Source of the DNA: an uncultured Eubacteriales bacterium
GTDB lineage: Bacteria; Bacillota; Clostridia; Lachnospirales; Bianqueaceae
Direction of reading: 5' to 3'
Assembly: GCA_900315265.1 (NCBI GenBank)
Contig: OMYN01000003.1
Location: forward strand, 1-64,000
Length of the DNA stretch: 64,000 bases
The position numbers and the translations under genes were made by a program. The notes below the pieces were generated by a model that ran no database searches, was not told the DNA's origin, and saw only the letters and a list, made by a program, of their open reading frames with translations. This document shows, one piece after another, positions 1 to 64,000 of this stretch (its first letter is position 1; every line of letters begins with the position of its first letter).

Positions 1-36
1 CAGCTTTGCTGCTGGCTTCCTTTTCAAGAAAACAAA

Positions 37-56
37 AGCACCGGTACCCCGGTGCT
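37..56. terminator. Hairpin in the left edge, probable terminator
   Basis: Seen: an 8-bp GC-rich inverted repeat (AGCACCGG ... CCGGTGCT) with a tiny loop. A T-rich tract follows it on the minus strand and A-rich sequence precedes it on the plus strand. It probably ends transcription of a gene outside the window. The rest of bases 1-175 holds no gene; a TTGACA hexamer at 93-98 and a direct repeat GCTTTACA at 115-122 and 125-132 may belong to the promoter region of the next gene, but no good -10 box is placed correctly. Confidence 0.45.
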
Positions 57-175
57 AATGTTTGAACTAATTCAGGACATTTTCATTTTTGCTTGACATA
101 AATAGTAGCTTTTTGCTTTACAGAGCTTTACAATAGTCATAGATGACGGAAACGAATCATTAAGGAGGCTGTTTT

Positions 176-1138
176 ATGTCCTGCCTGCAACTATTAAAAC
201 AATTTTCAGCCGATACCTGGAAGGCCCCTCAGATCACGGGCCCCGTCCCCCAGGGAGATGTACCCGGGGATATCGTCGGTATCGATCAGTACAGCCAGCA
301 GCGCATGACCCTTCTCATGCCTTATCTGGTAAAAAAACTGATATCTGTTGTCGAGGAAAACCCTCATGAAAAAGCCGTGATCAGCATCTGCGGCGGTTCC
401 GGCTCCGGTAAAAGCACCTGCGCCCGCGTCCTGGCATACTACTTACAGTCACTGGGCATCGGGACTTATATCCTGTCCGGTGACAATTATCCCCGCCGCA
501 TCCCCATGTACAATGATGCCGAACGTATCAGCATCTTCCGTCATGCCGGTGTCCGCGGCCTGATCGATGCAGACTTGTACAGCAGCGAGCGGGGAAAAGA
601 GCTGAAGGAAATGTGGATCAGGGACATCGATGCCGACCCTTCCTCCTGTCAGCAGTATCCCTGGCTGGCCACTTATCAGAAGGCCGGACGCGCAGCTCTG
701 GCCGGATATCTGGGAACGGAAAATGAACAGGATTTCAAAGAGCTGGAACAGGTCCTGTCTCAATTTAAAAACGGTGCCTCTTCCATTTGGCTCAAACGGA
801 TGGGGCGGACCGATACCGAGCTCTGGTACGACAATGTCGACTTTACTGCGATCAACGTCATAATCCTGGAATGGACCCACGGAAACAGCGACGGGTTCTT
901 CGGCGTGGACGTGCCGATCTTCCTGAACAGTACTCCCAAAGAAACTGCCCTGTACCGCCGCCTGCGGGCAAGGGACGGGCAGACGGACAGTCCTTTTGTC
1001 ACTATGGTCCTTGAGATCGAACAGGCCAAGCTGGATGCCCAGGCTCACAAAGCTGCCTTTATCCTGACCAAGGACGGACGTCTGGTCAGCTACGCAGAGT
1101 ATAAAGAGATTCTGGCAGACGAATTAAGGAGCGAATGA
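176..1138 (+). CDS. P-loop kinase of the uridine kinase/phosphoribulokinase-like class, substrate unknown
   Basis: A 320-residue soluble protein. A classical Walker A motif GGSGSGKST lies at residues 73-81, followed by SGDNYPRR near residue 100, the position where uridine-kinase-like enzymes place their acceptor-binding Asp/Tyr motif. The long middle section (about 130-220) has no counterpart I recognise. The start is fixed by AAGGAGG about 8 bases upstream of ATG at 176. The stop overlaps the start of the next gene (ATGA), so the two are probably translationally coupled. Family knowledge suggests phosphorylation of a nucleoside, sugar or organic acid. The coupling to a glucoside phosphorylase suggests that it acts on the phosphorylase's released acceptor, for instance fructose or glycerate; that is inference only. 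It is not a canonical udk, prkB or cysC. Confidence 0.72.
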   Translation: MSCLQLLKQFSADTWKAPQITGPVPQGDVPGDIVGIDQYSQQRMTLLMPYLVKKLISVVEENPHEKAVISICGGSGSGKSTCARVLAYYLQSLGIGTYILSGDNYPRRIPMYNDAERISIFRHAGVRGLIDADLYSSERGKELKEMWIRDIDADPSSCQQYPWLATYQKAGRAALAGYLGTENEQDFKELEQVLSQFKNGASSIWLKRMGRTDTELWYDNVDFTAINVIILEWTHGNSDGFFGVDVPIFLNSTPKETALYRRLRARDGQTDSPFVTMVLEIEQAKLDAQAHKAAFILTKDGRLVSYAEYKEILADELRSE

Positions 1139-2661
1139 TGGAAGCATTAAACTGGGGCCCCATGCTCAATGCCTATCCGGACAGCATGAGCGGGACATTA
1201 GATGATATAGACGACTTTCTGGAAAGCCCGGACGGCAGAGATACCTTTTCCGCCTTTTATATCCTTCCGACCATTTATCACAGCGACCTGGACCGGGGCT
1301 TTTCTGTCATCGATTACGGTATCAATCAGGAACTGGTTTCTCAAAATGCCCTTACCAGGCTAAAAAAATTGGGCATCGACCTGAAGCTGGACTTTATTCT
1401 GAACCATCTGTCCGTTAATTCTCCCCAATTTCAAGATCTTCTGGAAAAGGGCGATCAGTCTGAATACAAAGATTTCTTCATTAACTGGAACCGTTTCTGG
1501 GCGGGCCACGGTACAATGACCGAGGAAGGGTATATAGAACCCGACCCCGAACTGATCAAGTCAATGTTTTTCCGCAAGCCCGGCCTGCCTATCCTGATGG
1601 TCGAGTTTAAAGACGGTACAAAAGCTCCCTACTGGAATACTTTTTATCAGGAAGTCAAGACCGATGCCGATGGCCATAAAAGCTACCTGGGACAGATGGA
1701 CCTGAATATCCGCTCCGAAAAGGTCTGGGACTTTTACCGCCAGGTACTGAAAACATTGGCCTCTTACGGAGCCCGCATCGTCCGCCTGGACGCATTCGCC
1801 TATGCCCCCAAAGAAGTCGGAGCCAAAAACTTTTTGAATGAACCCGGCACCTGGGATCTGCTTGACAAGATCCATCAGGAAGCTCAGCCTCTGGGTCTGA
1901 CTCTTCTGCCGGAGATCCACGCCAGTTACCAGGAAGGGATCTATAAAAAGATCGGGCAGAAGGGTTATATGGTCTACGACTTCTTCCTGCCCGGGCTGAT
2001 CATTGACGCTATCGAAAATAAAGACGGATCCCGCCTGTCCGTCTGGGCAGGTGAGATCCTGGAGCGCGGTCTTAAGACCGTCAACATGCTTGGCTGCCAC
2101 GATGGTATCCCCATGCTGGATCTGGCCGGCCTGATCGACGAGGACCGGATCCAAAAGCTGATCGACCTTTTGGTACAAAGAGGCGGTATGATCAAGAACC
2201 TTCATGGCAAGAAAAACATGTATTACCAGGTCAATACTACCTATTACAGCGCTTTGGGAGAAGACGACGATAAAATGCTCCTGGCCAGAGCCCTGCAGCT
2301 CTTTATGCCGGGTAAACCTCAGGTATGGTATCTGGATCTGTTTGCCGGCAAAAACGATTATGAAGCCGTAAGAGGGGGCGGAGCAGGGGCTCACAAAGAA
2401 ATCAATCGCACCAACCTGACCAGGGAAGACATGCGCAGAGCCTTATGCCGCAACGTGGTCCTGAAACAGCTGCAGCTTTTGCGCTTCCGCAATACCTTTG
2501 CCGCTTTTGCACCGGACGCAGCGATCACGGTCGAAAATCCCCGTCAAAATCTTTTGATCTTCACCTGGAAGAAAGGACCTTATCAGGCTTGCCTTGAGGC
2601 CGATCTGGCTGTCAAGCGGTTCTTTATCACCGGCACCGAAAATGGTCAGCAGGTCTTTTAG
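1135..2661 (+). CDS. GH13 subfamily 18-type glucoside phosphorylase, sucrose phosphorylase-like
   Basis: A 508-residue (beta/alpha)8 GH13 enzyme of the sucrose phosphorylase group, which splits an alpha-glucoside with phosphate to give glucose 1-phosphate. Catalytic residues are visible: nucleophile D219 in RLDAFAY, acid/base E260 in LLPEIH, and transition-state Asp D323 in CHDGIP. The C-terminal stretch QVNTTYYSALG ... PGKPQVWYL ... AGKNDYE matches sucrose phosphorylases closely. The segment that in Bifidobacterium sucrose phosphorylase forms an acceptor-site loop is much shorter here (around residues 350-365), so the natural acceptor may not be fructose; glucosylglycerate, glucosylglycerol and sucrose 6-phosphate phosphorylases belong to the same subfamily. 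No signal peptide, so cytoplasmic. It overlaps the kinase by 4 bases and has no transporter beside it. Confidence 0.82.
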   Translation: MMEALNWGPMLNAYPDSMSGTLDDIDDFLESPDGRDTFSAFYILPTIYHSDLDRGFSVIDYGINQELVSQNALTRLKKLGIDLKLDFILNHLSVNSPQFQDLLEKGDQSEYKDFFINWNRFWAGHGTMTEEGYIEPDPELIKSMFFRKPGLPILMVEFKDGTKAPYWNTFYQEVKTDADGHKSYLGQMDLNIRSEKVWDFYRQVLKTLASYGARIVRLDAFAYAPKEVGAKNFLNEPGTWDLLDKIHQEAQPLGLTLLPEIHASYQEGIYKKIGQKGYMVYDFFLPGLIIDAIENKDGSRLSVWAGEILERGLKTVNMLGCHDGIPMLDLAGLIDEDRIQKLIDLLVQRGGMIKNLHGKKNMYYQVNTTYYSALGEDDDKMLLARALQLFMPGKPQVWYLDLFAGKNDYEAVRGGGAGAHKEINRTNLTREDMRRALCRNVVLKQLQLLRFRNTFAAFAPDAAITVENPRQNLLIFTWKKGPYQACLEADLAVKRFFITGTENGQQVF

Positions 2662-2720
2662 TTTGAAAATTAAACAGTAAAAGAAGATAGAGAGCAGAGG
2701 TCCTTTTCCCGGACATGAAC

Positions 2721-2760
2721 AAAGCCTTTCGAAACGTATCAACGTATCGAAAGGCTTTTT
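2721..2760. terminator. Bidirectional rho-independent terminator
   Basis: AAAGCCTTTCG pairs with CGAAAGGCTTT across a loop, followed by TTTTT on the plus strand and preceded by A-rich sequence. It lies between the convergent phosphorylase gene and lexA, so it can serve both. Confidence 0.85.
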
Positions 2761-2795
2761 CTTGTTAAAACTTCATAGACTTTGTTTCACGTACT

Positions 2796-3494
2796 TCAGC
2801 GGATGGAGCGGAAGAGGCCGATGACCTTGCCCAGGATGACACAATCTTTGATCAAAATAGGAGTCAGTAAATCATTTTCCGGCTGCAGGCGGATATAATC
2901 ATTTTCCCGGTAAAAGGTCTTAACGGTAACACTGTCTCCTAATAAAGCCACCACAATATCACGGTTGTTGGCTGAATGCTGCTGACGGACAAGGATCAGA
3001 TCACCTTCATAAATACCGGCATTGATCATACTTTCGCCCTGTACCCGCAGCATAAAACAATCCGAATTGTGTGTTTGTTCGACCGGGACCGGAAAATAAT
3101 CCTCTATGTTCTGCACAGCCAGGATCGGTTCGCCTGCCCTTACTTTACCGACAATGGGAACAGCGACCAGTTCCGGCAGCTGCGGAGAAGAAGGATAGAC
3201 CGTCTGTTCGACCTGTGAAGTTCGTACCGTGCCGGGAACTTTTGTTCTTACCCGTACAGATTCCTCCACTGTTTTCTCGGGCTGACGGCAGATCACGAAT
3301 GAGCGGGGTATCGCGGGATCATGTTTGATATATCCTTTTTCTTCCAGCCGGTTCAAATGTCCATGAACCGTCGAGGTCGATTTGAGCCCGACAGCATCAC
3401 AAATTTCACGGATCGAAGGCGAAAAGCCGTTTTTATCCTGATATTCCTTCATAAAATTCATGATCGCCTGCTGCTTTTCGGATAAATCTTTCAT
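2796..3494 (-). CDS. lexA: SOS repressor LexA
   Basis: LexA represses the DNA-damage regulon and self-cleaves when RecA is activated. The 232 residues show an N-terminal winged helix (1-67, LKSTSTVHGHLNRL recognition region), a linker that is about 25 residues longer than usual, the Ala120-Gly121 cleavage site in KVRAGEP, and the catalytic pair Ser155 (GESM) and Lys192 (VTVKTF). The start is supported by an AGGAG-type site upstream. The gene diverges from a LysM protein resembling YneA. Regulation is visible: a consensus minus-strand promoter about 150 bases upstream is overlapped by a LexA box, implying autoregulation. Identification is secure. Confidence 0.97.
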   Translation of the reverse strand: MKDLSEKQQAIMNFMKEYQDKNGFSPSIREICDAVGLKSTSTVHGHLNRLEEKGYIKHDPAIPRSFVICRQPEKTVEESVRVRTKVPGTVRTSQVEQTVYPSSPQLPELVAVPIVGKVRAGEPILAVQNIEDYFPVPVEQTHNSDCFMLRVQGESMINAGIYEGDLILVRQQHSANNRDIVVALLGDSVTVKTFYRENDYIRLQPENDLLTPILIKDCVILGKVIGLFRSIR

Positions 3495-3644
3495 CGCGGA
3501 TCTCCTGTCTTTGTTAGCGTTACGGTAATGTTAACCTTTCCCGGGCATAACACCGGGACAAATATCTATATGACGCTGCTCTGCATCGGTCCTCTTGTCA
3601 TTAAAAGAAGCAGAGTAGAGCAGACTTTATATTTCTGTTACTGC

Positions 3645-3674
3645 ATTATAGCATCAATATGATCTGGCTGTCAA
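3645..3674 (-). promoter_or_regulatory. lexA promoter
   Basis: On the minus strand, TTGACA (3674-3669), an 18-base spacer and TATAAT (3650-3645), a near-ideal sigma-A promoter. It predicts a leader of roughly 140 bases before the lexA start; that leader (3495-3640) shows no RNA element that I recognise. Confidence 0.8.
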
Positions 3675-3685
3675 ACGTTTGTTCG
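3672..3685 (-). promoter_or_regulatory. LexA box (SOS operator) for lexA
   Basis: The minus strand reads CGAACAAACGTTTG, 13 of 14 positions of the Gram-positive SOS consensus CGAACRNRYGTTYC. It overlaps the -35 box of the lexA promoter. Confidence 0.8.
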
Positions 3686-3721
3686 GTCAAAATATTTTTT
3701 TATTTTTCATAACATAAGCCG

Positions 3722-3750
3722 TTGACATTGTTCGTATGTTCGTATATAAT
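3722..3750 (+). promoter_or_regulatory. Promoter of the YneA-like gene
   Basis: TTGACA (3722-3727), 17 bases, TATAAT (3745-3750): a perfect sigma-A promoter. A perfect 13-base inverted repeat (GTTCGTATGTTCG at 3730-3742, CGAACATACGAAC at 3752-3764) brackets the -10 box. Each arm carries GAAC half-sites of the SOS operator type. Confidence 0.85.
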
Positions 3751-3780
3751 GCGAACATACGAACGGTTAGCAGAACACAC

Positions 3781-3794
3781 CGAACATATATTTG
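3781..3794 (+). promoter_or_regulatory. Probable LexA box downstream of the YneA-like promoter
   Basis: CGAACATATATTTG matches 12 of 14 positions of the Gram-positive LexA box. It lies in the untranslated leader between the -10 box and the ribosome binding site of the LysM gene, a position where bound repressor would block transcription. Confidence 0.6.
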
Positions 3795-3813
3795 AAACAA
3801 GGGAGGGAACGTC

Positions 3814-4200
3814 ATGACAGTCAGCCACGCCGCACAGAAGAACGGATATGTGAATCATGCAAGCACAAGGCGAACGGCTGTGCGTATGAGAATCCACCGC
3901 CAATATAGAAGGCTTGTTCTGATCCTGCTGACAGCGGTCATTTTATTGATCGTCCTGCTGTTTCTAACAAAGGGCACCCATAAAGTAGAAGCCGATGAAT
4001 ATCTGGTCGAAACCTATGAGACCATACAGATCCAACCGGGAGATACTCTCTGGGATCTGGCGGATCAGCATAAACTTAGTACCATGAGTACTAATAAATA
4101 TATCAGCCAGGTCAAAACCATCAACGGCCTTTCCGATGACCGCCTGGTCAGCGGCCAGTATCTGATCTTGCCTGTCTATTCCGATCAACCGTCGGATTGA
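3814..4200 (+). CDS. YneA-like SOS cell-division suppressor (membrane anchor plus LysM)
   Basis: A 128-residue protein with a basic N-terminus, one membrane segment at about 34-52 and a LysM domain at about 68-121 (QPGDTLWDLA ... SGQYLILPV), so the LysM faces the cell wall. In Bacillus subtilis the same organisation, divergent from lexA, is YneA, which delays septation during DNA damage. The promoter is embedded in LexA-type half sites, supporting SOS control. The ATG at 3814 is preceded by GGGAGGG. It is about 25 residues longer at the N-terminus than B. subtilis YneA; a second Met at residue 25 lacks a ribosome binding site. Sequence similarity to YneA cannot be scored here, so the name is by architecture and position. 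Confidence 0.75.
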   Translation: MTVSHAAQKNGYVNHASTRRTAVRMRIHRQYRRLVLILLTAVILLIVLLFLTKGTHKVEADEYLVETYETIQIQPGDTLWDLADQHKLSTMSTNKYISQVKTINGLSDDRLVSGQYLILPVYSDQPSD

Positions 4201-4226
4201 CATATTGCTGTTTCTTTTTTCAGTGT

Positions 4227-4260
4227 GCAGCCGGGATCCCCGTACCCGGCTGCTTTTTTT
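4227..4260 (+). terminator. Rho-independent terminator after the YneA-like gene
   Basis: GCAGCCGGG pairs with CCCGGCTGC around a 9-base loop, followed by seven T. Confidence 0.9.
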
Positions 4261-4316
4261 GTGATATAATACTCTGACGATACGTATAAAATTCCGTTAA
4301 ACAGACGATTTTTTCA

Positions 4317-4346
4317 TTGACAAAGAAGCGGGATCTATGGTATATT
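4317..4346 (+). promoter_or_regulatory. Promoter of the rplU operon
   Basis: TTGACA (4317-4322), 18 bases, TATATT (4341-4346). It places the transcript start just before the structured L21 leader. Confidence 0.7.
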
Positions 4347-4352
4347 TTCATA

Positions 4353-4440
4353 GTTGCCGCATGAAGAGGTTGTGAAAGTGCAGACAGTCTTATAGAAGCT
4401 CTGCCTACCGTATTCAGCGAGTTTAGTGTAAAGGAGGTGC
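4353..4440 (+). ncRNA. Ribosomal protein L21 leader (autoregulatory mRNA element)
   Basis: The untranslated stretch contains the GCATGAAGAGGTTG...AAAGTG-type start and a later pairing segment before AAGGAGGTG that I associate with the Firmicute L21 leader. Such leaders are thought to bind L21 and control rplU-prp-rpmA. Assignment is from position and remembered motif; a covariance model search would decide. Confidence 0.6.
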
Positions 4441-4444
4441 CCGC

Positions 4445-4756
4445 ATGTACGCTGTAGTTGAATCAGGCGGAAAGCAGTACCGGGTACAGGAAGGAGACAT
4501 CGTCTCCGTCGAAAAATTAGGTTTGATTGAAGGCGAAAGCTATACCTTCGACAAAGTTCTCCTCGTTGCTACCGATGATGGTATCAAGACCGGTAATCCG
4601 TGTGTTGAGGGAGCTACCGTAAACGCTACGGTCCTTGAAGAAGGCCGCGGTCCCAAGATCTATGTTTACAAGTATAAGGCAAAGAAGACTTACCGTAATA
4701 AAAACGGTCATCGTCAGGCTTATACCAAACTGAAGATCGGTACGATCAACGCTTAA
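4445..4756 (+). CDS. rplU: 50S ribosomal protein L21
   Basis: The 103-residue protein begins MYAVVESGGKQYRVQEGD and has the C-terminal YKYKAKKTYRNKNGHRQ stretch typical of bacterial L21, which binds 23S rRNA domain regions and contacts L20. Length is normal. A strong AAGGAGGTG precedes the start. It is the first gene of the rplU-prp-rpmA operon, with only 3 bases between its stop and the next start. Confidence 0.98.
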   Translation: MYAVVESGGKQYRVQEGDIVSVEKLGLIEGESYTFDKVLLVATDDGIKTGNPCVEGATVNATVLEEGRGPKIYVYKYKAKKTYRNKNGHRQAYTKLKIGTINA

Positions 4757-4759
4757 GTC

Positions 4760-5098
4760 ATGATCAAGGCCACCCTATTTGAAGACGCAAACGGTACCTT
4801 GTGGGGTTATGATATCCAGGGTCATGCCGGATATGCTGACCCGGGGGAAGATATCATATGTTCCGCTGTTTCGGTACTGGCTGTTACGGTCTGCAATGCG
4901 ATCGAAAAGTTTACGTCTTTCAAGCCGCTCCAGCAGGAAAAGGGAGGACACGTCCATGTGGAAGTTTCCCAGATCCTGTCCGGACAGGAAGACTGTCATG
5001 AGGCAGTACTTCTTCTTGAGACACTGCGTCTTGGTCTTGAAGAAATCAGGGATACATACGGTTCCCGTTATCTTACCATTTCTACCATTCGGAAATAA
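4760..5098 (+). CDS. prp: Ribosomal-processing cysteine protease Prp
   Basis: Prp removes the N-terminal extension of L27 in Firmicutes and related bacteria, and is essential where studied. The 112-residue protein carries the catalytic His22 in GHAGYA and Cys34 in DIICSAVS. It sits between rplU and rpmA, 3 bases after the former and 14 before the latter. Its substrate, the extended L27, is encoded immediately downstream, which confirms the assignment. Confidence 0.95.
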
Positions 5099-5112
5099 GG
5101 AGGTGCTCGATT

Positions 5113-5406
5113 ATGTTACAGATGAATCTTCAGCTTTTCGCTCATAAGAAAGGTGTAGGTTCTACCAAGAACGGCCGTGATTCCAACGCAAAGCGCCTTG
5201 GCGCTAAAAGGGCTGACGGCCAGTTTGTACTTGCCGGAAATATTTTATACCGCCAGAGAGGCACTCGTATCCATCCCGGTACCAACGTTGGTATTGGCAA
5301 GGATGATACCCTGTACGCTCTTGTAAACGGCCGCGTTCGTTTCGAAAGACTGGGCCGTGATAAAAAGCAGGTTTCTGTATATCCTGAAGAAGAGCAGGCA
5401 GTCTGA
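5113..5406 (+). CDS. rpmA: 50S ribosomal protein L27, with Prp-cleavable N-terminal extension
   Basis: L27 reaches into the peptidyl transferase centre with its N-terminus. This 97-residue form starts MLQMNLQLF, followed by [15 protein letters not shown], the normal mature N-terminus. The extension ends in LQLF before Ala10, the expected Prp cleavage point. The ribosome binding site AAGGAGGTG lies at the correct distance. It is the last gene of the L21 operon. Confidence 0.98.
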
Positions 5407-5424
5407 GTTCGAGTCAAGCGAAAG

Positions 5425-5461
5425 CAGGCTTCAAATGGCGACATTTGAGGCCTGTTTTTTT
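5425..5461 (+). terminator. Rho-independent terminator of the L21 operon
   Basis: CAGGCTTCAAATG pairs (one bulge) with CATTTGAGGCCTG, then seven T. Confidence 0.9.
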
Positions 5462-5556
5462 GCCTGAAAATTTATTTTCATATATTCTATTGCCCTGTTA
5501 CTTTGTGGTATCCTATCGGTGACAGGACAAACTTGATCATAAACCGAGGTTATTGT

Positions 5557-6831
5557 ATGTTCGTAGATGAAGCCGTTATTACTCTTCGCTCCGGAAAGGG
5601 AGGAGACGGATGCGTTTCCTTCCGCAGGGAGAAATTTGTCGCAGCCGGCGGTCCGGACGGAGGCGACGGAGGAAAGGGCGGAGACGTGATCTTAGAGGCT
5701 GTAGAGGATGTCAACACCCTAGCCGATTTTAAATACCATCGTAAATTTACCGCCCAGAACGGTCAGAACGGCGGGCCGACCAACTGCTTCGGTAAAAAGG
5801 GCGATGACCTGATCATCCGAGTGCCGGTCGGCACTACCGTGCGCGAAGCTGCCACCGGGCTCGTGATCGTTGATATGGTCAGAGCAGGCCAGCGGGAACG
5901 GATCCTTAACGGCGGAAAAGGAGGAAAGGGCAACCAGCACTATGCCACCTCCACCATGCAGATCCCCGAATATGCTCAAAAAGGCCAGGAGGCCCAGGAG
6001 ATCGTCGTCAAATTAGACCTGAAAGTATTGGCGGACGTGGGCCTGGTAGGGTATCCCAATGCCGGAAAATCCACCTTCTTATCCGTTGTTTCCAATGCCC
6101 GTCCCAAGATCGCGGATTATCCTTTTACCACGCTGACTCCTCAGCTGGGCGTAGTCAATCTGTCCTACGGTAAAACACTGGTGATCGCCGATATCCCCGG
6201 TCTGATCGACGGCGCATCCGAAGGAGTCGGTCTGGGGGATGAATTCCTAAAGCACTTGGAGCGTACCCGAGTCCTGATCCACATCGTAGATGCTGCCGGC
6301 ACAGACGGGCGGGATCCGGTCGAAGATATCATCCATATCAATGAGGAACTGAAACGTTACAGCCAGAAGCTGGCGTCCCTCCCGCAGGTCATTGCTGCCA
6401 ATAAGATCGATCTTCCGGATTCGGAGGTTTATTTGGAGGAGATTCAAAAATACTGCCAGGCCAACCAGCTGCCTTTCTATCCTATCTCGGCAGCTGCCCA
6501 TCAGGGTCTGAAACCTCTGCTGGATGAAGTCGTGCGGCTCCGTGAACAGGAATCGTCGGAACCCGTCGTATTTGAGCGCGAGTATATAGCCCCTGTTCAA
6601 AAAGACACAGAAGGCTTCACTGTTATAAAAACAGCACCTCATGAGTTTGAAGTATCCGGTCCTTCCATCGACAAGATGCTTGGCTATACCAACCTGGAAA
6701 CGGAAAAAGGCTTCGCTTTCTTCCAGCATTTCCTGAAAGAACGCGGTATTTTGAAAAAGCTGGAGGAAATGCAGGTCGAAGAGGGCGATACCATCAAACT
6801 TGGCGGTGTTTCCTTCGAGTATTATCATTAA
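5557..6831 (+). CDS. obgE: GTPase Obg/CgtA, 50S assembly factor
   Basis: A large-subunit assembly and stress-linked GTPase. From ATG 5557 the protein has 424 residues: glycine-rich Obg fold (about 1-158), GTPase domain with G1 GYPNAGKST (165-173), TTLTP (191-195), DIPG (212-215) and ANKIDLP, then the C-terminal OCT domain (about 340-424). An in-frame upstream start at 5503 would add 18 residues of non-conserved sequence; the family begins MFVDEA, and GAGG precedes 5557. The gene is followed 12 bases later by yhbY. Confidence 0.96.
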   Translation: MFVDEAVITLRSGKGGDGCVSFRREKFVAAGGPDGGDGGKGGDVILEAVEDVNTLADFKYHRKFTAQNGQNGGPTNCFGKKGDDLIIRVPVGTTVREAATGLVIVDMVRAGQRERILNGGKGGKGNQHYATSTMQIPEYAQKGQEAQEIVVKLDLKVLADVGLVGYPNAGKSTFLSVVSNARPKIADYPFTTLTPQLGVVNLSYGKTLVIADIPGLIDGASEGVGLGDEFLKHLERTRVLIHIVDAAGTDGRDPVEDIIHINEELKRYSQKLASLPQVIAANKIDLPDSEVYLEEIQKYCQANQLPFYPISAAAHQGLKPLLDEVVRLREQESSEPVVFEREYIAPVQKDTEGFTVIKTAPHEFEVSGPSIDKMLGYTNLETEKGFAFFQHFLKERGILKKLEEMQVEEGDTIKLGGVSFEYYH

Positions 6832-6843
6832 GGAGTATCCCAT

Positions 6844-7137
6844 ATGACATTAACTTCCAAACAGCGCGCTTATCTGCGCAGTATGGCCAACGGGCTTGAT
6901 CCCATTTTCCAGATCGGCAAGGACGGGGTTTCTCCCGAACTTGTTATGGCGGTCGACGCCGCTCTGGAAAAAAGAGAATTGGTCAAATTAGCGATCCTGA
7001 AAACCTGCGAAGACGACTTGGATCTGGCGGCTGATAAAGTCAGCAAACGCACTCACAGTGAGATCGTAGGAAAAATAGGAAAGCGCTTTATCCTTTACCG
7101 CAAGTCAAAAAAGCCGGTCATCGAGCTGCCTCGCTGA
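6844..7137 (+). CDS. yhbY: CRS1-YhbY RNA-binding protein, 50S precursor associated
   Basis: 97 residues forming a single CRM domain: MTLTSKQRAYLRSMANGL at the start, the GKDG loop equivalent (QIGKDGVSPE), and the C-terminal FILYRKSKK. Homologues (YhbY/YqeI) bind pre-50S particles. An AAGGAG site precedes the start. It sits in the conserved obg-yhbY-nadD-yqeK-rsfS order. Confidence 0.92.
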   Translation: MTLTSKQRAYLRSMANGLDPIFQIGKDGVSPELVMAVDAALEKRELVKLAILKTCEDDLDLAADKVSKRTHSEIVGKIGKRFILYRKSKKPVIELPR

Positions 7138-7152
7138 CCGCTGTAAACCACG

Positions 7153-7764
7153 ATGGATGTATTGAAAAAGATCGGTATCATGGGCGGGACCTTTGATCCC
7201 ATCCATTACGGCCACCTTGTGACGGCAGAAGCGGCATATTATGAATACGGTCTTGACCGGATCTATTTCATTCCCAGCGGACAGCCTCCTCACAAAAAGG
7301 GCCGCCATGTAACCAGTGCTGAAGATCGTCTTCTGATGACACATCTGGCTACCGCTGCAAATCCCCATTTTTATACATCGGATCTGGAGATCAAACGACA
7401 GGGTTATACCTATACGGTCGATACCATCCGCCAGCTTCATCAGATGATGCCGGAAACAGAGATCTACTTTATTACAGGCGCTGACGCCTTTTCCGAGATC
7501 CTTACCTGGAAAGACCCTGTGACCCTGCTTAATTCCTGTGATATGGTCGCGGCCACCCGCCCCGGTTATACCCGCAGCAGAGTCATTGATCAGGTAGAAG
7601 AGATCATGGGCAATAACGCAGACCGCCTTCATTTTCTAGAGGTACCGGCTCTGGCCATTTCGTCAAGCGACATCAGGCAAAGGGTTCATGATAAAAAACC
7701 GATCCGGTATCTTCTTCCGGAATCGGTCGAGAATTACATCTATAAGCATCAGTTGTACCGGTAA
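7153..7764 (+). CDS. nadD: Nicotinate-nucleotide adenylyltransferase NadD
   Basis: Makes nicotinate adenine dinucleotide from NaMN and ATP in NAD synthesis. The 203-residue protein shows the nucleotidyltransferase signature GGTFDPIHYGH (11-21) and the C-terminal ISSSDIRQR motif, both ATP-binding. It starts 15 bases after yhbY. Length is normal. It is followed by the HD hydrolase YqeK, as in many Firmicutes. Confidence 0.96.
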   Translation: MDVLKKIGIMGGTFDPIHYGHLVTAEAAYYEYGLDRIYFIPSGQPPHKKGRHVTSAEDRLLMTHLATAANPHFYTSDLEIKRQGYTYTVDTIRQLHQMMPETEIYFITGADAFSEILTWKDPVTLLNSCDMVAATRPGYTRSRVIDQVEEIMGNNADRLHFLEVPALAISSSDIRQRVHDKKPIRYLLPESVENYIYKHQLYR

Positions 7765-7792
7765 TTATTATGACGTTGTAAGAAAGGACCTT

Positions 7793-8386
7793 ATGGAGTA
7801 TTATTCAGATTATCTCGCTCTCCGAACGGATATCATACAGTGGATCCAAAAGCGTCTGAAGCCTTCCCGCTTTCAGCACACACTGGGAGTCGAACAGGCA
7901 GCCGTTTCAATGGCAAGATTGTACGGAGAAGACCAGCAAAATGCTTCGATCGCAGCTCTCCTTCATGATAACGCCAAAAACCTTCCCATTGAAACACAAT
8001 TAGAGATCTGCCGCCTTAATTATCCCAAGGAATTATGTCTGACCATGGATTTTGCTTCGGTACTGCATGCTTTTGCCGGAGCTCCCGAAGCAAAGCTCCG
8101 TTATCCGGGACTTTCCGACAGCATCCTTAACGCCATCCGTTACCATACGACGGGACGGCCGGCTATGACCAAACTGGACAAAATCATTTACTGCGCTGAT
8201 TACATAGAACCTAACCGTCAGCCTTTCGACGGTCTTGAAGAAGCCAGGAAGACTCTGATGAAAAACCTTGATGATGGTTTCTGGCTGATCCTGAATCAGA
8301 CCAACGATTACGTAGAAGACCGCCATAAACCGGTCCATCCACTGACCCGGATGACCATTGATTTTTATAAAAGCCAATTTCAATGA
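7793..8386 (+). CDS. yqeK: YqeK family HD hydrolase (probable symmetrical Ap4A hydrolase)
   Basis: From ATG 7793 the protein has 197 residues, with an HD-domain metal site: His29 in HTLGVEQ, His58-Asp59 in LLHDNAK, and a later Asp in CADYIEPNR. Firmicute YqeK enzymes cleave diadenosine tetraphosphate symmetrically to two ADP. An open frame reaches upstream into nadD, but AAAGGA in front of 7793 and family length support this start. It lies in the nadD-yqeK-rsfS cluster. Confidence 0.9.
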   Translation: MEYYSDYLALRTDIIQWIQKRLKPSRFQHTLGVEQAAVSMARLYGEDQQNASIAALLHDNAKNLPIETQLEICRLNYPKELCLTMDFASVLHAFAGAPEAKLRYPGLSDSILNAIRYHTTGRPAMTKLDKIIYCADYIEPNRQPFDGLEEARKTLMKNLDDGFWLILNQTNDYVEDRHKPVHPLTRMTIDFYKSQFQ

Positions 8387-8422
8387 TCGATCCCCAAGGA
8401 ATCAAGAGAGGAGATAATACAC

Positions 8423-8803
8423 ATGACTGATACGAAAGAAATGGCCAAAGATCTGGAAGTATCCCAAAAAATGGCCAAGTGTGCTTATGACGCCCTTCAA
8501 GACCGTTTAGGACAGGATGTCACGATCCTGGATATCCATCATGTTTCCATGATGGCCGATTATTTCCTGATTGCGACCGCAAACAATTCATCTCAGATGC
8601 AGGCCCTGGTCGAGTCTGTCCAAGAAAAACTGTCCCTGTCAGGTTATGATCCTCTCCATGTAGAAGGAGTCCGAGACAGCGGCTGGGTACTGCTGGACTA
8701 CGGACGGATCATTGTCCACATCTTTACCCAAAAAGCCCGGGAATTTTATGATCTGGAACATATCTGGTCCAACAGCCCCAAAGTCGATCCTGATCAGCTG
8801 TAA
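8423..8803 (+). CDS. rsfS: Ribosome silencing factor RsfS
   Basis: 126 residues with the family core ATANNSSQMQALVESVQE and GYDPLHVEGVRDSGWVLLDYGRIIVHIF. RsfS binds L14 and blocks subunit joining under starvation. A GAGAGGAG site precedes the start. Last gene of the obg-nadD run; a terminator follows after a 75-base stretch that can also fold. Confidence 0.95.
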   Translation: MTDTKEMAKDLEVSQKMAKCAYDALQDRLGQDVTILDIHHVSMMADYFLIATANNSSQMQALVESVQEKLSLSGYDPLHVEGVRDSGWVLLDYGRIIVHIFTQKAREFYDLEHIWSNSPKVDPDQL

Positions 8804-8876
8804 ATACTGCAGCCAAAGCACCTGATCAAGGTCTTTGCTGCCGGCTGTTCATCCCGTAAACCGTTACGTAAACCGT

Positions 8877-8928
8877 TAAAAGACACCAAATTTGCTGAAT
8901 TTTCAGTGTATTTTTGGCGTCTTTTTTA
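8877..8928 (+). terminator. Rho-independent terminator after rsfS
   Basis: AAAAGACACCAAA pairs with TTTTTGGCGTCTTTT around a loop, ending in a T6 run. The T run touches the -35 box of the serC promoter. Confidence 0.75.
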
Positions 8929-8957
8929 TTGACTAAATTTTAATTTTCACCTATACT
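8929..8957 (+). promoter_or_regulatory. serC-serA promoter
   Basis: TTGACT (8929-8934), 17 bases, TATACT (8952-8957). The short leader then has CCTAT and ATAGG that could pair just before AAAGGAGGG. No T-box or riboswitch is visible. Confidence 0.75.
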
Positions 8958-8996
8958 TCCTACTAATTTTATAGGTTAAAGGAGGGTACCTAACAA

Positions 8997-10082
<1,086 letters not shown>

Positions 10083-10103
10083 GACGACAGGAGTACACCG
10101 AAG

Positions 10104-11270
10104 ATGTTTGCATATCATTGCCTTAACCCCATTTCCAGGGTAGGGCTGGATCGTTTTACCGAGAATTATATGGAGACTGCCGATCCAAAGGACGCGGATG
10201 TTTATCTTGTCCGCAGCGCCAAACTGCTGGATGCGTCCTTTGGGCCTAAACTGACCGCGATAGCCCGGGCCGGAGCCGGTGTCAACAACATCCCTCTGGA
10301 CCGGTGTGCAGAAAACGGAATCGTTGTCTTTAATACGCCCGGCGCCAACGCCAACGCAGTCAAAGAGCTGGTCCTGGCAGGGCTTCTCTTATCCAGCCGC
10401 GACATCACAGGCGGTATCGAATGGGTCAAAAATAATGCGCAGGATCCGTCCATTGCCAAAGACGCTGAAAAGATCAAAAAGCAATTTGCCGGCAACGAAA
10501 TTTACGGCAAAAAATTAGGCATCATCGGCCTGGGAGCCATCGGTCAGCTGGTAGCTAACGCAGCGGTCGCCCTGGGAATGGAAGTCTATGGGTACGATCC
10601 TTTTCTTTCGGTCGACGCCGCCTGGAACCTGTCCAGCCGGATCCATCACATCCAGAACGTGGATGACATTTATCAGGCCAGCGACTACATCACCATTCAT
10701 GTGCCTGCAACCGATACGACAAAAGGAATGATCGGCAGAAAGGCATTTAAGCAGATGAAGAAAGGCGTGGTCATTTTAAACTATGCCCGGGACGTGCTGG
10801 TCGATCCGGCGGCTATGAAAGAAGCCTTGGCTGACGGAACGGTCCGCCGCTATATGACCGATTTTGCTACGCCGGACGTTGCCTCCATGCCCAACACCAT
10901 CGTGACCCCGCATCTGGGAGCGTCTACGGAAGAAGCGGAGGATAACTGTGCACAAATGGCTGTCAAAGAGATCCGCGACTTTCTGGAAAACGGCAACATC
11001 ACTCATTCCGTCAATTATCCGGACCTGTCCAACGGTGTTCTGAAAGACGCCTGCCGTCTGACCATCTGCCACCGCAACGTCAAGGACATGATCCGTCAGT
11101 TTACCTTGATCCTTTCCAGCAAGGAAATCAACATTGCCAACATGATCAACAAGAGCCGGGGCGATTATGCCTACACGATGATCGATGTCGAATCCGATAT
11201 CCCGGCCCAGGCGCTTGACGAGATCAAAGCCGTCGACGGAGTCTTGCGCGCCCGTACCATAACGAAATGA
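10104..11270 (+). CDS. serA: D-3-phosphoglycerate dehydrogenase
   Basis: Catalyses the first step of serine synthesis. 388 residues: substrate and NAD domains with GLGAIG at 142-147, TPHLGAST near 270, and a short C-terminal ACT domain (about 320-388) ending EIKAVDGVLRARTI. ACT domains usually confer serine feedback. Length fits the short ACT-bearing class, without the extra regulatory domain of the B. subtilis type. Downstream of it begins the gene-poor patch. Confidence 0.96.
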   Translation: MFAYHCLNPISRVGLDRFTENYMETADPKDADVYLVRSAKLLDASFGPKLTAIARAGAGVNNIPLDRCAENGIVVFNTPGANANAVKELVLAGLLLSSRDITGGIEWVKNNAQDPSIAKDAEKIKKQFAGNEIYGKKLGIIGLGAIGQLVANAAVALGMEVYGYDPFLSVDAAWNLSSRIHHIQNVDDIYQASDYITIHVPATDTTKGMIGRKAFKQMKKGVVILNYARDVLVDPAAMKEALADGTVRRYMTDFATPDVASMPNTIVTPHLGASTEEAEDNCAQMAVKEIRDFLENGNITHSVNYPDLSNGVLKDACRLTICHRNVKDMIRQFTLILSSKEINIANMINKSRGDYAYTMIDVESDIPAQALDEIKAVDGVLRARTITK

Positions 11271-11289
11271 TTGACAAGACGCGTCGTAG

Positions 11290-11489
11290 AAAGAACTCAT
11301 CGCATGGAAGAACTATATCAATTTTCAGGATTATCTGAATACCGTTGAAGAAAAGGCAGCACCTTATGATCGGTGCAAATATGCATTGGCTGCACGATTT
11401 CCACAGGCCGTGGGAAATATAAAGCCGGAAAGCAGGAACTGATCAACCAGCTGCTGAAAAAGCTAGCGTTTGGAAACTCCAAACACTGA
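11290..11489 (+). pseudogene. Frameshifted remnant of a small unknown gene
   Basis: One frame reads KELIAWKNYINFQDYLNT and continues through CKYALAARFPQAV to a stop near 11445, with no start codon. A one-base shift at about 11420 would continue as GKYKAGKQELINQLLKKLAF up to a stop at 11487. The composition looks like real protein in both halves, suggesting a broken gene. No family is recognised. Confidence 0.35.
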
Positions 11490-11544
11490 ATGGAAATTCA
11501 AAATGACGCTGTCGAAAGAGATAAATTGATATGACACATGATTG

Positions 11545-11576
11545 GAAAGACCGCTGAGTAGGCGGTCCTTTCTTTT
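11545..11576 (+). terminator. Terminator-like hairpin
   Basis: GACCGC pairs with GCGGTC around a 7-base loop, followed by CTTTCTTTT. It may end serA transcription 280 bases upstream. Confidence 0.5.
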
Positions 11577-11757
11577 GGCCGAATATAATGGTCAAATCCG
11601 CAAGTTAGAGGATTTAAAAAGCAACCTCGCAGACGATTCGAAAAAAGGGGGATACGCAAAATATCTGCTTGCAAGCATCTCAAAATGCGACCTTATGATA
11701 AAACGCCAATATGATCAATTGTTTTTGAAAGGGATAATGTATTTAATATTATTTTAA
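11575..11757 (+). pseudogene. Short coding fragment of unknown origin
   Basis: An open frame with TTG as the only possible start reads AEYNGQIRKLEDLKSNLADD and on to SKCDLMIKRQYDQLF, charged and helix-like as in a real protein. There is no ribosome binding site and the start of the frame lies in the preceding hairpin. Best read as a fragment. Confidence 0.3.
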
Positions 11758-11769
11758 TAAAAAACCGCG

Positions 11770-11797
11770 TTGAAAAAATTTGCTATTATCGTATAAT
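11770..11797 (+). promoter_or_regulatory. Promoter upstream of the DUF4352 gene
   Basis: TTGAAA (11770-11775), 16 bases, TATAAT (11792-11797). It predicts a leader of about 200 bases before the ATG at 12009, which contains an AAGGAGG at 11855-11861 not followed by a normal start codon. Confidence 0.6.
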
Positions 11798-12008
11798 AAT
11801 GTAAATTGAATTTTTTGTTAAAAATTGACCGAAAAATATGGGACATATTCATGTTAAGGAGGCGACTACACGACATCAAGGTATCATCAAAATTTTTCTG
11901 AGTTACTTGAAAGAATGACTCAACTTAAGTATGTCAACAGAAATCTAACAAGATATAGGCACTTATGGTCCTGAATAAGGACTAAAAATACAAAGGAGAT
12001 AAAAGAAC

Positions 12009-13325
12009 ATGGAGAAGAATGACAAGGTACAATCGGCCGCGAATCAACAACCTAATTGCATGAACGACCAGACGCAATGGACCGGTAGCCAGCAGCCATA
12101 TGGAATGAATGGCCAAGCACAGCCGTCTGATGGCCAGCAGCCTTATGGAACACAGCCCAATGGCGCAAACGGTTATAATGGCTATAACAACAGCCCACAG
12201 GGAAATGCAGCAATGAACGGCTCTTATCCGACAGGAGGAAAGCCGCCTAAGAAAAAGCATCACGTCGTGCTGATCGTTGTCATCGTCATCTGCATCCTTT
12301 TAGCAGTATCCTGCATGGCACAAAGCGTTAAATCAGACAAGAGCGGGAAAGAGAACAGTGCCGCTTCTGCGGAAAGTTCACAGTCGGTCGAAGCCAGCAG
12401 TTCAGAACCGTCCGAACAGGCAAGTGATGAATCTTCAAGTATCGTAGAAAACAGTGCGCCTGCTGTGGAATCTTCTCAGGAACCTTCTAAGGAATCTTCG
12501 GAAACATCGGAAGCGGCTCAGACTAAAGATGAATATCATGTCGGCGATGTCGCAGATGCCAATGGCTTAAAAATTACTTACGTTGCTAGCGGCACATATA
12601 CCGAAGACAATGAATTTATGCAGCCGAAGGAAGGAAACAAATATATTTTCCTAAAATTTGCATTTGAAAATACATCAAAGTCAGACGAATTCATTTCCGC
12701 ATCTGATTTTGATGCTTATGCAGATGGATATGCGGTAGAAAACCGCTATCTGGGCGATGATGATCTTTCAGCGACTCTTTCAGCTGGACGCAAGACAGAA
12801 GGAACCGTTACTTTTGAGGTTCCAGAGAACGCTTCCGATATCGAAGTCGAATATGAAGTAAACTTTATTACGGAAAAGAAAATCAAGTTTATCTATGATG
12901 GTGAAAAGGATTCCGGATTCGTACTTGAAAAAGATACTACGGCAACAGATAATGCCTATTCCGTTGGCGACACGGTTGATCTAAACGGCCTCAAAATGAC
13001 GTATGTTTCCTGCGAACCTTATACAAGCGACAACGAATTCATTCAGCCTAAAGATGGATATCATTTCGAACGTCTGACCTTGGACTGCGAAAATGACAGC
13101 GATAAAGACCAGAGCATTTCCGTTTTGCTGTTTGCATGCTACGCAGACGGTGTTGCGGTTGATCAGTCTTACAGCTTCGATGACGATCTGGATGGCACAG
13201 TCTCTCCCGGACACAAGATTGCCGGAACCGTAACTTTTGAAGTCCCAGATGACGCGACTACGGTAGAAGTAGAGTACACGAATAACGTCTGGACATCGGA
13301 TCACGTCGTATTCAAAGTCAAGTAA
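12009..13325 (+). CDS. Membrane-anchored surface protein with two DUF4352 domains
   Basis: 438 residues. Residues 1-82 are rich in Gln, Asn, Gly and Tyr, with repeated QQPYGMNGQ-like units. KKKHH then leads into one membrane segment (86-102) ending in AVSC, and a Ser/Glu-rich linker (110-172) follows. Two homologous domains (about 176-300 and 316-438) each start YxVGDxxxxNGLK and contain a DNEFxQPKxG motif and a late TVTFEVPxxA motif; they resemble telokin-like DUF4352 domains of Firmicute surface proteins. AAAGGAG lies upstream of ATG. An internal start at Met69 would give a textbook lipoprotein signal peptide, but the upstream codons look genuinely coding. Function unknown; likely extracytoplasmic binding or structural role. 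Confidence 0.75.
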   Translation: MEKNDKVQSAANQQPNCMNDQTQWTGSQQPYGMNGQAQPSDGQQPYGTQPNGANGYNGYNNSPQGNAAMNGSYPTGGKPPKKKHHVVLIVVIVICILLAVSCMAQSVKSDKSGKENSAASAESSQSVEASSSEPSEQASDESSSIVENSAPAVESSQEPSKESSETSEAAQTKDEYHVGDVADANGLKITYVASGTYTEDNEFMQPKEGNKYIFLKFAFENTSKSDEFISASDFDAYADGYAVENRYLGDDDLSATLSAGRKTEGTVTFEVPENASDIEVEYEVNFITEKKIKFIYDGEKDSGFVLEKDTTATDNAYSVGDTVDLNGLKMTYVSCEPYTSDNEFIQPKDGYHFERLTLDCENDSDKDQSISVLLFACYADGVAVDQSYSFDDDLDGTVSPGHKIAGTVTFEVPDDATTVEVEYTNNVWTSDHVVFKVK

Positions 13326-13427
13326 CAAATATTTTGTAATCTCAAAAAAGAGAATATACAAAATCAATGGAAAGTATCCAATGTCAACATAATTTTCGTA
13401 GGAGAGAAATTTCATAATGACATATCA

Positions 13428-13464
13428 TGAGAGAACTGTGTATTTGCGCGGTTCTCTTTTTTTG
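13428..13464 (+). terminator. Rho-independent terminator after the DUF4352 gene
   Basis: GAGAGAACTGTG pairs with CGCGGTTCTCT (wobble pairs included), then T7. Confidence 0.8.
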
Positions 13465-13623
13465 AAAATGCAACTGGGTAGTTTTGTTGTTCTGAAAAAA
13501 GACGCAGATCAATAACTAATCAGCCAGTATGCTACTTGATGACCTGGAAGGTCCTATGATACCCATACACGTTTAGTCTTAAAGGTAGAACTTAAAAGTA
13601 GAATTGGAAAGAAATCAAATCAA

Positions 13624-13671
13624 AGTGTTCAGTAAATGAATATATGAGCTTTACCAGCTTAACTGAACACT
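13624..13671. repeat. Inverted repeat with 28-base loop
   Basis: AGTGTTCAGT at 13624-13633 is the exact reverse complement of ACTGAACACT at 13662-13671. There is no T tract, so it is not a standard terminator. Confidence 0.6.
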
Positions 13672-13794
13672 GTGTTATCAATTACTCCAAACTAATTTTT
13701 GTTATCCGACAGACAAACAAGAAGCGGAGCACTAAAATTTCTTTAAACCTCTTTATAACTATTCGCAAAACGCAAGTTTTACGAAGTCTTAAGC

Positions 13795-13831
13795 CGGAAA
13801 AGAGACCTCTCTCGGAAAAACCTCTTTTCCG
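13795..13831. repeat. Inverted repeat with 17-base loop
   Basis: CGGAAAAGAG (13795-13804) pairs exactly with CTCTTTTCCG (13822-13831). The loop contains CTCTCGGAAAAA, which can offer a competing pairing with the right arm. Two further small stems follow within 75 bases. Confidence 0.6.
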
Positions 13832-14312
13832 CGCTAAACGACCAAGCCTGCTGCATGCTTTGCGGCTTAGTTTCCATATAATACTTTAATCCGGTCTTTT
13901 GAGACCCGTTTAGTTTCTTAATTTGGCCGAACCTTGTTTTATCTTTTATCTTTTATCTTTTAATCTCATATGATTCTCCTTATATGATTGTTCTGGATGA
14001 TTGTTTGATTGTCCTTTATGATTGTTTCTAATGGATCCCTATATATTTATTCCATTTATAATTATTCCTGTGCCGGAAACGGCTTATGGTATATCTATCC
14101 CTCTTGAGCTTATCCAGCTTATCGGTCTATATCTGCCAATTGGCCAATTTGACGTTCAACTCGAACTTTTCATGTTGACCCTTTCCAAAATGTTCAGCAG
14201 CTCATCGGACTATCTCTCGTATAGCCATAAAACAGAAAAATATCAGTATTTCCTTCAACATTTCGTTAAATTGTGATATTATACGAAAAGATAAATTTGG
14301 GAGGCTGATCAG

Positions 14313-15062
14313 ATGGATCTTCAGCGGTTATATAGTTACACCCGCCGGGCTGTCGCGGATTATAACATGATCCAAGACCAGGACATGATCGGTATTGCAT
14401 GTTCCGGCGGCAAGGACAGTATCGCACTAGCCCTGGCTTTAAAGGGTCTGGAACGGTTTTATCCTCATCCTTTTAAGATAAAAGCCTATACCGTGAGCAT
14501 CGGTTTTCCGGATATGGATTTTAGCAAATTAGCGGATTTCTTCAAAGAAAAAAATATTCCATACCAGGTCATCGACACTCAGATCAAAGAAATCGTGTTC
14601 GATGTAAAAAAAGAATCCAACCCCTGTGCCCTTTGCGCTACCCTCCGGAAAGGGGCTTTATACAAGGCAATGAAAGAAGACGGCTGCAATAAGGCAGCTC
14701 TGGGCCATCACCGGGAAGACGTAGTCGACACCTTTTTGCTTAGTCTTTTATATGAAGGGCGTCTTCATACTTTTCAGCCGATCACCGATCTGTCCGATAT
14801 AGGTCTTACCGTGATCCGTCCTTTGATCTACTGCCCGGAAAAGGAGATCATCGACTTTAAAAACCGGTATCAGATCCCCATCCTGCATAACACCTGCCCG
14901 GAAGACGGATATACCAAAAGGCAGGAAATGGACGATCTTCTTCGCAGTCTTAATAAAAAGGACCACCTGACGACGACACGTATCCTGACGGCTATTCAGG
15001 AAAGCGGCATCGACGGATGGCATCCGGGAGTCAATTACCGTACTCAGAAAAGGGAGAAATAA
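14313..15062 (+). CDS. TtcA/TtuA-family tRNA thiolation protein
   Basis: 249 residues of the adenine-nucleotide alpha-hydrolase (PP-loop) superfamily, with SGGKDS at 31-36, CALC (C105, C108) and a later NTCPEDG Cys. The Cys set matches TtcA-like enzymes, which hold an iron-sulfur cluster and thiolate a tRNA base (2-thiocytidine 32 in E. coli). Firmicute members are often annotated TtcA, but the precise target base cannot be told. GGGAGG precedes the ATG. A tyrosine recombinase starts 3 bases after its stop. Confidence 0.85.
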   Translation: MDLQRLYSYTRRAVADYNMIQDQDMIGIACSGGKDSIALALALKGLERFYPHPFKIKAYTVSIGFPDMDFSKLADFFKEKNIPYQVIDTQIKEIVFDVKKESNPCALCATLRKGALYKAMKEDGCNKAALGHHREDVVDTFLLSLLYEGRLHTFQPITDLSDIGLTVIRPLIYCPEKEIIDFKNRYQIPILHNTCPEDGYTKRQEMDDLLRSLNKKDHLTTTRILTAIQESGIDGWHPGVNYRTQKREK

Positions 15063-15065
15063 ATC

Positions 15066-16118
15066 ATGACCTATCAGGAAGAACAAAAAAGAGACATGAC
15101 GCTGAAGCTCAGAGCCATGCTTCCGGATATGCCTTGTTTCTGCAAAGAATATTTCCGCGGTATCGAACAGTCCAATTCCGAACGCACCAGGCTCGGCTAT
15201 GCCCGCGACCTGATGATCTTCTTCCGTTTTTTGACCGAGACCGATCCCGAACTCAAAGGGAAAGAAGTCAAAGAGATCACGCTGACCGATATCAAACGGG
15301 TGGACGCAGCCAGGATCGAAGAATTTCTGGATCATGTGACCTATTATAATAACGAAAACAACGAAGAACTGAAAAACGGCGAGAACGGGAAGGCAAGAAA
15401 ATTGGCAGCCGTGCGCAGCCTGTTCAAGTACCTGTACCGCCATGAGATGATCCCCGGCAACCCCGCAGAGCTGGTTTCAACGCCAAAGATCCATGAGAAA
15501 AACATCATCCGCATGGATGTTGACGAGATCGCCCGCTATCTGGACGAGGTGGAATCCGGCGAAAAGCTGACCAAAAAGCAGCAGGCTTTCCATAAAGCTA
15601 CCAAAACGCGGGATCTGGCGATCATGACCCTGATGCTGGGCACAGGTATCCGTGTGTCAGAATGTGTCGGTCTGGATATAAATGATGTCGATTTCAACAA
15701 CAATGGTATCAAAATCGTTCGGAAAGGCGGCAATGAATCGGTCGTATACTTTGGTCAGGAAGTCAGGGATGCTCTGAAAAATTACCTGGACGAACGGCGG
15801 CAGATCCAGGCAAAGGCAGGCAGTGAGGATGCTCTCTTCCTTTCGATCCAGAAAAAACGCATTACCGTTCGCTCTATCGAAAACTTAGTCGGAAAATATT
15901 CGAACGGCGTCATTACCATGAAACACATCAGCCCTCACAAGCTGCGCAGTTCCTACGGTACCGAGTTATACAACGAGACGGGCGATATTTATCTGGTGGC
16001 CGATGTGCTGGGCCACAAAGATGTTAATACCACCCGCCGTCATTACGCTCAGATCGAGGACAGCCGCCGCCGGGAGGCTGCCAAATATGTTCATTTACGA
16101 GAGGACGAAAAGCCGTGA
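15066..16118 (+). CDS. Tyrosine recombinase of the XerC/XerD type
   Basis: 350 residues: SAM-like core-binding domain (about 20-135) and a catalytic domain with the full active site R196 (GTGIRVSE), K220, H291 and R294 (HKLRSS), H317 (LGHKDV) and nucleophile Y327 (RRHYAQI). Cellular members resolve chromosome dimers at dif. It is slightly longer than XerC/XerD (about 300), with an insert rich in Asn and Glu near 95-108. The neighbours are housekeeping genes and no attachment repeats or phage genes flank it, so a cellular role is preferred. Its 3' end overlaps the convergent RNase G gene by 24 bases. Confidence 0.88.
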   Translation: MTYQEEQKRDMTLKLRAMLPDMPCFCKEYFRGIEQSNSERTRLGYARDLMIFFRFLTETDPELKGKEVKEITLTDIKRVDAARIEEFLDHVTYYNNENNEELKNGENGKARKLAAVRSLFKYLYRHEMIPGNPAELVSTPKIHEKNIIRMDVDEIARYLDEVESGEKLTKKQQAFHKATKTRDLAIMTLMLGTGIRVSECVGLDINDVDFNNNGIKIVRKGGNESVVYFGQEVRDALKNYLDERRQIQAKAGSEDALFLSIQKKRITVRSIENLVGKYSNGVITMKHISPHKLRSSYGTELYNETGDIYLVADVLGHKDVNTTRRHYAQIEDSRRREAAKYVHLREDEKP

Positions 16119-17357
16119 CAAAGAAGGCCCTTTGCGTTCTCTGGTCATTTCACACAGCTGCAGCTGAGTAAAACCGTAAACTTTACTCTTGCGGCTGTCT
16201 TTTTTCAGCGCTTTTCGAAGGGCCTCCAGGACCTTCTGCCGGTCACTTTCCCGGCTCATATTCACAAAATCGATGAGGATGACACCGGACAGATTACGGA
16301 CCCTAATCTGCCTTACGATTTCGTCGATCACCGACAGGTTGAAATCGGTCACCGACTTCTCCTTGTCCAGGCCGTTGAGTTTGAGCCCCGTATTGACGTC
16401 GATCACATTCAGTGTCTCCGTCTCCTCGACAAATAGGTAGCCTTCTCTTAGCGTTACCTGTTTTTTTACTGCCTTTTCCAGCTGAGACGGGATCCGGTAC
16501 AGATCCTGCGCCAGGACAGACCTATCCATGTATAAACAACATTTATCCGCCAGATCCGGAAGGTAGACAGCCAACTGTTTCCCGGCCTGATCGAACATTT
16601 CCCGGTCCGTAAAGATCAGCTGAGTGATATTTTCAGAAGATATCGTGCTCAGATAACGGACTAAGATGCCGCCTCCATCGTCCAGGATCGTACCGACAGG
16701 GGCAAAAACCGCCTTGGCGCGTATCTTCTGATAACGGCTGTACAGTCTCGCTGCCTCGTCCAAAAGATCCCGGCCCGATGCCGTAACAGCACGGCTGCGT
16801 ACCACATAACTTACCTGATCCAGACCCGGAAAAGACCGGGATAGTTCTGCCAAAGCCCTTCTGCGGTCCGAATCGGTGATCTTTGCCGAAATACCGGTCT
16901 TTCGCCTGCCCTGGGTCAATACCAGCAGCTGTCCCGCCACTTCCAATTGATCCGATACCTGAGGACCTTTCTGCCGATCTGCCGATTTTTTGATCTGGAC
17001 GGCCATTTCCTGACCTACCTTCAGCTGCTCCAGCCTTTCCCTGGGAAGCGGAAGAAAGCCTTTCTGACTGTTTCCCAAGAGGCTCCCGAGAGAAATAAAA
17101 GCGGCGCCGAAGGCAGGACGGACCTGGTCGACCCGACCATTTACGATCATACCAACTTCGTAACCGGAGTCTTTCTGTTCGGCTTCGATCATATCTTCCC
17201 CGGCCATATATCCCAGAGGCCTATATTCCAGGAGGCGGTCCTGATCATCCAGTAAGGCACCTATCTGCCACTTCTTTCCCTGCAAAGACCTGTCGTAGAT
17301 CAGGACCTTACGACCGCCAAACTTATCTGTATCCATAATATCCGGCCTGTTATTCAT
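16095..17357 (-). CDS. rng: Ribonuclease G/E family endoribonuclease
   Basis: About 420 residues from ATG 17357. An S1-like RNA-binding region (YEVGMIVNGRVDQV ... FLPL) is followed by the catalytic domain; metal-binding aspartates lie in NVIDVNTG and VILIDFVNM. The C-terminus ends soon after QLCEMTRERKG, so there is no long scaffold and no clear zinc-link CxxC; it is RNase G-like and acts in rRNA 5' processing or mRNA decay. A longer frame back to 17486 overlaps the upstream gene fully and is not conserved in character; another Met at 17336 is possible. The ribosome binding site is weak, and the 8-base overlap with the upstream gene suggests coupled translation. Confidence 0.88.
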   Translation of the reverse strand: MNNRPDIMDTDKFGGRKVLIYDRSLQGKKWQIGALLDDQDRLLEYRPLGYMAGEDMIEAEQKDSGYEVGMIVNGRVDQVRPAFGAAFISLGSLLGNSQKGFLPLPRERLEQLKVGQEMAVQIKKSADRQKGPQVSDQLEVAGQLLVLTQGRRKTGISAKITDSDRRRALAELSRSFPGLDQVSYVVRSRAVTASGRDLLDEAARLYSRYQKIRAKAVFAPVGTILDDGGGILVRYLSTISSENITQLIFTDREMFDQAGKQLAVYLPDLADKCCLYMDRSVLAQDLYRIPSQLEKAVKKQVTLREGYLFVEETETLNVIDVNTGLKLNGLDKEKSVTDFNLSVIDEIVRQIRVRNLSGVILIDFVNMSRESDRQKVLEALRKALKKDSRKSKVYGFTQLQLCEMTRERKGPSLSRLFVLS

Positions 17358-18075
17358 GCACAGGCCAATCGGAAAAATCGGACTCTTCCTGCAGGCTTCC
17401 GTCTTCTCTGCGGATATATAAGGCCACGCGATCGATGGTTTCCATGCGGGCCAGATCCATACGGTCGATCGAGCGGTATAAAGCATCCACCAGCAGATCG
17501 ATCTTCAGATTTTCTTCACTTCCGCAGGCGCACAGCACTTTGAGAAGGCGTCCGTCCTCAACTTTCGCCTCATAGATCAAGGGGCGGGCGTTAACCTCGA
17601 TCTTACGTTTCTGGCCATGTACTTTTCCGGTACGGGTGATCGTAACCGTGTCCTGCTGCATTAAATTATCGACAGCAGCCTTCCAATCAATACCAAAGGC
17701 TTCTTTGCCGGCAGGATCTGGCAGCAGTATCTGATACTCGGCCGCTTTGATCAGAGACATGATAGCCGGACGCGTGTCAGGCAGCGTCCGGACGGCCTTT
17801 ACATGCAGCCCTTTGGGAAGCTGAGCGTTCAGGCGGTCAAATAAGTCCTGATCGCTGATGTCCTTTTCCGTCCGGATCTCCATGATTTCGTTTTCGCCTG
17901 AGCAGCCAAGGCCAAGCGGGTTGGCAAAAGTCATGTGAGGATGGGGGTTAAAGCCCTGGGTATAGGAAAGAGGGATCTTGGCCCTGTTTAATGCCCGCTG
18001 CATGGTACGCATCATATCCAGATGACCGACAAACTTCAGCAGTCCCGTTTTGGAAAAGATCAGCTGCTTTCTCAT
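17350..18075 (-). CDS. TIGR03936 family protein (DUF2344), radical-SAM partner
   Basis: 241 residues opening MRKQLIFSKTGLLKFVGHLD and MMRTMQRALNRAKIPLSYTQGFNPHP, the signature of the DUF2344/TIGR03936 family. The family is found beside, or fused to, the TIGR03960 radical SAM protein and upstream of RNase G in Clostridia, exactly as here. Function is not established; the linkage to RNase G and L21 genes in other genomes suggests an RNA or ribosome modification role, which is inference. It overlaps the upstream gene by 4 bases. Confidence 0.88.
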   Translation of the reverse strand: MRKQLIFSKTGLLKFVGHLDMMRTMQRALNRAKIPLSYTQGFNPHPHMTFANPLGLGCSGENEIMEIRTEKDISDQDLFDRLNAQLPKGLHVKAVRTLPDTRPAIMSLIKAAEYQILLPDPAGKEAFGIDWKAAVDNLMQQDTVTITRTGKVHGQKRKIEVNARPLIYEAKVEDGRLLKVLCACGSEENLKIDLLVDALYRSIDRMDLARMETIDRVALYIRREDGSLQEESDFSDWPVHE

Positions 18076-19946
18076 GCTCTTCTCCTTTCATAGCAGACAC
18101 CGGTCTTGGCAATGCGGCGCATACCGCAGTTTGAGCACATCTCACGGCAGTTAGGAGTCGTCAGTCCTTCATGAGCTTTCATATATTCTCTGTATAAAAA
18201 CTCTTTGCTGACACCTATATCGATCACATCCCAGGGGAATACCTCGTCCGGCCTGCGTTCACGGTAGTTATAAAAAGCCAGTTCCGTCCCGGTATCTTCA
18301 ATGGCCTTGCGCCACATATCTTCCTTGTAATAATCGGACCAGCTGTCGAAACGGCATCCATACTTCCAGGCCGTATAGATCACCTTGCCTACCCGGCGGT
18401 CGCCACGTGATAAAAGGCCTTCCAGAGTACTCATATAAGCATCATGACAGTTATATTCGATCTTCCGGTCGCGGATCGCCTTGGTAAGATATGCCTGCTT
18501 TTCCATAAATTCTTCATAACCGGCCTGCCTGCACCATTGGAAGGGTGTAAAAGGCTTAGGAACAAAGAAGGATGTCGAAGTATTGACCCGGACATCTCTG
18601 GAACGTTCTTCTTTAGGGATCTCGAACCACTGGCTGACTACCTTCTTGGACAAGTCGGCAATAGCCTGCACATCATCCATGGTCTCGGTAGGAAGACCCA
18701 GCATAAAATAAAGTTTTACCCGGTCCCATTTACCTTCAAAGGCCAGCTTACAGCCGTTTAAGATCTCCTCCTCGGTAATATTCTTATTGATCACGTCACG
18801 AAGGCGCTGAGTGCCGGCTTCCGACGCAAAAGTCAGACCGCTCTTCTTGCCTTCCGCCAGCTCTTCCATCAATTTCAGGGAGAAAGCGTCCACACGCAGG
18901 GAAGGAAGGGATACGTTCACATGCGGGTAGCGGCGGTGCACTTCGGCCAGGATCTCGTACAGTCCCGGATAATCATTGGAACTGAGCGAAGTCAGCGACA
19001 ATTCTTCATAGCCCGTGTTTTTCAGCACGTTATCGATCCACTCGAAGATCTTCTCGACCGAATGATTGCGGACCGGACGATAGGTCATACCTGCATTGCA
19101 GAAACGGCAGCCCCGGATGCAGCCCCGGAAGATTTCCATGGCAGCCCGGTCGAAAACTGTCTGCATATAGGGGATGACGGGCTTGTCCGGATAGGGAAAA
19201 TCATCCAGATCTCTCATAACGGTTTTGACAGCCTTCTTTTTGATCCCCGGCAGGTTCGGTTCGATGCTTTCGATCTCGCCCGTATGGTCACAGCCGTCAG
19301 CCGGCTGGTCTTTATATGTGACAGTATAGAATTTGGGCACATACATGCAGGGGATCGTATCTACCAGGCGCAGAAAATCATCCCTGGTACCGCCCTTTTC
19401 CCTATTCTGGCGATACAATTCGAAGAGATGTTCGTATTCTGTCTCGCCCTCGCCGATATAATAAAAATCGACAAAATCAGCCATAGGCCCCGGATTGTTG
19501 GCATTGGGCCCTCCTGCCATGATCAACGGGTCGTCTTCCCCCCTGTCTTTTGCAAAAATGGGGATCCCTGCCAGATCCAGCATGTTCAGAATATTGGTAT
19601 AAGACATTTCGTACTGCAGGGTAAAGCCCAGAAAATCAAATTCCTTCAAAGGCGTAAAGGTCTCGAGCGAATAAAGCGGGATATGGCGCTGTCTCATGAT
19701 TTTTTCCATATCGCCCCAGGGGGCGAAAGCTCTCTCGCAGTATACTTTTTTGCAGGCATTGATGCAGGCATACAGGATCTGCAGCCCTAAATGACACATT
19801 CCAACGTCGTATACATCAGGGAAGCAGAAACAGTAATGAATATCATATTCGGAAGGGTCTTTGTAAATGGAATTGACCTCGCCCCCAATGTAGCGGGCCG
19901 GTTTTTGTACGGAGAGCAGGACCGAATCGGGAATCTGAACTTTCAT
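18072..19946 (-). CDS. TIGR03960 family B12-binding-type radical SAM protein
   Basis: 624 residues from ATG 19946, which has AAGGAG upstream; the longer frame from 20000 is not preferred. The N-terminal half resembles a cobalamin-binding fold (PDVYDVGMCHLGLQIL ... CERAFAPW). The radical SAM core has the cluster triad in FRGCIRGCRFC, and the C-terminus carries an extra Cys-rich tail (NCREMCSNCG). The reaction is unknown. It is co-transcribed with its usual partner TIGR03936 and RNase G. Confidence 0.9.
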   Translation of the reverse strand: MKVQIPDSVLLSVQKPARYIGGEVNSIYKDPSEYDIHYCFCFPDVYDVGMCHLGLQILYACINACKKVYCERAFAPWGDMEKIMRQRHIPLYSLETFTPLKEFDFLGFTLQYEMSYTNILNMLDLAGIPIFAKDRGEDDPLIMAGGPNANNPGPMADFVDFYYIGEGETEYEHLFELYRQNREKGGTRDDFLRLVDTIPCMYVPKFYTVTYKDQPADGCDHTGEIESIEPNLPGIKKKAVKTVMRDLDDFPYPDKPVIPYMQTVFDRAAMEIFRGCIRGCRFCNAGMTYRPVRNHSVEKIFEWIDNVLKNTGYEELSLTSLSSNDYPGLYEILAEVHRRYPHVNVSLPSLRVDAFSLKLMEELAEGKKSGLTFASEAGTQRLRDVINKNITEEEILNGCKLAFEGKWDRVKLYFMLGLPTETMDDVQAIADLSKKVVSQWFEIPKEERSRDVRVNTSTSFFVPKPFTPFQWCRQAGYEEFMEKQAYLTKAIRDRKIEYNCHDAYMSTLEGLLSRGDRRVGKVIYTAWKYGCRFDSWSDYYKEDMWRKAIEDTGTELAFYNYRERRPDEVFPWDVIDIGVSKEFLYREYMKAHEGLTTPNCREMCSNCGMRRIAKTGVCYERRRA

Positions 19947-19982
19947 TGAACTTCTCCTTAAGTTACCAAAACCTATAAAATC

Positions 19983-20073
19983 TGCTGCTTGAAGCAACAA
20001 AAAGGCTGCTGCTTCAAGTCAGCAGAAGGCTGCCGCTTGAAGCAACAAAAAGGCTGCTTCAAGCAGCAGCCTG
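19983..20073 (-). terminator. Duplicated terminator hairpin after mgsA
   Basis: On the minus strand GGCTGC-loop-GCAGCC followed by TTTTT (20071-20046) is a good terminator. A second related hairpin with its own TTTTT lies about 48 bases further on (20018-19996), and the shared sequence GCTTGAAGCAACAAAAAGGC occurs twice. The array lies between mgsA and the TIGR03960 gene and probably separates the two units. Confidence 0.75.
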
Positions 20074-20089
20074 GGATCTTCTGTAAAAT

Positions 20090-20509
20090 TTATTTTTTAC
20101 TGTCATTCTTGGAGTCATTCCGGTACATGAGACGCCAGTCGAGGTCTCCCCTGTCCAGACCCAGGATCAGCATTTCCGCTGTCGCCAGGTTGGTAGCGCA
20201 GGGAATATTGTTCAAATCGCAATGACGCAGAACATTGGCAAGACTCGGTTCGGTATTCTTGGTATTTTCGGGATCGCGAAGAAAGATGACCATATCGACA
20301 TTGTTGTTGTCGATCTGCGCACACAGCTGCTGCTCACCAAAGGAACCGGTCAGCAGTTTATGAATAGGCAGATTCGTCACTTCTTCTATCCTTCTGCCGG
20401 TCGTGCCGGTGGCCAGAATGTTATGCTTCATCAGAATATGATGATAAGCCACACACAGATTCTGCATTAATGTCTTTTTATTATCATGTGCGATCAGGCC
20501 GATGTTCAT
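20090..20509 (-). CDS. mgsA: Methylglyoxal synthase
   Basis: Converts dihydroxyacetone phosphate to methylglyoxal and phosphate, a bypass under phosphate limitation. 139 residues begin MNIGLIAHDNKK, with the phosphate site ATGTTGRRIEE, GSFGEQQL, and the catalytic region MVIFLRDP ... HCDLNNIPCATNLATAE. Length is normal. Its start overlaps the stop of rodA by 4 bases, tying it to the cell-shape cluster, an arrangement also known in other Clostridia. A double terminator follows. Confidence 0.95.
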   Translation of the reverse strand: MNIGLIAHDNKKTLMQNLCVAYHHILMKHNILATGTTGRRIEEVTNLPIHKLLTGSFGEQQLCAQIDNNNVDMVIFLRDPENTKNTEPSLANVLRHCDLNNIPCATNLATAEMLILGLDRGDLDWRLMYRNDSKNDSKK

Positions 20510-21657
20510 GACAGAAACCTCCTTACTTTCGACTCATAATTTTCCGCGTTCACCCGAAGCACCAGTCCGACCGCGGCCATGTTGGCAGTCAGAGAACTGA
20601 GTCCGTAACTGATAAAAGGAAGCGGCAGACCTGTATTGGGAAGGACGGCTATACATACCCCCATATGGATCAAAGCCTGTATGGAGATCATGACAGCACA
20701 GGACGCACACACAACCCTCCCGAAAGGTTCTTTAGCACCACCTGCTATCAGCAGAATACGGATGGACAACAAGAAATACAGTATCATGACGATACTGGCT
20801 CCTACCAGGCCAAGCTCTTCGCCGATAATGCCGAAGATAAAGTCCGTAGAAGCAATAGGGACCATTCCGGAATTATGGAATAATCCTTTACCAAAGAGGC
20901 CGCCGGCACCGATCGCGATCCGGCTCTGCATGGACTGATAAGCAGTCGTCAGTTCATAGTCTTCCGGATGCAGCCATGCCAGGATCCGTTCCGTCTGATA
21001 AGCATTCAAAAGCTTCATCGAACCGGTCAAAGCATCATGAATGACCAGATAAACGGCCAGAACAGCAAGTCCGATGACCGGCAGGATATACAGCCAGCTT
21101 ACCCTTCCTGCGAAGAAACAGGTAAAGATGATAGCGACGGCAACCAAGGTAGTTGACAGATCCGGCTCCTTGTAAATGAGCAGAAGCGGGACCATCGCTA
21201 AGACCACCGCCAAGGCTATAACTCCGACATTATTCCGGTGGGACCGAAACTTGTCGAAGATCCAGGCCAGCATCAGGATCATACCGATCTTGGCAAATTC
21301 AGAGGGCTGAATCATAAGATCACCCGCAATAGGAAGCCAGCGGTTGACCTCGTCCCCCTCTTGAGCACCTCTTCCGAACCTGAGGACCAGCACCAGCAGG
21401 GCTACCGTAACCAGATAGACCGGAATAGCTGCTGCTTTCAGCCACCGGTACGGAAGCATCAGGATCACAATAATAATAAAGATGCCGATGCCGAAACCGA
21501 TCAGCTGACGGACCATCAAAGGCTCCAGATAAAAGTGCTGCTGATCATATACCCAGCCATCCGCACTGCCGATCATTACCACTCCGAATAAGGTCAAAAC
21601 GGTAACGAAGACGATAATATACCAGTCGAGATGCTGAAAGTTCTGTAACCGGGACAT
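20506..21657 (-). CDS. rodA: Rod shape-determining SEDS glycosyltransferase RodA
   Basis: A polytopic SEDS-family peptidoglycan polymerase of 383 residues from ATG 21657 (AAGAGG upstream). About ten membrane segments are visible, with the conserved QPSEFAKIG and NTGLPLPFISYG motifs. RodA is preferred over FtsW because of its length and because it follows the PBP2 gene. A longer frame to 21693 is less likely. Possible minus-strand promoter TTGTGA-18-TATAGT lies in the 77-base gap after the PBP2 gene. Confidence 0.94.
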   Translation of the reverse strand: MSRLQNFQHLDWYIIVFVTVLTLFGVVMIGSADGWVYDQQHFYLEPLMVRQLIGFGIGIFIIIVILMLPYRWLKAAAIPVYLVTVALLVLVLRFGRGAQEGDEVNRWLPIAGDLMIQPSEFAKIGMILMLAWIFDKFRSHRNNVGVIALAVVLAMVPLLLIYKEPDLSTTLVAVAIIFTCFFAGRVSWLYILPVIGLAVLAVYLVIHDALTGSMKLLNAYQTERILAWLHPEDYELTTAYQSMQSRIAIGAGGLFGKGLFHNSGMVPIASTDFIFGIIGEELGLVGASIVMILYFLLSIRILLIAGGAKEPFGRVVCASCAVMISIQALIHMGVCIAVLPNTGLPLPFISYGLSSLTANMAAVGLVLRVNAENYESKVRRFLS

Positions 21658-21734
21658 ATAACCTCTTTTCTTTGTATAATTTGCACAATGCATACGTGTA
21701 AACTATACCAATTATTCAAAATATATCACAATGT

Positions 21735-24488
21735 TTATTTACTGTCAAGAGAAAGGCCATAATAATCTGCGACCAGATCCCTGAAAACGGGTATGGCATT
21801 GGAAGAACCGCCCCCGAAAGGTATGACTACCGAAATACTTATCTCCGGATCATCCAGCGGCGCATAGCCTGTAAATAGCGAGTGATCCGGTCTGTCTTCC
21901 CTTTCCTGGGCAGTTCCTGTTTTACCGGCCGTATGGATACCGACTGCATCCAGAACGCTCAATTCTTTGGCATGTTCATCCGTAACCATCATTCGCATGC
22001 CTTCTTTGACCGTGTCCAGTATATCCTGGCTGATACCGCTTTGGGCAGTATGGTCTTCTCTGGTCCAATCACTTCTTCCGCGCGAATCGTGCACCGCGTC
22101 GACCAGATACAGATCCCGCACAATTCCTCCGTCGGCCAGTGTATTCGTGTAACGGTTGAGGTTGGCACATGAGTAAGCCGTCGTACCCTGGCCGATACTG
22201 CTTCGCACGGCATCGGAATCCGATGCATGCGGTTCTGTTTCTGATATTTCGATTCCGGTCTTGGAAGCAAGTCCCAGCCGCTCCGCATAGGATGCCAGCG
22301 TATCCAGCCCCACATAATCCTCAAACTTATGATCCTTGTCGGGATGACACAGAAGATACCCTACATTATAAAAGAAATAGTTGCAGGAATGGTCCAAAGC
22401 GGTCACGACGTTGACGTCCCCGTGTCCTGCCTCGTTCCAGCAGCGGGGCTTATCCGGACTGTTGGCGTATTCGAACACAACGTTATCGTGAACAACCGTA
22501 TCCTTAGTAATAACTCCCTGGTCCAGTCCGGCTATGGCCGTACACATTTTAAAGGTAGAACCGATGGCCCTGGTCTCGTTGACAGCCCTGAATACCAGAG
22601 GGCCTGACTGATCCGCGACGATCCGGTTGAAATAGTCCACGTCGTTCATAAACAGATTGGGATCATAGGTCGGATAACTGACCATGGCCAGTACCTCACC
22701 GGATGTCGGATCCGATACGACGACCGATCCGCTGCAGGGATCAAGATCGATATCAGCCGGAGTGATCTCATCCTGGCTGATCTTAGCTTTCAGGCAATCG
22801 ATCGGAGCAAGTTCTCCGCTGTTCAATTTTTCCCGGCTGCCGTCAGCGTCGCTTATCAGGCCGTTTTCATAAAGAAGATCCATGAAATCGACAGCCGGAA
22901 AAGCTCCGCTCTCGATCAGATAATGGTAGATACGATTGCGGAACTGACTTCCCTGTTCCAGTTTATCCAATTCCATATGGATGATTTCTTCAAGAGCCTG
23001 GTCCGCATCGGTCCCTTTATCGATCCCGTACGATGAAACATCCAGATAATTATGGCTGATAGCATAGGATAAGAAGGCATAGGGGCTCATCTGGCCGGCT
23101 TTATAGGCCGGATATATTGCTTCGTCCTTCTGATAATCATAGGAAAGATGTTCGGCATCTCTCATATTTTCGATCATATAGTCATACAGATCTTTTTGGA
23201 TCTCATTATAGGAACCGACAGCGACACTCTTCTGGTTAAGGATCAGATCCTGCAGGGCCTCAAGCTGGGAGACGCTTTCGCTTTGATACATGGATAAAAG
23301 CGAGGACGCATAGGGCTGACCGCTGCTTTCCAACGTCTGCGACGGTATGAAATTGTTATCGATCAAGGCAATAAGGATATCTTCCACACTGTAAGTGGAC
23401 CCGTCATCGGACTTCTGACCTGTGATCTTGTCAAGAAGAAGGGACTTTATCTGTTTATACAAGGCATCATAGACCTGTTTCTGCACTTCGGAATCGATCG
23501 TTAAAAAGATGCTGTCGCCGGGGTCAGCCTGGGTCAGGTCCGTTTCGCTGACCCTTTCCATAGTATCGGCGTTCAGCTCGATCCGTTTGGTCCCGGTCTT
23601 ACCCCTCAGTTTATCTTCAAAGGTCAATTCCAGCCCGGACTTGCCGATCGTATCATCGACCTCGTAGCTGCTGCCCTGCTCTTTCTTTTCTTCGAGCTCC
23701 TGATCGGAAATCTTGCCGACATAACCGACGATATGAGCAAACAGCTCTCCTTCCGGGTACTGGCGGGTATAGGTATCCTCCACGCTGAATCCGACAAAAT
23801 CAGCATGCCTTTCCATGATCTTAGCTTCGGTGGATTCCGAGATCTGCCTCATGATACGGACCGGATGCGTCTGATTAAAACGGCCGCTGAAAATGGCATA
23901 CCGTATCTGAGCGATTTGAAGCATTCGGTCGATATCCGTGTGCTCGATGCCGAAAGTATGGTCACAGACCTGCCAGAAGGCTTCCTCGGCCGAAACTTCT
24001 TTTTGCTGACTGGTCAGCTGATCGCGGCTGGTGCCGTCGATCTCCGCGATAAAATTATAAAGACCGATCTCATTGGTCGTTACATTGTAATCATCTTTGA
24101 AATAAAAGCCGGCATTCTCGTTATAGCCGATGGGAAACTCCTGGTCCAGCGAGATCTCCTCATGGCTTTTGGCGATCAGATCCAGCAGGAAATCAATAGA
24201 CTGATTCAGATTCGGATTGACCGTGTCCGGTGTGTAAAATAATTCCCTGGTTTTTATGTTGACGGCAAGCGGACGGCCGGAACGGTCATAAATACAGCCC
24301 CTCTGACCGGTCGTCTGTACTTCCTGAAAGACATTGGCCATCGCCTTCTGCTGATAATATTCGGTTTTGGTTACCTGGATATTATACAGGCCTGCCCAGA
24401 TCAGGCCGAAAGCAGCCGTCAGCACCAGAAACAGGATAAAGACCCTGCTGGTCACTACGTGCACGATCTTATACAGTATGTCTTTCAA
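21735..24488 (-). CDS. mrdA: Penicillin-binding protein 2-type transpeptidase (elongasome)
   Basis: A class B PBP that cross-links peptidoglycan with RodA. 917 residues: short cytoplasmic tail, one membrane anchor (about 13-35), dimerisation and linker region, then the transpeptidase domain with nucleophile S644 in STFK, S701-C-N703 and K856-T-G. It is much larger than E. coli PBP2 (633) because of an insert of roughly 250 residues at about 340-590, a region rich in acidic and helical sequence; clostridial PBP2 proteins are commonly enlarged here. Its start overlaps the mreD stop by 4 bases. Confidence 0.93.
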   Translation of the reverse strand: MKDILYKIVHVVTSRVFILFLVLTAAFGLIWAGLYNIQVTKTEYYQQKAMANVFQEVQTTGQRGCIYDRSGRPLAVNIKTRELFYTPDTVNPNLNQSIDFLLDLIAKSHEEISLDQEFPIGYNENAGFYFKDDYNVTTNEIGLYNFIAEIDGTSRDQLTSQQKEVSAEEAFWQVCDHTFGIEHTDIDRMLQIAQIRYAIFSGRFNQTHPVRIMRQISESTEAKIMERHADFVGFSVEDTYTRQYPEGELFAHIVGYVGKISDQELEEKKEQGSSYEVDDTIGKSGLELTFEDKLRGKTGTKRIELNADTMERVSETDLTQADPGDSIFLTIDSEVQKQVYDALYKQIKSLLLDKITGQKSDDGSTYSVEDILIALIDNNFIPSQTLESSGQPYASSLLSMYQSESVSQLEALQDLILNQKSVAVGSYNEIQKDLYDYMIENMRDAEHLSYDYQKDEAIYPAYKAGQMSPYAFLSYAISHNYLDVSSYGIDKGTDADQALEEIIHMELDKLEQGSQFRNRIYHYLIESGAFPAVDFMDLLYENGLISDADGSREKLNSGELAPIDCLKAKISQDEITPADIDLDPCSGSVVVSDPTSGEVLAMVSYPTYDPNLFMNDVDYFNRIVADQSGPLVFRAVNETRAIGSTFKMCTAIAGLDQGVITKDTVVHDNVVFEYANSPDKPRCWNEAGHGDVNVVTALDHSCNYFFYNVGYLLCHPDKDHKFEDYVGLDTLASYAERLGLASKTGIEISETEPHASDSDAVRSSIGQGTTAYSCANLNRYTNTLADGGIVRDLYLVDAVHDSRGRSDWTREDHTAQSGISQDILDTVKEGMRMMVTDEHAKELSVLDAVGIHTAGKTGTAQEREDRPDHSLFTGYAPLDDPEISISVVIPFGGGSSNAIPVFRDLVADYYGLSLDSK

Positions 24489-25009
24489 GCTAATGCCTTT
24501 CTCGTACTTATCTTCTGATCAAGGAACCGTAAGAAGCGGCTGAGCGCCCGTCCCAGAGGATAAAAGACGGAGGTTACGATGGCCGTATAACAGGTCTCAG
24601 GAAGGATCAGATGGACAATATAATAGGTAAGGCCCAGATCCCGAGCAAAAAAGCGCAGGATCAGGTACTGTAAAAATCCGTAGGACAGATCAAAAAGGAT
24701 CACTAAATAGATGGGCAGCACTAAGTTGCTCTTATGATAATCTTTATAAAAATAGCCGCTGGCAAAAGCGATCAGAAAATACACGGCTGCATAATAACCG
24801 ACTACATGCCGAAACAAAAGATCGGTCATAAGGCCTATACTGAACCCCAGGATACCGCCCCGGTCCTGCCCGGTCAGGATACCGCAGGTCACACAGAAAA
24901 TAAGGGACAGATTGGGAATGACACCGGCAAAGGAAAGAGAATGCAGCCAGGTAGCTTCGGACAGAAGGGTCAGAAATGCCAGCACTTCACAGACCAGAAA
25001 CTCGATCAT
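24485..25009 (-). CDS. mreD: Rod shape-determining membrane protein MreD
   Basis: 174 residues from ATG 25009, which overlaps the mreC stop. Five or so hydrophobic segments and the small size match MreD, a membrane component of the elongasome. The identification rests on hydropathy and on position between mreC and PBP2. A longer frame to 25072 lies wholly within mreC and is rejected. Confidence 0.88.
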   Translation of the reverse strand: MIEFLVCEVLAFLTLLSEATWLHSLSFAGVIPNLSLIFCVTCGILTGQDRGGILGFSIGLMTDLLFRHVVGYYAAVYFLIAFASGYFYKDYHKSNLVLPIYLVILFDLSYGFLQYLILRFFARDLGLTYYIVHLILPETCYTAIVTSVFYPLGRALSRFLRFLDQKISTRKALA

Positions 25010-25944
25010 GGCTGAGCACTGCTTTCGGAATCGTCCTGCTGACGGATCTCCTCGTTCATATCTTCCTTCCACAGCTGGGTGATGATCAAAGCCATATCCA
25101 CCTGATCCAGGGAGACGGAAGGCTTGACGTAGGCAATGCTCTCGTTGGAAGTCCCGATCGGATAAATCTGGGTGACCGTACCGATCGGAAGGCCCGGAGG
25201 ATAAATATCGCCCAAAGTAGAGGTTACGATCTCATCCCCTACTGCAATATCGACCTGGGTCGTATCAAAACGGATCAGGCAGATATTATCACTGATACGG
25301 CCGGTATCCTCGGATGAATAGTTATAAGCCCCCTGAACGACGACCAGATCGCCGTTTTCCCGGTTGACCTGACCGTAAATGACCGAATTGGTATCGACGA
25401 CGGAAGAAACTTCACTGTAATGGTCATATACTTTACTGATATGGCCGACCAGCCCTCCCCCGGCCAAAACAGGCATATACGGTTCGATGCCGTCAGTCTT
25501 TCCTTTATCCAGGATAAAGGTATCATACCAATTATCGGGAGACAGCCCCACGACCTGGGCGCCTGTTTTAGGATAATCCTTATAAAAGGTATCCATATCG
25601 TACAGTTTCTCCAGTTCGTCAGACCGGCGAGCCTGAGCCTTCAACTGCCGGTTCTCATCGGTAAGCTGAGATACCTCCTCATTGAGTTTGTCGATTTCAT
25701 CCTGCAGGTCCCGGGTCTCTTTGATAGATCCGGTCCGTTTGCCCAGCCATCCTTCCAGTTTCGTAAACCCTTTTTCGACCGGTTCCGCGATCGTAAATAA
25801 AGTTCCGCGGACAGGTTCCAGATTCTGACCCATCAGCCAGGTAACCAGCAGCAGGACAAGACAGATCCCGGCGGCGATCAGGATCTTCCATTTAGCTTTG
25901 AAACGGGGACCTTTTTCTTTCCCTTCTGTATCGTTTCTTGTCAT
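25006..25944 (-). CDS. mreC: Rod shape-determining protein MreC
   Basis: 312 residues: basic cytoplasmic tail, membrane segment (about 23-41), a coiled coil (about 75-115, ELEKLYDM-type heptads) and the extracytoplasmic beta-rich domain with VVGLSPDNWYDTFILDKG and the GLVGHIS motif. MreC organises MreB, MreD, RodA and PBP2. The downstream end overlaps mreD; mreB lies 37 bases upstream. Confidence 0.95.
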   Translation of the reverse strand: MTRNDTEGKEKGPRFKAKWKILIAAGICLVLLLVTWLMGQNLEPVRGTLFTIAEPVEKGFTKLEGWLGKRTGSIKETRDLQDEIDKLNEEVSQLTDENRQLKAQARRSDELEKLYDMDTFYKDYPKTGAQVVGLSPDNWYDTFILDKGKTDGIEPYMPVLAGGGLVGHISKVYDHYSEVSSVVDTNSVIYGQVNRENGDLVVVQGAYNYSSEDTGRISDNICLIRFDTTQVDIAVGDEIVTSTLGDIYPPGLPIGTVTQIYPIGTSNESIAYVKPSVSLDQVDMALIITQLWKEDMNEEIRQQDDSESSAQP

Positions 25945-25981
25945 AACTCACCAAATATCTATATCTATCTGTCTCCGGGCT

Positions 25982-27010
25982 TTATTCCTCCCGGAGCTTT
26001 GCAGCCGTTAACGTATTTCCAAATCTATCCGGATCTTCCAGCACCTTGCCGGTCCCGTTGACAACACAGTCAAGCGGATCGTCGGCAATAGTTACAGGAA
26101 GGCCCGTATTCTTGCGGATCATGATGTCCATCCCTCTTAAAAGGGCCCCGCCCCCGGTCAGATAGATACCATGATCGTAAATATCCGCCGACAGTTCCGG
26201 AGGGGTATCTTCCAAAGTCGTGACCACTGCCTCCACGATCTTCATGACCGGATCGTAAAGAGCCTCCGCGACCTGGAAATTTGTGATTTCGATCGTTTTA
26301 GGCAGCCCGGTCAAAATGTCCCGGCCTTTGATGGTCATCGACTCTTCTTGTGTATCGTCATCCACATATGCCGTCCCGATTGCGATCTTAATGTCCTCGG
26401 CTGTCCGCTCGCCGATGAAGATCCGGCTGGTCTTTTTAATGTAGGTTTCGATGGCATCGTCAAATGCATCACCGGCCGTTTTCAAAGACCTCGACGCTGC
26501 GATACCTCCCAGAGATATGACGGCTACTTCCGTCGTACCTCCTCCTATATCTACTACCATACTTCCGACCGGATCTTCTACCGGCAGACCGGCTCCCATT
26601 GCGGCAGCCATTGGTTCATCGATCAGATACGTACTGTTTTCGCTGCATCCGCAGCGAAGGGCTACTTCGATCAAAGCTCTTTTTTCAACTTCCGTCATTC
26701 CGAAAGGTCCGCAGATAATAAGTTCCGGCTTGAAACCGAATACCGATTTTGTCACCTTTTTGATGAAGTAACGAACCATTTCCCTGGTCGTATCAAAGTC
26801 TGCGATAACACCGTCTCTCATGGGGCGGATCGCCTTTATCCCATCCGGTGTGCGGCCGATCATTTCTTTAGCTTCGGCTCCCACTGCCAGTACTTTGCCG
26901 CTTGTTTCCTCTACAGCAACAACGGAGGGTTCGTCGACAACGATACCGGTGCCTCGAAGATATACCAGTGTATTAGCTGTTCCAAGATCGATCCCAAGCC
27001 CTCTTCTCAT
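25982..27010 (-). CDS. mreB: Actin-like cell-shape protein MreB
   Basis: Polymerises beneath the membrane to guide lateral wall synthesis. The 342-residue form shows GIDLGTANTLVY, the ATP-binding actin motifs DIGGGTTEVAVISLGG and GGGALLRGMD. GGAGG is 8 bases before ATG 27010; a second ATG two codons earlier is too close to that site. It follows radC, the same order as the B. subtilis radC-mreB-mreC-mreD region. Confidence 0.97.
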   Translation of the reverse strand: MRRGLGIDLGTANTLVYLRGTGIVVDEPSVVAVEETSGKVLAVGAEAKEMIGRTPDGIKAIRPMRDGVIADFDTTREMVRYFIKKVTKSVFGFKPELIICGPFGMTEVEKRALIEVALRCGCSENSTYLIDEPMAAAMGAGLPVEDPVGSMVVDIGGGTTEVAVISLGGIAASRSLKTAGDAFDDAIETYIKKTSRIFIGERTAEDIKIAIGTAYVDDDTQEESMTIKGRDILTGLPKTIEITNFQVAEALYDPVMKIVEAVVTTLEDTPPELSADIYDHGIYLTGGGALLRGMDIMIRKNTGLPVTIADDPLDCVVNGTGKVLEDPDRFGNTLTAAKLREE

Positions 27011-27069
27011 CTGCATTTCCTCCGATCACGGAATGAATTTATCAATAAATAAATAAAACAGGTCCTTTT

Positions 27070-27846
27070 TTACTCATCTTCCCCTTCGCCGCTGTCTTCC
27101 TGCAAGATCCTGCTTTCCCCCTGGGCAAAGGAGTAATAACATTTGTCCCCGATCACGATATGATCGACCAAAGGCAGCCCCATGATCTTACCCATTTTTT
27201 TCAAATGCCGGGTCAGCACCGCATCTTCTTCGCTCGGTGCAGGATCGCCGCTGGGATGATTATGAAGCAGGACAAAAGCAAAAGCACCTCTTGAAAAGCC
27301 GTTCAGGAAGATCTGCCTGGTATCTACCAGAGACTGTGTAAGAGTCCCGGTCCCCAGTTCTACATCCCCTGCCAGCTCCATCTTGGCATTCAGATATACG
27401 ACCCGGGTCCTTTCTTCCTTCAGATAGCGCATCTGCTCCATATACCTGTCAGCCAGATCTTCCGGCGTGTTCAGCCTTATATGGGAAGAAACCTGCCGGT
27501 TTGACAAGCGGACAGCCAGTTCAAAAGCTGCCTTCACTTTAATCGCTTTGACTCTTCCCATCCCTTTGAAAGCCCTTAATTCTTCCAAACGTAAACTGCA
27601 CAGCCGGACCAGCGGGTCCGATCCTTCCCCGGAACATTGACTCAGCAGTCTGAGAGCCATTTCGACAGAGGTCTCTCCTACTGTCCCCGACTGAAGAAGA
27701 ACAGCCAGAAGCTGCGCGTCCGTTAAAGTCTGAGCTCCCTTTTCTTCCAGAAGCTCATAAGGTCTTTCTGACGGGGGAAGGTCTTTGATACGCGGTTTTC
27801 TGCCTTCGCGCTCCCCGCCTGTCATTTCTTTTTGTATCCGTTCCAT
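27070..27846 (-). CDS. radC: RadC family protein (JAB1/MPN metalloprotein)
   Basis: 258 residues from ATG 27846; a GTG seven codons earlier is possible. N-terminal helix-hairpin-helix region (LRAFKGMGRVKAIKVKAAFEL) and a C-terminal JAB-type domain with the metal motif HNHPSGDPAPSEED. The original link to DNA repair is doubtful and the enzyme's function is open. It is positioned between the DUF4321 gene and mreB. Confidence 0.92.
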   Translation of the reverse strand: MERIQKEMTGGEREGRKPRIKDLPPSERPYELLEEKGAQTLTDAQLLAVLLQSGTVGETSVEMALRLLSQCSGEGSDPLVRLCSLRLEELRAFKGMGRVKAIKVKAAFELAVRLSNRQVSSHIRLNTPEDLADRYMEQMRYLKEERTRVVYLNAKMELAGDVELGTGTLTQSLVDTRQIFLNGFSRGAFAFVLLHNHPSGDPAPSEEDAVLTRHLKKMGKIMGLPLVDHIVIGDKCYYSFAQGESRILQEDSGEGEDE

Positions 27847-27904
27847 AAGTCCTGTCCTTTCCGGCACAGAACTTATTTCCCAGGTTTTTGTATGTAGCTC
27901 TTTC

Positions 27905-28162
27905 TCAGATCTTCCGATAGATAAAGATCGCCAGACACATACCTAAAATCGAAGCCAGGTTGATGGAGATCTGAAAACCGAACGTCAGTTGGATGATACT
28001 TAAATTCAGCGTTACCGTCTGGATCCCGAAAGTTTTACCGTATGCAAGCCATTTGAGCGCATCATAACTTCCCAGCCAGTCGCCTAAAAAGCCTCCTAAA
28101 ACGATACCGGCGAATAAAAACAGAAAGAAAACCAGCCAGTTCTTTCCTTTGATCGATGACAT
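27905..28162 (-). CDS. Small membrane protein, DUF4321-type
   Basis: 85 residues from ATG 28162, preceded by GGAGG. Two hydrophobic stretches (about 10-28 and 58-82) and GIVLGGFLGDWLG resemble the DUF4321 family, which in Clostridia is found near radC. Function unknown; co-directional with rnfB (30 bases upstream) and radC (about 58 bases downstream). Which end faces outside cannot be told. Confidence 0.65.
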   Translation of the reverse strand: MSSIKGKNWLVFFLFLFAGIVLGGFLGDWLGSYDALKWLAYGKTFGIQTVTLNLSIIQLTFGFQISINLASILGMCLAIFIYRKI

Positions 28163-28192
28163 AATTGCCTCCAAGGTAATAGGAATATCAAG

Positions 28193-29044
28193 TTATTTTA
28201 CCACGTCCGGTACCATTTGTACACGTTCATCTTTCAAAGAAGACCCTTCCTCCTTTATGAGCCTGAGGACATGGACAGGGCATTTTTCGGCACATAGACC
28301 GCATCCGTCGCAGAGGGCGTGATCGATGACCGGCAGATCGTTCTGCATTGTTATAGCTTTTTGAGGGCACTGGCGGGAGCAGATGCCGCAGCCGATACAG
28401 CCGGCCTTGCATATGTCTTTGACGTCCAAGCCTCTTTCGCAGTTGGAACAATAGACTTCTACCGCTGCCTCTTTGGATATCATGCGGATCAGGTGCTTGG
28501 GGCAGGCTTCGATACAGGCCCGGCAGCCCCGGCATTTATCCCTGTCAACCACAGCGATCCCGTTTTTGATGTGGATCGCATCAAAGAGACAGGCCTTTAC
28601 ACAATCTCCGAAACCTAGACACCCGTAACGGCAGGACTTGATGCTGCCTCCCGGTATGACGGATGCCTCCCTGCAGGCAGACGTACCGTAATAATGAAAC
28701 CGTCTTTCTGCCTTATCCTTGGTCCCGCAGCAGGCCGTAAAGGCAACCATAGGCTGACCGGCATCAGAAGACACTCCCATGATGGCTGCCATTTTATCGG
28801 CTGTCTCTTTCCCTCCGACACCGCACCTTCCGACCGGAACTTCTCCCGCTGCAACGGCCCTGGCATAAGCATCGCAGCCGGCAAAACCGCACCCTCCGCA
28901 GTTAGCACCGGGCAGGCATTCCCTAAGCAGCTGCTGCCGGGGATCTTCTTCTTGCGCAAATTTTTTCGAGGCAAAGCCCAGTAAAAGTCCTGCCAGAATC
29001 CCGATCCCTCCCAGGATCAGGAAAGGAATGAATATCGATGCCAT
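28193..29044 (-). CDS. rnfB: Rnf complex iron-sulfur subunit RnfB
   Basis: 283 residues: N-terminal membrane anchor, then CLPGANCGGCGFAGC for one [4Fe-4S] cluster, and further Cys-rich segments including CRGCRACIEACP, CIGCGICSRQCP and CDGCGLCAEKCP, giving several ferredoxin-type clusters. RnfB accepts electrons from reduced ferredoxin and passes them into the membrane complex, which exports Na+ or H+ while reducing NAD+. Last gene of rnfCDGEAB, the usual clostridial order. GGGGGA precedes the start. Confidence 0.96.
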   Translation of the reverse strand: MASIFIPFLILGGIGILAGLLLGFASKKFAQEEDPRQQLLRECLPGANCGGCGFAGCDAYARAVAAGEVPVGRCGVGGKETADKMAAIMGVSSDAGQPMVAFTACCGTKDKAERRFHYYGTSACREASVIPGGSIKSCRYGCLGFGDCVKACLFDAIHIKNGIAVVDRDKCRGCRACIEACPKHLIRMISKEAAVEVYCSNCERGLDVKDICKAGCIGCGICSRQCPQKAITMQNDLPVIDHALCDGCGLCAEKCPVHVLRLIKEEGSSLKDERVQMVPDVVK

Positions 29045-29061
29045 GATTTCCCCCTACACTC

Positions 29062-29637
29062 TTATATCAGTCCCTGAAATCCCAGAAATGAAATGGCCAT
29101 TAGCCCCGCCGCGATCAGTGCGATCGGAAATCCCTGAAATGCTTTAGGGATCGGGTTGAATTCGATCCGTTCGCGAATGCCGGAAAAAAGAACGATACCC
29201 ATCAGAAATCCCAGACCGCCGGCAAATCCGCTGAGGACGCTTTCCACTAAGTTGTAATGATTCTGCATATTCAGAACAGCGACACCCAATACGGCGCAGT
29301 TAGTCGTGATCAAAGGAAGATATACGCCCAGTGAAGCATATAATTCGGGGCTCGTCTTTCGGATAAACATCTCTACGAACTGGACCAGGGCTGCGATGAC
29401 CAGTATAAAAGCAATCGTATACAGATATTGGACATGAAGCGGTACCAGGATATACTGATAGACCAGATAGGTAAAAGCAGAAGAGATCGTCATGACAAAG
29501 GTTACAGCCATGCCCATGCCTAGAGCTGAATCCATCTTTTTGGATACTCCAAGGAAGGGACAAATGCCCATAAATTTGGACATGACGAAATTATTGACAA
29601 AGATCTGTCCGATCAGTATCGTCAGAAAAACAGGCAT
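29062..29637 (-). CDS. rnfA: Rnf complex membrane subunit RnfA
   Basis: 191 residues with six hydrophobic segments and the family hallmarks FVNNFVMSKFMGICPFLGVS and YLPLITTNCAVLG. RnfA and RnfE are homologous, oppositely oriented subunits that hold an iron-sulfur cluster between them. The start overlaps the stop of rnfE by one base. Confidence 0.96.
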   Translation of the reverse strand: MPVFLTILIGQIFVNNFVMSKFMGICPFLGVSKKMDSALGMGMAVTFVMTISSAFTYLVYQYILVPLHVQYLYTIAFILVIAALVQFVEMFIRKTSPELYASLGVYLPLITTNCAVLGVAVLNMQNHYNLVESVLSGFAGGLGFLMGIVLFSGIRERIEFNPIPKAFQGFPIALIAAGLMAISFLGFQGLI

Positions 29638-30275
29638 TAAAAGGCCTCCTTTCCGCTCTCAGCCCGGTGGCTGTCTTTATCTTTTCGATTCCTGATAAAA
29701 TTGAACAAGGCCATCAAAATTCCAAGAACAAAAAAGCCTCCGGGGGCCATCAGCATCATCAGGATCTTAGGAAAAGCATTCGGAAGTATGGTAAATCCGA
29801 ACAGAGTACCGGATCCAAGCAGTTCCCGCACAGCTCCAAGCGCCGTTAAAGCCAAAGTAAAACCAAGGCCCATGGAAAAACCATCGACCGCGGCATCGAG
29901 AGGCCCGTGTTTGGAGGCATAAGCTTCCGCCTGTCCCAGGATGATGCAGTTGACAACGATCAGCGGAATATACAGCCCCAGACTCTGATATAAAGTGTCA
30001 TAAAACAGTGCCTGCAGGATCATATCGATGACCGTTACCAGTGTTGCGATAATTACGATAAAAGCCGGTATACGGATCTTGTCAGGAACTACCTTGCGGA
30101 CCAATGAAATGAGAAGATTCGATAAAGTCAGCACCACCAGGACCGACAGTCCCATTCCCAGGCCGTTGACGGCTGACGTGGTTACAGCCAGGGTCGGGCA
30201 CATGCCCAGTACCTGAACGAAGGTAGGGTTTTCATCAATGACGCCGTGCTTTAGATGCCTGATAAAACTTTCCAT
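29637..30275 (-). CDS. rnfE: Rnf complex membrane subunit RnfE
   Basis: 212 residues, six hydrophobic segments, with NPTFVQVLGMCPTLAVT and YIPLIVVNCIILGQAEA, the paired Cys motifs shared with RnfA. A Lys/Asp/Arg-rich cytoplasmic tail ends the protein. The start overlaps the rnfG stop by one base. Confidence 0.96.
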   Translation of the reverse strand: MESFIRHLKHGVIDENPTFVQVLGMCPTLAVTTSAVNGLGMGLSVLVVLTLSNLLISLVRKVVPDKIRIPAFIVIIATLVTVIDMILQALFYDTLYQSLGLYIPLIVVNCIILGQAEAYASKHGPLDAAVDGFSMGLGFTLALTALGAVRELLGSGTLFGFTILPNAFPKILMMLMAPGGFFVLGILMALFNFIRNRKDKDSHRAESGKEAF

Positions 30276-30874
30276 TACTGCCCCTCCTTCAGATACTGCC
30301 TGTAATAGGCAAAAACCCGGTTGACCGCAGCAGTGACCCCGTTAGTGGTACGGGTAGCTGCTGTGATTGCGTCTATCTCATTGTCAGCCGAAGCGCCGGT
30401 TTTCGTAACTACCAGATCTTGATCGGCAGATTTGCCCACATACTGCTGACGAAAAGAAGGATCCGATGCATGGGAACCCAGGCCGGGGGATTCGCTGGAA
30501 CGGATGACACTGAGGCCGGTCACGGTCCCCTGATCGTCAATGCCAACTGCCAATTCGATGGGATCGGATGCATAGCCTTTGCCGGTCACTTTGACAGCCC
30601 ATCCCCCCTTGGCCTGAAATACCTGATCGATGAGGATCGGCTGGCCGTCGTTGGCCCCATCCGCTACTTCGATTTCCTTGAGCCCGTCTGTTCCTTCCGG
30701 CAGCACCTCTTCCAGCGCCGCTTTATTGACCGAATCGATTTTACTTTCGATCGGTTTCTGTGTGACCATATGGGCAAGGCCCAGGATCAGTCCGGCTATC
30801 GAGCAGATCGCAAATAAGATCAAAGCCGGGCGAAGGACCGAGTCTTCTTTTAATAAAGCTTTTGACTCACTCAC
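30275..30874 (-). CDS. rnfG: Rnf complex FMN-binding subunit RnfG
   Basis: 199 residues, one N-terminal membrane segment (about 14-36) and an outward domain. The covalent FMN attachment site is in DAITAATRTTNG, where the second Thr of the SGAT-like motif would carry FMN; here the motif reads TAAT. Earlier, ESPGLGSHA matches the family. It overlaps rnfD by 4 bases. Confidence 0.94.
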   Translation of the reverse strand: MSESKALLKEDSVLRPALILFAICSIAGLILGLAHMVTQKPIESKIDSVNKAALEEVLPEGTDGLKEIEVADGANDGQPILIDQVFQAKGGWAVKVTGKGYASDPIELAVGIDDQGTVTGLSVIRSSESPGLGSHASDPSFRQQYVGKSADQDLVVTKTGASADNEIDAITAATRTTNGVTAAVNRVFAYYRQYLKEGQ

Positions 30875-31839
30875 GGCTTTTCACCTTCCTTAGCGTTTTT
30901 TGCGGACTTAAACAGGTGCTGTTTTCCGGTGCCGTATACCCGCCTCACCGTATAGCGGTCGATCAAAGGCGTAACGACATTCATAAAAAGGATGGAAAAA
31001 GAAGCCCCTTCCGGATAGCTTCCGAAAAAACGGATGATAACCGTCATCAGTCCGCAGCCGATCCCGTAAATCAGCCGTCCTGCCTGATTCATAGGTGAAG
31101 TTGAGTAATCCGTTGCCATAAAGAAAGCTCCCAGCATTACGCCTCCGGTCAGGATCTGATACAGGCCGTCCCCTCCAAACAGGTAGGAAAGAATAAAGAC
31201 TGTGCCTAAAAAACCGACCGGGATGCGCCAGTCGATGACCTTGCGGACGATCAGATACATGCCTCCTAAAAGAATTAGGATCTTCGAAGTCTCTCCGAAA
31301 CTGCCGTTGATCACTCCCAGAAAACAGCTTACATAGCCGGGTGCCTGATCAAGAGCACCGGTCTTAAGATAAGCAAGCGGGGTTGCGGCGGTCATGCCGT
31401 CTACCGGAAAAGTCATCATGATCGTAGGGAATGAGACCAGCAGGAAGCAGCGGGCTGCAAGAGCCGGGTTCATAAAGTTTTTCCCGATGCCTCCGAAGAG
31501 CTGCTTGACCAGCAGGATCGCAAAAGCCGTACCGATGACCGGCAGCCACCAGGGAGCACTGACAGGCAGATTAAAAGCCAGCAGCATACCGGTAACGACT
31601 GCGCTGAAATCGGTGATGGTGATCGGCTTTTTCAATAGCTTTTCAAACAGCCACTCCCAGAAAACAGAGGATGCCACACTGATAACTGTCAGAAGCAATG
31701 CCTTCCAGCCGAAATAAAGGGTTGCAAAAATCAAAATGGGCATCAAAGCAAAAGCAACATCTCTCATGATCGAAGAGGTCGTATGGGCGGCATGATCATG
31801 AGGCGAGGAAGAGCCGTACAATCCCGTATAATCACTCAT
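30871..31839 (-). CDS. rnfD: Rnf complex membrane subunit RnfD
   Basis: 322 residues, multiple membrane segments, and the FMN attachment motif GMTAATPLAYL. RnfD homologues (NqrB) form part of the ion path. The N-terminus has a cytoplasmic His-rich stretch (SSPHDHAAHTT). It overlaps rnfC by 4 bases and rnfG by 4 bases. Confidence 0.95.
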   Translation of the reverse strand: MSDYTGLYGSSSPHDHAAHTTSSIMRDVAFALMPILIFATLYFGWKALLLTVISVASSVFWEWLFEKLLKKPITITDFSAVVTGMLLAFNLPVSAPWWLPVIGTAFAILLVKQLFGGIGKNFMNPALAARCFLLVSFPTIMMTFPVDGMTAATPLAYLKTGALDQAPGYVSCFLGVINGSFGETSKILILLGGMYLIVRKVIDWRIPVGFLGTVFILSYLFGGDGLYQILTGGVMLGAFFMATDYSTSPMNQAGRLIYGIGCGLMTVIIRFFGSYPEGASFSILFMNVVTPLIDRYTVRRVYGTGKQHLFKSAKNAKEGEKP

Positions 31840-33227
31840 TGCCTGGTACCCCCTTTACGTCTGAGTTCGGCCGCTTTCTGTTTACCGACCCGGCAGCTCT
31901 GAGTCAGATGCCGTTTGGCCGGGCATATATAACTGCAGCAGCCGCACTCGATGCAATCTGTACCGTGCAGACGGATAAATTCTTCAAAATCTCTTCGCTC
32001 GACCAGTTCGTTCAATTTATAGGGCTGGAGGAACATAGGACATACTTCAACACATTTGCCGCAGCGAATACAGGCACTCTCTTTCGGCATCAGGGTATTA
32101 CGCCGGGACTGGATCAAGATGCAGGAGGTCGTTTTGATGACCGGAACGTCCAGAGAATCCATAGTCATCCCCATCATAGGCCCCCCGCAGATCAGCATGG
32201 CCGGTTCTTTGGTCAAGCCTCCGCTTTTGTCGACCAGCTCGCGGATGGGAGTTCCGATGCGTACCCGGTAATTGCCGGGATTTCTGACACAGTCGCCTGC
32301 CAGAGTCACGATCCTTCTCTCCAGAGGTCGGCCCTGAGTGACGGCGCGTGAAATGGCTACGGAAGTATCGATATTGAGAACGATACAGCCCACATCGGCC
32401 GGAAGCCCTCCCGAAGGCACCTGACGGCCGGTCACTGCTTCGATCAGCTGCTTCTCGCCTCCCTGGGGGAATTTTGTTTTCAAAATAAGGATCCTGATCC
32501 TGTCATCGCCTTCGATATAAGGCATAAGACTGGCGGCTGCCTTCATCTTGTTGTCCTCGATGCAAAGCAGACCCTGAGCAGAATCAAATAAAGACAAGGC
32601 AATGCGAAGGCCGTTTACGACCCTCCAGGGATCCTCGATCATGACCCGATAGTCACTGGTAAGATAAGGTTCGCATTCGGATCCGTTTATCAAAATATAA
32701 TCGATGGATATATCTTTCGGAGGTTTTAATTTGACATGGGTCGGAAAGCCTGCCCCGCCCATACCCACGATGCCGGCATAGCGGATCCTGTCCAGGATCT
32801 GGCCTTTGGTCAATTCTTTATAACTGACCGGCGGATAAGGACGCTCTATCTCCGTATAAGCATGATCGTTTTCCACGACTACGCTCATCACTTTCCTGCC
32901 GGAAGGTGTCGGCATCGGCTTTACTGCCGTTACGGTACCGGAAACGCTGGAATATATAGGCGCTCCCAGCCCTTCTGTGTCCCCGATGATCTGATCGCGA
33001 AGGACCTTGTCCCCTTTTTTGACCAAAGGACTGCAAGGCGCTCCCACATGCTGCTGCATGGGAAACACCATGGGACCGTCCGGATCCATGACCTTATCCG
33101 AAATGGGAAGATCTTCGGTTATTTCTTTGTGTTCATCGGGATGGATACCCCCGCGGAAGCTGTACTTCTTTACCGCAGACCCCGGATGTTTCTTCAGAAA
33201 ATTCAATGAAAACGGCATATCTGTCAC
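31836..33227 (-). CDS. rnfC: Rnf complex NADH-binding subunit RnfC
   Basis: 463 residues: N-terminal barrel-sandwich region, NAD(H)/FMN-binding section with GMGGAGFPTHVKL, and two [4Fe-4S] motifs CIRCGKCVEVCP and CIECGCCSYICP. RnfC is where NAD+ is reduced. The start may be GTG 33227 (AGGAAG upstream) or ATG 33218. It is the first gene of the operon, with its own promoter. Confidence 0.96.
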   Translation of the reverse strand: MTDMPFSLNFLKKHPGSAVKKYSFRGGIHPDEHKEITEDLPISDKVMDPDGPMVFPMQQHVGAPCSPLVKKGDKVLRDQIIGDTEGLGAPIYSSVSGTVTAVKPMPTPSGRKVMSVVVENDHAYTEIERPYPPVSYKELTKGQILDRIRYAGIVGMGGAGFPTHVKLKPPKDISIDYILINGSECEPYLTSDYRVMIEDPWRVVNGLRIALSLFDSAQGLLCIEDNKMKAAASLMPYIEGDDRIRILILKTKFPQGGEKQLIEAVTGRQVPSGGLPADVGCIVLNIDTSVAISRAVTQGRPLERRIVTLAGDCVRNPGNYRVRIGTPIRELVDKSGGLTKEPAMLICGGPMMGMTMDSLDVPVIKTTSCILIQSRRNTLMPKESACIRCGKCVEVCPMFLQPYKLNELVERRDFEEFIRLHGTDCIECGCCSYICPAKRHLTQSCRVGKQKAAELRRKGGTRQ

Positions 33228-33271
33228 CCCACGCTTCCTATAAGATATACGTCGGTAGATTGATTGATTTG

Positions 33272-33300
33272 ATTTTACCTAATCACCTGATACTAGTCAA
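33272..33300 (-). promoter_or_regulatory. rnf operon promoter
   Basis: On the minus strand TTGACT (33300-33295), 17 bases, TAAAAT (33277-33272), about 45 bases before the rnfC start. Confidence 0.75.
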
Positions 33301-33391
33301 TAAAGACGGTTATGTAAATATTTCTGAAACTGTTTTCACACCTGTCGGATCTGTTTCTGTAAAATACGCACATAAAGCCTCCAATAAAGGT

Positions 33392-33420
33392 TTGAAATTC
33401 GTATATACTGATGTTATAAT
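33392..33420 (+). promoter_or_regulatory. Promoter of the small P-loop protein gene
   Basis: TTGAAA (33392-33397), 17 bases, TATAAT (33415-33420), about 57 bases before the ATG; AAGGAGG precedes the start. Confidence 0.75.
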
Positions 33421-33476
33421 CGTTGTAAAGATAGACTTCCGAGATTTTTACGGAAACTTTATAAGGAGGAATTTCC

Positions 33477-33890
33477 ATGATTCAAATCATCGCAGGACCT
33501 TCCGGTGCCGGCAAAACCAAAACTTTGATTGATATGGCGAATGCTCTTGCCAAAACAAATAACGGACATATCGTATATGTTGACGCTGATGAAAGCCAGA
33601 TCTTCCGTCTGGATTATTCGATCCGTCTGGTCCAGACAACGGAATATCCGCTGGAGACCAGCCAGGAATTTTTCGGCTTCGTATGCGGCATCCTGTCCCA
33701 GGACTATGATATCAATACCGTCTTCATCGACGGTCTTCTGAAAAACGCCAAGATCAACGCGGAAGAAATGGGCGGACTGCTCGACCGTGTAAGCGAAGTC
33801 GGCGAGCGCTACAACATTCATTTTGTCATTTCCATGAACTGCACCGAGGAGCAGATCCCTGATAAATACAAGGGCTGCCTGCTTCAGTAA
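33477..33890 (+). CDS. Small P-loop NTPase-like protein, function unknown
   Basis: 137 residues with a Walker A motif GPSGAGKTK (7-15), a hydrophobic strand ending in YVDADESQ, and a second strand INTVFIDGLLKNA that could supply Walker B. No other domain is seen; it is too short for most kinases or AAA proteins. It has its own strong promoter and terminator, so it is a single-gene unit between rnf and the RluA synthase. I believe similar short proteins are conserved in Clostridia, but I cannot name the family. Confidence 0.7.
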   Translation: MIQIIAGPSGAGKTKTLIDMANALAKTNNGHIVYVDADESQIFRLDYSIRLVQTTEYPLETSQEFFGFVCGILSQDYDINTVFIDGLLKNAKINAEEMGGLLDRVSEVGERYNIHFVISMNCTEEQIPDKYKGCLLQ

Positions 33891-33920
33891 TACCAAAGGC
33901 GTCGGTTTTCGAAAACATTA

Positions 33921-33951
33921 AAACCCGGGACTTTTATTGTCCCGGGTTTTT
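33921..33951. terminator. Bidirectional rho-independent terminator
   Basis: AAACCCGGGAC pairs with GTCCCGGGTTT around a 7-base loop, with T runs on both strands; it lies between two convergent genes. Confidence 0.92.
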
Positions 33952-33965
33952 GATTTTCCATATGT

Positions 33966-34979
33966 TTATATATGTCCGTTCCGGATCATATTCTGCATTA
34001 TAAGCGGCCGCGGAGCGGAAATGGTTTTTCCCTCCATATAAGCCAGGACCTGGGGACATTTACCAAAAGTCACGCTGGCGGCTCGTAGCATCTGATGATA
34101 TCCTTTAGAGCCCGGATTATATTTACCGTCTCCCACGATGGGATAGCCCTCATAAGCCAGCTGTGCACGAATCTGGTGGCTGCGGCCTGTCATCAGCTCG
34201 ACTTGGACCAGACTGAAATCAGCAAAGGATCTGACCAGCTGTACTTTGCATTCGGCTCGTTTGACATTGGGATCCCTGCTGCTTTTCCATTGATCCCAGT
34301 TTCCCAGGACGGCCTTATTGACCGTGCTGTCTTTTTCATAGGCATGGATCAGGACCTCCGGCTCTTTCCACTTCTCGGGACAGCCCTCTACCAGGGCTTC
34401 ATAGTATTTCCGAATGGTCCTTGTTTTAAGCATTTCCGCTAGGGCCTGACTGGCCTTCAGTGTTTTGGCCATGATCAGGACCCCTCCCGTGTTGCGGTCC
34501 AGACGATGGCAGAAAGATGGCTGAAAGCTGACGGACGGGCTCTTTGCTTTTGCTGCTTTGTTTTTACTTTCCAGATAATGGCGGCAGATCTCCGTCATAC
34601 TGATATCCGTCGCCTTGCTTTTCTGGGTCAGGACCCCGGCAGGTTTATCCACGATCAGCAGGTTTTCGTCTTCATAAAGTACCTGGGGATCCGGATAGAC
34701 CCTTATCCGGTCCGTCTGCTCCTTTATTTTTTCCCGGCGCTTGGACAATGATCTTCCTTTGGTAAACTCCTCTTCCTGTTCTTTGGTAAGATACAGGACC
34801 AAAGTCTGCCCCGCTGCCAGCGGCTGATTCAGATCTGCCGGTTTTTTCTTATCGATCTTGACCTTATTTTGGCGGATGGCCTTATACCAGAAAGAAGCCG
34901 GAGCGCCAGGAAGCTGGATCTTCAGATAACGTCCGAGTTTACGCCCTTCTTCTTCGGCTGTAATTGTATAAGTCAGCAT
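33966..34979 (-). CDS. RluA-family pseudouridine synthase
   Basis: 337 residues: an N-terminal S4-like RNA-binding part (YTITAEEEGRKLGRYLKIQL) and the RluA catalytic domain with the Asp in CHRLDRNTGGVLI, later GRSHQIRAQLAYEGYPIVGD. It isomerises uridine in 23S rRNA, as RluC or RluD do; the target site is not deducible. It ends at the shared terminator and starts 11 bases after the stop of sigH. Confidence 0.93.
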   Translation of the reverse strand: MLTYTITAEEEGRKLGRYLKIQLPGAPASFWYKAIRQNKVKIDKKKPADLNQPLAAGQTLVLYLTKEQEEEFTKGRSLSKRREKIKEQTDRIRVYPDPQVLYEDENLLIVDKPAGVLTQKSKATDISMTEICRHYLESKNKAAKAKSPSVSFQPSFCHRLDRNTGGVLIMAKTLKASQALAEMLKTRTIRKYYEALVEGCPEKWKEPEVLIHAYEKDSTVNKAVLGNWDQWKSSRDPNVKRAECKVQLVRSFADFSLVQVELMTGRSHQIRAQLAYEGYPIVGDGKYNPGSKGYHQMLRAASVTFGKCPQVLAYMEGKTISAPRPLIMQNMIRNGHI

Positions 34980-34990
34980 ATCGGATCCCC

Positions 34991-35626
34991 TTACACTTTC
35001 CGGCTCCTGTCGGTATCAGAGCCTGAAGATGCGATGGCAGACGCTTTCCTGCGGATGCGCTGCAAAGCATTGTCTGCTGCCTTTTCCGATATGGAAAGTT
35101 TTTCGGCTATCTCTTTATAATCAAGTCCCTGCAGGAACAGATCCAGTACCTTCTTTTCCATCTTGCTCAAAACAGCGGTCAGCTTTTCAAGATAATCGTT
35201 CCAGGTCAATTTTTCGACCATCGTATCTTCAGGGCTTGTAGCATTATTGTCCGGCATGACATCGTAAAGATGCAGATCCTCGCCCTCTTCATCGACACTG
35301 ACGGTCGTTTCCAGAGAAACTGCGCCGTTGAGAGGGGTCTGTTTACGGCGGTTGGAAGCCGTAACGGCCGTTTTGATCTGCCTTTCTATGCACATAGCCG
35401 CGAAAAGTGAAAAAGGAACGTTCTTATCCGGTTCAAAGGTCCGAATAGAGTTATAAAGCCCGATCATCCCTTCCTGGGCTACATCCTCCGCATCGGCTCC
35501 GGCAATATAGAAGCGGCGGGAGATGGACCGGACCAGACCTTTATATTTTTCCATCAAAAATTCGATATCATACATATCAACGGTCGTCTGCGACCGGATC
35601 TTTTTGATTCTTTCCTCGTCCGTCAT
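34991..35626 (-). CDS. sigH: RNA polymerase sigma factor SigH (sigma-30)
   Basis: 211 residues with region 2 (DAEDVAQEGMIGLYNSIRTF, FSLFAAMCIERQIKTAV) and region 4 (LDYKEIAEKLSISEKAADNAL). In Bacillus and Clostridia, SigH directs transition-state and early sporulation genes. The order mrnC-rlmB-sigH is the Firmicute sigH neighbourhood (yacP is missing here), which supports the name beyond the domain match. Confidence 0.92.
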   Translation of the reverse strand: MTDEERIKKIRSQTTVDMYDIEFLMEKYKGLVRSISRRFYIAGADAEDVAQEGMIGLYNSIRTFEPDKNVPFSLFAAMCIERQIKTAVTASNRRKQTPLNGAVSLETTVSVDEEGEDLHLYDVMPDNNATSPEDTMVEKLTWNDYLEKLTAVLSKMEKKVLDLFLQGLDYKEIAEKLSISEKAADNALQRIRRKASAIASSGSDTDRSRKV

Positions 35627-35658
35627 AAGTCCTCCTTACGGCGTTGTCCGGCCATACA

Positions 35659-36396
35659 TCACAGATCCCGCTGATGCGCCGCTTCGTACATCAGGATACC
35701 GGCAGCCACCGATGCGTTCAGCGAGGTAACATGGCCTTTCATGGGCAGACTGACCACAAAATCGCACCTTTCTTTGACCAGACGGGTGATACCCTCGTGC
35801 TCTCCACCGATGATCAGGGCCAGGGGCCCTTTCAGATCTGTCTGATAGATACTGGTCCCGTCCATATCCGCGCAGGCCGTCCAGATGCCCCTCTTTTTCA
35901 GATCATCCACCAATTTGGCGACACTGGACACTTTGGCGACCGGCACATATTCCAAAGCTCCCGCGGCGGTCTTAGCCACCACGTCGGTAAGGCCGACGGC
36001 GCTGTGTTTGGAAATGATCACGCCGTGCACTCCGGCACACTCAGCCGTACGCAGGATAGCGCCTAAATTATGAGGATCCTGAATACTCTCGCATACGACC
36101 AGGAAGGGGGCTTCGCCTTTATCTTCCGCCCTCTTTAGAATGTCCTCCACTTCCACGTAGGAAACAGCCGCGCAGGAAGCAACGACGCCCTGATGGACCC
36201 CGCCCCCGGAAAGTTCCGACAGTTTCCGGTGATCGCATTCAGAAAGCAGGATACGACGTTTTTTCGCTAAATTGATAATGGGGATCATGGATCCGGTATA
36301 AGGCGGTTTTTCCACGTAGATCTTTTCGATCTCGCGGCCGGATCGTAAGGCTTCCAGAACCGCGTTGCGTCCGTAAATTACAGTTTCATCACTCAT
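35659..36396 (-). CDS. rlmB: 23S rRNA (guanosine 2251-2'-O) methyltransferase RlmB-type
   Basis: A SPOUT-class methyltransferase of 245 residues from ATG 36396 (AAAGGA upstream). It shows the substrate-binding N-domain (IYGRNAVLEALRSG) and the knot motifs ESIQDPHNLGAILRTAE, IIGGEHEGITRLV and MKGHVTSLNASVAAGILMYE. The start overlaps the mrnC stop by 8 bases; a further-upstream start lies inside mrnC. Confidence 0.93.
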   Translation of the reverse strand: MSDETVIYGRNAVLEALRSGREIEKIYVEKPPYTGSMIPIINLAKKRRILLSECDHRKLSELSGGGVHQGVVASCAAVSYVEVEDILKRAEDKGEAPFLVVCESIQDPHNLGAILRTAECAGVHGVIISKHSAVGLTDVVAKTAAGALEYVPVAKVSSVAKLVDDLKKRGIWTACADMDGTSIYQTDLKGPLALIIGGEHEGITRLVKERCDFVVSLPMKGHVTSLNASVAAGILMYEAAHQRDL

Positions 36397-36856
36397 GATC
36401 TTGCTTTCCTTTTGCGTTGTCACGCTGCTCATCCAGCCTCTGAACGGCCATATGCATCAGCCGGTAAAGGCGGTCCTGCCGGTGTTCAAGATACAGCCAG
36501 CCCAAAAGGGCCTCGAACCCGGTCGCCCACTTGTAATCCACCGGTTTCATGTTTTTGGGGACCGTCAGTGATTTATGATTGCGCGCATGTTTGAAAATGT
36601 CGGTCTCTTCCTCGGTGAGATCGTCCAGGATCAGCTGCATCATCCGGGCCTGCGAGGCGGCGTTTACATAGCTTACCGCCCTGCGGTGCATCTGATTGGT
36701 CGAAAGATCTGTCCCCTCGACCAGAAGCTGGCGGATGTAAAGGTCAAATACAGTATCCCCCAGATAGGCCAAAGCCAAAGGCCTGACGGCGGTCGGATCC
36801 TGCTGAAGATGTCCTTCCTCTATATCCTGTTCGATCAGATCTTCCAGATTATCCAC
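36389..36856 (-). CDS. mrnC: Mini-ribonuclease III
   Basis: 155 residues, an RNase III catalytic domain without a dsRNA-binding domain. YLGDTVFDLYIR holds the catalytic acid and AHKHVNAASQ-like helices follow (SYVNAASQARMMQ). It matures 23S rRNA in Firmicutes. The start overlaps the GNAT stop by 8 bases; rlmB follows. In other Firmicutes cysS precedes mrnC; here a GNAT gene takes that place. Confidence 0.94.
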   Translation of the reverse strand: MDNLEDLIEQDIEEGHLQQDPTAVRPLALAYLGDTVFDLYIRQLLVEGTDLSTNQMHRRAVSYVNAASQARMMQLILDDLTEEETDIFKHARNHKSLTVPKNMKPVDYKWATGFEALLGWLYLEHRQDRLYRLMHMAVQRLDEQRDNAKGKQDHE

Positions 36857-37853
36857 AGGAACCGGCCTTTCTCCTCATATCGGCCCAGGAAGCATGGATG
36901 GAAAAGCCCGCTGATTCATAAATAGCCCGAGCCGGATTGTTTTCCGTGGTAAAGATCGTCATATATTGAGCGCCTGCCTTACGGAATTCTTCGCACATAC
37001 GGTTGAATAAAACCGTCGCGCAGCCGGCTTTGCGGCAGCGGGAATGAATGAGCAGGCCTAGGAGCCAGCCTCTTCCGCTGTCCTCAACAACGATCGGGCC
37101 GGCAAAACCTCCGACTCTTCCGTGATCATTGACGATCAGGGTAGGACGGGGTCCGCCCGGACGATTCATCTCCGCCGGGATCTGAGTGTTCCACAGATCA
37201 TTGTTAAGATCATCGACCAGCCCCTGCATATCCTTATGTTTAGCCGGATCGTAAAATTCGATGGTATATCCCCTTGCCGCCATCTTTTCCAGATAGGGCT
37301 TCATCTTCTCCTGAGGCCATTGATAGCTTTTAAGGTCCAGATGATAACTGTTCTGATAGGCAAAGTCGAGAAAGCCGCGGTTCTTAAAGAAAAGATGAGC
37401 CGGCGATCCCAGAAGGACCCCGGGAGCGTTGGGATGGATATGACCGGGGGTCCCCGGCAGGACCCAGGTGATCTCTGCCGGATCGCAGTAAGAGATCTCA
37501 AGAGAAGGCATGCCCAGCCCCTCTCTTTCGGCATCCTTGTTGACTTCTTGCTGCAGCCAATTGAGCAGCATGGTACCGATCCCTTGCCGCCGGTAAGGCC
37601 TGCGGACCCCGATCATGGTCAGGAAATACCGTTTCAGGACCGAGTCAAAGTGTCCGATGACAAAACCGGTCATCTGAGGGCCGTAAGCGGCAAAGATACG
37701 ATCTCCTTCTTTGGACGGTGTAAGGAAGAGGCCGGTAAACTGATCTCTGGTAAGGATCTGATAGTACTGCTCCCCCTGCAGCGTGTTTTCATTATAAATA
37801 GCGCAGGCAACATCTGCATTGTTCTGGTTTAAAATCGTCAGCATACGGTCCAT
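36849..37853 (-). CDS. Tandem GNAT acetyltransferase
   Basis: 334 residues with two GNAT folds. The first has the acetyl-CoA loop RRPYRRQGIGTMLL (about 84-97); the second has SRCRKAGCATVLFNRM (about 270-285) and ENNPARAIYESAGF. The middle section PGTPGHIHPNAPGVLLGSPAHLF-like region (positions 131-155) is characteristic of a family seen with cell-wall recycling genes in Clostridia. The divergent neighbour is anmK, so an amino-sugar or muropeptide substrate is possible; this is inference. Confidence 0.75.
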   Translation of the reverse strand: MDRMLTILNQNNADVACAIYNENTLQGEQYYQILTRDQFTGLFLTPSKEGDRIFAAYGPQMTGFVIGHFDSVLKRYFLTMIGVRRPYRRQGIGTMLLNWLQQEVNKDAEREGLGMPSLEISYCDPAEITWVLPGTPGHIHPNAPGVLLGSPAHLFFKNRGFLDFAYQNSYHLDLKSYQWPQEKMKPYLEKMAARGYTIEFYDPAKHKDMQGLVDDLNNDLWNTQIPAEMNRPGGPRPTLIVNDHGRVGGFAGPIVVEDSGRGWLLGLLIHSRCRKAGCATVLFNRMCEEFRKAGAQYMTIFTTENNPARAIYESAGFSIHASWADMRRKAGSCG

Positions 37854-37865
37854 AGGATTCCTTTC

Positions 37866-37894
37866 TTGACTTTTGTAAAGACCTGCTATTTAAT
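37866..37894 (+). promoter_or_regulatory. anmK promoter
   Basis: TTGACT (37866-37871), 17 bases, TTTAAT (37889-37894). Confidence 0.55.
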
Positions 37895-37939
37895 AATAAT
37901 CAATGTATTTTACACTAAAACCCCAAGGAGGTCAACGAA

Positions 37940-39118
37940 TTGCTTAAAGACCTTATCAATAAAGAAAGCAAGTTAGTGATCGGTCTGATGAGCGGCACTT
38001 CTGCCGACGGGATCGACGCGGTCCTTGTCCGCATCACCGGCCACGGCCCGTCGACCAAAGTCAAGCAGCTTGCCTTTATATCGCCCGCCTATTCCGAAGA
38101 GGTGCGCGCCCGTATCCTGACGATAGCCGAAGGCAAATTCGGAGGAGCTAAAGAACTGTGTCTGATGAACGCCCTGCTGGGACATCTGTTCGCCGATACC
38201 TGTCTTAAGCTGTGTGCCGAAGCCGGCGTCGACCCGTCCGATATCGACCTGGTGGGCAGTCACGGCCAGACCGTATGGCACATCCCTGCCGCGGAAGATT
38301 ATCTTGGCTACTCTATGAGAGGCACCCTGCAGATCGGAGACCCGTCCGAGATCAACGAAAAACTGGGCTGCACGGTCGTGTCCGACTTCCGCGTCCGCGA
38401 TATGGCGGCCGGCGGCCTGGGAGCTCCCCTGGTCCCCTATACCGAATATATCCTTTACAGTGATCCAGACCGCAACGTAGGCCTGCAGAACATCGGCGGC
38501 ATCGGCAACATCACCATCCTGCCCAAAGGAGGAAAACTGTCCGATCTTTCCGCCTTTGATACCGGCCCCGGAAACATGATCATGGATAATGTCATCAGCC
38601 GGCTCACCAAGGGTCAAAGCCGCTACGACAAAGGCGGCAGCTTGGCCCTAAAGGGACAGCCCAGTTCAGCACTTTTGTCAGAGCTGATGCAGGACCCTTA
38701 TTTACAAAAACTTCCTCCCAAAACCACCGGAAGAGAATATTTCGGCGATCCTTATGTAGATAAGATCATGAAACAGGCGGAAAAACTGGTTCTTTCCCCG
38801 GCTGACCTGATGGCTACGGTCACCATGTTCACCGCTTCCAGCATTGCCTGGTCCGTTGACCATTTATGCGCCGTGCGGCCCGACCGTCTGATCGTGGGCG
38901 GAGGCGGAGCTCAGAACCCGGTCCTGATGGATTACATCCGGCAGTGCCTTCCGGATGTGGAAGTCATGCGCAACGAAGATCTGGGACTGGACGGAGACGC
39001 GAAGGAAGCCGTCGCCTTTGCTCTGCTTGCTAACGAAGCTATTTACAGCCAGCCCAACAATGCGCCGGCCGCTACCGGAGCATCGCATCCGGTCGTAATG
39101 GGCAAGATCAGTCAGTAA
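37940..39118 (+). CDS. anmK: Anhydro-N-acetylmuramic acid kinase
   Basis: Cleaves and phosphorylates 1,6-anhydro-MurNAc to MurNAc 6-phosphate in wall recycling. 392 residues with MSGTSADGID (17-26), GSHGQT, DFRVRDMAAGGLGAPLVPY and DTGPGNMIMD. The start codon is TTG at 37940, set by AAGGAGGT seven bases upstream; no nearby ATG is in frame with family alignment. Gram-positives without lytic transglycosylase products sometimes use it on MurNAc-derived compounds. A serine hydrolase follows after 22 bases. Confidence 0.95.
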   Translation: MLKDLINKESKLVIGLMSGTSADGIDAVLVRITGHGPSTKVKQLAFISPAYSEEVRARILTIAEGKFGGAKELCLMNALLGHLFADTCLKLCAEAGVDPSDIDLVGSHGQTVWHIPAAEDYLGYSMRGTLQIGDPSEINEKLGCTVVSDFRVRDMAAGGLGAPLVPYTEYILYSDPDRNVGLQNIGGIGNITILPKGGKLSDLSAFDTGPGNMIMDNVISRLTKGQSRYDKGGSLALKGQPSSALLSELMQDPYLQKLPPKTTGREYFGDPYVDKIMKQAEKLVLSPADLMATVTMFTASSIAWSVDHLCAVRPDRLIVGGGGAQNPVLMDYIRQCLPDVEVMRNEDLGLDGDAKEAVAFALLANEAIYSQPNNAPAATGASHPVVMGKISQ

Positions 39119-39140
39119 AAACGATAAAGGAATTAGGATC

Positions 39141-40187
39141 ATGACACGAGTAGAAGAGATTTTCAGGGAGGGGCTGGACCGCAAGGTCTATTCAGCCGGC
39201 GCTGTCGCCGTCGGAAAAGGCAATGATCTTTTACTGGAGCTGGCCGGCGGAACGGTTTCTTACGAGCCGGGAGCCGCCGCGGTCACTGTCGATACCCAAT
39301 TTGATATGGCCAGCTGTTCCAAGATCTTCGGCACCACGATGGCCGCCTATCATCTGATCGAAGGGGGCTATATGACCCTGCTGGACCAGCTGGGGGATTA
39401 TTTCCCCGACTGTCCCGAAGATAAAAAATCGATTACGATCAAACATCTGATGACTCATACCAGCGGCCTTCCCGACGAGATCCTCTTATGGAAATACGCC
39501 GGAAGTCCCGATTATGCCGTTGCCACCATCCTGCAGCACCCTCTGGCATATCCTACCGGAGAGGGATGTGTGTACAGCTGCATGGGATTTATCCTGCTGG
39601 CCAAGATCATGGAAAAGATCACCGGAAAACCTTTGAACGTTCTGGCCGATCAGTGGACCTTCAAGCCCCTGGGCATGACCAGGACAGGCTATCATCCGGT
39701 CGATTCCTATAAGCCGGATCCTACCTGCGCCTATACCGAAGTCACGACCTTATGGGGACCGGGCATACCCGGCATCGTTCATGATGAAAATGCCCGCTTT
39801 TTAAACGGTATCTCCGGAAACGCAGGAGTCTTTTCCACCCTTAGGGACAGCGAAAAGTTCTGCCGCATGCTGGCCGCGGGAGGCGAACCTATCGTCTCCA
39901 GTCGTATGCTTGATATCGGCTCCGTCAACTACACACCGGGCTTTGATGACAACCGGGGCTTAGGCCTGCAGCTGGGGGGACCGGCTCCTTCCTTTACAGG
40001 CGATCTGTGGGGCGAGCACTGCATCTGTCATACCGGCTTTACCGGCACTTCTTTTGCCGTCGACCGGGACAGCGGCTTATGGCTGGTCTACCTGACCAAC
40101 CGGGTCTATCCCACACGAAATAACGGTGGTCTTACCAGACTCAGACATCAGATCCATAATGCCGCAATGACGGAATTCGGAAGATAA
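39141..40187 (+). CDS. Serine hydrolase of the beta-lactamase/penicillin-binding family
   Basis: 348 residues, no signal peptide, so likely cytoplasmic. The nucleophile motif SCSK lies at 58-61; the second motif reads YSC (145-147) where YxN or YxD is usual; a C-terminal HTGFTG stands for the KTG/HTG element. Class C beta-lactamase-like fold, as in D-aminopeptidases, esterases and muropeptide-acting enzymes. Being co-directional with anmK suggests a wall-recycling amidase or esterase role. True beta-lactam resistance is not implied. Confidence 0.83.
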   Translation: MTRVEEIFREGLDRKVYSAGAVAVGKGNDLLLELAGGTVSYEPGAAAVTVDTQFDMASCSKIFGTTMAAYHLIEGGYMTLLDQLGDYFPDCPEDKKSITIKHLMTHTSGLPDEILLWKYAGSPDYAVATILQHPLAYPTGEGCVYSCMGFILLAKIMEKITGKPLNVLADQWTFKPLGMTRTGYHPVDSYKPDPTCAYTEVTTLWGPGIPGIVHDENARFLNGISGNAGVFSTLRDSEKFCRMLAAGGEPIVSSRMLDIGSVNYTPGFDDNRGLGLQLGGPAPSFTGDLWGEHCICHTGFTGTSFAVDRDSGLWLVYLTNRVYPTRNNGGLTRLRHQIHNAAMTEFGR

Positions 40188-40190
40188 ATA

Positions 40191-40226
40191 AACCTCCGGT
40201 CTTAACATATAAGGCCGGAGGTTTTA
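40191..40226. terminator. Bidirectional terminator
   Basis: AACCTCCGGTCTT pairs with AAGGCCGGAGGTT, with T-rich flanks on both strands; it separates the serine hydrolase from the convergent phosphofructokinase. Confidence 0.9.
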
Positions 40227-40257
40227 TTATGTTATAGATCTGCAAGATCCGCGGGGA

Positions 40258-41511
40258 TCAAAGTTTGTCGTGGGAAATATCCCGGTAAAGGAACGTAGGC
40301 AGGCCATTCTCAAAAGGCGGCCGCGATTCCCCCTGGATCAAGGGCCGGGCATAGGTCAGAAACCGGTCCGAAATGTTGCATCCTCCGTCCGTGATCCACT
40401 CGACCGGGAAGTTGCGGTCCTGATTGCAGACCTGGTTGACCGGAACACCAGTATATTCGATCAGATAAGGCTGGCTGGAAACACGGCGGATGCCGACCAT
40501 AAGGCCGCTCTCCCCCGCTATTGCCAGTTCGACTCCCTTGCGGCCGCAGCCGAAAGCTTCGTCCACATCGGTCAGAGAAGCTTCGACAGCGCTGGCCCGC
40601 TGAGGTGTATTAAGCTCCACCGAGCGTACTTTAACACCCAGCCGATTGCGGATCTCGGTCTCCAGGACCTTGCCGCATCCGGCCAGCTGTTTATGGCCGA
40701 AGGTATCGGTATGCATATCCCGGGACATCTCACATACCAGGCGCCCGCCGGCATCATGGATCCCTTCGGATACACAGACACAGACCGTATGGCGCTGTTT
40801 GAGCAGGTCTTTCACTTTCCGGGTCATGTCATCGATGTCAAAGTCGACCTCCGGCAGATAGATCAGGGCGGGGTTGTCTCCGACAAATTTGCGGGCCAGG
40901 GCCGAGGAAGCTGTCAGCCAGCCTGCCTGGCGCCCCATAATTTCGATGATAAGGACTGAATCAACTTTATAGACCTCCGAGTCCAGCACCATCTGACGGA
41001 CGGCGGAGGCCACATACTTGGCAGCGCTTCCGTAGCCCGGTGTATGATCCGTCAGACACAGGTCATTGTCGATGGTCTTGCAGACACCGATAAAACAGAT
41101 ATCCGACCCGCGGGAGATGCCGGCTCTGGTCAGCTTGTCGACCGTATCCATGGAATCGTTGCCGCCTATATAAAGGACTGCTCCGACCTTATCTTCTTCA
41201 AACTTGTCGAAAAGTCTTTCATAGACTTCATCTTTGTAGTTGTTGGGCAATTGGAAGCGGCAGGAACCAAGATAGGCAGCGGGAGTCGTTTTCAGCAGCT
41301 GACGGTCCTCCGTGCTGAGAAGGGACAGGTCGATCTTGTCCCCGTCCAGATAGCCGGCGATCCCGTTTACCATTCCGATCACTTTGTCAAAGGATTCGGG
41401 GTGAAGGCCAGCCTCCTCGATAATGCCAGCCAGACTGCTGTTGATGACGGCGGTCGGACCTCCGGACTGACCGACTAAAAGATGCCTGCATGAGTTTTGT
41501 TCTGTCTGCAT
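40258..41511 (-). CDS. pfp: 6-phosphofructokinase, pyrophosphate-dependent type
   Basis: 417 residues of the PFK superfamily. The phosphoryl-donor site has Asp in GGNDS (116-120) and Lys in KTIDND (145-150), the combination known for PPi-dependent enzymes (ATP enzymes carry Gly at both places). It therefore probably uses pyrophosphate for reversible fructose 6-phosphate phosphorylation. GGAGG lies upstream. A TATAAT on the minus strand (41579-41574) sits within the tRNA promoter region, suggesting back-to-back promoters. Confidence 0.9.
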   Translation of the reverse strand: MQTEQNSCRHLLVGQSGGPTAVINSSLAGIIEEAGLHPESFDKVIGMVNGIAGYLDGDKIDLSLLSTEDRQLLKTTPAAYLGSCRFQLPNNYKDEVYERLFDKFEEDKVGAVLYIGGNDSMDTVDKLTRAGISRGSDICFIGVCKTIDNDLCLTDHTPGYGSAAKYVASAVRQMVLDSEVYKVDSVLIIEIMGRQAGWLTASSALARKFVGDNPALIYLPEVDFDIDDMTRKVKDLLKQRHTVCVCVSEGIHDAGGRLVCEMSRDMHTDTFGHKQLAGCGKVLETEIRNRLGVKVRSVELNTPQRASAVEASLTDVDEAFGCGRKGVELAIAGESGLMVGIRRVSSQPYLIEYTGVPVNQVCNQDRNFPVEWITDGGCNISDRFLTYARPLIQGESRPPFENGLPTFLYRDISHDKL

Positions 41512-41548
41512 GTCCGAAATCCTCCATATCTGATATCTGATTTCCGTC

Positions 41549-41577
41549 TTGACATTTGACCCGGAATCGCTTATTAT
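41549..41577 (+). promoter_or_regulatory. tRNA-Thr promoter
   Basis: TTGACA (41549-41554), 17 bases, TATTAT (41572-41577), 13 bases before the tRNA. Confidence 0.8.
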
Positions 41578-41590
41578 ATTTAAGCGTTAT

Positions 41591-41663
41591 GCTTCTGTGG
41601 CTCAGTCGGTAGAGCGACGCACTCGTAATGCGTAGGTCATCGGTTCGAATCCGATCAGAAGCT
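41591..41663 (+). tRNA. tRNA-Thr (anticodon CGT)
   Basis: 73 bases forming a full cloverleaf: acceptor GCTTCTG/CAGAAGC, D arm GCTC/GAGC, anticodon stem ACGCA/TGCGT with loop CTCGTAA (anticodon CGT, reads ACG), T arm ATCGG-TTCGAAT-CCGAT, discriminator T. CCA is not encoded. It is a single-tRNA unit with its own promoter and terminator. Confidence 0.97.
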
Positions 41664-41668
41664 TTAAT

Positions 41669-41700
41669 AAACCGGTATGGAAAAACATACCGGTTTTTTA
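41669..41700 (+). terminator. Terminator of tRNA-Thr
   Basis: ACCGGTATG pairs with CATACCGGT around GAAAAA, then T6. Confidence 0.92.
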
Positions 41701-41708
41701 TTTACCGG

Positions 41709-41743
41709 ATCCGGGCAGCAAATAAAAAGCTTGCTGCCCGGAT
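41709..41743 (-). terminator. Strong hairpin at the end of malQ
   Basis: A perfect 13-base inverted repeat (ATCCGGGCAGCAA / TTGCTGCCCGGAT) with a 9-base loop, five bases after malQ. The T tract is weak, so termination may be helped by the adjacent tRNA terminator read from the other side. Confidence 0.65.
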
Positions 41744-41748
41744 CTATT

Positions 41749-43293
41749 TTAGTCTTTGATCCCGTAATCAGGATCCTGAGCGGGTTTCTGCTTAGGCAGG
41801 CGGCCGTACATCTTGGTGTTCTCGTAAATGATGCCTGCCAGCCAGTCGTTGATGCAGCTTCCGTCGATCCGCCATTTCCAGTTCTTGCCCAGGGTGGACG
41901 GAGTGTTGATACGGGCTTCGCTCCCGAGTCCGACAAAGTCGTTCATCATAAGGATGCAGGTATCGGCGACCGACATCTGAGCGATGCGCATCATAGTCCA
42001 GTTAAAGCCCTCGCTGTCATCCGCGTGCATATATTTTCTGGCAAAGGCTACGTCATCGGCAGGAGCCGTCTTGGTCCAGCCCATGATGGTATCATTGTCA
42101 TGGGTGCCGGTATAAACGACGCAATTGTGCTCATAATTATGAGGAAGATAGTCGCTGGCTTCGCGGCTGTCGAAAGCAAACTGAAGCACTTTCATACCCG
42201 GGAAGCCGCTGCCCTTGAGCATATCTCTTACTTCTTTGGTAAGATAGCCCAGATCCTCAGCGATAATGGGAAGATCCGTACCCAGTTCCTTTTCGATCTC
42301 GGTAAAGAAGGGCAGGCCCGGGCCTTTGACCCACTTTCCGTTGGCAGCTGTCTTATCGCCGAAGGGAATGGTATAGTAAGACTCAAAGCCGCGGAAATGA
42401 TCGATGCGGACCACATCATAAATGGACAGAGCCATACGGATCCGCTTCTTCCACCACTGATAGCTGGGCTTTTCATTCGCCATATCTTCCCAGCGGTACA
42501 AAGGATTGCCCCAAAGCTGGCCATCCGCGGAAAAAGCATCCGGAGGGCAGCCGGAAACCTTGACGGGATTCAGATCTTGGTCCAGCTGGAACTGTTTGGT
42601 ATTGGACCAAACGTCGGCGCTGTCCATGGCAACGTAAATGGGAAGATCTCCGATGATACGGATCCCCTTCTCGTTAGCGTAGGACTTTAAGGCATTCCAC
42701 TGAGTGAAGAACTCATATTGGCAGAAGCGGTAAAAATCCATATCGTCCGCATAATCTTTGGCTGCCTGTTCAAGCGCCTGAGGATCGCGGAATTTATACG
42801 GTTTGTCCCAGGTGATCCAGCTTCTCTGCCCGTTCTGGTCTTTTAAAGCCATGAACAGAGCGTATTCATCCAGCCACTGGCTGTTGGAGTCGACAAAAGC
42901 CCGGTAAGCGTCATGGTCGGCCTGCTGTTTGAAGCGATCGTAAGCGATCCTGAGCATTCTCGGACGGTTTTCAAACATTTTTCCGTAATCGACCGATAAT
43001 GGATCCTGACCGAAGTCAAAGGAGTCAGCCTCCTGCCAGGTCAGCAGACCGTCTTCGATCAGCTTTTCGGGGCTGATGAAATAGGGGTTGCCGGCAAAAG
43101 TCGAGAAAGACTGATAAGGAGAATCCCCGTAATTGGTCGGATTCAAAGGCAATATCTGCCAGAAACTCTGCCCGGCTTTAGCCAGAAAATCGACGAACCG
43201 GTAAGCTTCTTTTCCCATATCTCCGATCCCGTAACGGGAAGGAAGGGAAAAGACCGGCATAAGGACACCGTTAGTTCTCATAGATAAGTCCAC
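41749..43293 (-). CDS. malQ: 4-alpha-glucanotransferase (amylomaltase)
   Basis: GH77 enzyme, 514 residues, that moves maltosyl units between alpha-1,4-glucans in maltodextrin or glycogen use. Catalytic residues are visible: nucleophile Asp in VVRIDHFRGF, acid/base Glu in PIIAEDLG, stabilising Asp in THDNDTIMGW. Length is normal. It is a single gene. The upstream minus-strand leader contains two TGTATACA palindromes (43359-43377 region) and TTTGC/GCAAA arms that may be operator sites. Confidence 0.96.
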   Translation of the reverse strand: MDLSMRTNGVLMPVFSLPSRYGIGDMGKEAYRFVDFLAKAGQSFWQILPLNPTNYGDSPYQSFSTFAGNPYFISPEKLIEDGLLTWQEADSFDFGQDPLSVDYGKMFENRPRMLRIAYDRFKQQADHDAYRAFVDSNSQWLDEYALFMALKDQNGQRSWITWDKPYKFRDPQALEQAAKDYADDMDFYRFCQYEFFTQWNALKSYANEKGIRIIGDLPIYVAMDSADVWSNTKQFQLDQDLNPVKVSGCPPDAFSADGQLWGNPLYRWEDMANEKPSYQWWKKRIRMALSIYDVVRIDHFRGFESYYTIPFGDKTAANGKWVKGPGLPFFTEIEKELGTDLPIIAEDLGYLTKEVRDMLKGSGFPGMKVLQFAFDSREASDYLPHNYEHNCVVYTGTHDNDTIMGWTKTAPADDVAFARKYMHADDSEGFNWTMMRIAQMSVADTCILMMNDFVGLGSEARINTPSTLGKNWKWRIDGSCINDWLAGIIYENTKMYGRLPKQKPAQDPDYGIKD

Positions 43294-43365
43294 CCTTCAA
43301 AAAATATTTGCTTTTTTTGCAAACAGTACCGGGACCGGGCAGGATCGCACTGTATACAACTGTAT

Positions 43366-43402
43366 ACATTAAAAGGCGCAGACCTTTTGAGGTCTGCGCC
43401 TT
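43366..43402 (-). terminator. Terminator of the his-aro-efp unit
   Basis: Read on the minus strand, AAGGCGCAGACC pairs exactly with GGTCTGCGCCTT around six bases, followed by TTTTAAT. It ends transcription from efp. Confidence 0.88.
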
Positions 43403-43476
43403 ACCTGATCTTACAGCAAACCATTCAGTCCCATGGTACTGTCAAAGTTTTATGCAGATCTAACCTTGCGGGGAAA

Positions 43477-44043
43477 TTACGAACGTCCCAGATATTCCCC
43501 GGTCCTGGTATCGATTTTGATTTTCTCGCCTTCGTTGATGAAAAGCGGTACCTGAACGGTTACACCGGTCTCAACTTCTGCGGGTTTCAGGGTATTGGTA
43601 GCGGTATTGCCTTTAACGCCCGGCTCGGTATGAGTGACTACAAGGTCAACGAACTGAGGCGGCTCGATTCCGAATACATTGCCCTCATGGGACATGATCT
43701 TGACCTTTTCGTTTTCCTTGACGAATTTCAGAGCGTCGCCGATCTGGTTCTTGGAAAGAGCGATCTGCTCATAGGTATCATCGTCCATGAAGTAGTAAAG
43801 ATCTCCGTCGTTGTAAAGATATTCCATATCCTTACGCTCAATGGTAGCACGGTCTACTTTTTCGGTAGGACGGAAGGTACGCTCGATGACACCGCCGTCT
43901 ACGATATTTTTAAGCGTGGTACGAACGAAAGCAGCGCCTTTGCCCGGCTTAACATGCTGGAACTCGATGATCTGATAAAGACCGCCCTCATACTGAATCG
44001 TTACGCCATTTCTGAACTCACCGGCGCTGATTACGTCTGCCAT
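43477..44043 (-). CDS. efp: Elongation factor P
   Basis: 188 residues in three beta-barrel domains; relieves ribosome stalling at proline runs. The modification loop reads [13 protein letters not shown], with Lys at the usual site. [25 protein letters not shown] is typical. AGGAGG precedes ATG. It follows the AroK-AroQ fusion after 65 bases, recalling the aroQ-pepP-efp neighbourhood of other Firmicutes, but pepP is absent. Confidence 0.97.
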
Positions 44044-44108
44044 AAATTAATCCTCCTGTACAATACCCAACGTGAATGCATCACGCCGGAAAAATCTCTC
44101 GGTATAGT

Positions 44109-45143
44109 TTACTTGATTTTCCTGCTTATTTCAACTGTTTTTTGCAGATATGCCACTATCCTCTTCATTCCCTCGACATAGGAATCAAAGCCCAGCCCGG
44201 CGATCTGGCAATAGCAGACATCCTTGAGGACACTTTCGTGCCGGAAGGATTCCCGCGCCTGAATGTCTGAAATGTGGACCTCGGCAAAGGGAATGTCTAC
44301 CGAAGCAATGGCATCCCTGAGAGCTATGCTGTAATGGGTATAAGCCCCGGGATTAAAAACGACTCCGTCGATTTTTTCAAAGTAAGCCTGCTGGATACGG
44401 TCTACCAGAGCGCCTTCATGGTTGGACTGATAGAAGATCGTTTCCACGCCTATCTCTTCCCCTTTTTGGCGAAGATACTCCACCAGGGCATCGTAATTTT
44501 TGGTCCCGTAGATAGCGGGCTCCCGGATCCCCAGAAAGTTCAGATTGGGTCCGTTCATGATCAGGATCTTAGGTTTATCCGTCCGCATGGTATTCTCTTC
44601 TTTCTGTTTTTGTTCCATCATTTCCATAATGGAATCCGCCGCCTGGCCGGGCGTCGATCCGTCCACATCCAGTATCTTAGAGGCCGCCTTTTCATAATAA
44701 GGCTTGCGCTGAGCCAGCATAGAGGCGATCCTGTCCTTTTTCTCCTCTTCCGTATGAGCCGAAGCCAGCATGGGGCGCGAAGACGTATCTCCCAGCCGCT
44801 GTAATATGACCTCTTCCGAAGCCTTCAGATAGACGACCAGCGCATGGGAATGAGCCAGCATAGCGCAGTTTACGTCATTTACCGGAGTTCCTCCCCCCAT
44901 GGAGATGACCCCGTCCTTATCATTGACTGCTTCTCTCAGTGCTGCCCTTTCCAGAAAGCGGAAATAGGCCTCTCCGGACTCTTGGAAAATGTCGGGGATG
45001 GTCCGCCCATCTTTTTTCTCAATGATCTGATCCAGATCCTTAAAGGAACAGCCCAGCTTTTGAGCCAGCACTTTGCCGACGGTCGTTTTACCGCTGGCCA
45101 TATAACCGATCAGAATGACCGGGAACGAAACCTTCATACGCAA
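44109..45143 (-). CDS. Fused shikimate kinase (AroK) - type II 3-dehydroquinase (AroQ)
   Basis: 344 residues. Residues 1-175 are shikimate kinase: Walker A GYMASGKTT (13-21), the DLDQIIE shikimate-binding Asp, SMGGGTP, and LID-like SSRPML. A 10-residue Gln/Lys/Glu linker (178-187) joins a complete type II dehydroquinase (about 188-344) with R207, Y212, N264, H270 and H290-R297. It therefore catalyses step 3 (3-dehydroquinate to 3-dehydroshikimate) and step 5 (shikimate to shikimate 3-phosphate). Both parts have all catalytic residues I can check. An internal Met at 186 with no strong ribosome binding site could give free AroQ. The start overlaps the YqeG-AroE stop by 10 bases. Confidence 0.93.
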   Translation of the reverse strand: MRMKVSFPVILIGYMASGKTTVGKVLAQKLGCSFKDLDQIIEKKDGRTIPDIFQESGEAYFRFLERAALREAVNDKDGVISMGGGTPVNDVNCAMLAHSHALVVYLKASEEVILQRLGDTSSRPMLASAHTEEEKKDRIASMLAQRKPYYEKAASKILDVDGSTPGQAADSIMEMMEQKQKEENTMRTDKPKILIMNGPNLNFLGIREPAIYGTKNYDALVEYLRQKGEEIGVETIFYQSNHEGALVDRIQQAYFEKIDGVVFNPGAYTHYSIALRDAIASVDIPFAEVHISDIQARESFRHESVLKDVCYCQIAGLGFDSYVEGMKRIVAYLQKTVEISRKIK

Positions 45144-46567
45144 TTCTCCGCCCTTTCCATAAAGGACCGGAACATCGATTCGCTCTCCTGATAGGTGAAC
45201 TTTTTACCTGTCCATATCTCAAAAGACCGGATCCCCTGGTAAAAGAGCATACTCAGTCCTCCGACCGCGGTCCCCCTGCCCTGACGCACTTTTTTCATGA
45301 AAGCCGTCTCGGAAGGATTGAACACCATATCCAGAGCAAAACGGATCTGGCTGTAAAACGTTTCTTCTCCCTCCGCCAGGCTGACCGGGAGCATGTCGAC
45401 ATTCGGCGCCATACCGGCGGATGTCGTGTTGAAAACAATAGTGAATTCTTCTTTGACCAGGTTTTCGGCGCTGACGGTCCTCAAACGGGTATCCTTATCT
45501 CCTCTTTGACGGATGCGATCCTGGAATTCCTTGACCAGGGCCTTGGCTTTGTCCTGAGTCCGGTTGAAAATCACGATCTCGGAAGCTCCCATCAGATAAG
45601 AAACGGCAACGGCGCTGTGGGCAGCTCCCCCGGCGCCTAAGATCAGCACTTTATGTCCCTTTACAGGCACTTTGGCCAGCTGGACCAGATGCGAAAAGCC
45701 GTCCACATCCGTGTTATAGCCGACGTACCCTTCCGGAGTCCATTTCAGAGTATTGACAGCCCCTACCAGCTGGGCGGAAGGATCGATCCGGCAGCACAGC
45801 TTCATGACTGCCTGCTTGTGAGGAATGGTCACATTGATGCCGGCAATATGAGCGGCATAGGCCCCCTTGATAAAGTCCTCCAGCCCTTCCTTTTTTACAT
45901 GAAGGGCTATGTAAGCATAATTTTCGTTGATGTGGTCGATAAGGATCTGATGAATGACCGGAGACAAGGTGTGGCCGATAGGATCTCCGATGACCCCGAA
46001 AAGAGTCGTATTACCGTCGATTCTCATGTCGGCCCTTCTGTCTTTGGAAGCCGCCAGCTTTTTAGGAACGATCCCCAGCTTGCGGATGATCCTGGCTTCT
46101 GCCTTGCGGCGGGCTTTGACCTGCTTCTCATCATGTTCCAGCGAGATGGGCCGGACTAAGATTCCGTAGCTGTTACTGCGCCTTGCCAGGTGGGCATCCA
46201 TAAAGACCTGATCGCCTATGACAGCGACCTTTCCCTTCAGATCCGGCGCCTGTTTCAAAAGTCTTTTGTAGCCGAACATCAAAGGTTTGGCTGCCCGGCT
46301 GGTCCCCTCTACCTGCAGCTGTTTTTTGATACTTTCCACCCGTTCAGAGCGGCCGTTGGACAGAAGCCAGACGGTAAAGCCCTTCTCCTTTAGGCGGGCA
46401 AACATTTCTTTTACCGGGACCGGGACCGTATCGGTGTCGAAGAGCATCAGGGTATTATCGATGTCGAACATCAACCCCCTGATCCCTTTTCCCCACAGGG
46501 CGTCGAAATCTATATCACTGACCGAAGCGACATATTCATCCGGTCTGAATCTTTCAATCATAACCAA
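45134..46567 (-). CDS. Fused YqeG HAD phosphatase - shikimate dehydrogenase (AroE)
   Basis: 477 residues. The N-terminal part (1-170) is a YqeG-type HAD phosphatase, as in phosphatidylglycerophosphate phosphatases (FDIDNTL with D35 and D37, LLSNGR, KP, GDQ). The C-terminal part (about 187-477) is AroE: GDPIGHTLSPVIH, K251 in NVTIPHK, D287 in NTDVDG, and GAGGAA (311-316) for NADPH. In Bacillus, yqeG and aroE are close but separate (with yqeH between), so this looks like fusion of neighbours. The reading frame is continuous, with a Lys/Arg-rich linker near 150-182. It starts 9 bases after hisI, in the his transcript. Confidence 0.92.
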   Translation of the reverse strand: MVMIERFRPDEYVASVSDIDFDALWGKGIRGLMFDIDNTLMLFDTDTVPVPVKEMFARLKEKGFTVWLLSNGRSERVESIKKQLQVEGTSRAAKPLMFGYKRLLKQAPDLKGKVAVIGDQVFMDAHLARRSNSYGILVRPISLEHDEKQVKARRKAEARIIRKLGIVPKKLAASKDRRADMRIDGNTTLFGVIGDPIGHTLSPVIHQILIDHINENYAYIALHVKKEGLEDFIKGAYAAHIAGINVTIPHKQAVMKLCCRIDPSAQLVGAVNTLKWTPEGYVGYNTDVDGFSHLVQLAKVPVKGHKVLILGAGGAAHSAVAVSYLMGASEIVIFNRTQDKAKALVKEFQDRIRQRGDKDTRLRTVSAENLVKEEFTIVFNTTSAGMAPNVDMLPVSLAEGEETFYSQIRFALDMVFNPSETAFMKKVRQGRGTAVGGLSMLFYQGIRSFEIWTGKKFTYQESESMFRSFMERAENCV

Positions 46568-46576
46568 TCCGGGCTA

Positions 46577-46921
46577 TTAGTAGCCTTCTTTCCCCTCTTC
46601 ATAGACCAGATGCTGGTCAAAGCAGGAATCCGTCCCCATATGACAGGCCGGTCCGTCTTTGTGCACCTGGATCAGCAGTGTATCTTCGTCACAGTCAGTC
46701 TCGATCGAGACCACATGCTGCACATGGCCGCTGGTTTCGCCCTTTCGCCACAGACATTTGCGGCTCCTTGACCAGAAACAGGTCCTTTTCTCCCTGAGCG
46801 TGATCATGAGGCTTTCTTCATTCATCCAGGCTACCATCAGCACCCGCTTGCTGTCCATATCCTGTACGACCGCAGGGATCAGTCCCTGGTCATTGTAATG
46901 GATCGTTTTCAGATCAAACAT
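46577..46921 (-). CDS. hisI: Phosphoribosyl-AMP cyclohydrolase
   Basis: 114 residues, with the zinc and catalytic signature [30 protein letters not shown] and [11 protein letters not shown]. It is the stand-alone HisI domain; the HisE pyrophosphatase domain that is often fused or adjacent is missing. Last gene of the histidine set. Confidence 0.95.
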
Positions 46922-46941
46922 AGCATCTTCCCTGATTTCTC

Positions 46942-47697
46942 TTACAGACGGACGCGGATGCCGTTATCGGCCAGATACTGCTTGAGCTCTTTGATATCCA
47001 CCGTCTTATAGTGAAAGATCGAAGCGGCCAGTCCGGCGCTTACCCAGGGCAGCTCTTTGAACAAGGTCAGGAAATCCTCTTTGCAGCCGGCTCCGCCGGA
47101 AGCAATGACCGGTACATGAACGTCCGAAAGGACATTCAGCATTTCCAGGTCGAATCCTTCTTTGACACCGTCCGTATCCATGCTGTTCAGTACGATCTCG
47201 CCGGCTCCCAGCTCCAGTCCCTGATGGACCCAGTCTTTAAGGAGCCTTCCGGTATCCTGGCGGCCTCCGTGAGTAAAGACGTGAAACTCGCCGCCGACTC
47301 TGGCGCAGTCGATGGACAGGACCACACACTGGTCTCCGTATTTATGAGCGCCTTCTTCGATCAGCTGAGGATCGGCCAAAGCACCGGAATTGACGCTTAC
47401 TTTATCGGCTCCGCTGGTCAGCACCCGGTCGAAATCGGCGATGGTGCTGATGCCCCCGCCTACGGTCAGGGGGATAAAAGTACGGGAAGCAACGTCCGAA
47501 ACCATGGACGTGAAGAGCTTGCGGCCCTCCGCCGAAGCAGTGATGTCATAAAAAACCAGCTCGTCAGCCCCGGAAGCATTGTAAAAAGAAGCCATGACAG
47601 CCGGGTCTTCAACGTCTTTGATCGACTGGAATTTGCGCCCTTTGACGACCCTGCCGTCGCGGATGTCCAGGCAGGGAATGATTCGTTTAGCCAGCAT
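46942..47697 (-). CDS. hisF: Imidazole glycerol phosphate synthase, cyclase subunit
   Basis: 251 residues, a (beta/alpha)8 barrel beginning [20 protein letters not shown] with the catalytic Asp in DIRDG and a second in SIDCARV. It pairs with HisH to make IGP and AICAR. It overlaps hisA by 11 bases. Confidence 0.97.
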
Positions 47698-48463
47698 CTT
47701 TGTCTCCTATCTCGATGGCCTTTTCAAGGTCGATCCGTCCTTCGTAAATGGCTTTGCCGATGATGGCACTTCGAACGCCCATCTCTTTGAGCCTGCTGAT
47801 ATCGTCCATAGACGAGATCCCGCCCGACGCGGTGATCTCCATCGAAAGTTCCCTTGTCAGTTCCCGGTACAGATCCAAATTGGTACCTGCCAGCATGCCG
47901 TCCTTGGAAATATCGGTATAGATGACACGCTTGACCCCTTCCTTCTGCAGCTTACGGCAGAAATCCAGGCCGCTCAGACTTGTCACATCCATCCATCCCT
48001 GAACGGCCACCTTACCGTTCAGCGCATCGACTCCGATGACGACAGCCGGACCGTATTCTGCGATCATGCTCCTGGTAAAATCGGGATCTTTAACAGCGCC
48101 CGTGCCCAGTATGACATGGTCGATGCCGATCGCAAGATAATCCTCGATCCTTTCGCGGCTGCGGATGCCTCCGCCTACCTCCAGTTCCAGCGCTTTTGTC
48201 CCGTTTTTTTCGGCATACTGCCGGTTAAGGGCCGCTATCTTTTTGATCGTATCAAAGTTGACGGAATAGCCCTCGCGGGCGCCGTCCAGATCCACCATAT
48301 GAAGGTGGCGGGCACCCTTGCTGACAAAGTAGGAAAAAATCTCTTCAGGATCCCGGAAATAGACCTTGACCTTTTGATAATCGCCCTTGGTCAGCCGGAC
48401 AGCCTGTCCCTGAAGTAGATCGATAGCCGGCCAGATCTCAAGCCTCTTTGCCAAGCCGGTCAT
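47687..48463 (-). CDS. hisA: ProFAR isomerase
   Basis: 258 residues, HisF-like barrel, with PAIDLLQGQAVRL at the N-terminus, the catalytic Asp in IDLLQG and another in YTDISKDGML. It converts ProFAR to PRFAR. The start overlaps the hisH stop by 4 bases. Confidence 0.96.
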   Translation of the reverse strand: MTGLAKRLEIWPAIDLLQGQAVRLTKGDYQKVKVYFRDPEEIFSYFVSKGARHLHMVDLDGAREGYSVNFDTIKKIAALNRQYAEKNGTKALELEVGGGIRSRERIEDYLAIGIDHVILGTGAVKDPDFTRSMIAEYGPAVVIGVDALNGKVAVQGWMDVTSLSGLDFCRKLQKEGVKRVIYTDISKDGMLAGTNLDLYRELTRELSMEITASGGISSMDDISRLKEMGVRSAIIGKAIYEGRIDLEKAIEIGDKDAG

Positions 48464-49104
48464 AAGGTCTCTCCCACTGTTTCACCGCAAAGGCGGGCAA
48501 AGTTTTTCAACATGACCAGGCCCTTTTGGCCGCTTTTTTCCGGATGATACTGAGTACCGAACACATTTTTCTCCTGTACCAGGGCCGGTACCTGAACGCC
48601 CTCATAGGAGGCATAAGCCTTCAGGCTCTTTTGGCAGTCTTTGGCATAAAAGGAATGAACGAAATAGACGAAGGTCCCTTCCTCGATCCCGTCCAGCAGG
48701 GGACTGGGGCTGCCTGTATAGATCAGGCTGTTCCATCCCATGTGAGGGACCAGCGCCTTGGGATTTTCGATGTCTTTGCGCAGAGAATCCACATATCCCT
48801 TGATCAGGCCCAGGCCCCGGTGCTCTCCGTATTCATAGCTTTTTTCAAAAAGAAGCTGCATGCCGAGACAGATGCCCAGAAAAGGCTTGCCTGACCCGGC
48901 CGCTTCTAGAAGAGGCTGCCTGAGGCCGTATTCCGTCAGTTTATCCGCAGCATCTCCGAAAGCACCGACGCCGGGCAGGATAACACCGTCCGACTGACTT
49001 ATGACCTGGGGATCCCGGGTCAGCTGACTGTCGATCCCCAGGGCTTTCAGGGAAGCTTTGAGCGAAAACAGGTTTCCGCAGTCGTAATCGATCACCGCAA
49101 TCAT
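48460..49104 (-). CDS. hisH: Imidazole glycerol phosphate synthase, glutaminase subunit
   Basis: 214 residues, class I glutamine amidotransferase with the nucleophile Cys in LGICLGMQLLF and the His-x-Glu pair in TQYHPEKSGQ. It supplies ammonia to HisF. Confidence 0.97.
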   Translation of the reverse strand: MIAVIDYDCGNLFSLKASLKALGIDSQLTRDPQVISQSDGVILPGVGAFGDAADKLTEYGLRQPLLEAAGSGKPFLGICLGMQLLFEKSYEYGEHRGLGLIKGYVDSLRKDIENPKALVPHMGWNSLIYTGSPSPLLDGIEEGTFVYFVHSFYAKDCQKSLKAYASYEGVQVPALVQEKNVFGTQYHPEKSGQKGLVMLKNFARLCGETVGETL

Positions 49105-49158
49105 GCCGTTCTCCTTTCGTTACACGGATCCGTTACGCGAAATGTAAAACAAATGAGG

Positions 49159-49746
49159 TTACAAAATACCTTTCGTCGACGGGATCTGATCTTTCTTAAG
49201 AGGATCGATGGCGCAGGCCATGGCAAGGGCCCTCCCGAAGGCCTTAAAGGCCCCCTCCAGGATATGATGGGTATTCTCCCCGTCAAGCTTTTTCATATGC
49301 AGGGCCATTTTCGCGTTATTGGCCACGGCCGTGAAAAATTCCCTGGCCAGTTCGGTATCAAAATTTCCCACCGTTTGAGCAGGCACGGGCACGTCATAGC
49401 GTATGGTCGGCCGGCCGCACAGATCGATCGAACACAAAAGCAAGGCCTCATCCATAGGCAGGACAAAGAAGCCGTAACGGTTGATGCCCCGGCAGTCTCC
49501 CAGCGCTTCCGACAAAGCCTGTCCCAGCGCGATCCCGGTATCTTCCACCGTATGGTGGGCGTCTACATACAGATCTCCCTCGGTTTCGATGGTCAGGTCC
49601 AATAAAGTCTGTTTGGCAAATTCATCCAGCATGTGATCGAAAAAACCGACACCTGTCTTATTGGAATACCTGCCGCTGCCGTCCAGGTCCAGTTCGATAT
49701 GGACCTTCGTTTCTTTTGTCTGACGATCGATTACTGCTTTACGCAT
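49159..49746 (-). CDS. hisB: Imidazoleglycerol-phosphate dehydratase
   Basis: 195 residues from ATG 49746, monofunctional (no phosphatase domain). Metal-binding histidines lie in FFDHMLDEF, DAHHTVEDTG and HHILEGAFK. The start lies inside the end of hisC (16-base overlap). A longer frame upstream to 49929 is entirely antisense-like material within hisC and is rejected. Confidence 0.96.
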   Translation of the reverse strand: MRKAVIDRQTKETKVHIELDLDGSGRYSNKTGVGFFDHMLDEFAKQTLLDLTIETEGDLYVDAHHTVEDTGIALGQALSEALGDCRGINRYGFFVLPMDEALLLCSIDLCGRPTIRYDVPVPAQTVGNFDTELAREFFTAVANNAKMALHMKKLDGENTHHILEGAFKAFGRALAMACAIDPLKKDQIPSTKGIL

Positions 49747-50810
49747 GTCGTCTCCTTTTCCGTGATCGAGAAAAGAGTTTTCAGAAAAACATCCATTTGT
49801 TGGTCGGTCCCTATGGTGACCCGGATACGGTCTGTGATCGCAGGATCCGAGAAATGGCGGACCAGGATGCCCTGCTCCTTGAGAGCTTCGTAGAGTTCCT
49901 GTCCCCCGATCTTGTCCGAACGCACCCACAAAAAGTTGGTCTTGGAATCCGTAAGGTCAAAACCATGAGCCCACAGTTCTTTTTTGACTCTTTCCCTGGT
50001 AGCCGTGATACGGCCGGTAATGTCACTGAAATAATCGGTATCCAGCATGGCCGCCCTGGCGGCTTCCAAAGAAAAGCGGCTGATGGTATAAGAGTTGAAA
50101 GAATTTTTGACCCGGTTCAGATAGTCGATCAGGTCCTTCTGACCCATGGCAAAACCGACACGGGCACCGGCCAGAGCCCTTGATTTAGAAAAGGTCTGAA
50201 TGACCAGCAGATTGGGATAGCGGCCGATCATGGGCACCATAGACTGAGCGCCGAAATCGACGTAAGCTTCGTCTACGATCATCAGCCGGTCCGGATGGCC
50301 TTTCAGGACCTCCTCCAGCTTTTGACATGGAAGCGCCAGTCCCGTCGGCGCGTTGGGGTTGCAGATGACCATAGGGCCGTTTCCGTCCTCCGCAATTTCT
50401 TCCAGCGGCAGGGACAGATCGTCTTTTAAAGCATGTACCCTGTAAGGAATATCCAGAAGACGGGCCCAGACAGGATAAAAACTATAGGAAATTGCGGCCG
50501 TTGTGATAGGAAGATCCTGCGACCCGAAGGCCATAAAGGAAAAGGCAAGGACTTCGTCACTGCCGTTCCCGATAAAGACCTGATCCGGTTCAAGGCCGTA
50601 TACCTGACTCACTGCCTGCCTGAGCAAACGGCAGGTCGGATCCGGATACAGCCTGAGGTCCTCCGTATGAGCCAGCTCGCTGCTGACTTTCGGTGACGGG
50701 GGATAGGGGCATTCGTTGGTATTCAACTTGATGTAGCGCTTATCCTGAGGCTGTTCGCCGGGCGTATAAGGCTCTACCCTTCTGGCCATCTGACTGGCAA
50801 AATCCGTCAT
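49731..50810 (-). CDS. hisC: Histidinol-phosphate aminotransferase
   Basis: 359 residues, fold type I PLP enzyme: IKLNTNECPYPPSP near the N-terminus, NPNAPTG, DEAYVDF, and the PLP lysine in TFSKSRALAGARVGF. It lies 2 bases after hisD. Confidence 0.96.
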   Translation of the reverse strand: MTDFASQMARRVEPYTPGEQPQDKRYIKLNTNECPYPPSPKVSSELAHTEDLRLYPDPTCRLLRQAVSQVYGLEPDQVFIGNGSDEVLAFSFMAFGSQDLPITTAAISYSFYPVWARLLDIPYRVHALKDDLSLPLEEIAEDGNGPMVICNPNAPTGLALPCQKLEEVLKGHPDRLMIVDEAYVDFGAQSMVPMIGRYPNLLVIQTFSKSRALAGARVGFAMGQKDLIDYLNRVKNSFNSYTISRFSLEAARAAMLDTDYFSDITGRITATRERVKKELWAHGFDLTDSKTNFLWVRSDKIGGQELYEALKEQGILVRHFSDPAITDRIRVTIGTDQQMDVFLKTLFSITEKETTCVKQ

Positions 50811-50812
50811 GA

Positions 50813-52111
50813 TCAGTCCTCCAAAGAACGCTTTTTATCCAGCCGCATCTCGGCCGCGCGGGCATGCGCGTCCAGTCCTTCGGCCCGGGCAAAGAGGGCA
50901 ATGTCTTTGGCAACGCCCTTTATGGCATCCTCCGTATAATAAGTGATCTGTGTCTTCTTAATAAAGTCATCCACCGACAGCGGGGACGAGAATTTGGCGG
51001 TCCCGCTGGTAGGAAGGGTATGATTGGGACCGGCCAGGTAATCGCCCAGAGGCTCGGTCGCGTAGGATCCTAAAAAGACAGAACCGGCGTTTTTGACATC
51101 CGGAAGCAGATCGAACGGTTTCTCGACCGAAAGCTCCAGATGCTCCGGAGCGATCTCATTGGCGACCTCGACCGCCTGCTTGAGCGAGTCGGTGACCAGG
51201 ATCTTTCCGTAATTTTCCAAAGAAGCCTTGGCAATGTCCCGGCGGGGCAGTTTTTCTACCTGTTCATAAAGCTCTTTTAGAGTCTCCTCGGCCACTTTCT
51301 GACTGGTGGTGACAAGGACTGCGCAGGCCAGTTTATCATGTTCCGCCTGGGAGAGAAGGTCGGCGGCCACCCACTTGGGATCGGCCTTGTCATCGGCAAC
51401 GACCAGTACTTCGGAAGGTCCGGCGATCATGTCGATGGCTACCTGGCCGTAGACCATCCGTTTGGCCATGGCCACAAAAATGTTTCCGGGTCCTACGATC
51501 TTATAGACATTGGGTATGCTTTCGGTCCCGTAGGTCAAAGCGGCAATGGCCTGAGCTCCGCCGACCTTGAAGACGCGGTCGACACCGGCCACGTAGGCGG
51601 CTGCCAGGATGGGATCCGAGATCGTTCCGTTATGAGACGGAGGCGATACCAGGACCAATTCTTTGACTCCGGCAATTTTGGCAGGTACTGCGTTCATCAG
51701 CACGGTCGAGGGGTAAGCAGCGGTGCCGCCCGGAACGTAGATGCCGACCTTCTCAATAGGGTTGATGATCTGACCCATCACAGCCCCTTCTTTATCATGG
51801 ATCAGAAAATCCTGCCTTACCTGATGCTGGTGGAAGGCACGGATATTATCGCGCGCCTCTTTCAGGACCCTTGCCAGCTCCGGATCGATGCGCTCGTAGG
51901 CCTCCTCCATCTCCTCCTGGCTGACCTCCAGCTCGGGAGTATCGGCGTGATCGAATTTCAGATTGTAGCGGCGCAGGGCTTCGTCGCCGTTTTCCTTAAC
52001 ATCAGCCAGGATATCGGCAACGGTCCGGTTGACCTCGTCATAGGCAAACTGGCTGCGCATAGGCACCAGATCCTGCCAGCCGGTCTCGGGAAGTTTGGTA
52101 ATGGTAATCAT
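50813..52111 (-). CDS. hisD: Histidinol dehydrogenase
   Basis: 432 residues; oxidises histidinol to histidine in two NAD steps. Signatures: IYVPGGTAAYPSTVLMN, KVGGAQAIAALTYGT, MIAGPSEVLVVAD, SQAEHDKLA and the C-terminal GPNHTLPTSGTAKF. The start overlaps hisG by 4 bases. Confidence 0.97.
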   Translation of the reverse strand: MITITKLPETGWQDLVPMRSQFAYDEVNRTVADILADVKENGDEALRRYNLKFDHADTPELEVSQEEMEEAYERIDPELARVLKEARDNIRAFHQHQVRQDFLIHDKEGAVMGQIINPIEKVGIYVPGGTAAYPSTVLMNAVPAKIAGVKELVLVSPPSHNGTISDPILAAAYVAGVDRVFKVGGAQAIAALTYGTESIPNVYKIVGPGNIFVAMAKRMVYGQVAIDMIAGPSEVLVVADDKADPKWVAADLLSQAEHDKLACAVLVTTSQKVAEETLKELYEQVEKLPRRDIAKASLENYGKILVTDSLKQAVEVANEIAPEHLELSVEKPFDLLPDVKNAGSVFLGSYATEPLGDYLAGPNHTLPTSGTAKFSSPLSVDDFIKKTQITYYTEDAIKGVAKDIALFARAEGLDAHARAAEMRLDKKRSLED

Positions 52112-52728
52112 GCTATCGTCTCCTTAATCGCACGCACGATCTGATCGATGCGGCCGTCATTAAAACGGTAGGAAGCTTTATTGACGATCAGACGGGCTGA
52201 AATATTCATAAATTTGGTTATCACTTTCAGATGGTTCTCGCGCAGGGTCGTACCGGTCTCCACTATATCCACGATCACGTCGGACAGACCGACGACCGGG
52301 GCCAGCTCAATGGACCCGTTCAGGTGGATAAAATCTGCGTCCCGGCCGATCGAGGCATAATAACTGCGGGCAATATGTTCAAACTTTGTAGCGACCCTGA
52401 CCTTGCGGTCATAATCTTCAACATAAGTCTGCGGTGCCGCCACGCACATAGAACATTTTCCGAAGCCCAGATCGACCATCTCGAAAACGTCGGCGCCTGA
52501 CTCCTCCAAAATATCCTTGCCGCAGACACCCAGGTCAGCTCCGCCTTTTTCCACATAAACAGCCACATCCGAGGGCTTGACCAGAAGATAGCGGATCCCG
52601 GCTTCTTCATTTTCAATGACAAGCTTTCTCCCGTAATCTTCCATTTCCGGAATGCCCAGGCCCGCCTGGTCCAGCAGACTGTATACTTTATCTCCCAGCC
52701 TTCCTTTGGGAAGAGCGATCGTCAGCAT
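52108..52728 (-). CDS. hisG: ATP phosphoribosyltransferase, short form
   Basis: 206 residues from ATG 52728 (AAGGAGG upstream), the short HisG that lacks the ACT domain and needs HisZ. It has MLTIALPKGRLG, PSDVAVYVEKGGADLGVCGKD and the PRPP loop DIVETGTTLREN. Confidence 0.96.
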   Translation of the reverse strand: MLTIALPKGRLGDKVYSLLDQAGLGIPEMEDYGRKLVIENEEAGIRYLLVKPSDVAVYVEKGGADLGVCGKDILEESGADVFEMVDLGFGKCSMCVAAPQTYVEDYDRKVRVATKFEHIARSYYASIGRDADFIHLNGSIELAPVVGLSDVIVDIVETGTTLRENHLKVITKFMNISARLIVNKASYRFNDGRIDQIVRAIKETIA

Positions 52729-52738
52729 CCATTCCTCC

Positions 52739-53683
52739 TTAGTCCCATAAGGGTGATAAAGCGTCCAGGTCAGCCGCAAAACCGATGGCGCCGGCGTTGG
52801 TATCTTCGCCTTTCAGGAATTTTCTTGCCAAAAGGTCATAGCGCCCTCCCGACAGGACCGGCCCCCAGCAGCCCCTGGCAAAGCCCTGGAATACAAGGCC
52901 GTTATAAAAATTCAGAGGATTGACCAGAGAAAAATCTACCACGACCGTATGATCATCGTCCTTTTCGATCCGATCGGCTTTTTCTGCCAGATCCTTTGCG
53001 GCATCCACTGCCGCCCGGTCAAGTCCTTCCTTCAGAACTTGCTGATAAACATTCTCCGCACTGCCGGAAAGTCCTGCCAGAAACCTCAGTTTATGAGACT
53101 CCTTGTCCGGGCATCCCAGCTGGCTGAGCTTATCTGCCAGCTCTTTCTGCATTTTCCGGCTGATCAGGTCCAGCAGGGTATTCTGGTCATCCTCTTCCAG
53201 ATGCTGATACCAGCTGTCGCTTTGTAAAAATCCGACGTGAGACAAGACAAGTACCGTCCGGCTGGGAAGGCCCATCAGGACCTGCTGGGCCAGAGAAAGG
53301 ACCGGCAGCGCCAGAGGGACCCTGTCTTTCCTTATCACCTCGCAGCCGATCTGCTGGTGAGCCTGGTACTGGTGAGTATCCCGCGTGTATCGGAAAACGT
53401 CTTCATGATAATATAATTTAAGGCTCTTTTCGGGGCGGGCGGCTGCCTGTTTCATAGCAGACAGCGTCACATCCGGCCTCAGGGCCATCAGGGTCCCGAA
53501 TGAATCCGTAAAGGTCAAAAGATGCAGACCGCCGACAAAAGCCCTGTTCTTGTCAAACAGTTCATATTCGTCAAAAGGGGCGAAATCGATCCGGCTGTAA
53601 CCTGCCTGTTTCAGCATGATTTCAAGCTTGACGGCAAATCGCTCTCTTGGACCTAACAAGTCGATCTCTTTTTGTGTCATCAT
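52739..53683 (-). CDS. hisZ: ATP phosphoribosyltransferase regulatory subunit HisZ
   Basis: About 314 residues from ATG 53683 (GGGAG upstream; the ATG at 53680 and an earlier one at 53701 are alternatives). It resembles the histidyl-tRNA synthetase catalytic core (motif 2-like YYHEDVFRYT, LSGGRYDLL) without an anticodon domain, which identifies HisZ rather than HisS. It forms the enzyme with short HisG. First gene of the histidine operon; shorter than typical HisZ (about 390). Confidence 0.93.
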   Translation of the reverse strand: MMTQKEIDLLGPRERFAVKLEIMLKQAGYSRIDFAPFDEYELFDKNRAFVGGLHLLTFTDSFGTLMALRPDVTLSAMKQAAARPEKSLKLYYHEDVFRYTRDTHQYQAHQQIGCEVIRKDRVPLALPVLSLAQQVLMGLPSRTVLVLSHVGFLQSDSWYQHLEEDDQNTLLDLISRKMQKELADKLSQLGCPDKESHKLRFLAGLSGSAENVYQQVLKEGLDRAAVDAAKDLAEKADRIEKDDDHTVVVDFSLVNPLNFYNGLVFQGFARGCWGPVLSGGRYDLLARKFLKGEDTNAGAIGFAADLDALSPLWD

Positions 53684-53695
53684 TATACTCCCATC

Positions 53696-53725
53696 CTGCA
53701 TTTTGCACGATTCTGCATTATGCAG
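53696..53725 (-). promoter_or_regulatory. Paired TGCAT repeats in the his leader
   Basis: On the plus strand a perfect palindrome CTGCATTATGCAG (53713-53725) and a near copy CTGCATTTTGCAC (53696-53708), 17 bases apart. They can also fold as one longer stem (TCCTGCAT/ATGCAGGA) that ends at the ribosome binding site. They may be repressor sites or a translational hairpin. Confidence 0.5.
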
Positions 53726-53737
53726 GATTATTGTAAA

Positions 53738-53766
53738 ATTATACGGTTTTAGCCTGTCAGCGTCAA
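53738..53766 (-). promoter_or_regulatory. Histidine operon promoter
   Basis: On the minus strand TTGACG (53766-53761), 17 bases, TATAAT (53743-53738). The leader is only about 45 bases, too short for a T-box. Confidence 0.8.
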
Positions 53767-53836
53767 GACCTGTCCTTGCTTTTAACCGGCCGCAAGGTGC
53801 TTCGTTTCAATATTTTAAATCAACTTAAATAACTTC

Positions 53837-53865
53837 TTGAATTTACCCTGAGCCTGTGTTATAGT
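53837..53865 (+). promoter_or_regulatory. Promoter of the sugar isomerase/dehydrogenase cluster
   Basis: TTGAAT (53837-53842), 17 bases, TATAGT (53860-53865). Confidence 0.7.
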
Positions 53866-53877
53866 CACCAATAGATT

Positions 53878-53931
53878 CCATGTCAAAACCATGACATGGC
53901 ATAACCATGAATTTTGTTCATAGCGTTATGC
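53878..53931 (+). promoter_or_regulatory. Two inverted repeats in the leader, probable operator or hairpins
   Basis: CCATGTCA (53878-53885) pairs with TGACATGG (53892-53899). Then GCATAAC (53899-53905) pairs with GTTATGC (53925-53931), with ATGAA/TTCAT nested inside. They lie between the predicted transcript start and the AGGAGG of the first gene. Position fits a repressor operator or translation-controlling stems. Confidence 0.6.
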
Positions 53932-53949
53932 TATACAGGAGGTGCTAGT

Positions 53950-54795
53950 ATGTATCATTTCCCGATCGGTGTCATCCTGGATTCCTTCCGCACGGATATT
54001 CCGACGGCTCTTGATAAAGCCGTTTCTGTCGGCGCTCAGGGCCTGCAGGTTTATGCGACCCGCGGCGAGATGAGCCCAGACGAACTCACGGGCCAGAAGC
54101 GCAAGGATTTCAAAAAGGCAGTTGAAGATCACGGCCTGGCTATTTCCGCTCTGTGCGGTGATCTGGGACAAGGCTTCGGAAATCCCAAAAAGAATCCCGA
54201 ACTCATTGAAAAGTCCAAAAGGATCCTGGATATGGCCGTTGAACTCGGTACCAACGTGGTCACCACTCATATCGGTGTCGTTCCGGCCGATCCCCGCCAT
54301 CCCCGCTATCAGATCCTTCAGGATGCCTGCGGACAGCTGGCTGAGTATGCCGATTCCCTTAACGCCCATTTTGCCATTGAGACCGGCCCCGAAAAGGCAA
54401 CGACGCTTCGCTGCTTTCTTGACGGCCTTCATTCGACCGGCGTTGCCGTCAACCTTGACCCTGCCAACTTCGTCATGGTCACCGGCGACGATCCTGTAAA
54501 AGCCGTTTACACCCTGCGCGAGTATATCGTCCACACCCACGCCAAGGACGGTATCCAGTGCTATGCGGAAGCTCCTGAGGTCGTTTACTCCGGCCACAGC
54601 GAAGATGACGTCATCGTTACCTCCCCTGCCTTCATCGAAGAGCCTCTGGGAGAAGGCGCCGTTGACTTTGACCGTTATCTCAAAGCGCTGGAAGATATCG
54701 GCTATAAAGGTTACCTGACCATCGAACGTGAAGTCGGCGATGATCCGGAAGGTGACATCCGCAAAGCCGTACAGTTCCTCAAGTCCAAATATTGA
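53950..54795 (+). CDS. Sugar phosphate isomerase/epimerase family protein (AP endonuclease 2-like TIM barrel)
   Basis: 281 residues from ATG 53950, with AGGAGGTG upstream; an earlier in-frame start at 53914 is not preferred. A xylose-isomerase-like barrel: metal ligands are likely in VVTTHIG, AIETGPE, NLDPANFVM, YIVHTHAKD and TIEREVG. Family members isomerise or epimerise keto sugars, or cleave C- and O-glycosidic 3-keto intermediates. Codons are biased to those of highly expressed genes (GAC, AAC, GGC). The partner gene starts 40 bases later. Confidence 0.83.
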   Translation: MYHFPIGVILDSFRTDIPTALDKAVSVGAQGLQVYATRGEMSPDELTGQKRKDFKKAVEDHGLAISALCGDLGQGFGNPKKNPELIEKSKRILDMAVELGTNVVTTHIGVVPADPRHPRYQILQDACGQLAEYADSLNAHFAIETGPEKATTLRCFLDGLHSTGVAVNLDPANFVMVTGDDPVKAVYTLREYIVHTHAKDGIQCYAEAPEVVYSGHSEDDVIVTSPAFIEEPLGEGAVDFDRYLKALEDIGYKGYLTIEREVGDDPEGDIRKAVQFLKSKY

Positions 54796-54835
54796 TTCTG
54801 TTTATTCATTATAATTTTCACAGGAGGACATACCA

Positions 54836-55906
54836 ATGAGCGAGAAATTGAAGGTTGCCATCGTCGGCACCGGTACGATTTCCAACATGCACATCATCTC
54901 TTACAAAAACAACCCCAATGTCGAGCTGTACGCTTTCTGCGATCTTGACGAGAAAAAGCTCCACATGATGGGTGAAAAGTATGGCGTTACCCGTCTGTAC
55001 ACCGATGAGAAGACCATGCTGGAAGAGCTGCCTGAGATCGACGCTGTCAGCATCTGCGTATGGAACAGCAACCATAAACCCTGCACCATCATGGCCCTGG
55101 AGCATGGCAAAAACGTTCTGTGCGAGAAACCTATGGCCCTGAACGCCAAAGAAGCCCGCGAGATGAAGGAAGCCGCTGATAAAGCCGGCAAACTCCTGAT
55201 GATCGGTTTTGTACGCCGCTATGGCAACGATACCAAGATCTTCATGGACTTCAAGGATTCCGATTACTTCGGTGAGATCTACTGGGCTAAATGCCAGTAC
55301 ATCCGCCGCAACGGCAACCCCGGCGGCTGGTTCGGTGAAAAAGAAAAGTCCGGCGGCGGTCCCCTGATCGATCTGGGCGTTCATGTCATCGACCTGACCC
55401 GTTATATGCTGGGCAATCCCAAACCGGTCAGCATTTACGGTGCTACCTTCCAGAAACTGTTTGACAGACGCAACCTTAAGACCCCCAAAGGTTATGTATC
55501 CTCTTCCCATACCGATCACGATATCTGCAACGTTGAGGATGCCGCAACCGCAATGATCCGTTACGACAACGGCGCGGTCGTCAACGTAGAAGTTTCCTTC
55601 TCTCTGAACGTTGAGCATGATTCCGGTGTTATCGAGCTGTACGGGACCAAGGGCGGCGCTAAGATCGATCCGGAGCTGAAACTGTTCTCCGAAGCAAACG
55701 GTTATATGACCAATACTCAGCTGGTCGCCAACACGGCTATGGATATGGGCGTTATCTTCCAGAATGAGATCAACCATTTCGTTGACTGCATCCAGAACGG
55801 CACGCCCTGCAAGTCTCCTGCCGAAGACGGTATCACTCTGATGCAGATCTTGGACGCTATCTTTGAGTCTGCCCGCACCGGCCACGAGGTTCTTCTGAAC
55901 CAATAA
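54836..55906 (+). CDS. Gfo/Idh/MocA family NAD(P)-dependent oxidoreductase
   Basis: 356 residues: Rossmann N-terminus with GTGTISNMH, the EKP signature in CEKPMALNAKEA, and the C-terminal dimer domain. A His in GGPLIDLGVHVIDL corresponds to the catalytic region. The family oxidises ring hydroxyls of inositols, glucosides and related sugars. Strong GGAGG, and highly expressed codon use as in the upstream gene. Downstream there is an intra-operon terminator before the third gene. Confidence 0.9.
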   Translation: MSEKLKVAIVGTGTISNMHIISYKNNPNVELYAFCDLDEKKLHMMGEKYGVTRLYTDEKTMLEELPEIDAVSICVWNSNHKPCTIMALEHGKNVLCEKPMALNAKEAREMKEAADKAGKLLMIGFVRRYGNDTKIFMDFKDSDYFGEIYWAKCQYIRRNGNPGGWFGEKEKSGGGPLIDLGVHVIDLTRYMLGNPKPVSIYGATFQKLFDRRNLKTPKGYVSSSHTDHDICNVEDAATAMIRYDNGAVVNVEVSFSLNVEHDSGVIELYGTKGGAKIDPELKLFSEANGYMTNTQLVANTAMDMGVIFQNEINHFVDCIQNGTPCKSPAEDGITLMQILDAIFESARTGHEVLLNQ

Positions 55907-55940
55907 TTAATCTTTCGGCAAGCTTGTCCATTAAAACAAA

Positions 55941-55972
55941 GCCGGCCTCCTCTTTGGGCGGCCGGCATTTTT
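55941..55972 (+). terminator. Intra-cluster terminator or attenuator
   Basis: GCCGGCC pairs with GGCCGGC around a 12-base loop, then ATTTTT, only 20 bases before the start of the third gene of the cluster. It likely lowers expression of that gene relative to the first two. Confidence 0.8.
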
Positions 55973-55991
55973 AAACGAGGTAAACGACATT

Positions 55992-56873
55992 ATGATGAAA
56001 ATCGCAGTCAGCTCTTATAGCTTTTCCCAGGCTCAGAGAGACGAACGTCATATGAACCTTTTCGACATGATCAAAAAGGCGAAAGAATTGGGTTTTGAGG
56101 GATTTGAAGTCGTTGATTTCAACTTTAAGTCTACTTGTCCGGAAGGAACGTCCCTCATAGAGTATGCCAAACAGGTCAAGGAAGCCTGCGCAAAGGAAGG
56201 GCTTACCATCACCAGTTATACCACCAGCGCGGACTTTCAGAACAACGACGTTGATGAAGAAGCGGCCCGCCTGAAAAAGGAAGTCGACATCGCCGCGGCT
56301 CTCGGCGCAACGCAGATGCGCCACGACGCAGCCTGGGGCCCCAAAGAAGGCAATCCCTGGATCAGTTTCTACCACCTGCTGCCCCGTCTGGTTTCCGGTA
56401 TCCGTCAGGTTACGGAATATGCTGCCGCCAAAGGCATCCGCACCATGAGTGAAAACCACGGCTTCTTCGCTCAGGATGCCCTGCGCGTTGAAAAAATGAT
56501 CAATGAAGTCGATAATCCCAACTACGGCTGGCTGGTCGATATGGGCAACTTCACCTGCGCGGACGAAGACCCTGCTACCTCTGTCGGCATTGCCGCTCCT
56601 TATGCCTTTTATGTACACGCCAAAGATTTCATCATCAAACCGGCGGATGGGCCCGACCCCGGCCGCTATTTCTTCAAGAGCCGCAGCGGCAACTATCTGA
56701 GAGGCACCATCGTCGGCCAGGGCGACGTTCCCGTTAAGCACTGCCTGGCTGCTCTTAAGAACGCCGGATATGACGGATGGGTCGCCATCGAATTCGAGGG
56801 TATGGAAGACTGCATCCTGGCCCTGGAAGCCGGCCGCGAGAACCTGGAACGCTATATCAAAGAGCTCGGCTGA
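55992..56873 (+). CDS. Second sugar phosphate isomerase/epimerase family protein
   Basis: 293 residues (ATG ATG at 55992, CGAGG upstream). Same barrel superfamily as the first gene, but clearly a different subgroup: MKIAVSSYSF, metal-ligand regions in QMRHDAAWGP, SENHGFF, GWLVDMGNF, YVHAKDF and AIEFEGMED. The Gfo/Idh oxidoreductase lies between the two barrel genes. No substrate can be named. Expression is probably set in part by the terminator in front of it. Confidence 0.85.
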   Translation: MMKIAVSSYSFSQAQRDERHMNLFDMIKKAKELGFEGFEVVDFNFKSTCPEGTSLIEYAKQVKEACAKEGLTITSYTTSADFQNNDVDEEAARLKKEVDIAAALGATQMRHDAAWGPKEGNPWISFYHLLPRLVSGIRQVTEYAAAKGIRTMSENHGFFAQDALRVEKMINEVDNPNYGWLVDMGNFTCADEDPATSVGIAAPYAFYVHAKDFIIKPADGPDPGRYFFKSRSGNYLRGTIVGQGDVPVKHCLAALKNAGYDGWVAIEFEGMEDCILALEAGRENLERYIKELG

Positions 56874-56909
56874 GCCTACAATCTATTTATAAAAGTACTA
56901 AGGATATAA

Positions 56910-56942
56910 AAAATCGGACACCGAAAAGGTGCCCGATTTTTA
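56910..56942. terminator. Bidirectional terminator
   Basis: AAAATCGG...ACC and GGT...CCGATTTT pair around GAAAA with T-rich ends; it lies between the isomerase and the convergent prs gene. Confidence 0.88.
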
Positions 56943-56961
56943 TATATCCAGTTTTTTGCCA

Positions 56962-58149
56962 TCATTTGTCGAACAAGCCAATCTGACTTGCCTGCTCTTC
57001 GTTATGTTTCTTAAGCAGAGCCTGGACCTTGAGATGAGGATCCAGCATGCGGTTGACGGACATATCGTGGTTCATGGAAGCGATAAAGTAAGCAATATAC
57101 TTGGACAGGTCAACATCATAGTACCAGGGAGCCTGCAAAAGCTCCGGACGGCGGTAGGTCAGGTTGGTCGACAGCACTGCGCTGATGACACCGTCTTTAT
57201 AAGCCTGGTTGAATTTGTCGATGCCTTCCGTAAAGAGCGCGTAGGTGCAGCCGGCGAAAAATCTTCTGGCGCCCCGCTTCTTCATGTCGTAAGCGATATC
57301 CAGCATGGACTCGCCGCTGGCGATCATATCATCGTAAACCAGGATGTCTTTTCCGGATACATCCGATCCCAAAAACTCATGGGCAACGATGGGATTATGA
57401 CCGTTCACCATACGGGAATAGTCACGGCGCTTATAGTACATACCCATATCCACGCCCATCTCGGAAGCATAGAAAACATTTCTGGACATAGCGCCTTCAT
57501 CGGGGCTTACTACCATGAAGTTTTCTTTATCCAGCTTCAGATCGGGGTTATGCTTTAACAATGCTTTCAAAACCTGATAAGAAGGCATGATGTTATCAAA
57601 GCCCATCAGGGGTACGGCGTTCTGGACGCGGGGGTCATGTGCATCGACTGTAAGGATCTCGTCGACGCCCATTGCCTGCAGTTCCTGCAGAGCCACCGCA
57701 CAGTCCAAAGACTCCCGATAGCTGCGGCGGTGCTGGCGTCCGCCGTAAAGGTTAGGCATGATGACCGTGATCCGAAATGCCTTTCCGCTGACTGCCTGAA
57801 TGATACGTTTCAGATCGGCAAAATGATCGTCCGGGGACATGGGAACTTCCTTGCCGTACATCTTATAAGTACAGCTGTAATTCCCGACATCGACCAGAAG
57901 ATACAGATCCAGTCCGCGCACGGACTTATTGATCATTCCTTTAGCGTCGCCTGATTGAAAACGGGGAGTCGCATTGGGGATCAGGAAAGTCAGATCGCCG
58001 TTCTGCCCGTCTGCGGCAAAAGTGGAATAAAGTTTGCGGAGTCTGGTATCGACCTGTTCGCCAAGCTCAGCAGCGCTGCTCAGCGCGATCAGTCCAAGGG
58101 GCGCGACCTGCTTGTGTCTTACATTGTCGACAGTCAAAGAAAATGGCAT
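56962..58149 (-). CDS. prs: Ribose-phosphate pyrophosphokinase
   Basis: 395 residues from ATG 58149 (GAGAGGAAA upstream). It makes PRPP, used by the HisG reaction and nucleotide synthesis. Motifs: NLYGGRQHRRSYRESLDCA, VDAHDPRV, SPDEGAMSRN and the PRPP loop DILVYDDMIASGES. It is about 80 residues longer than classical Prs, with an N-terminal extension around SSAAELGEQVDTRL and a long C-terminus, a form seen in several Clostridia. Confidence 0.93.
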   Translation of the reverse strand: MPFSLTVDNVRHKQVAPLGLIALSSAAELGEQVDTRLRKLYSTFAADGQNGDLTFLIPNATPRFQSGDAKGMINKSVRGLDLYLLVDVGNYSCTYKMYGKEVPMSPDDHFADLKRIIQAVSGKAFRITVIMPNLYGGRQHRRSYRESLDCAVALQELQAMGVDEILTVDAHDPRVQNAVPLMGFDNIMPSYQVLKALLKHNPDLKLDKENFMVVSPDEGAMSRNVFYASEMGVDMGMYYKRRDYSRMVNGHNPIVAHEFLGSDVSGKDILVYDDMIASGESMLDIAYDMKKRGARRFFAGCTYALFTEGIDKFNQAYKDGVISAVLSTNLTYRRPELLQAPWYYDVDLSKYIAYFIASMNHDMSVNRMLDPHLKVQALLKKHNEEQASQIGLFDK

Positions 58150-58217
58150 ATTATTTCCTCTCTCGCTATTAGGTTGTTGTAAACGGCTCCTCTTCCGGCC
58201 GTTTGTGACCATTTGCG

Positions 58218-58226
58218 ATTATACCA
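58218..58226 (-). promoter_or_regulatory. prs promoter (extended -10)
   Basis: On the minus strand TGGTATAAT, an extended -10 element with a weak -35. The leader carries AACGGC/GCCGTT arms (58203-58180) before the ribosome binding site. Confidence 0.55.
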
Positions 58227-58394
58227 CACAGACAGGTAAATAAAAACTGCCGCTGTTTCAAAAATTTTACAGAAGTAAGCATCGCTTTTTACGGAAGTTT
58301 CACCTATCTGCCCAAAAATCATTTCCCTTTTTCGATTCGTGATATAATAAAATCATTATTCCTGTATATCCGAATCACCGGAGGGTCACAAAAT

Positions 58395-59291
58395 ATGTTT
58401 GATCATTATCGTTATGACGGTACAGAGCCTTTTGATATCAAAAAAGTTTCCACCAGTGAAACAAAGCTGGTAAAAGATAAAGAAGAGGCGGCTCAGAAAC
58501 TTGACAAGAACAATAAAAAGATCGACGAACTACAGCAGAAACTGTATGCAGAGAAAAAGGAAGGCGTCATCTTTTTGTTTCAGGCTATGGACGCGGCCGG
58601 CAAAGACGGGACCATCCGGGCCGTTTTGTCCTGCCTGTCCCCTCACGGAGTTCATGAGGCCGCTTTCAAAAGTCCTTCTTCCGACGAACTTGCCCATGAT
58701 TACTTATGGAGGATCGAAAAGAACGTCCCGGCCAAAGGAGAGATCGCCATTTTCAACCGCTCCCAATATGAGGAAGTACTGATCTACCGTGTCAAAAAAC
58801 TATGGAATAGTCAGGCCAATGCGGACCGGATCGATCCGGACAAGATCCTCGATTACCGCTATCAGGACATCAAAAACTTTGAGGAGTATCTGTGGCATAA
58901 CAATGTCCGCACCGTTAAGATCTTTCTGAATGTGTCCAAAGAGGAACAGGCAAGGCGCTTTCTGGACCGTATCGAAGAACCGGAAAAAAACTGGAAATTC
59001 AGCGGTGCCGATTATGAGGAAAGACAATACTGGGACGATTATCAGAAGGCCTTCGAGGCCGCCATCAATAAAACTGCGTCCAAACATGCTCCCTGGTTCG
59101 TCGTCCCGGCGGATCATAAATGGTACATGCGTTATGTAGTAAGCGAGATCATCCTTGACACTTTGAAAGACATGGATCCCCATTACCCGGTCGTAACCGA
59201 AGACCGCCTGCAGGAATTCGGGCGATATAAGACAGCCCTCGAAAAAGAACTGGGGATCGAAGACAGTCCCGATAAAAAAGAAGAAGACTGA
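58395..59291 (+). CDS. Polyphosphate kinase 2 family protein
   Basis: 298 residues, PPK2 fold: Walker A AMDAAGKDG (64-72), a lid with Arg/Lys, and the Walker B segment FNRSQYEEVL (120-129). The FNRSxYE version occurs in class III PPK2, which can phosphorylate AMP and ADP from polyphosphate; Gln replaces the more usual His. It likely moves phosphate between polyphosphate and nucleotides. CGGAGGG precedes the start. Single-gene unit, divergent from prs. Confidence 0.9.
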   Translation: MFDHYRYDGTEPFDIKKVSTSETKLVKDKEEAAQKLDKNNKKIDELQQKLYAEKKEGVIFLFQAMDAAGKDGTIRAVLSCLSPHGVHEAAFKSPSSDELAHDYLWRIEKNVPAKGEIAIFNRSQYEEVLIYRVKKLWNSQANADRIDPDKILDYRYQDIKNFEEYLWHNNVRTVKIFLNVSKEEQARRFLDRIEEPEKNWKFSGADYEERQYWDDYQKAFEAAINKTASKHAPWFVVPADHKWYMRYVVSEIILDTLKDMDPHYPVVTEDRLQEFGRYKTALEKELGIEDSPDKKEED

Positions 59292-59294
59292 TAA

Positions 59295-59320
59295 AGGCAA
59301 GGCTTATATGCCTTGCCTTC
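59295..59320. terminator. Hairpin between PPK2 and the MetE-like gene
   Basis: AAGGCAAGGC pairs with GCCTTGCCTT around six bases. T runs are poor on both strands, but its place between convergent genes fits termination. Confidence 0.6.
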
Positions 59321-59346
59321 ATCATCCTTAGATATTACGGGTAAGA

Positions 59347-60474
59347 TCAGCAGTCGGGCCCCCAGACCTCCTGAGCCGCTTCTTTCACCAGTTTCAACTT
59401 GTTCCACTGCTCCTCTTCCGTCAGTTTATTTCCGATCTCACAGGAAGCAAAACCGCACTGAGGGCTGATGGAAAGACGATCAAGAGGCAGATAGTCCGCT
59501 GCCTGACGGATCCTTTTTACCAGATTTTCCTTGTTTTCAAGCGCCGCTCGTTTGGTGGTTACCAGACCCAGGACAACTTTCTTGTCCCCGCTTACCTGAC
59601 TCAGCGGCTGGAAGCCTCCCGAACGGGCATCGTCATATTCCAGGTAATAGGCATTGACGTTTTCCCGGGCAAACAGGACTTTGGCAACGGCGTCATAGGC
59701 GCCGGTATTGGCATAAGTCGAATGGAAATTGCCCCGGCAGACATGAGTATTGATCTTCAGATCGGCCGGTTTTCCTTCAATGGCTGCATTATTGATGGCC
59801 AGGAACTGTTCCTGTATCCTTTTAAGCCCGGCCTGGTCCGTTCCGAAATAAAGGCCTGCATGAGGATCCAGCAGCATGCCCCAGGAGCAGTCATCAAACT
59901 GAATATTGCGGCACCCGGCCTCGTACAGATCGCAGATGACCTGATGATATCCGTCGACCAGATCCTGCACCAGATCGTCGGTATCCGAATAATAACGACG
60001 GGTATTGTCGATGGCAAAGGGCATGATCATTTGCTCCAGAAACTGGGCCGGAGCGGGGATGGTCTGTTTAGCGACGGTATTTGCGTCTTCGAACTGTTTT
60101 ACAAACTTAAAATGTTCCACAAAGGGATGCCGGCCGGTCAAAGAAACCTTGCCTGTCAGATAGGTATCGTCGATCATAGCCGCTTCATCATGGAAGGGAA
60201 GTCCCGTTTTGGTGGGAGAATGACCGACGCCGTTGAAGGCCCACATAAAGTCCAGATGCCAGGCACTGCGGCGGAACTCTCCGTCCGTGATCACATGATA
60301 GCCGATCTTTTTGATCTTACCGACCAGATCCGTGATGCATTCATTTTCGATCAAAGTCAGATCATTGCGGCTGATCTTCCCGGCCGCCTGATCCAGCCTG
60401 GCCTGCTTTAACTTGGCCGGACGCAGAAAACTTCCTACATAGTCATAACGAAAAGGAGTATACAGCGCTTCCAT
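59347..60474 (-). CDS. MetE-like cobalamin-independent methyltransferase, single C-terminal-type domain (YxjG/YxjH-like)
   Basis: 375 residues from ATG 60474; a frame reaching 60540 overlaps thiI and is not preferred. It matches the C-terminal half of MetE only: zinc ligands His and Cys in THVCRGN, Glu in YYLEYDD and Cys in PQCGFAS, plus ITDGEFRR at the N-terminus and QFDDCSWG. Such short proteins transfer methyl groups in methionine synthesis or salvage; the methyl donor is uncertain because the folate-binding N-terminal half is absent. The thiI stop lies 2 bases upstream. Confidence 0.85.
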   Translation of the reverse strand: MEALYTPFRYDYVGSFLRPAKLKQARLDQAAGKISRNDLTLIENECITDLVGKIKKIGYHVITDGEFRRSAWHLDFMWAFNGVGHSPTKTGLPFHDEAAMIDDTYLTGKVSLTGRHPFVEHFKFVKQFEDANTVAKQTIPAPAQFLEQMIMPFAIDNTRRYYSDTDDLVQDLVDGYHQVICDLYEAGCRNIQFDDCSWGMLLDPHAGLYFGTDQAGLKRIQEQFLAINNAAIEGKPADLKINTHVCRGNFHSTYANTGAYDAVAKVLFARENVNAYYLEYDDARSGGFQPLSQVSGDKKVVLGLVTTKRAALENKENLVKRIRQAADYLPLDRLSISPQCGFASCEIGNKLTEEEQWNKLKLVKEAAQEVWGPDC

Positions 60475-60476
60475 TT

Positions 60477-61709
60477 TTAGTCCTCTCCTTCCGATCCGTG
60501 TACGCTTGTGCGTACTTTTACGATCTCTTCCGGTTTGCACAGATAGAGTTCTGAACCATCCACTGCTTCCCGGATCTCTTCTTCGATATCCGTCAGCTTT
60601 TTCTCGTCATCTTCGATATCTTTCAGCCTCGGCTGCGTCGTGGGATGTTTGGCCACGAAAATGGTGCAGCAGTCTTCATAGGGCAGGATCGAAGTTTCGA
60701 AGGTATCGATCTGTTTGGCGATATCAATGATCTGCTGCTTGTCAAAACCGATCAGGGGCCTGAAGACGATCCGGTCGGCTGCCGCGTTGGTGCATTCCAA
60801 GGACGCCAGGGTCTGGCTGGCTACCTGGCCCAGATTTTCTCCCGTGATCATGGCCTGAGCGCCTTCTTTATCGGCCAGTCTTTCCGCGACCCGGTACATG
60901 ATGCGCCGCATGATGATGGTCAGTTTTTCATGCTGGCATTTGGCGTAGATGTCCAGCTGGATCCTGGTAAAAGGCACTACATAGACCGGTATGGGTCCGG
61001 CATATTTGCTGACCCGTCTTGCCAGCTCCAGCACCTTATCGCGGGCCCGGTCAGAGGTATAAGGATGAGCGTGGAAATAGACAGCGGACAGCTGAACGCC
61101 TCTTTTAGCCATCATCCATCCGGCTACCGGCGAATCGATGCCTCCGGACAACAGCAGGGTCGCCTTGCCTCCGGTCCCTACCGGCAGGCCGCCCAGCCCT
61201 TTGATTTCTTTCCCATACACATATACCTGATTGCGGATCTCGGCATACAGTTTTACCTGGGGCTGATGAACGTCAACGGTCCAGCCGTCTGTTTCATGAA
61301 GGACTCTTTCACCGAGCTTCGCGGCGATCTGCAGACTGTTGTAGGGATACTTTTTATCGGCCCTTTTTGCGAAAACCTTAAAGGTACAAGGGCGGTCAAA
61401 CTCCCGTTTGACATAGGCGACCATAGCATCCCCGATGGTTTCCAGATCGTCCGATTCCGGAACATCGACCGGACAGATGCCGATGATTCCGAATACATGC
61501 TGCAGGAGCTCTATTGCCCTGTCTATCCATTCGCCGTCGTCATCCTCCGGCACCTGCAGATAAAACCGTCCCTGCTCTTTTTTCAGGTCGATCTGGCCCA
61601 GCTCTTTGAGCCCAGCCCGGATATCTTTCATGAGGATATTTTCAAAAACAGCACGGTTTTTGCCTTTTAGAACGATTTCCCCGTATTTGATCAGAATTCC
61701 TTTTTTCAT
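60477..61709 (-). CDS. thiI: tRNA 4-thiouridine synthase ThiI (no rhodanese domain)
   Basis: 410 residues: N-terminal ferredoxin-like and THUMP domains, then a PP-loop ATP pyrophosphatase (LLLSGGIDSPVAGWMM). The E. coli protein has an additional rhodanese domain with an essential Cys; this one ends after about 410 residues, so sulfur must come directly from a cysteine desulfurase. A desulfurase gene lies 26 bases upstream, which fits. It makes 4-thiouridine 8 in tRNA and may help thiamine synthesis. Confidence 0.95.
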   Translation of the reverse strand: MKKGILIKYGEIVLKGKNRAVFENILMKDIRAGLKELGQIDLKKEQGRFYLQVPEDDDGEWIDRAIELLQHVFGIIGICPVDVPESDDLETIGDAMVAYVKREFDRPCTFKVFAKRADKKYPYNSLQIAAKLGERVLHETDGWTVDVHQPQVKLYAEIRNQVYVYGKEIKGLGGLPVGTGGKATLLLSGGIDSPVAGWMMAKRGVQLSAVYFHAHPYTSDRARDKVLELARRVSKYAGPIPVYVVPFTRIQLDIYAKCQHEKLTIIMRRIMYRVAERLADKEGAQAMITGENLGQVASQTLASLECTNAAADRIVFRPLIGFDKQQIIDIAKQIDTFETSILPYEDCCTIFVAKHPTTQPRLKDIEDDEKKLTDIEEEIREAVDGSELYLCKPEEIVKVRTSVHGSEGED

Positions 61710-61734
61710 ACTATTTCAGAGTTCCTTCCGGCAC

Positions 61735-62898
61735 TTATTTTCTGATGAATTGACGCAGAACAGGTACCTGCCGTTTGAGAGAATCGACCAGAGCATCGGT
61801 ATCTTCCTTGGTGGTGAACCGGTCGAAGCTGACCCTGACGGCGTGGTCGATCTGGTCGGCATCCAGCCCGATGGCGGCCAGGGCCCTGCTTTTGTCGCCG
61901 GGTTTATTGGACGAACAGGCGGACCCGGAACTTACGTAGATCCCGTCGTCCTCCAGCGCATGCAAAAGGACTTCGGACCGGACACCGTCAACTCTGAAAT
62001 TTAAGATATGACAGGCACCGTCCTCAGGCTTGGGGCCGTTGATACAAACTCCGTCGATCTCGGTCTGCAGACGGTGAGCAAGATCCAGTTTTAAAGCCAT
62101 CAGACGGTCATCGATCTCTTTATGCTGCGCCCACAACTCGTCCGCTGCCTGGCCGAAGCCGGCAATATAGGGGACATTTTCCGTACCGGATCGAAAATGC
62201 ATCTCCTGTCCTCCGCCCACGATCAGACTGGGGATATGGAGACCGCGCCTGATATAAAGAAGACCGATCCCCTTTGGCCCGTTGATCTTATGCGCGCTGG
62301 CCGAGATCAGATCGATCCCCCATTTATCCGGATACAAGGGATATTTGCAGAAAGCCTGGGTCGCGTCTACGTGGAAGAGGCAGTCCGGATTCGTTTCTTT
62401 GATGATCTTGCCCATTTCCCGGATGGGATTGATGCAGCCTGTCTCATTGTTGACGTAAAGGCAGGTCACCAGGATGGTATCCGGACGGATCTTTGCTTTC
62501 AGGTCATCCAGCAGGATCTTTCCGGTCGGATCATTGTCCACTTCTTCGATCTGGTATCCTTCCTCCTGAAGCCGTTTGAGATTCTCCGCGGTAGCCGGAT
62601 GTTCGCTTTTTCCGGTCAAAATATGCATACCCTTATGCCTCAGGCGGCTGGCGGCTCCCATAATGGCGGTATTACTGCTCTCCGTCGAACCGGACGTAAA
62701 GAAAATGCTTTCTTCCGACGTCATCAAGATCCTGGCGATCGTGCGGCGGGCCTTCACGATATGGCGCTCCGCTTCCTGCCCTTTGCGATGAAGGGAAGAA
62801 GGATTGCCCCAGTCCTGTGTAAGGCACCGTTCGATGACTGCCATTGTATCCTCAGACGGCCGCGTCGTCGCGGCGTTATCCAAATAATGCTCTGTCAT
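61735..62898 (-). CDS. Cysteine desulfurase (NifS/IscS family)
   Basis: 387 residues, PLP enzyme that takes sulfur from cysteine. HVDATQAFCKYP and the PLP Lys in SASAHKINGPKG are visible; the persulfide Cys is in SSGSACSSNKPGDKS. The short loop after it resembles the group I NifS/IscS type. Adjacent thiI suggests it is the sulfur donor for tRNA thiolation; iron-sulfur cluster work is also possible. It starts 11 bases after the rsmE stop. Confidence 0.94.
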   Translation of the reverse strand: MTEHYLDNAATTRPSEDTMAVIERCLTQDWGNPSSLHRKGQEAERHIVKARRTIARILMTSEESIFFTSGSTESSNTAIMGAASRLRHKGMHILTGKSEHPATAENLKRLQEEGYQIEEVDNDPTGKILLDDLKAKIRPDTILVTCLYVNNETGCINPIREMGKIIKETNPDCLFHVDATQAFCKYPLYPDKWGIDLISASAHKINGPKGIGLLYIRRGLHIPSLIVGGGQEMHFRSGTENVPYIAGFGQAADELWAQHKEIDDRLMALKLDLAHRLQTEIDGVCINGPKPEDGACHILNFRVDGVRSEVLLHALEDDGIYVSSGSACSSNKPGDKSRALAAIGLDADQIDHAVRVSFDRFTTKEDTDALVDSLKRQVPVLRQFIRK

Positions 62899-62908
62899 AT
62901 GTTCCCGA

Positions 62909-63655
62909 TCACTCCATTTGTCCGTATTGGTATAAAATCAGGGAGGCAGCCGTAAAACCGGCTGTCTCGGTGCGCAGTATGCGAGGCCCAAGGCTGCAGA
63001 CACTGGCACCTGCGCCGATCAGATCCTCTACTTCCTTATCCGCAAAACCGCCTTCCGGCCCTATGTATATCGATATTTTTTTTGGTACTTGCTTCTGCCT
63101 TGTCAGCAGGGTCTTTAAGCTGACGGCCCTTTCATGTTCGTAACATAAAACAGCCAGATCATATTCCGTGATTTCGTCCAACACCTGTTTGTAACTATGG
63201 ATCGGTTCTACCTCAGGGATCAGGCCGCGGGCACACTGTTTAGCGGCCGCTTCCGTTATCTTCTGCCAGCGGTCTACTTTCTGCTGTCCTCTTTTTTCAT
63301 CAAGATGGATAAGAGAACGTTCGCTGTAAAAGGGAACAAAACGGGAAATGCCCAATTCGACCCCCTTCTGCAGAATCAGTTCCATCTTGTCTCCTTTAGG
63401 AAGAGACTGATAGAGGGTGATCACAACCTCCGGTTCGCTTACGGACCGGTTCATATCCATGATCTTGGCGACCAGCTGGTCTTCACCGGGGGAAATATCG
63501 ACGATCTGACATGTGTAGTCGTTGCCCAGGCCATCGCACAGGATCAGCTGATCTCCCACTTCTTTGCGAAGCACATTGACAATATGATGGACATCCTTAC
63601 GGACCACGATCAGAGGGCCCTGAATGTCTTCACGGGTCACAAAAAATTTCGGCAT
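62909..63655 (-). CDS. rsmE: 16S rRNA (uracil 1498-N3)-methyltransferase
   Basis: 248 residues, SPOUT knot with PUA-like N-domain (MPKFFVTREDI). Motifs: IYIGPEGGFADKEV and LGPRILRTETAGFTAAS. It modifies U1498 in 16S rRNA. The start overlaps the prmA stop by one base, the usual prmA-rsmE pairing. Confidence 0.95.
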   Translation of the reverse strand: MPKFFVTREDIQGPLIVVRKDVHHIVNVLRKEVGDQLILCDGLGNDYTCQIVDISPGEDQLVAKIMDMNRSVSEPEVVITLYQSLPKGDKMELILQKGVELGISRFVPFYSERSLIHLDEKRGQQKVDRWQKITEAAAKQCARGLIPEVEPIHSYKQVLDEITEYDLAVLCYEHERAVSLKTLLTRQKQVPKKISIYIGPEGGFADKEVEDLIGAGASVCSLGPRILRTETAGFTAASLILYQYGQME

Positions 63656-64000
63656 TACGCTTTACGGCAGCAAAGAGCGCTCCAGCTGCCTTTCTCCTTT
63701 ACTGTAAGGATCGTAAATCCGCTTTCCTTAAGGCTTTCGATCACTTCATCTTTACGCTCTTTTAAAATACCGGACGCGATAAAGATTCCTTGGTCCTTCA
63801 TGAAATTGCCGACGGTTTTTCCTAAAACCATGATCACGTCTGCAATAATATTAGCGACAATGACGTCTGCCTTCACGCCCTTCATAGGGTCGATGTCTGT
63901 CAGATCCCCGTGATAGACATCCACGATGGTATCGACATGATTTTTCTGTGCGTTTTCCTTTGCGACGCTGATGGTGTTGGCATCCAGGTCCGTGCAGATG
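63655..64000 (-). CDS. prmA: Ribosomal protein L11 methyltransferase PrmA, C-terminal part
   Basis: Only the last 115 codons lie in the window; the gene runs off the right edge. The first complete codons read ICTDLDANTISVAKENAQKN, the SAM-binding acidic loop of PrmA. VIVANIIADVI and the C-terminal GSWSALCCRK end follow. It trimethylates L11 at lysines and the N-terminus. The Rossmann glycine motif lies outside. Confidence 0.93.
   Translation of the reverse strand, partial: ICTDLDANTISVAKENAQKNHVDTIVDVYHGDLTDIDPMKGVKADVIVANIIADVIMVLGKTVGNFMKDQGIFIASGILKERKDEVIESLKESGFTILTVKEKGSWSALCCRKA

Follow-up and report, generated by a model that had tools for sequence, protein, structure and literature searches.

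What does it mean that enzymes for three steps of the shikimate pathway, and a phosphatase unrelated to that pathway, are encoded by only two genes? In the window, which is the whole stretch of 64,000 nucleotides analysed here and comes from a gut-type Clostridia genome, two continuous and intact ORFs lie side by side on the minus strand. The upstream one encodes YqeG~AroE (45134..46567, 477 aa) and the downstream one AroK~AroQ (44109..45143, 344 aa). Judged by their length and homology, chance is ruled out as the source of either. A first reading of the locus, made from the sequence only, had described adjacent fusion genes overlapping by 10 bases. The adjacency and the overlap hold, but its size hinges on the start codon: the TTG at 45143 gives 10 bases, whereas an in-frame ATG at 45137 leaves only the four bases ATGA (45134..45137, minus strand), where the AroK ATG (45137-45135) lies over the AroE TGA stop (45136-45134). 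Both starts have the same Shine-Dalgarno energy (-7.2). Likewise, the YqeG~AroE frame opens with a TTG (46567) but could equally well start from the ATG at 46561. A promoter and terminator scan revealed no enrichment over shuffled sequences.

All four domains were recognised at near full length by Pfam and NCBIfam, and the motifs expected from family knowledge were read against solved relatives. The N-terminal domain of YqeG~AroE (46076..46549, minus strand; residues 7-164) is a YqeG-family HAD IIIA-type phosphatase, scoring 93.7 bits against TIGR01668 (cut-off 89.1) and 29.8 bits against PF09419 (cut-off 20.4), with the motifs FDIDNT, which supplies DxDxT, and GDQVFMD. It is followed by the shikimate dehydrogenase AroE (45158..46021, minus strand; residues 189-464; TIGR00507, 221 bits, cut-off 200.2). 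Alignment to its best solved relative, 1nvt, showed HTLSP, NVTIPHK, NTD, GAGGAA, NRT and YQG to be kept, including the catalytic Lys and Asp and the NADP-binding GAGGAA and NRT. AroK~AroQ begins with the shikimate kinase AroK (44616..45122, minus strand; SKI, residues 15-176; PF01202, 148 bits). Compared with the Mycobacterium tuberculosis kinase 2iyq, it retains GYMASGKTT, DLD, FR.LE, GGG, SRPML and QRKPYY, and with them Walker A, the shikimate-binding Asp and Arg, GGG and the lid Arg. The C-terminal half is the type II 3-dehydroquinate dehydratase AroQ (44139..44573, minus strand; DHquinase_II, residues 192-329). It is a full-length match to PF01220 (185 bits) and to TIGR01088 (174.6 bits, cut-off 169.85), and its active-site motifs LGxREPxxYG, QSNHEG, NPGAYTH, EVHIS and RE.FR are in place. 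The key catalytic residues had been proposed to be kept in every domain, and the comparison with solved relatives (AroQ, 2iyq, 1nvt) and the YqeG sequence itself bear this out. Each domain most likely performs its own standard reaction, AroE at step 4, AroK at step 5 and AroQ at step 3.

The two fusions are the sole AroE, AroK and AroQ detected in the genome (97% complete), which yielded no class I AroD. They belong to a cluster, yqeG-aroE-aroK-aroQ-efp, that is common across the order and is old. Downstream lies efp (43477..44043, minus strand), the same neighbour as in G001, G002, G017, G004-G010 and many other genomes of the order. Upstream lies hisI (46577..46921, minus strand; PF01502), found at the same place in G001, G002, G013, G014, G017 and G018. 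HisI is 114 aa long here and lacks the HisE half, against 214-232 aa in those relatives whose locus was checked; tblastn found no HisE-like sequence within the 64-kb window.

The locus was compared in 19 genomes of the family, with G000 denoting the genome under study. The doubly fused form occurs in G000, G001 and G002, the latter two carrying both fusions at the same place (51%/52% and 49%/47% identity). G017 has the same order, yqeG-aroE-aroK-aroQ, as four separate genes. In G004-G008 the locus reads yqeG-aroE-aroK, in G009 and G010 yqeG-aroK with no aroE beside it, and G013, G014 and G018 have hisI-yqeG-efp with no aro genes at the locus, so that the family displays a gradation of forms. 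A different fusion, AroE~AroK, is found at another place in G011, G012, G015 and G018. In four family members (L075, L076, L077 and L078), AroE~AroK measures about 414-425 aa and is accompanied by aroQ, with no yqeG or efp beside it. The AroE part there is only about 30% identical to that of G000, which suggests that the aro genes were replaced.

Trees of the flanking genes and of the aro genes agree in placing G017 beside G000 and G001 with G002 (91/94 and 100/99). Since the unfused G017 sits beside G000, both fusions either arose twice, or had a single origin and were both reversed in G017; parsimony favours neither parallel fusion nor fission. When the three fused genomes were placed in one group, the aro-gene tree rejected this arrangement (p-AU 0.004), whereas the flanking genes did not (p 0.10).

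A wider survey, in which ORFs were read around matches in 295 genomes of the order, found AroK~AroQ in 22 of them, spread over six families and nine genera. Many relatives of these genomes have the same gene order unfused. On a tree of AroE, AroK and AroQ (52 rows), the state changes nine times in all bootstrap trees, and at least five changes are forced by strong branches. The sequence-only reading had called for mapping both architectures across genomes and onto a tree; AroK~AroQ proved recurrent, while YqeG~AroE is rare. Outside the order, no AroK~AroQ fusion occurred among class-sample matches passing E 1e-52, a limit that can miss distant cases. Many further fusions were at first indicated by open-frame or joined search matches; most turned out to be separate genes once the ORFs were read.

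The junctions differ in whether the second enzyme could still be made on its own. In G017, each junction has its own stop and ATG, and aroQ has a strong Shine-Dalgarno sequence. In G000, the AroK-AroQ linker (44574..44615, minus strand) contains an in-frame ATG (44588-44586), 11 codons ahead of the AroQ NGPN motif, whose Shine-Dalgarno energy of -2.9 is at background level (median -2.7). With no good internal ribosome-binding site left for AroQ, this fusion looks hardened. G001 and G002 have no usable AroQ start left at the junction, and throughout the AroK~AroQ fusions of this family (f1) and of genera g73 and g124 of family f11 an internal start is either missing or no better than background. 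By contrast, fused frames in f17, f6 (genus g63), f2 and f5 keep the old AroQ start, an ATG or in one case a GTG, with strong Shine-Dalgarno energies of -6.5 to -12.3, so that free AroQ may still be made. Among the loci where such a ribosome-binding site and start codon were seen in frame inside AroK~AroQ are L146, L103, L106, L152 and L154. The two kinds of AroK~AroQ look like stages of one process, loss of the stop followed by loss of the internal start. The stop-free YqeG-AroE linker of G000 (46022..46075, minus strand) has an ATG in frame, close to where AroE used to start. Its moderate Shine-Dalgarno energy (-5.0) ranks among the strongest fifth of the background, and some free AroE may thus be produced.

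These findings are very probably explained by two ordinary bifunctional fusions that arose from the old yqeG-aroE-aroK-aroQ-efp cluster when stops or frame breaks between co-transcribed neighbours were lost. In the starting state, the adjacent genes would have abutted or overlapped and, as we infer, have been co-transcribed. Loss of a stop codon or frame break would then turn two products into one chain, so that the products of the two fused genes come in a fixed 1:1 ratio, and in some lineages the internal AroQ start would be lost later. YqeG would have been joined to AroE through neighbourhood rather than a shared reaction. That neighbours were fused after their order had been fixed had already been proposed, and agrees with the same order being unfused in G017 and across the order. 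The recurrent joining of AroK and AroQ resembles a tendency of closely packed neighbours more than it does a new machine, and neutrality or simple co-production would be the reason for the fusions. Against this explanation stands the coupled gain or loss of the two junctions, which simple accident leaves unexplained.

Selection for equal dosage or co-folding of the enzymes, with no channelling involved, is possible but rather unlikely. It would fit the gain or loss of AroK~AroQ in at least five places and the lost internal starts in f1 and in g73 of f11. However, most genomes that share this gene order manage well with separate genes, and the partner of AroE differs between relatives.

An assembly of all three enzymes, in which AroQ, AroE and AroK hand 3-dehydroshikimate and shikimate directly to one another, as raised in the sequence-only reading, is improbable. 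Steps 3, 4 and 5 do lie on two overlapping genes, both fusions co-occur in G000, G001 and G002, and the domains of consecutive steps are close together in fungal AROM (PMC6851490). An AROM-type channelling complex has consecutive steps on one chain, but AroK~AroQ combines steps 5 and 3, with step 4 elsewhere. Moreover, the fusion partners vary among relatives, YqeG~AroE was not seen in 19 of the 22 genomes with AroK~AroQ, and some of the fusions retain an internal AroQ start. AroK~AroQ was modelled as a monomer with the help of 24 related proteins; the model had a mean pLDDT of 82.7 and a pTM of 0.53, which leaves the relative orientation of the domains uncertain and likewise speaks against channelling. 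AroQ was modelled confidently and most of AroK well; the linker helix and the kinase lid were weak, and confidence was lowest at residues 159-169, just before the linker. The best PDB matches of the model were type II dehydroquinases, aligned over about 140-150 residues only, among them 6hs9 (TM-score by target length 0.94).

Known fusions of this pathway provide a comparison. The fungal AROM pentafunctional polypeptide (DHQS-EPSPS-SK-DHQD-SD) likewise fuses AroK, a dehydroquinase and AroE; unlike AROM, the present locus uses two chains, its dehydroquinase is of class II, and it includes an unrelated HAD phosphatase but no AroB or AroA. Plant and chlamydial AroD~AroE also bring a dehydroquinase and shikimate dehydrogenase into fusion proteins, but these are consecutive steps with a class I dehydroquinase, whereas here AroQ sits with AroK. 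In bifunctional AroK/AroB (NF010556, NF010627), shikimate kinase again forms the N-terminal half of a protein that unites two enzymes of the pathway; the C-terminal partner here is AroQ, however, and the score is far below the cut-offs of NF010556 and NF010627. The AroE~AroK fusion described from Methanomicrobiales and from two bacterial assemblies (PMC11237513) also joins neighbouring shikimate genes, but as a different pair. Where the text of that study deals with chorismate fusions, it mentions AroD~AroE and AroE~AroK, and not AroK~AroQ or YqeG~AroE; among the literature searched, we found no paper on either of the latter two.

Within the order, G000, G001 and G002 are the only genomes with a fused YqeG~AroE. 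A distant family of the same class (f94) has it too: each of the five genomes that gave a match carries the fusion, with a shortened AroE part in G667. The linkers there are 5-8 residues long, compared with 15-20 in the family of G000, which makes a separate origin likely. Unfused, yqeG-aroE adjacency extends across the phylum, and all pairs checked in the phylum sample were adjacent but separate. In Bacillus subtilis, yqeG, yqeH and aroE (old name aroD) share one operon (PMC5080769), as yqeG and aroE would here, but unfused and with yqeH between them.

The YqeG domain is most likely a HAD phosphatase of uncertain substrate. It matches the PGP phosphatase family PF09419, and PgpA is absent from this genome; on these two grounds a role as a lipid-phosphate enzyme is plausible. 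Solved structures offered only weak HAD similarity, and YqeG of B. subtilis was a weak 5'-nucleotidase when assayed (PMC5080769). It is hardly likely that YqeG owes its attachment to an action on some phosphate of the shikimate pathway or to a regulatory effect on AroE. The adjacency across the phylum and the fusion in two distant families could be read in that sense, but G013, G014 and G018 keep yqeG between hisI and efp without aro genes, G009 and G010 have yqeG beside aroK with no aroE, and the PF09419 similarity and missing PgpA point to lipid phosphate. A shikimate-unrelated phosphatase would be attached to AroE because yqeG simply adjoins aroE.

A larger complex, gained or lost as one, in which an AroQ dodecamer bearing twelve kinases docks AroE~YqeG and YqeG serves aromatic metabolism, would account for the joint presence of both fusions but is improbable. 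Sequencing or assembly errors are scarcely credible: the nearest relative, G017, is unfused, but G001 and G002 carry both fusions, with junctions that have no usable AroQ start, and these two genomes and the junction reading led us to reject a frameshift or assembly error.

Loss of stops between neighbours thus remains the preferred reading, and it gives the locus a wider use. In one cluster, related species show separate overlapping genes, fusions with an internal start and fusions without one, which represent stages of gene fusion. Having these stages side by side makes the assumption that fusion means functional linkage testable. YqeG~AroE serves as a caution when function is predicted from fusions, since its two halves were probably joined only as neighbours.

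The YqeG~AroE loci of family f94 are L205 (4914-6236), L217, L221, L218, L219 and L220, and AroK was not detected at any of them. In L205, the genes after the fusion are one for a xylose isomerase-like TIM barrel, then aroQ and efp, and G670 of the same family has two YqeG~AroE copies. Neighbouring genes are joined in other combinations in relatives as well, as AroE~AroK and AroQ~AroE. The latter was seen in G062 (L199, 4316-5554), where a class II AroQ~AroE of 412 aa pairs the consecutive steps 3 and 4.
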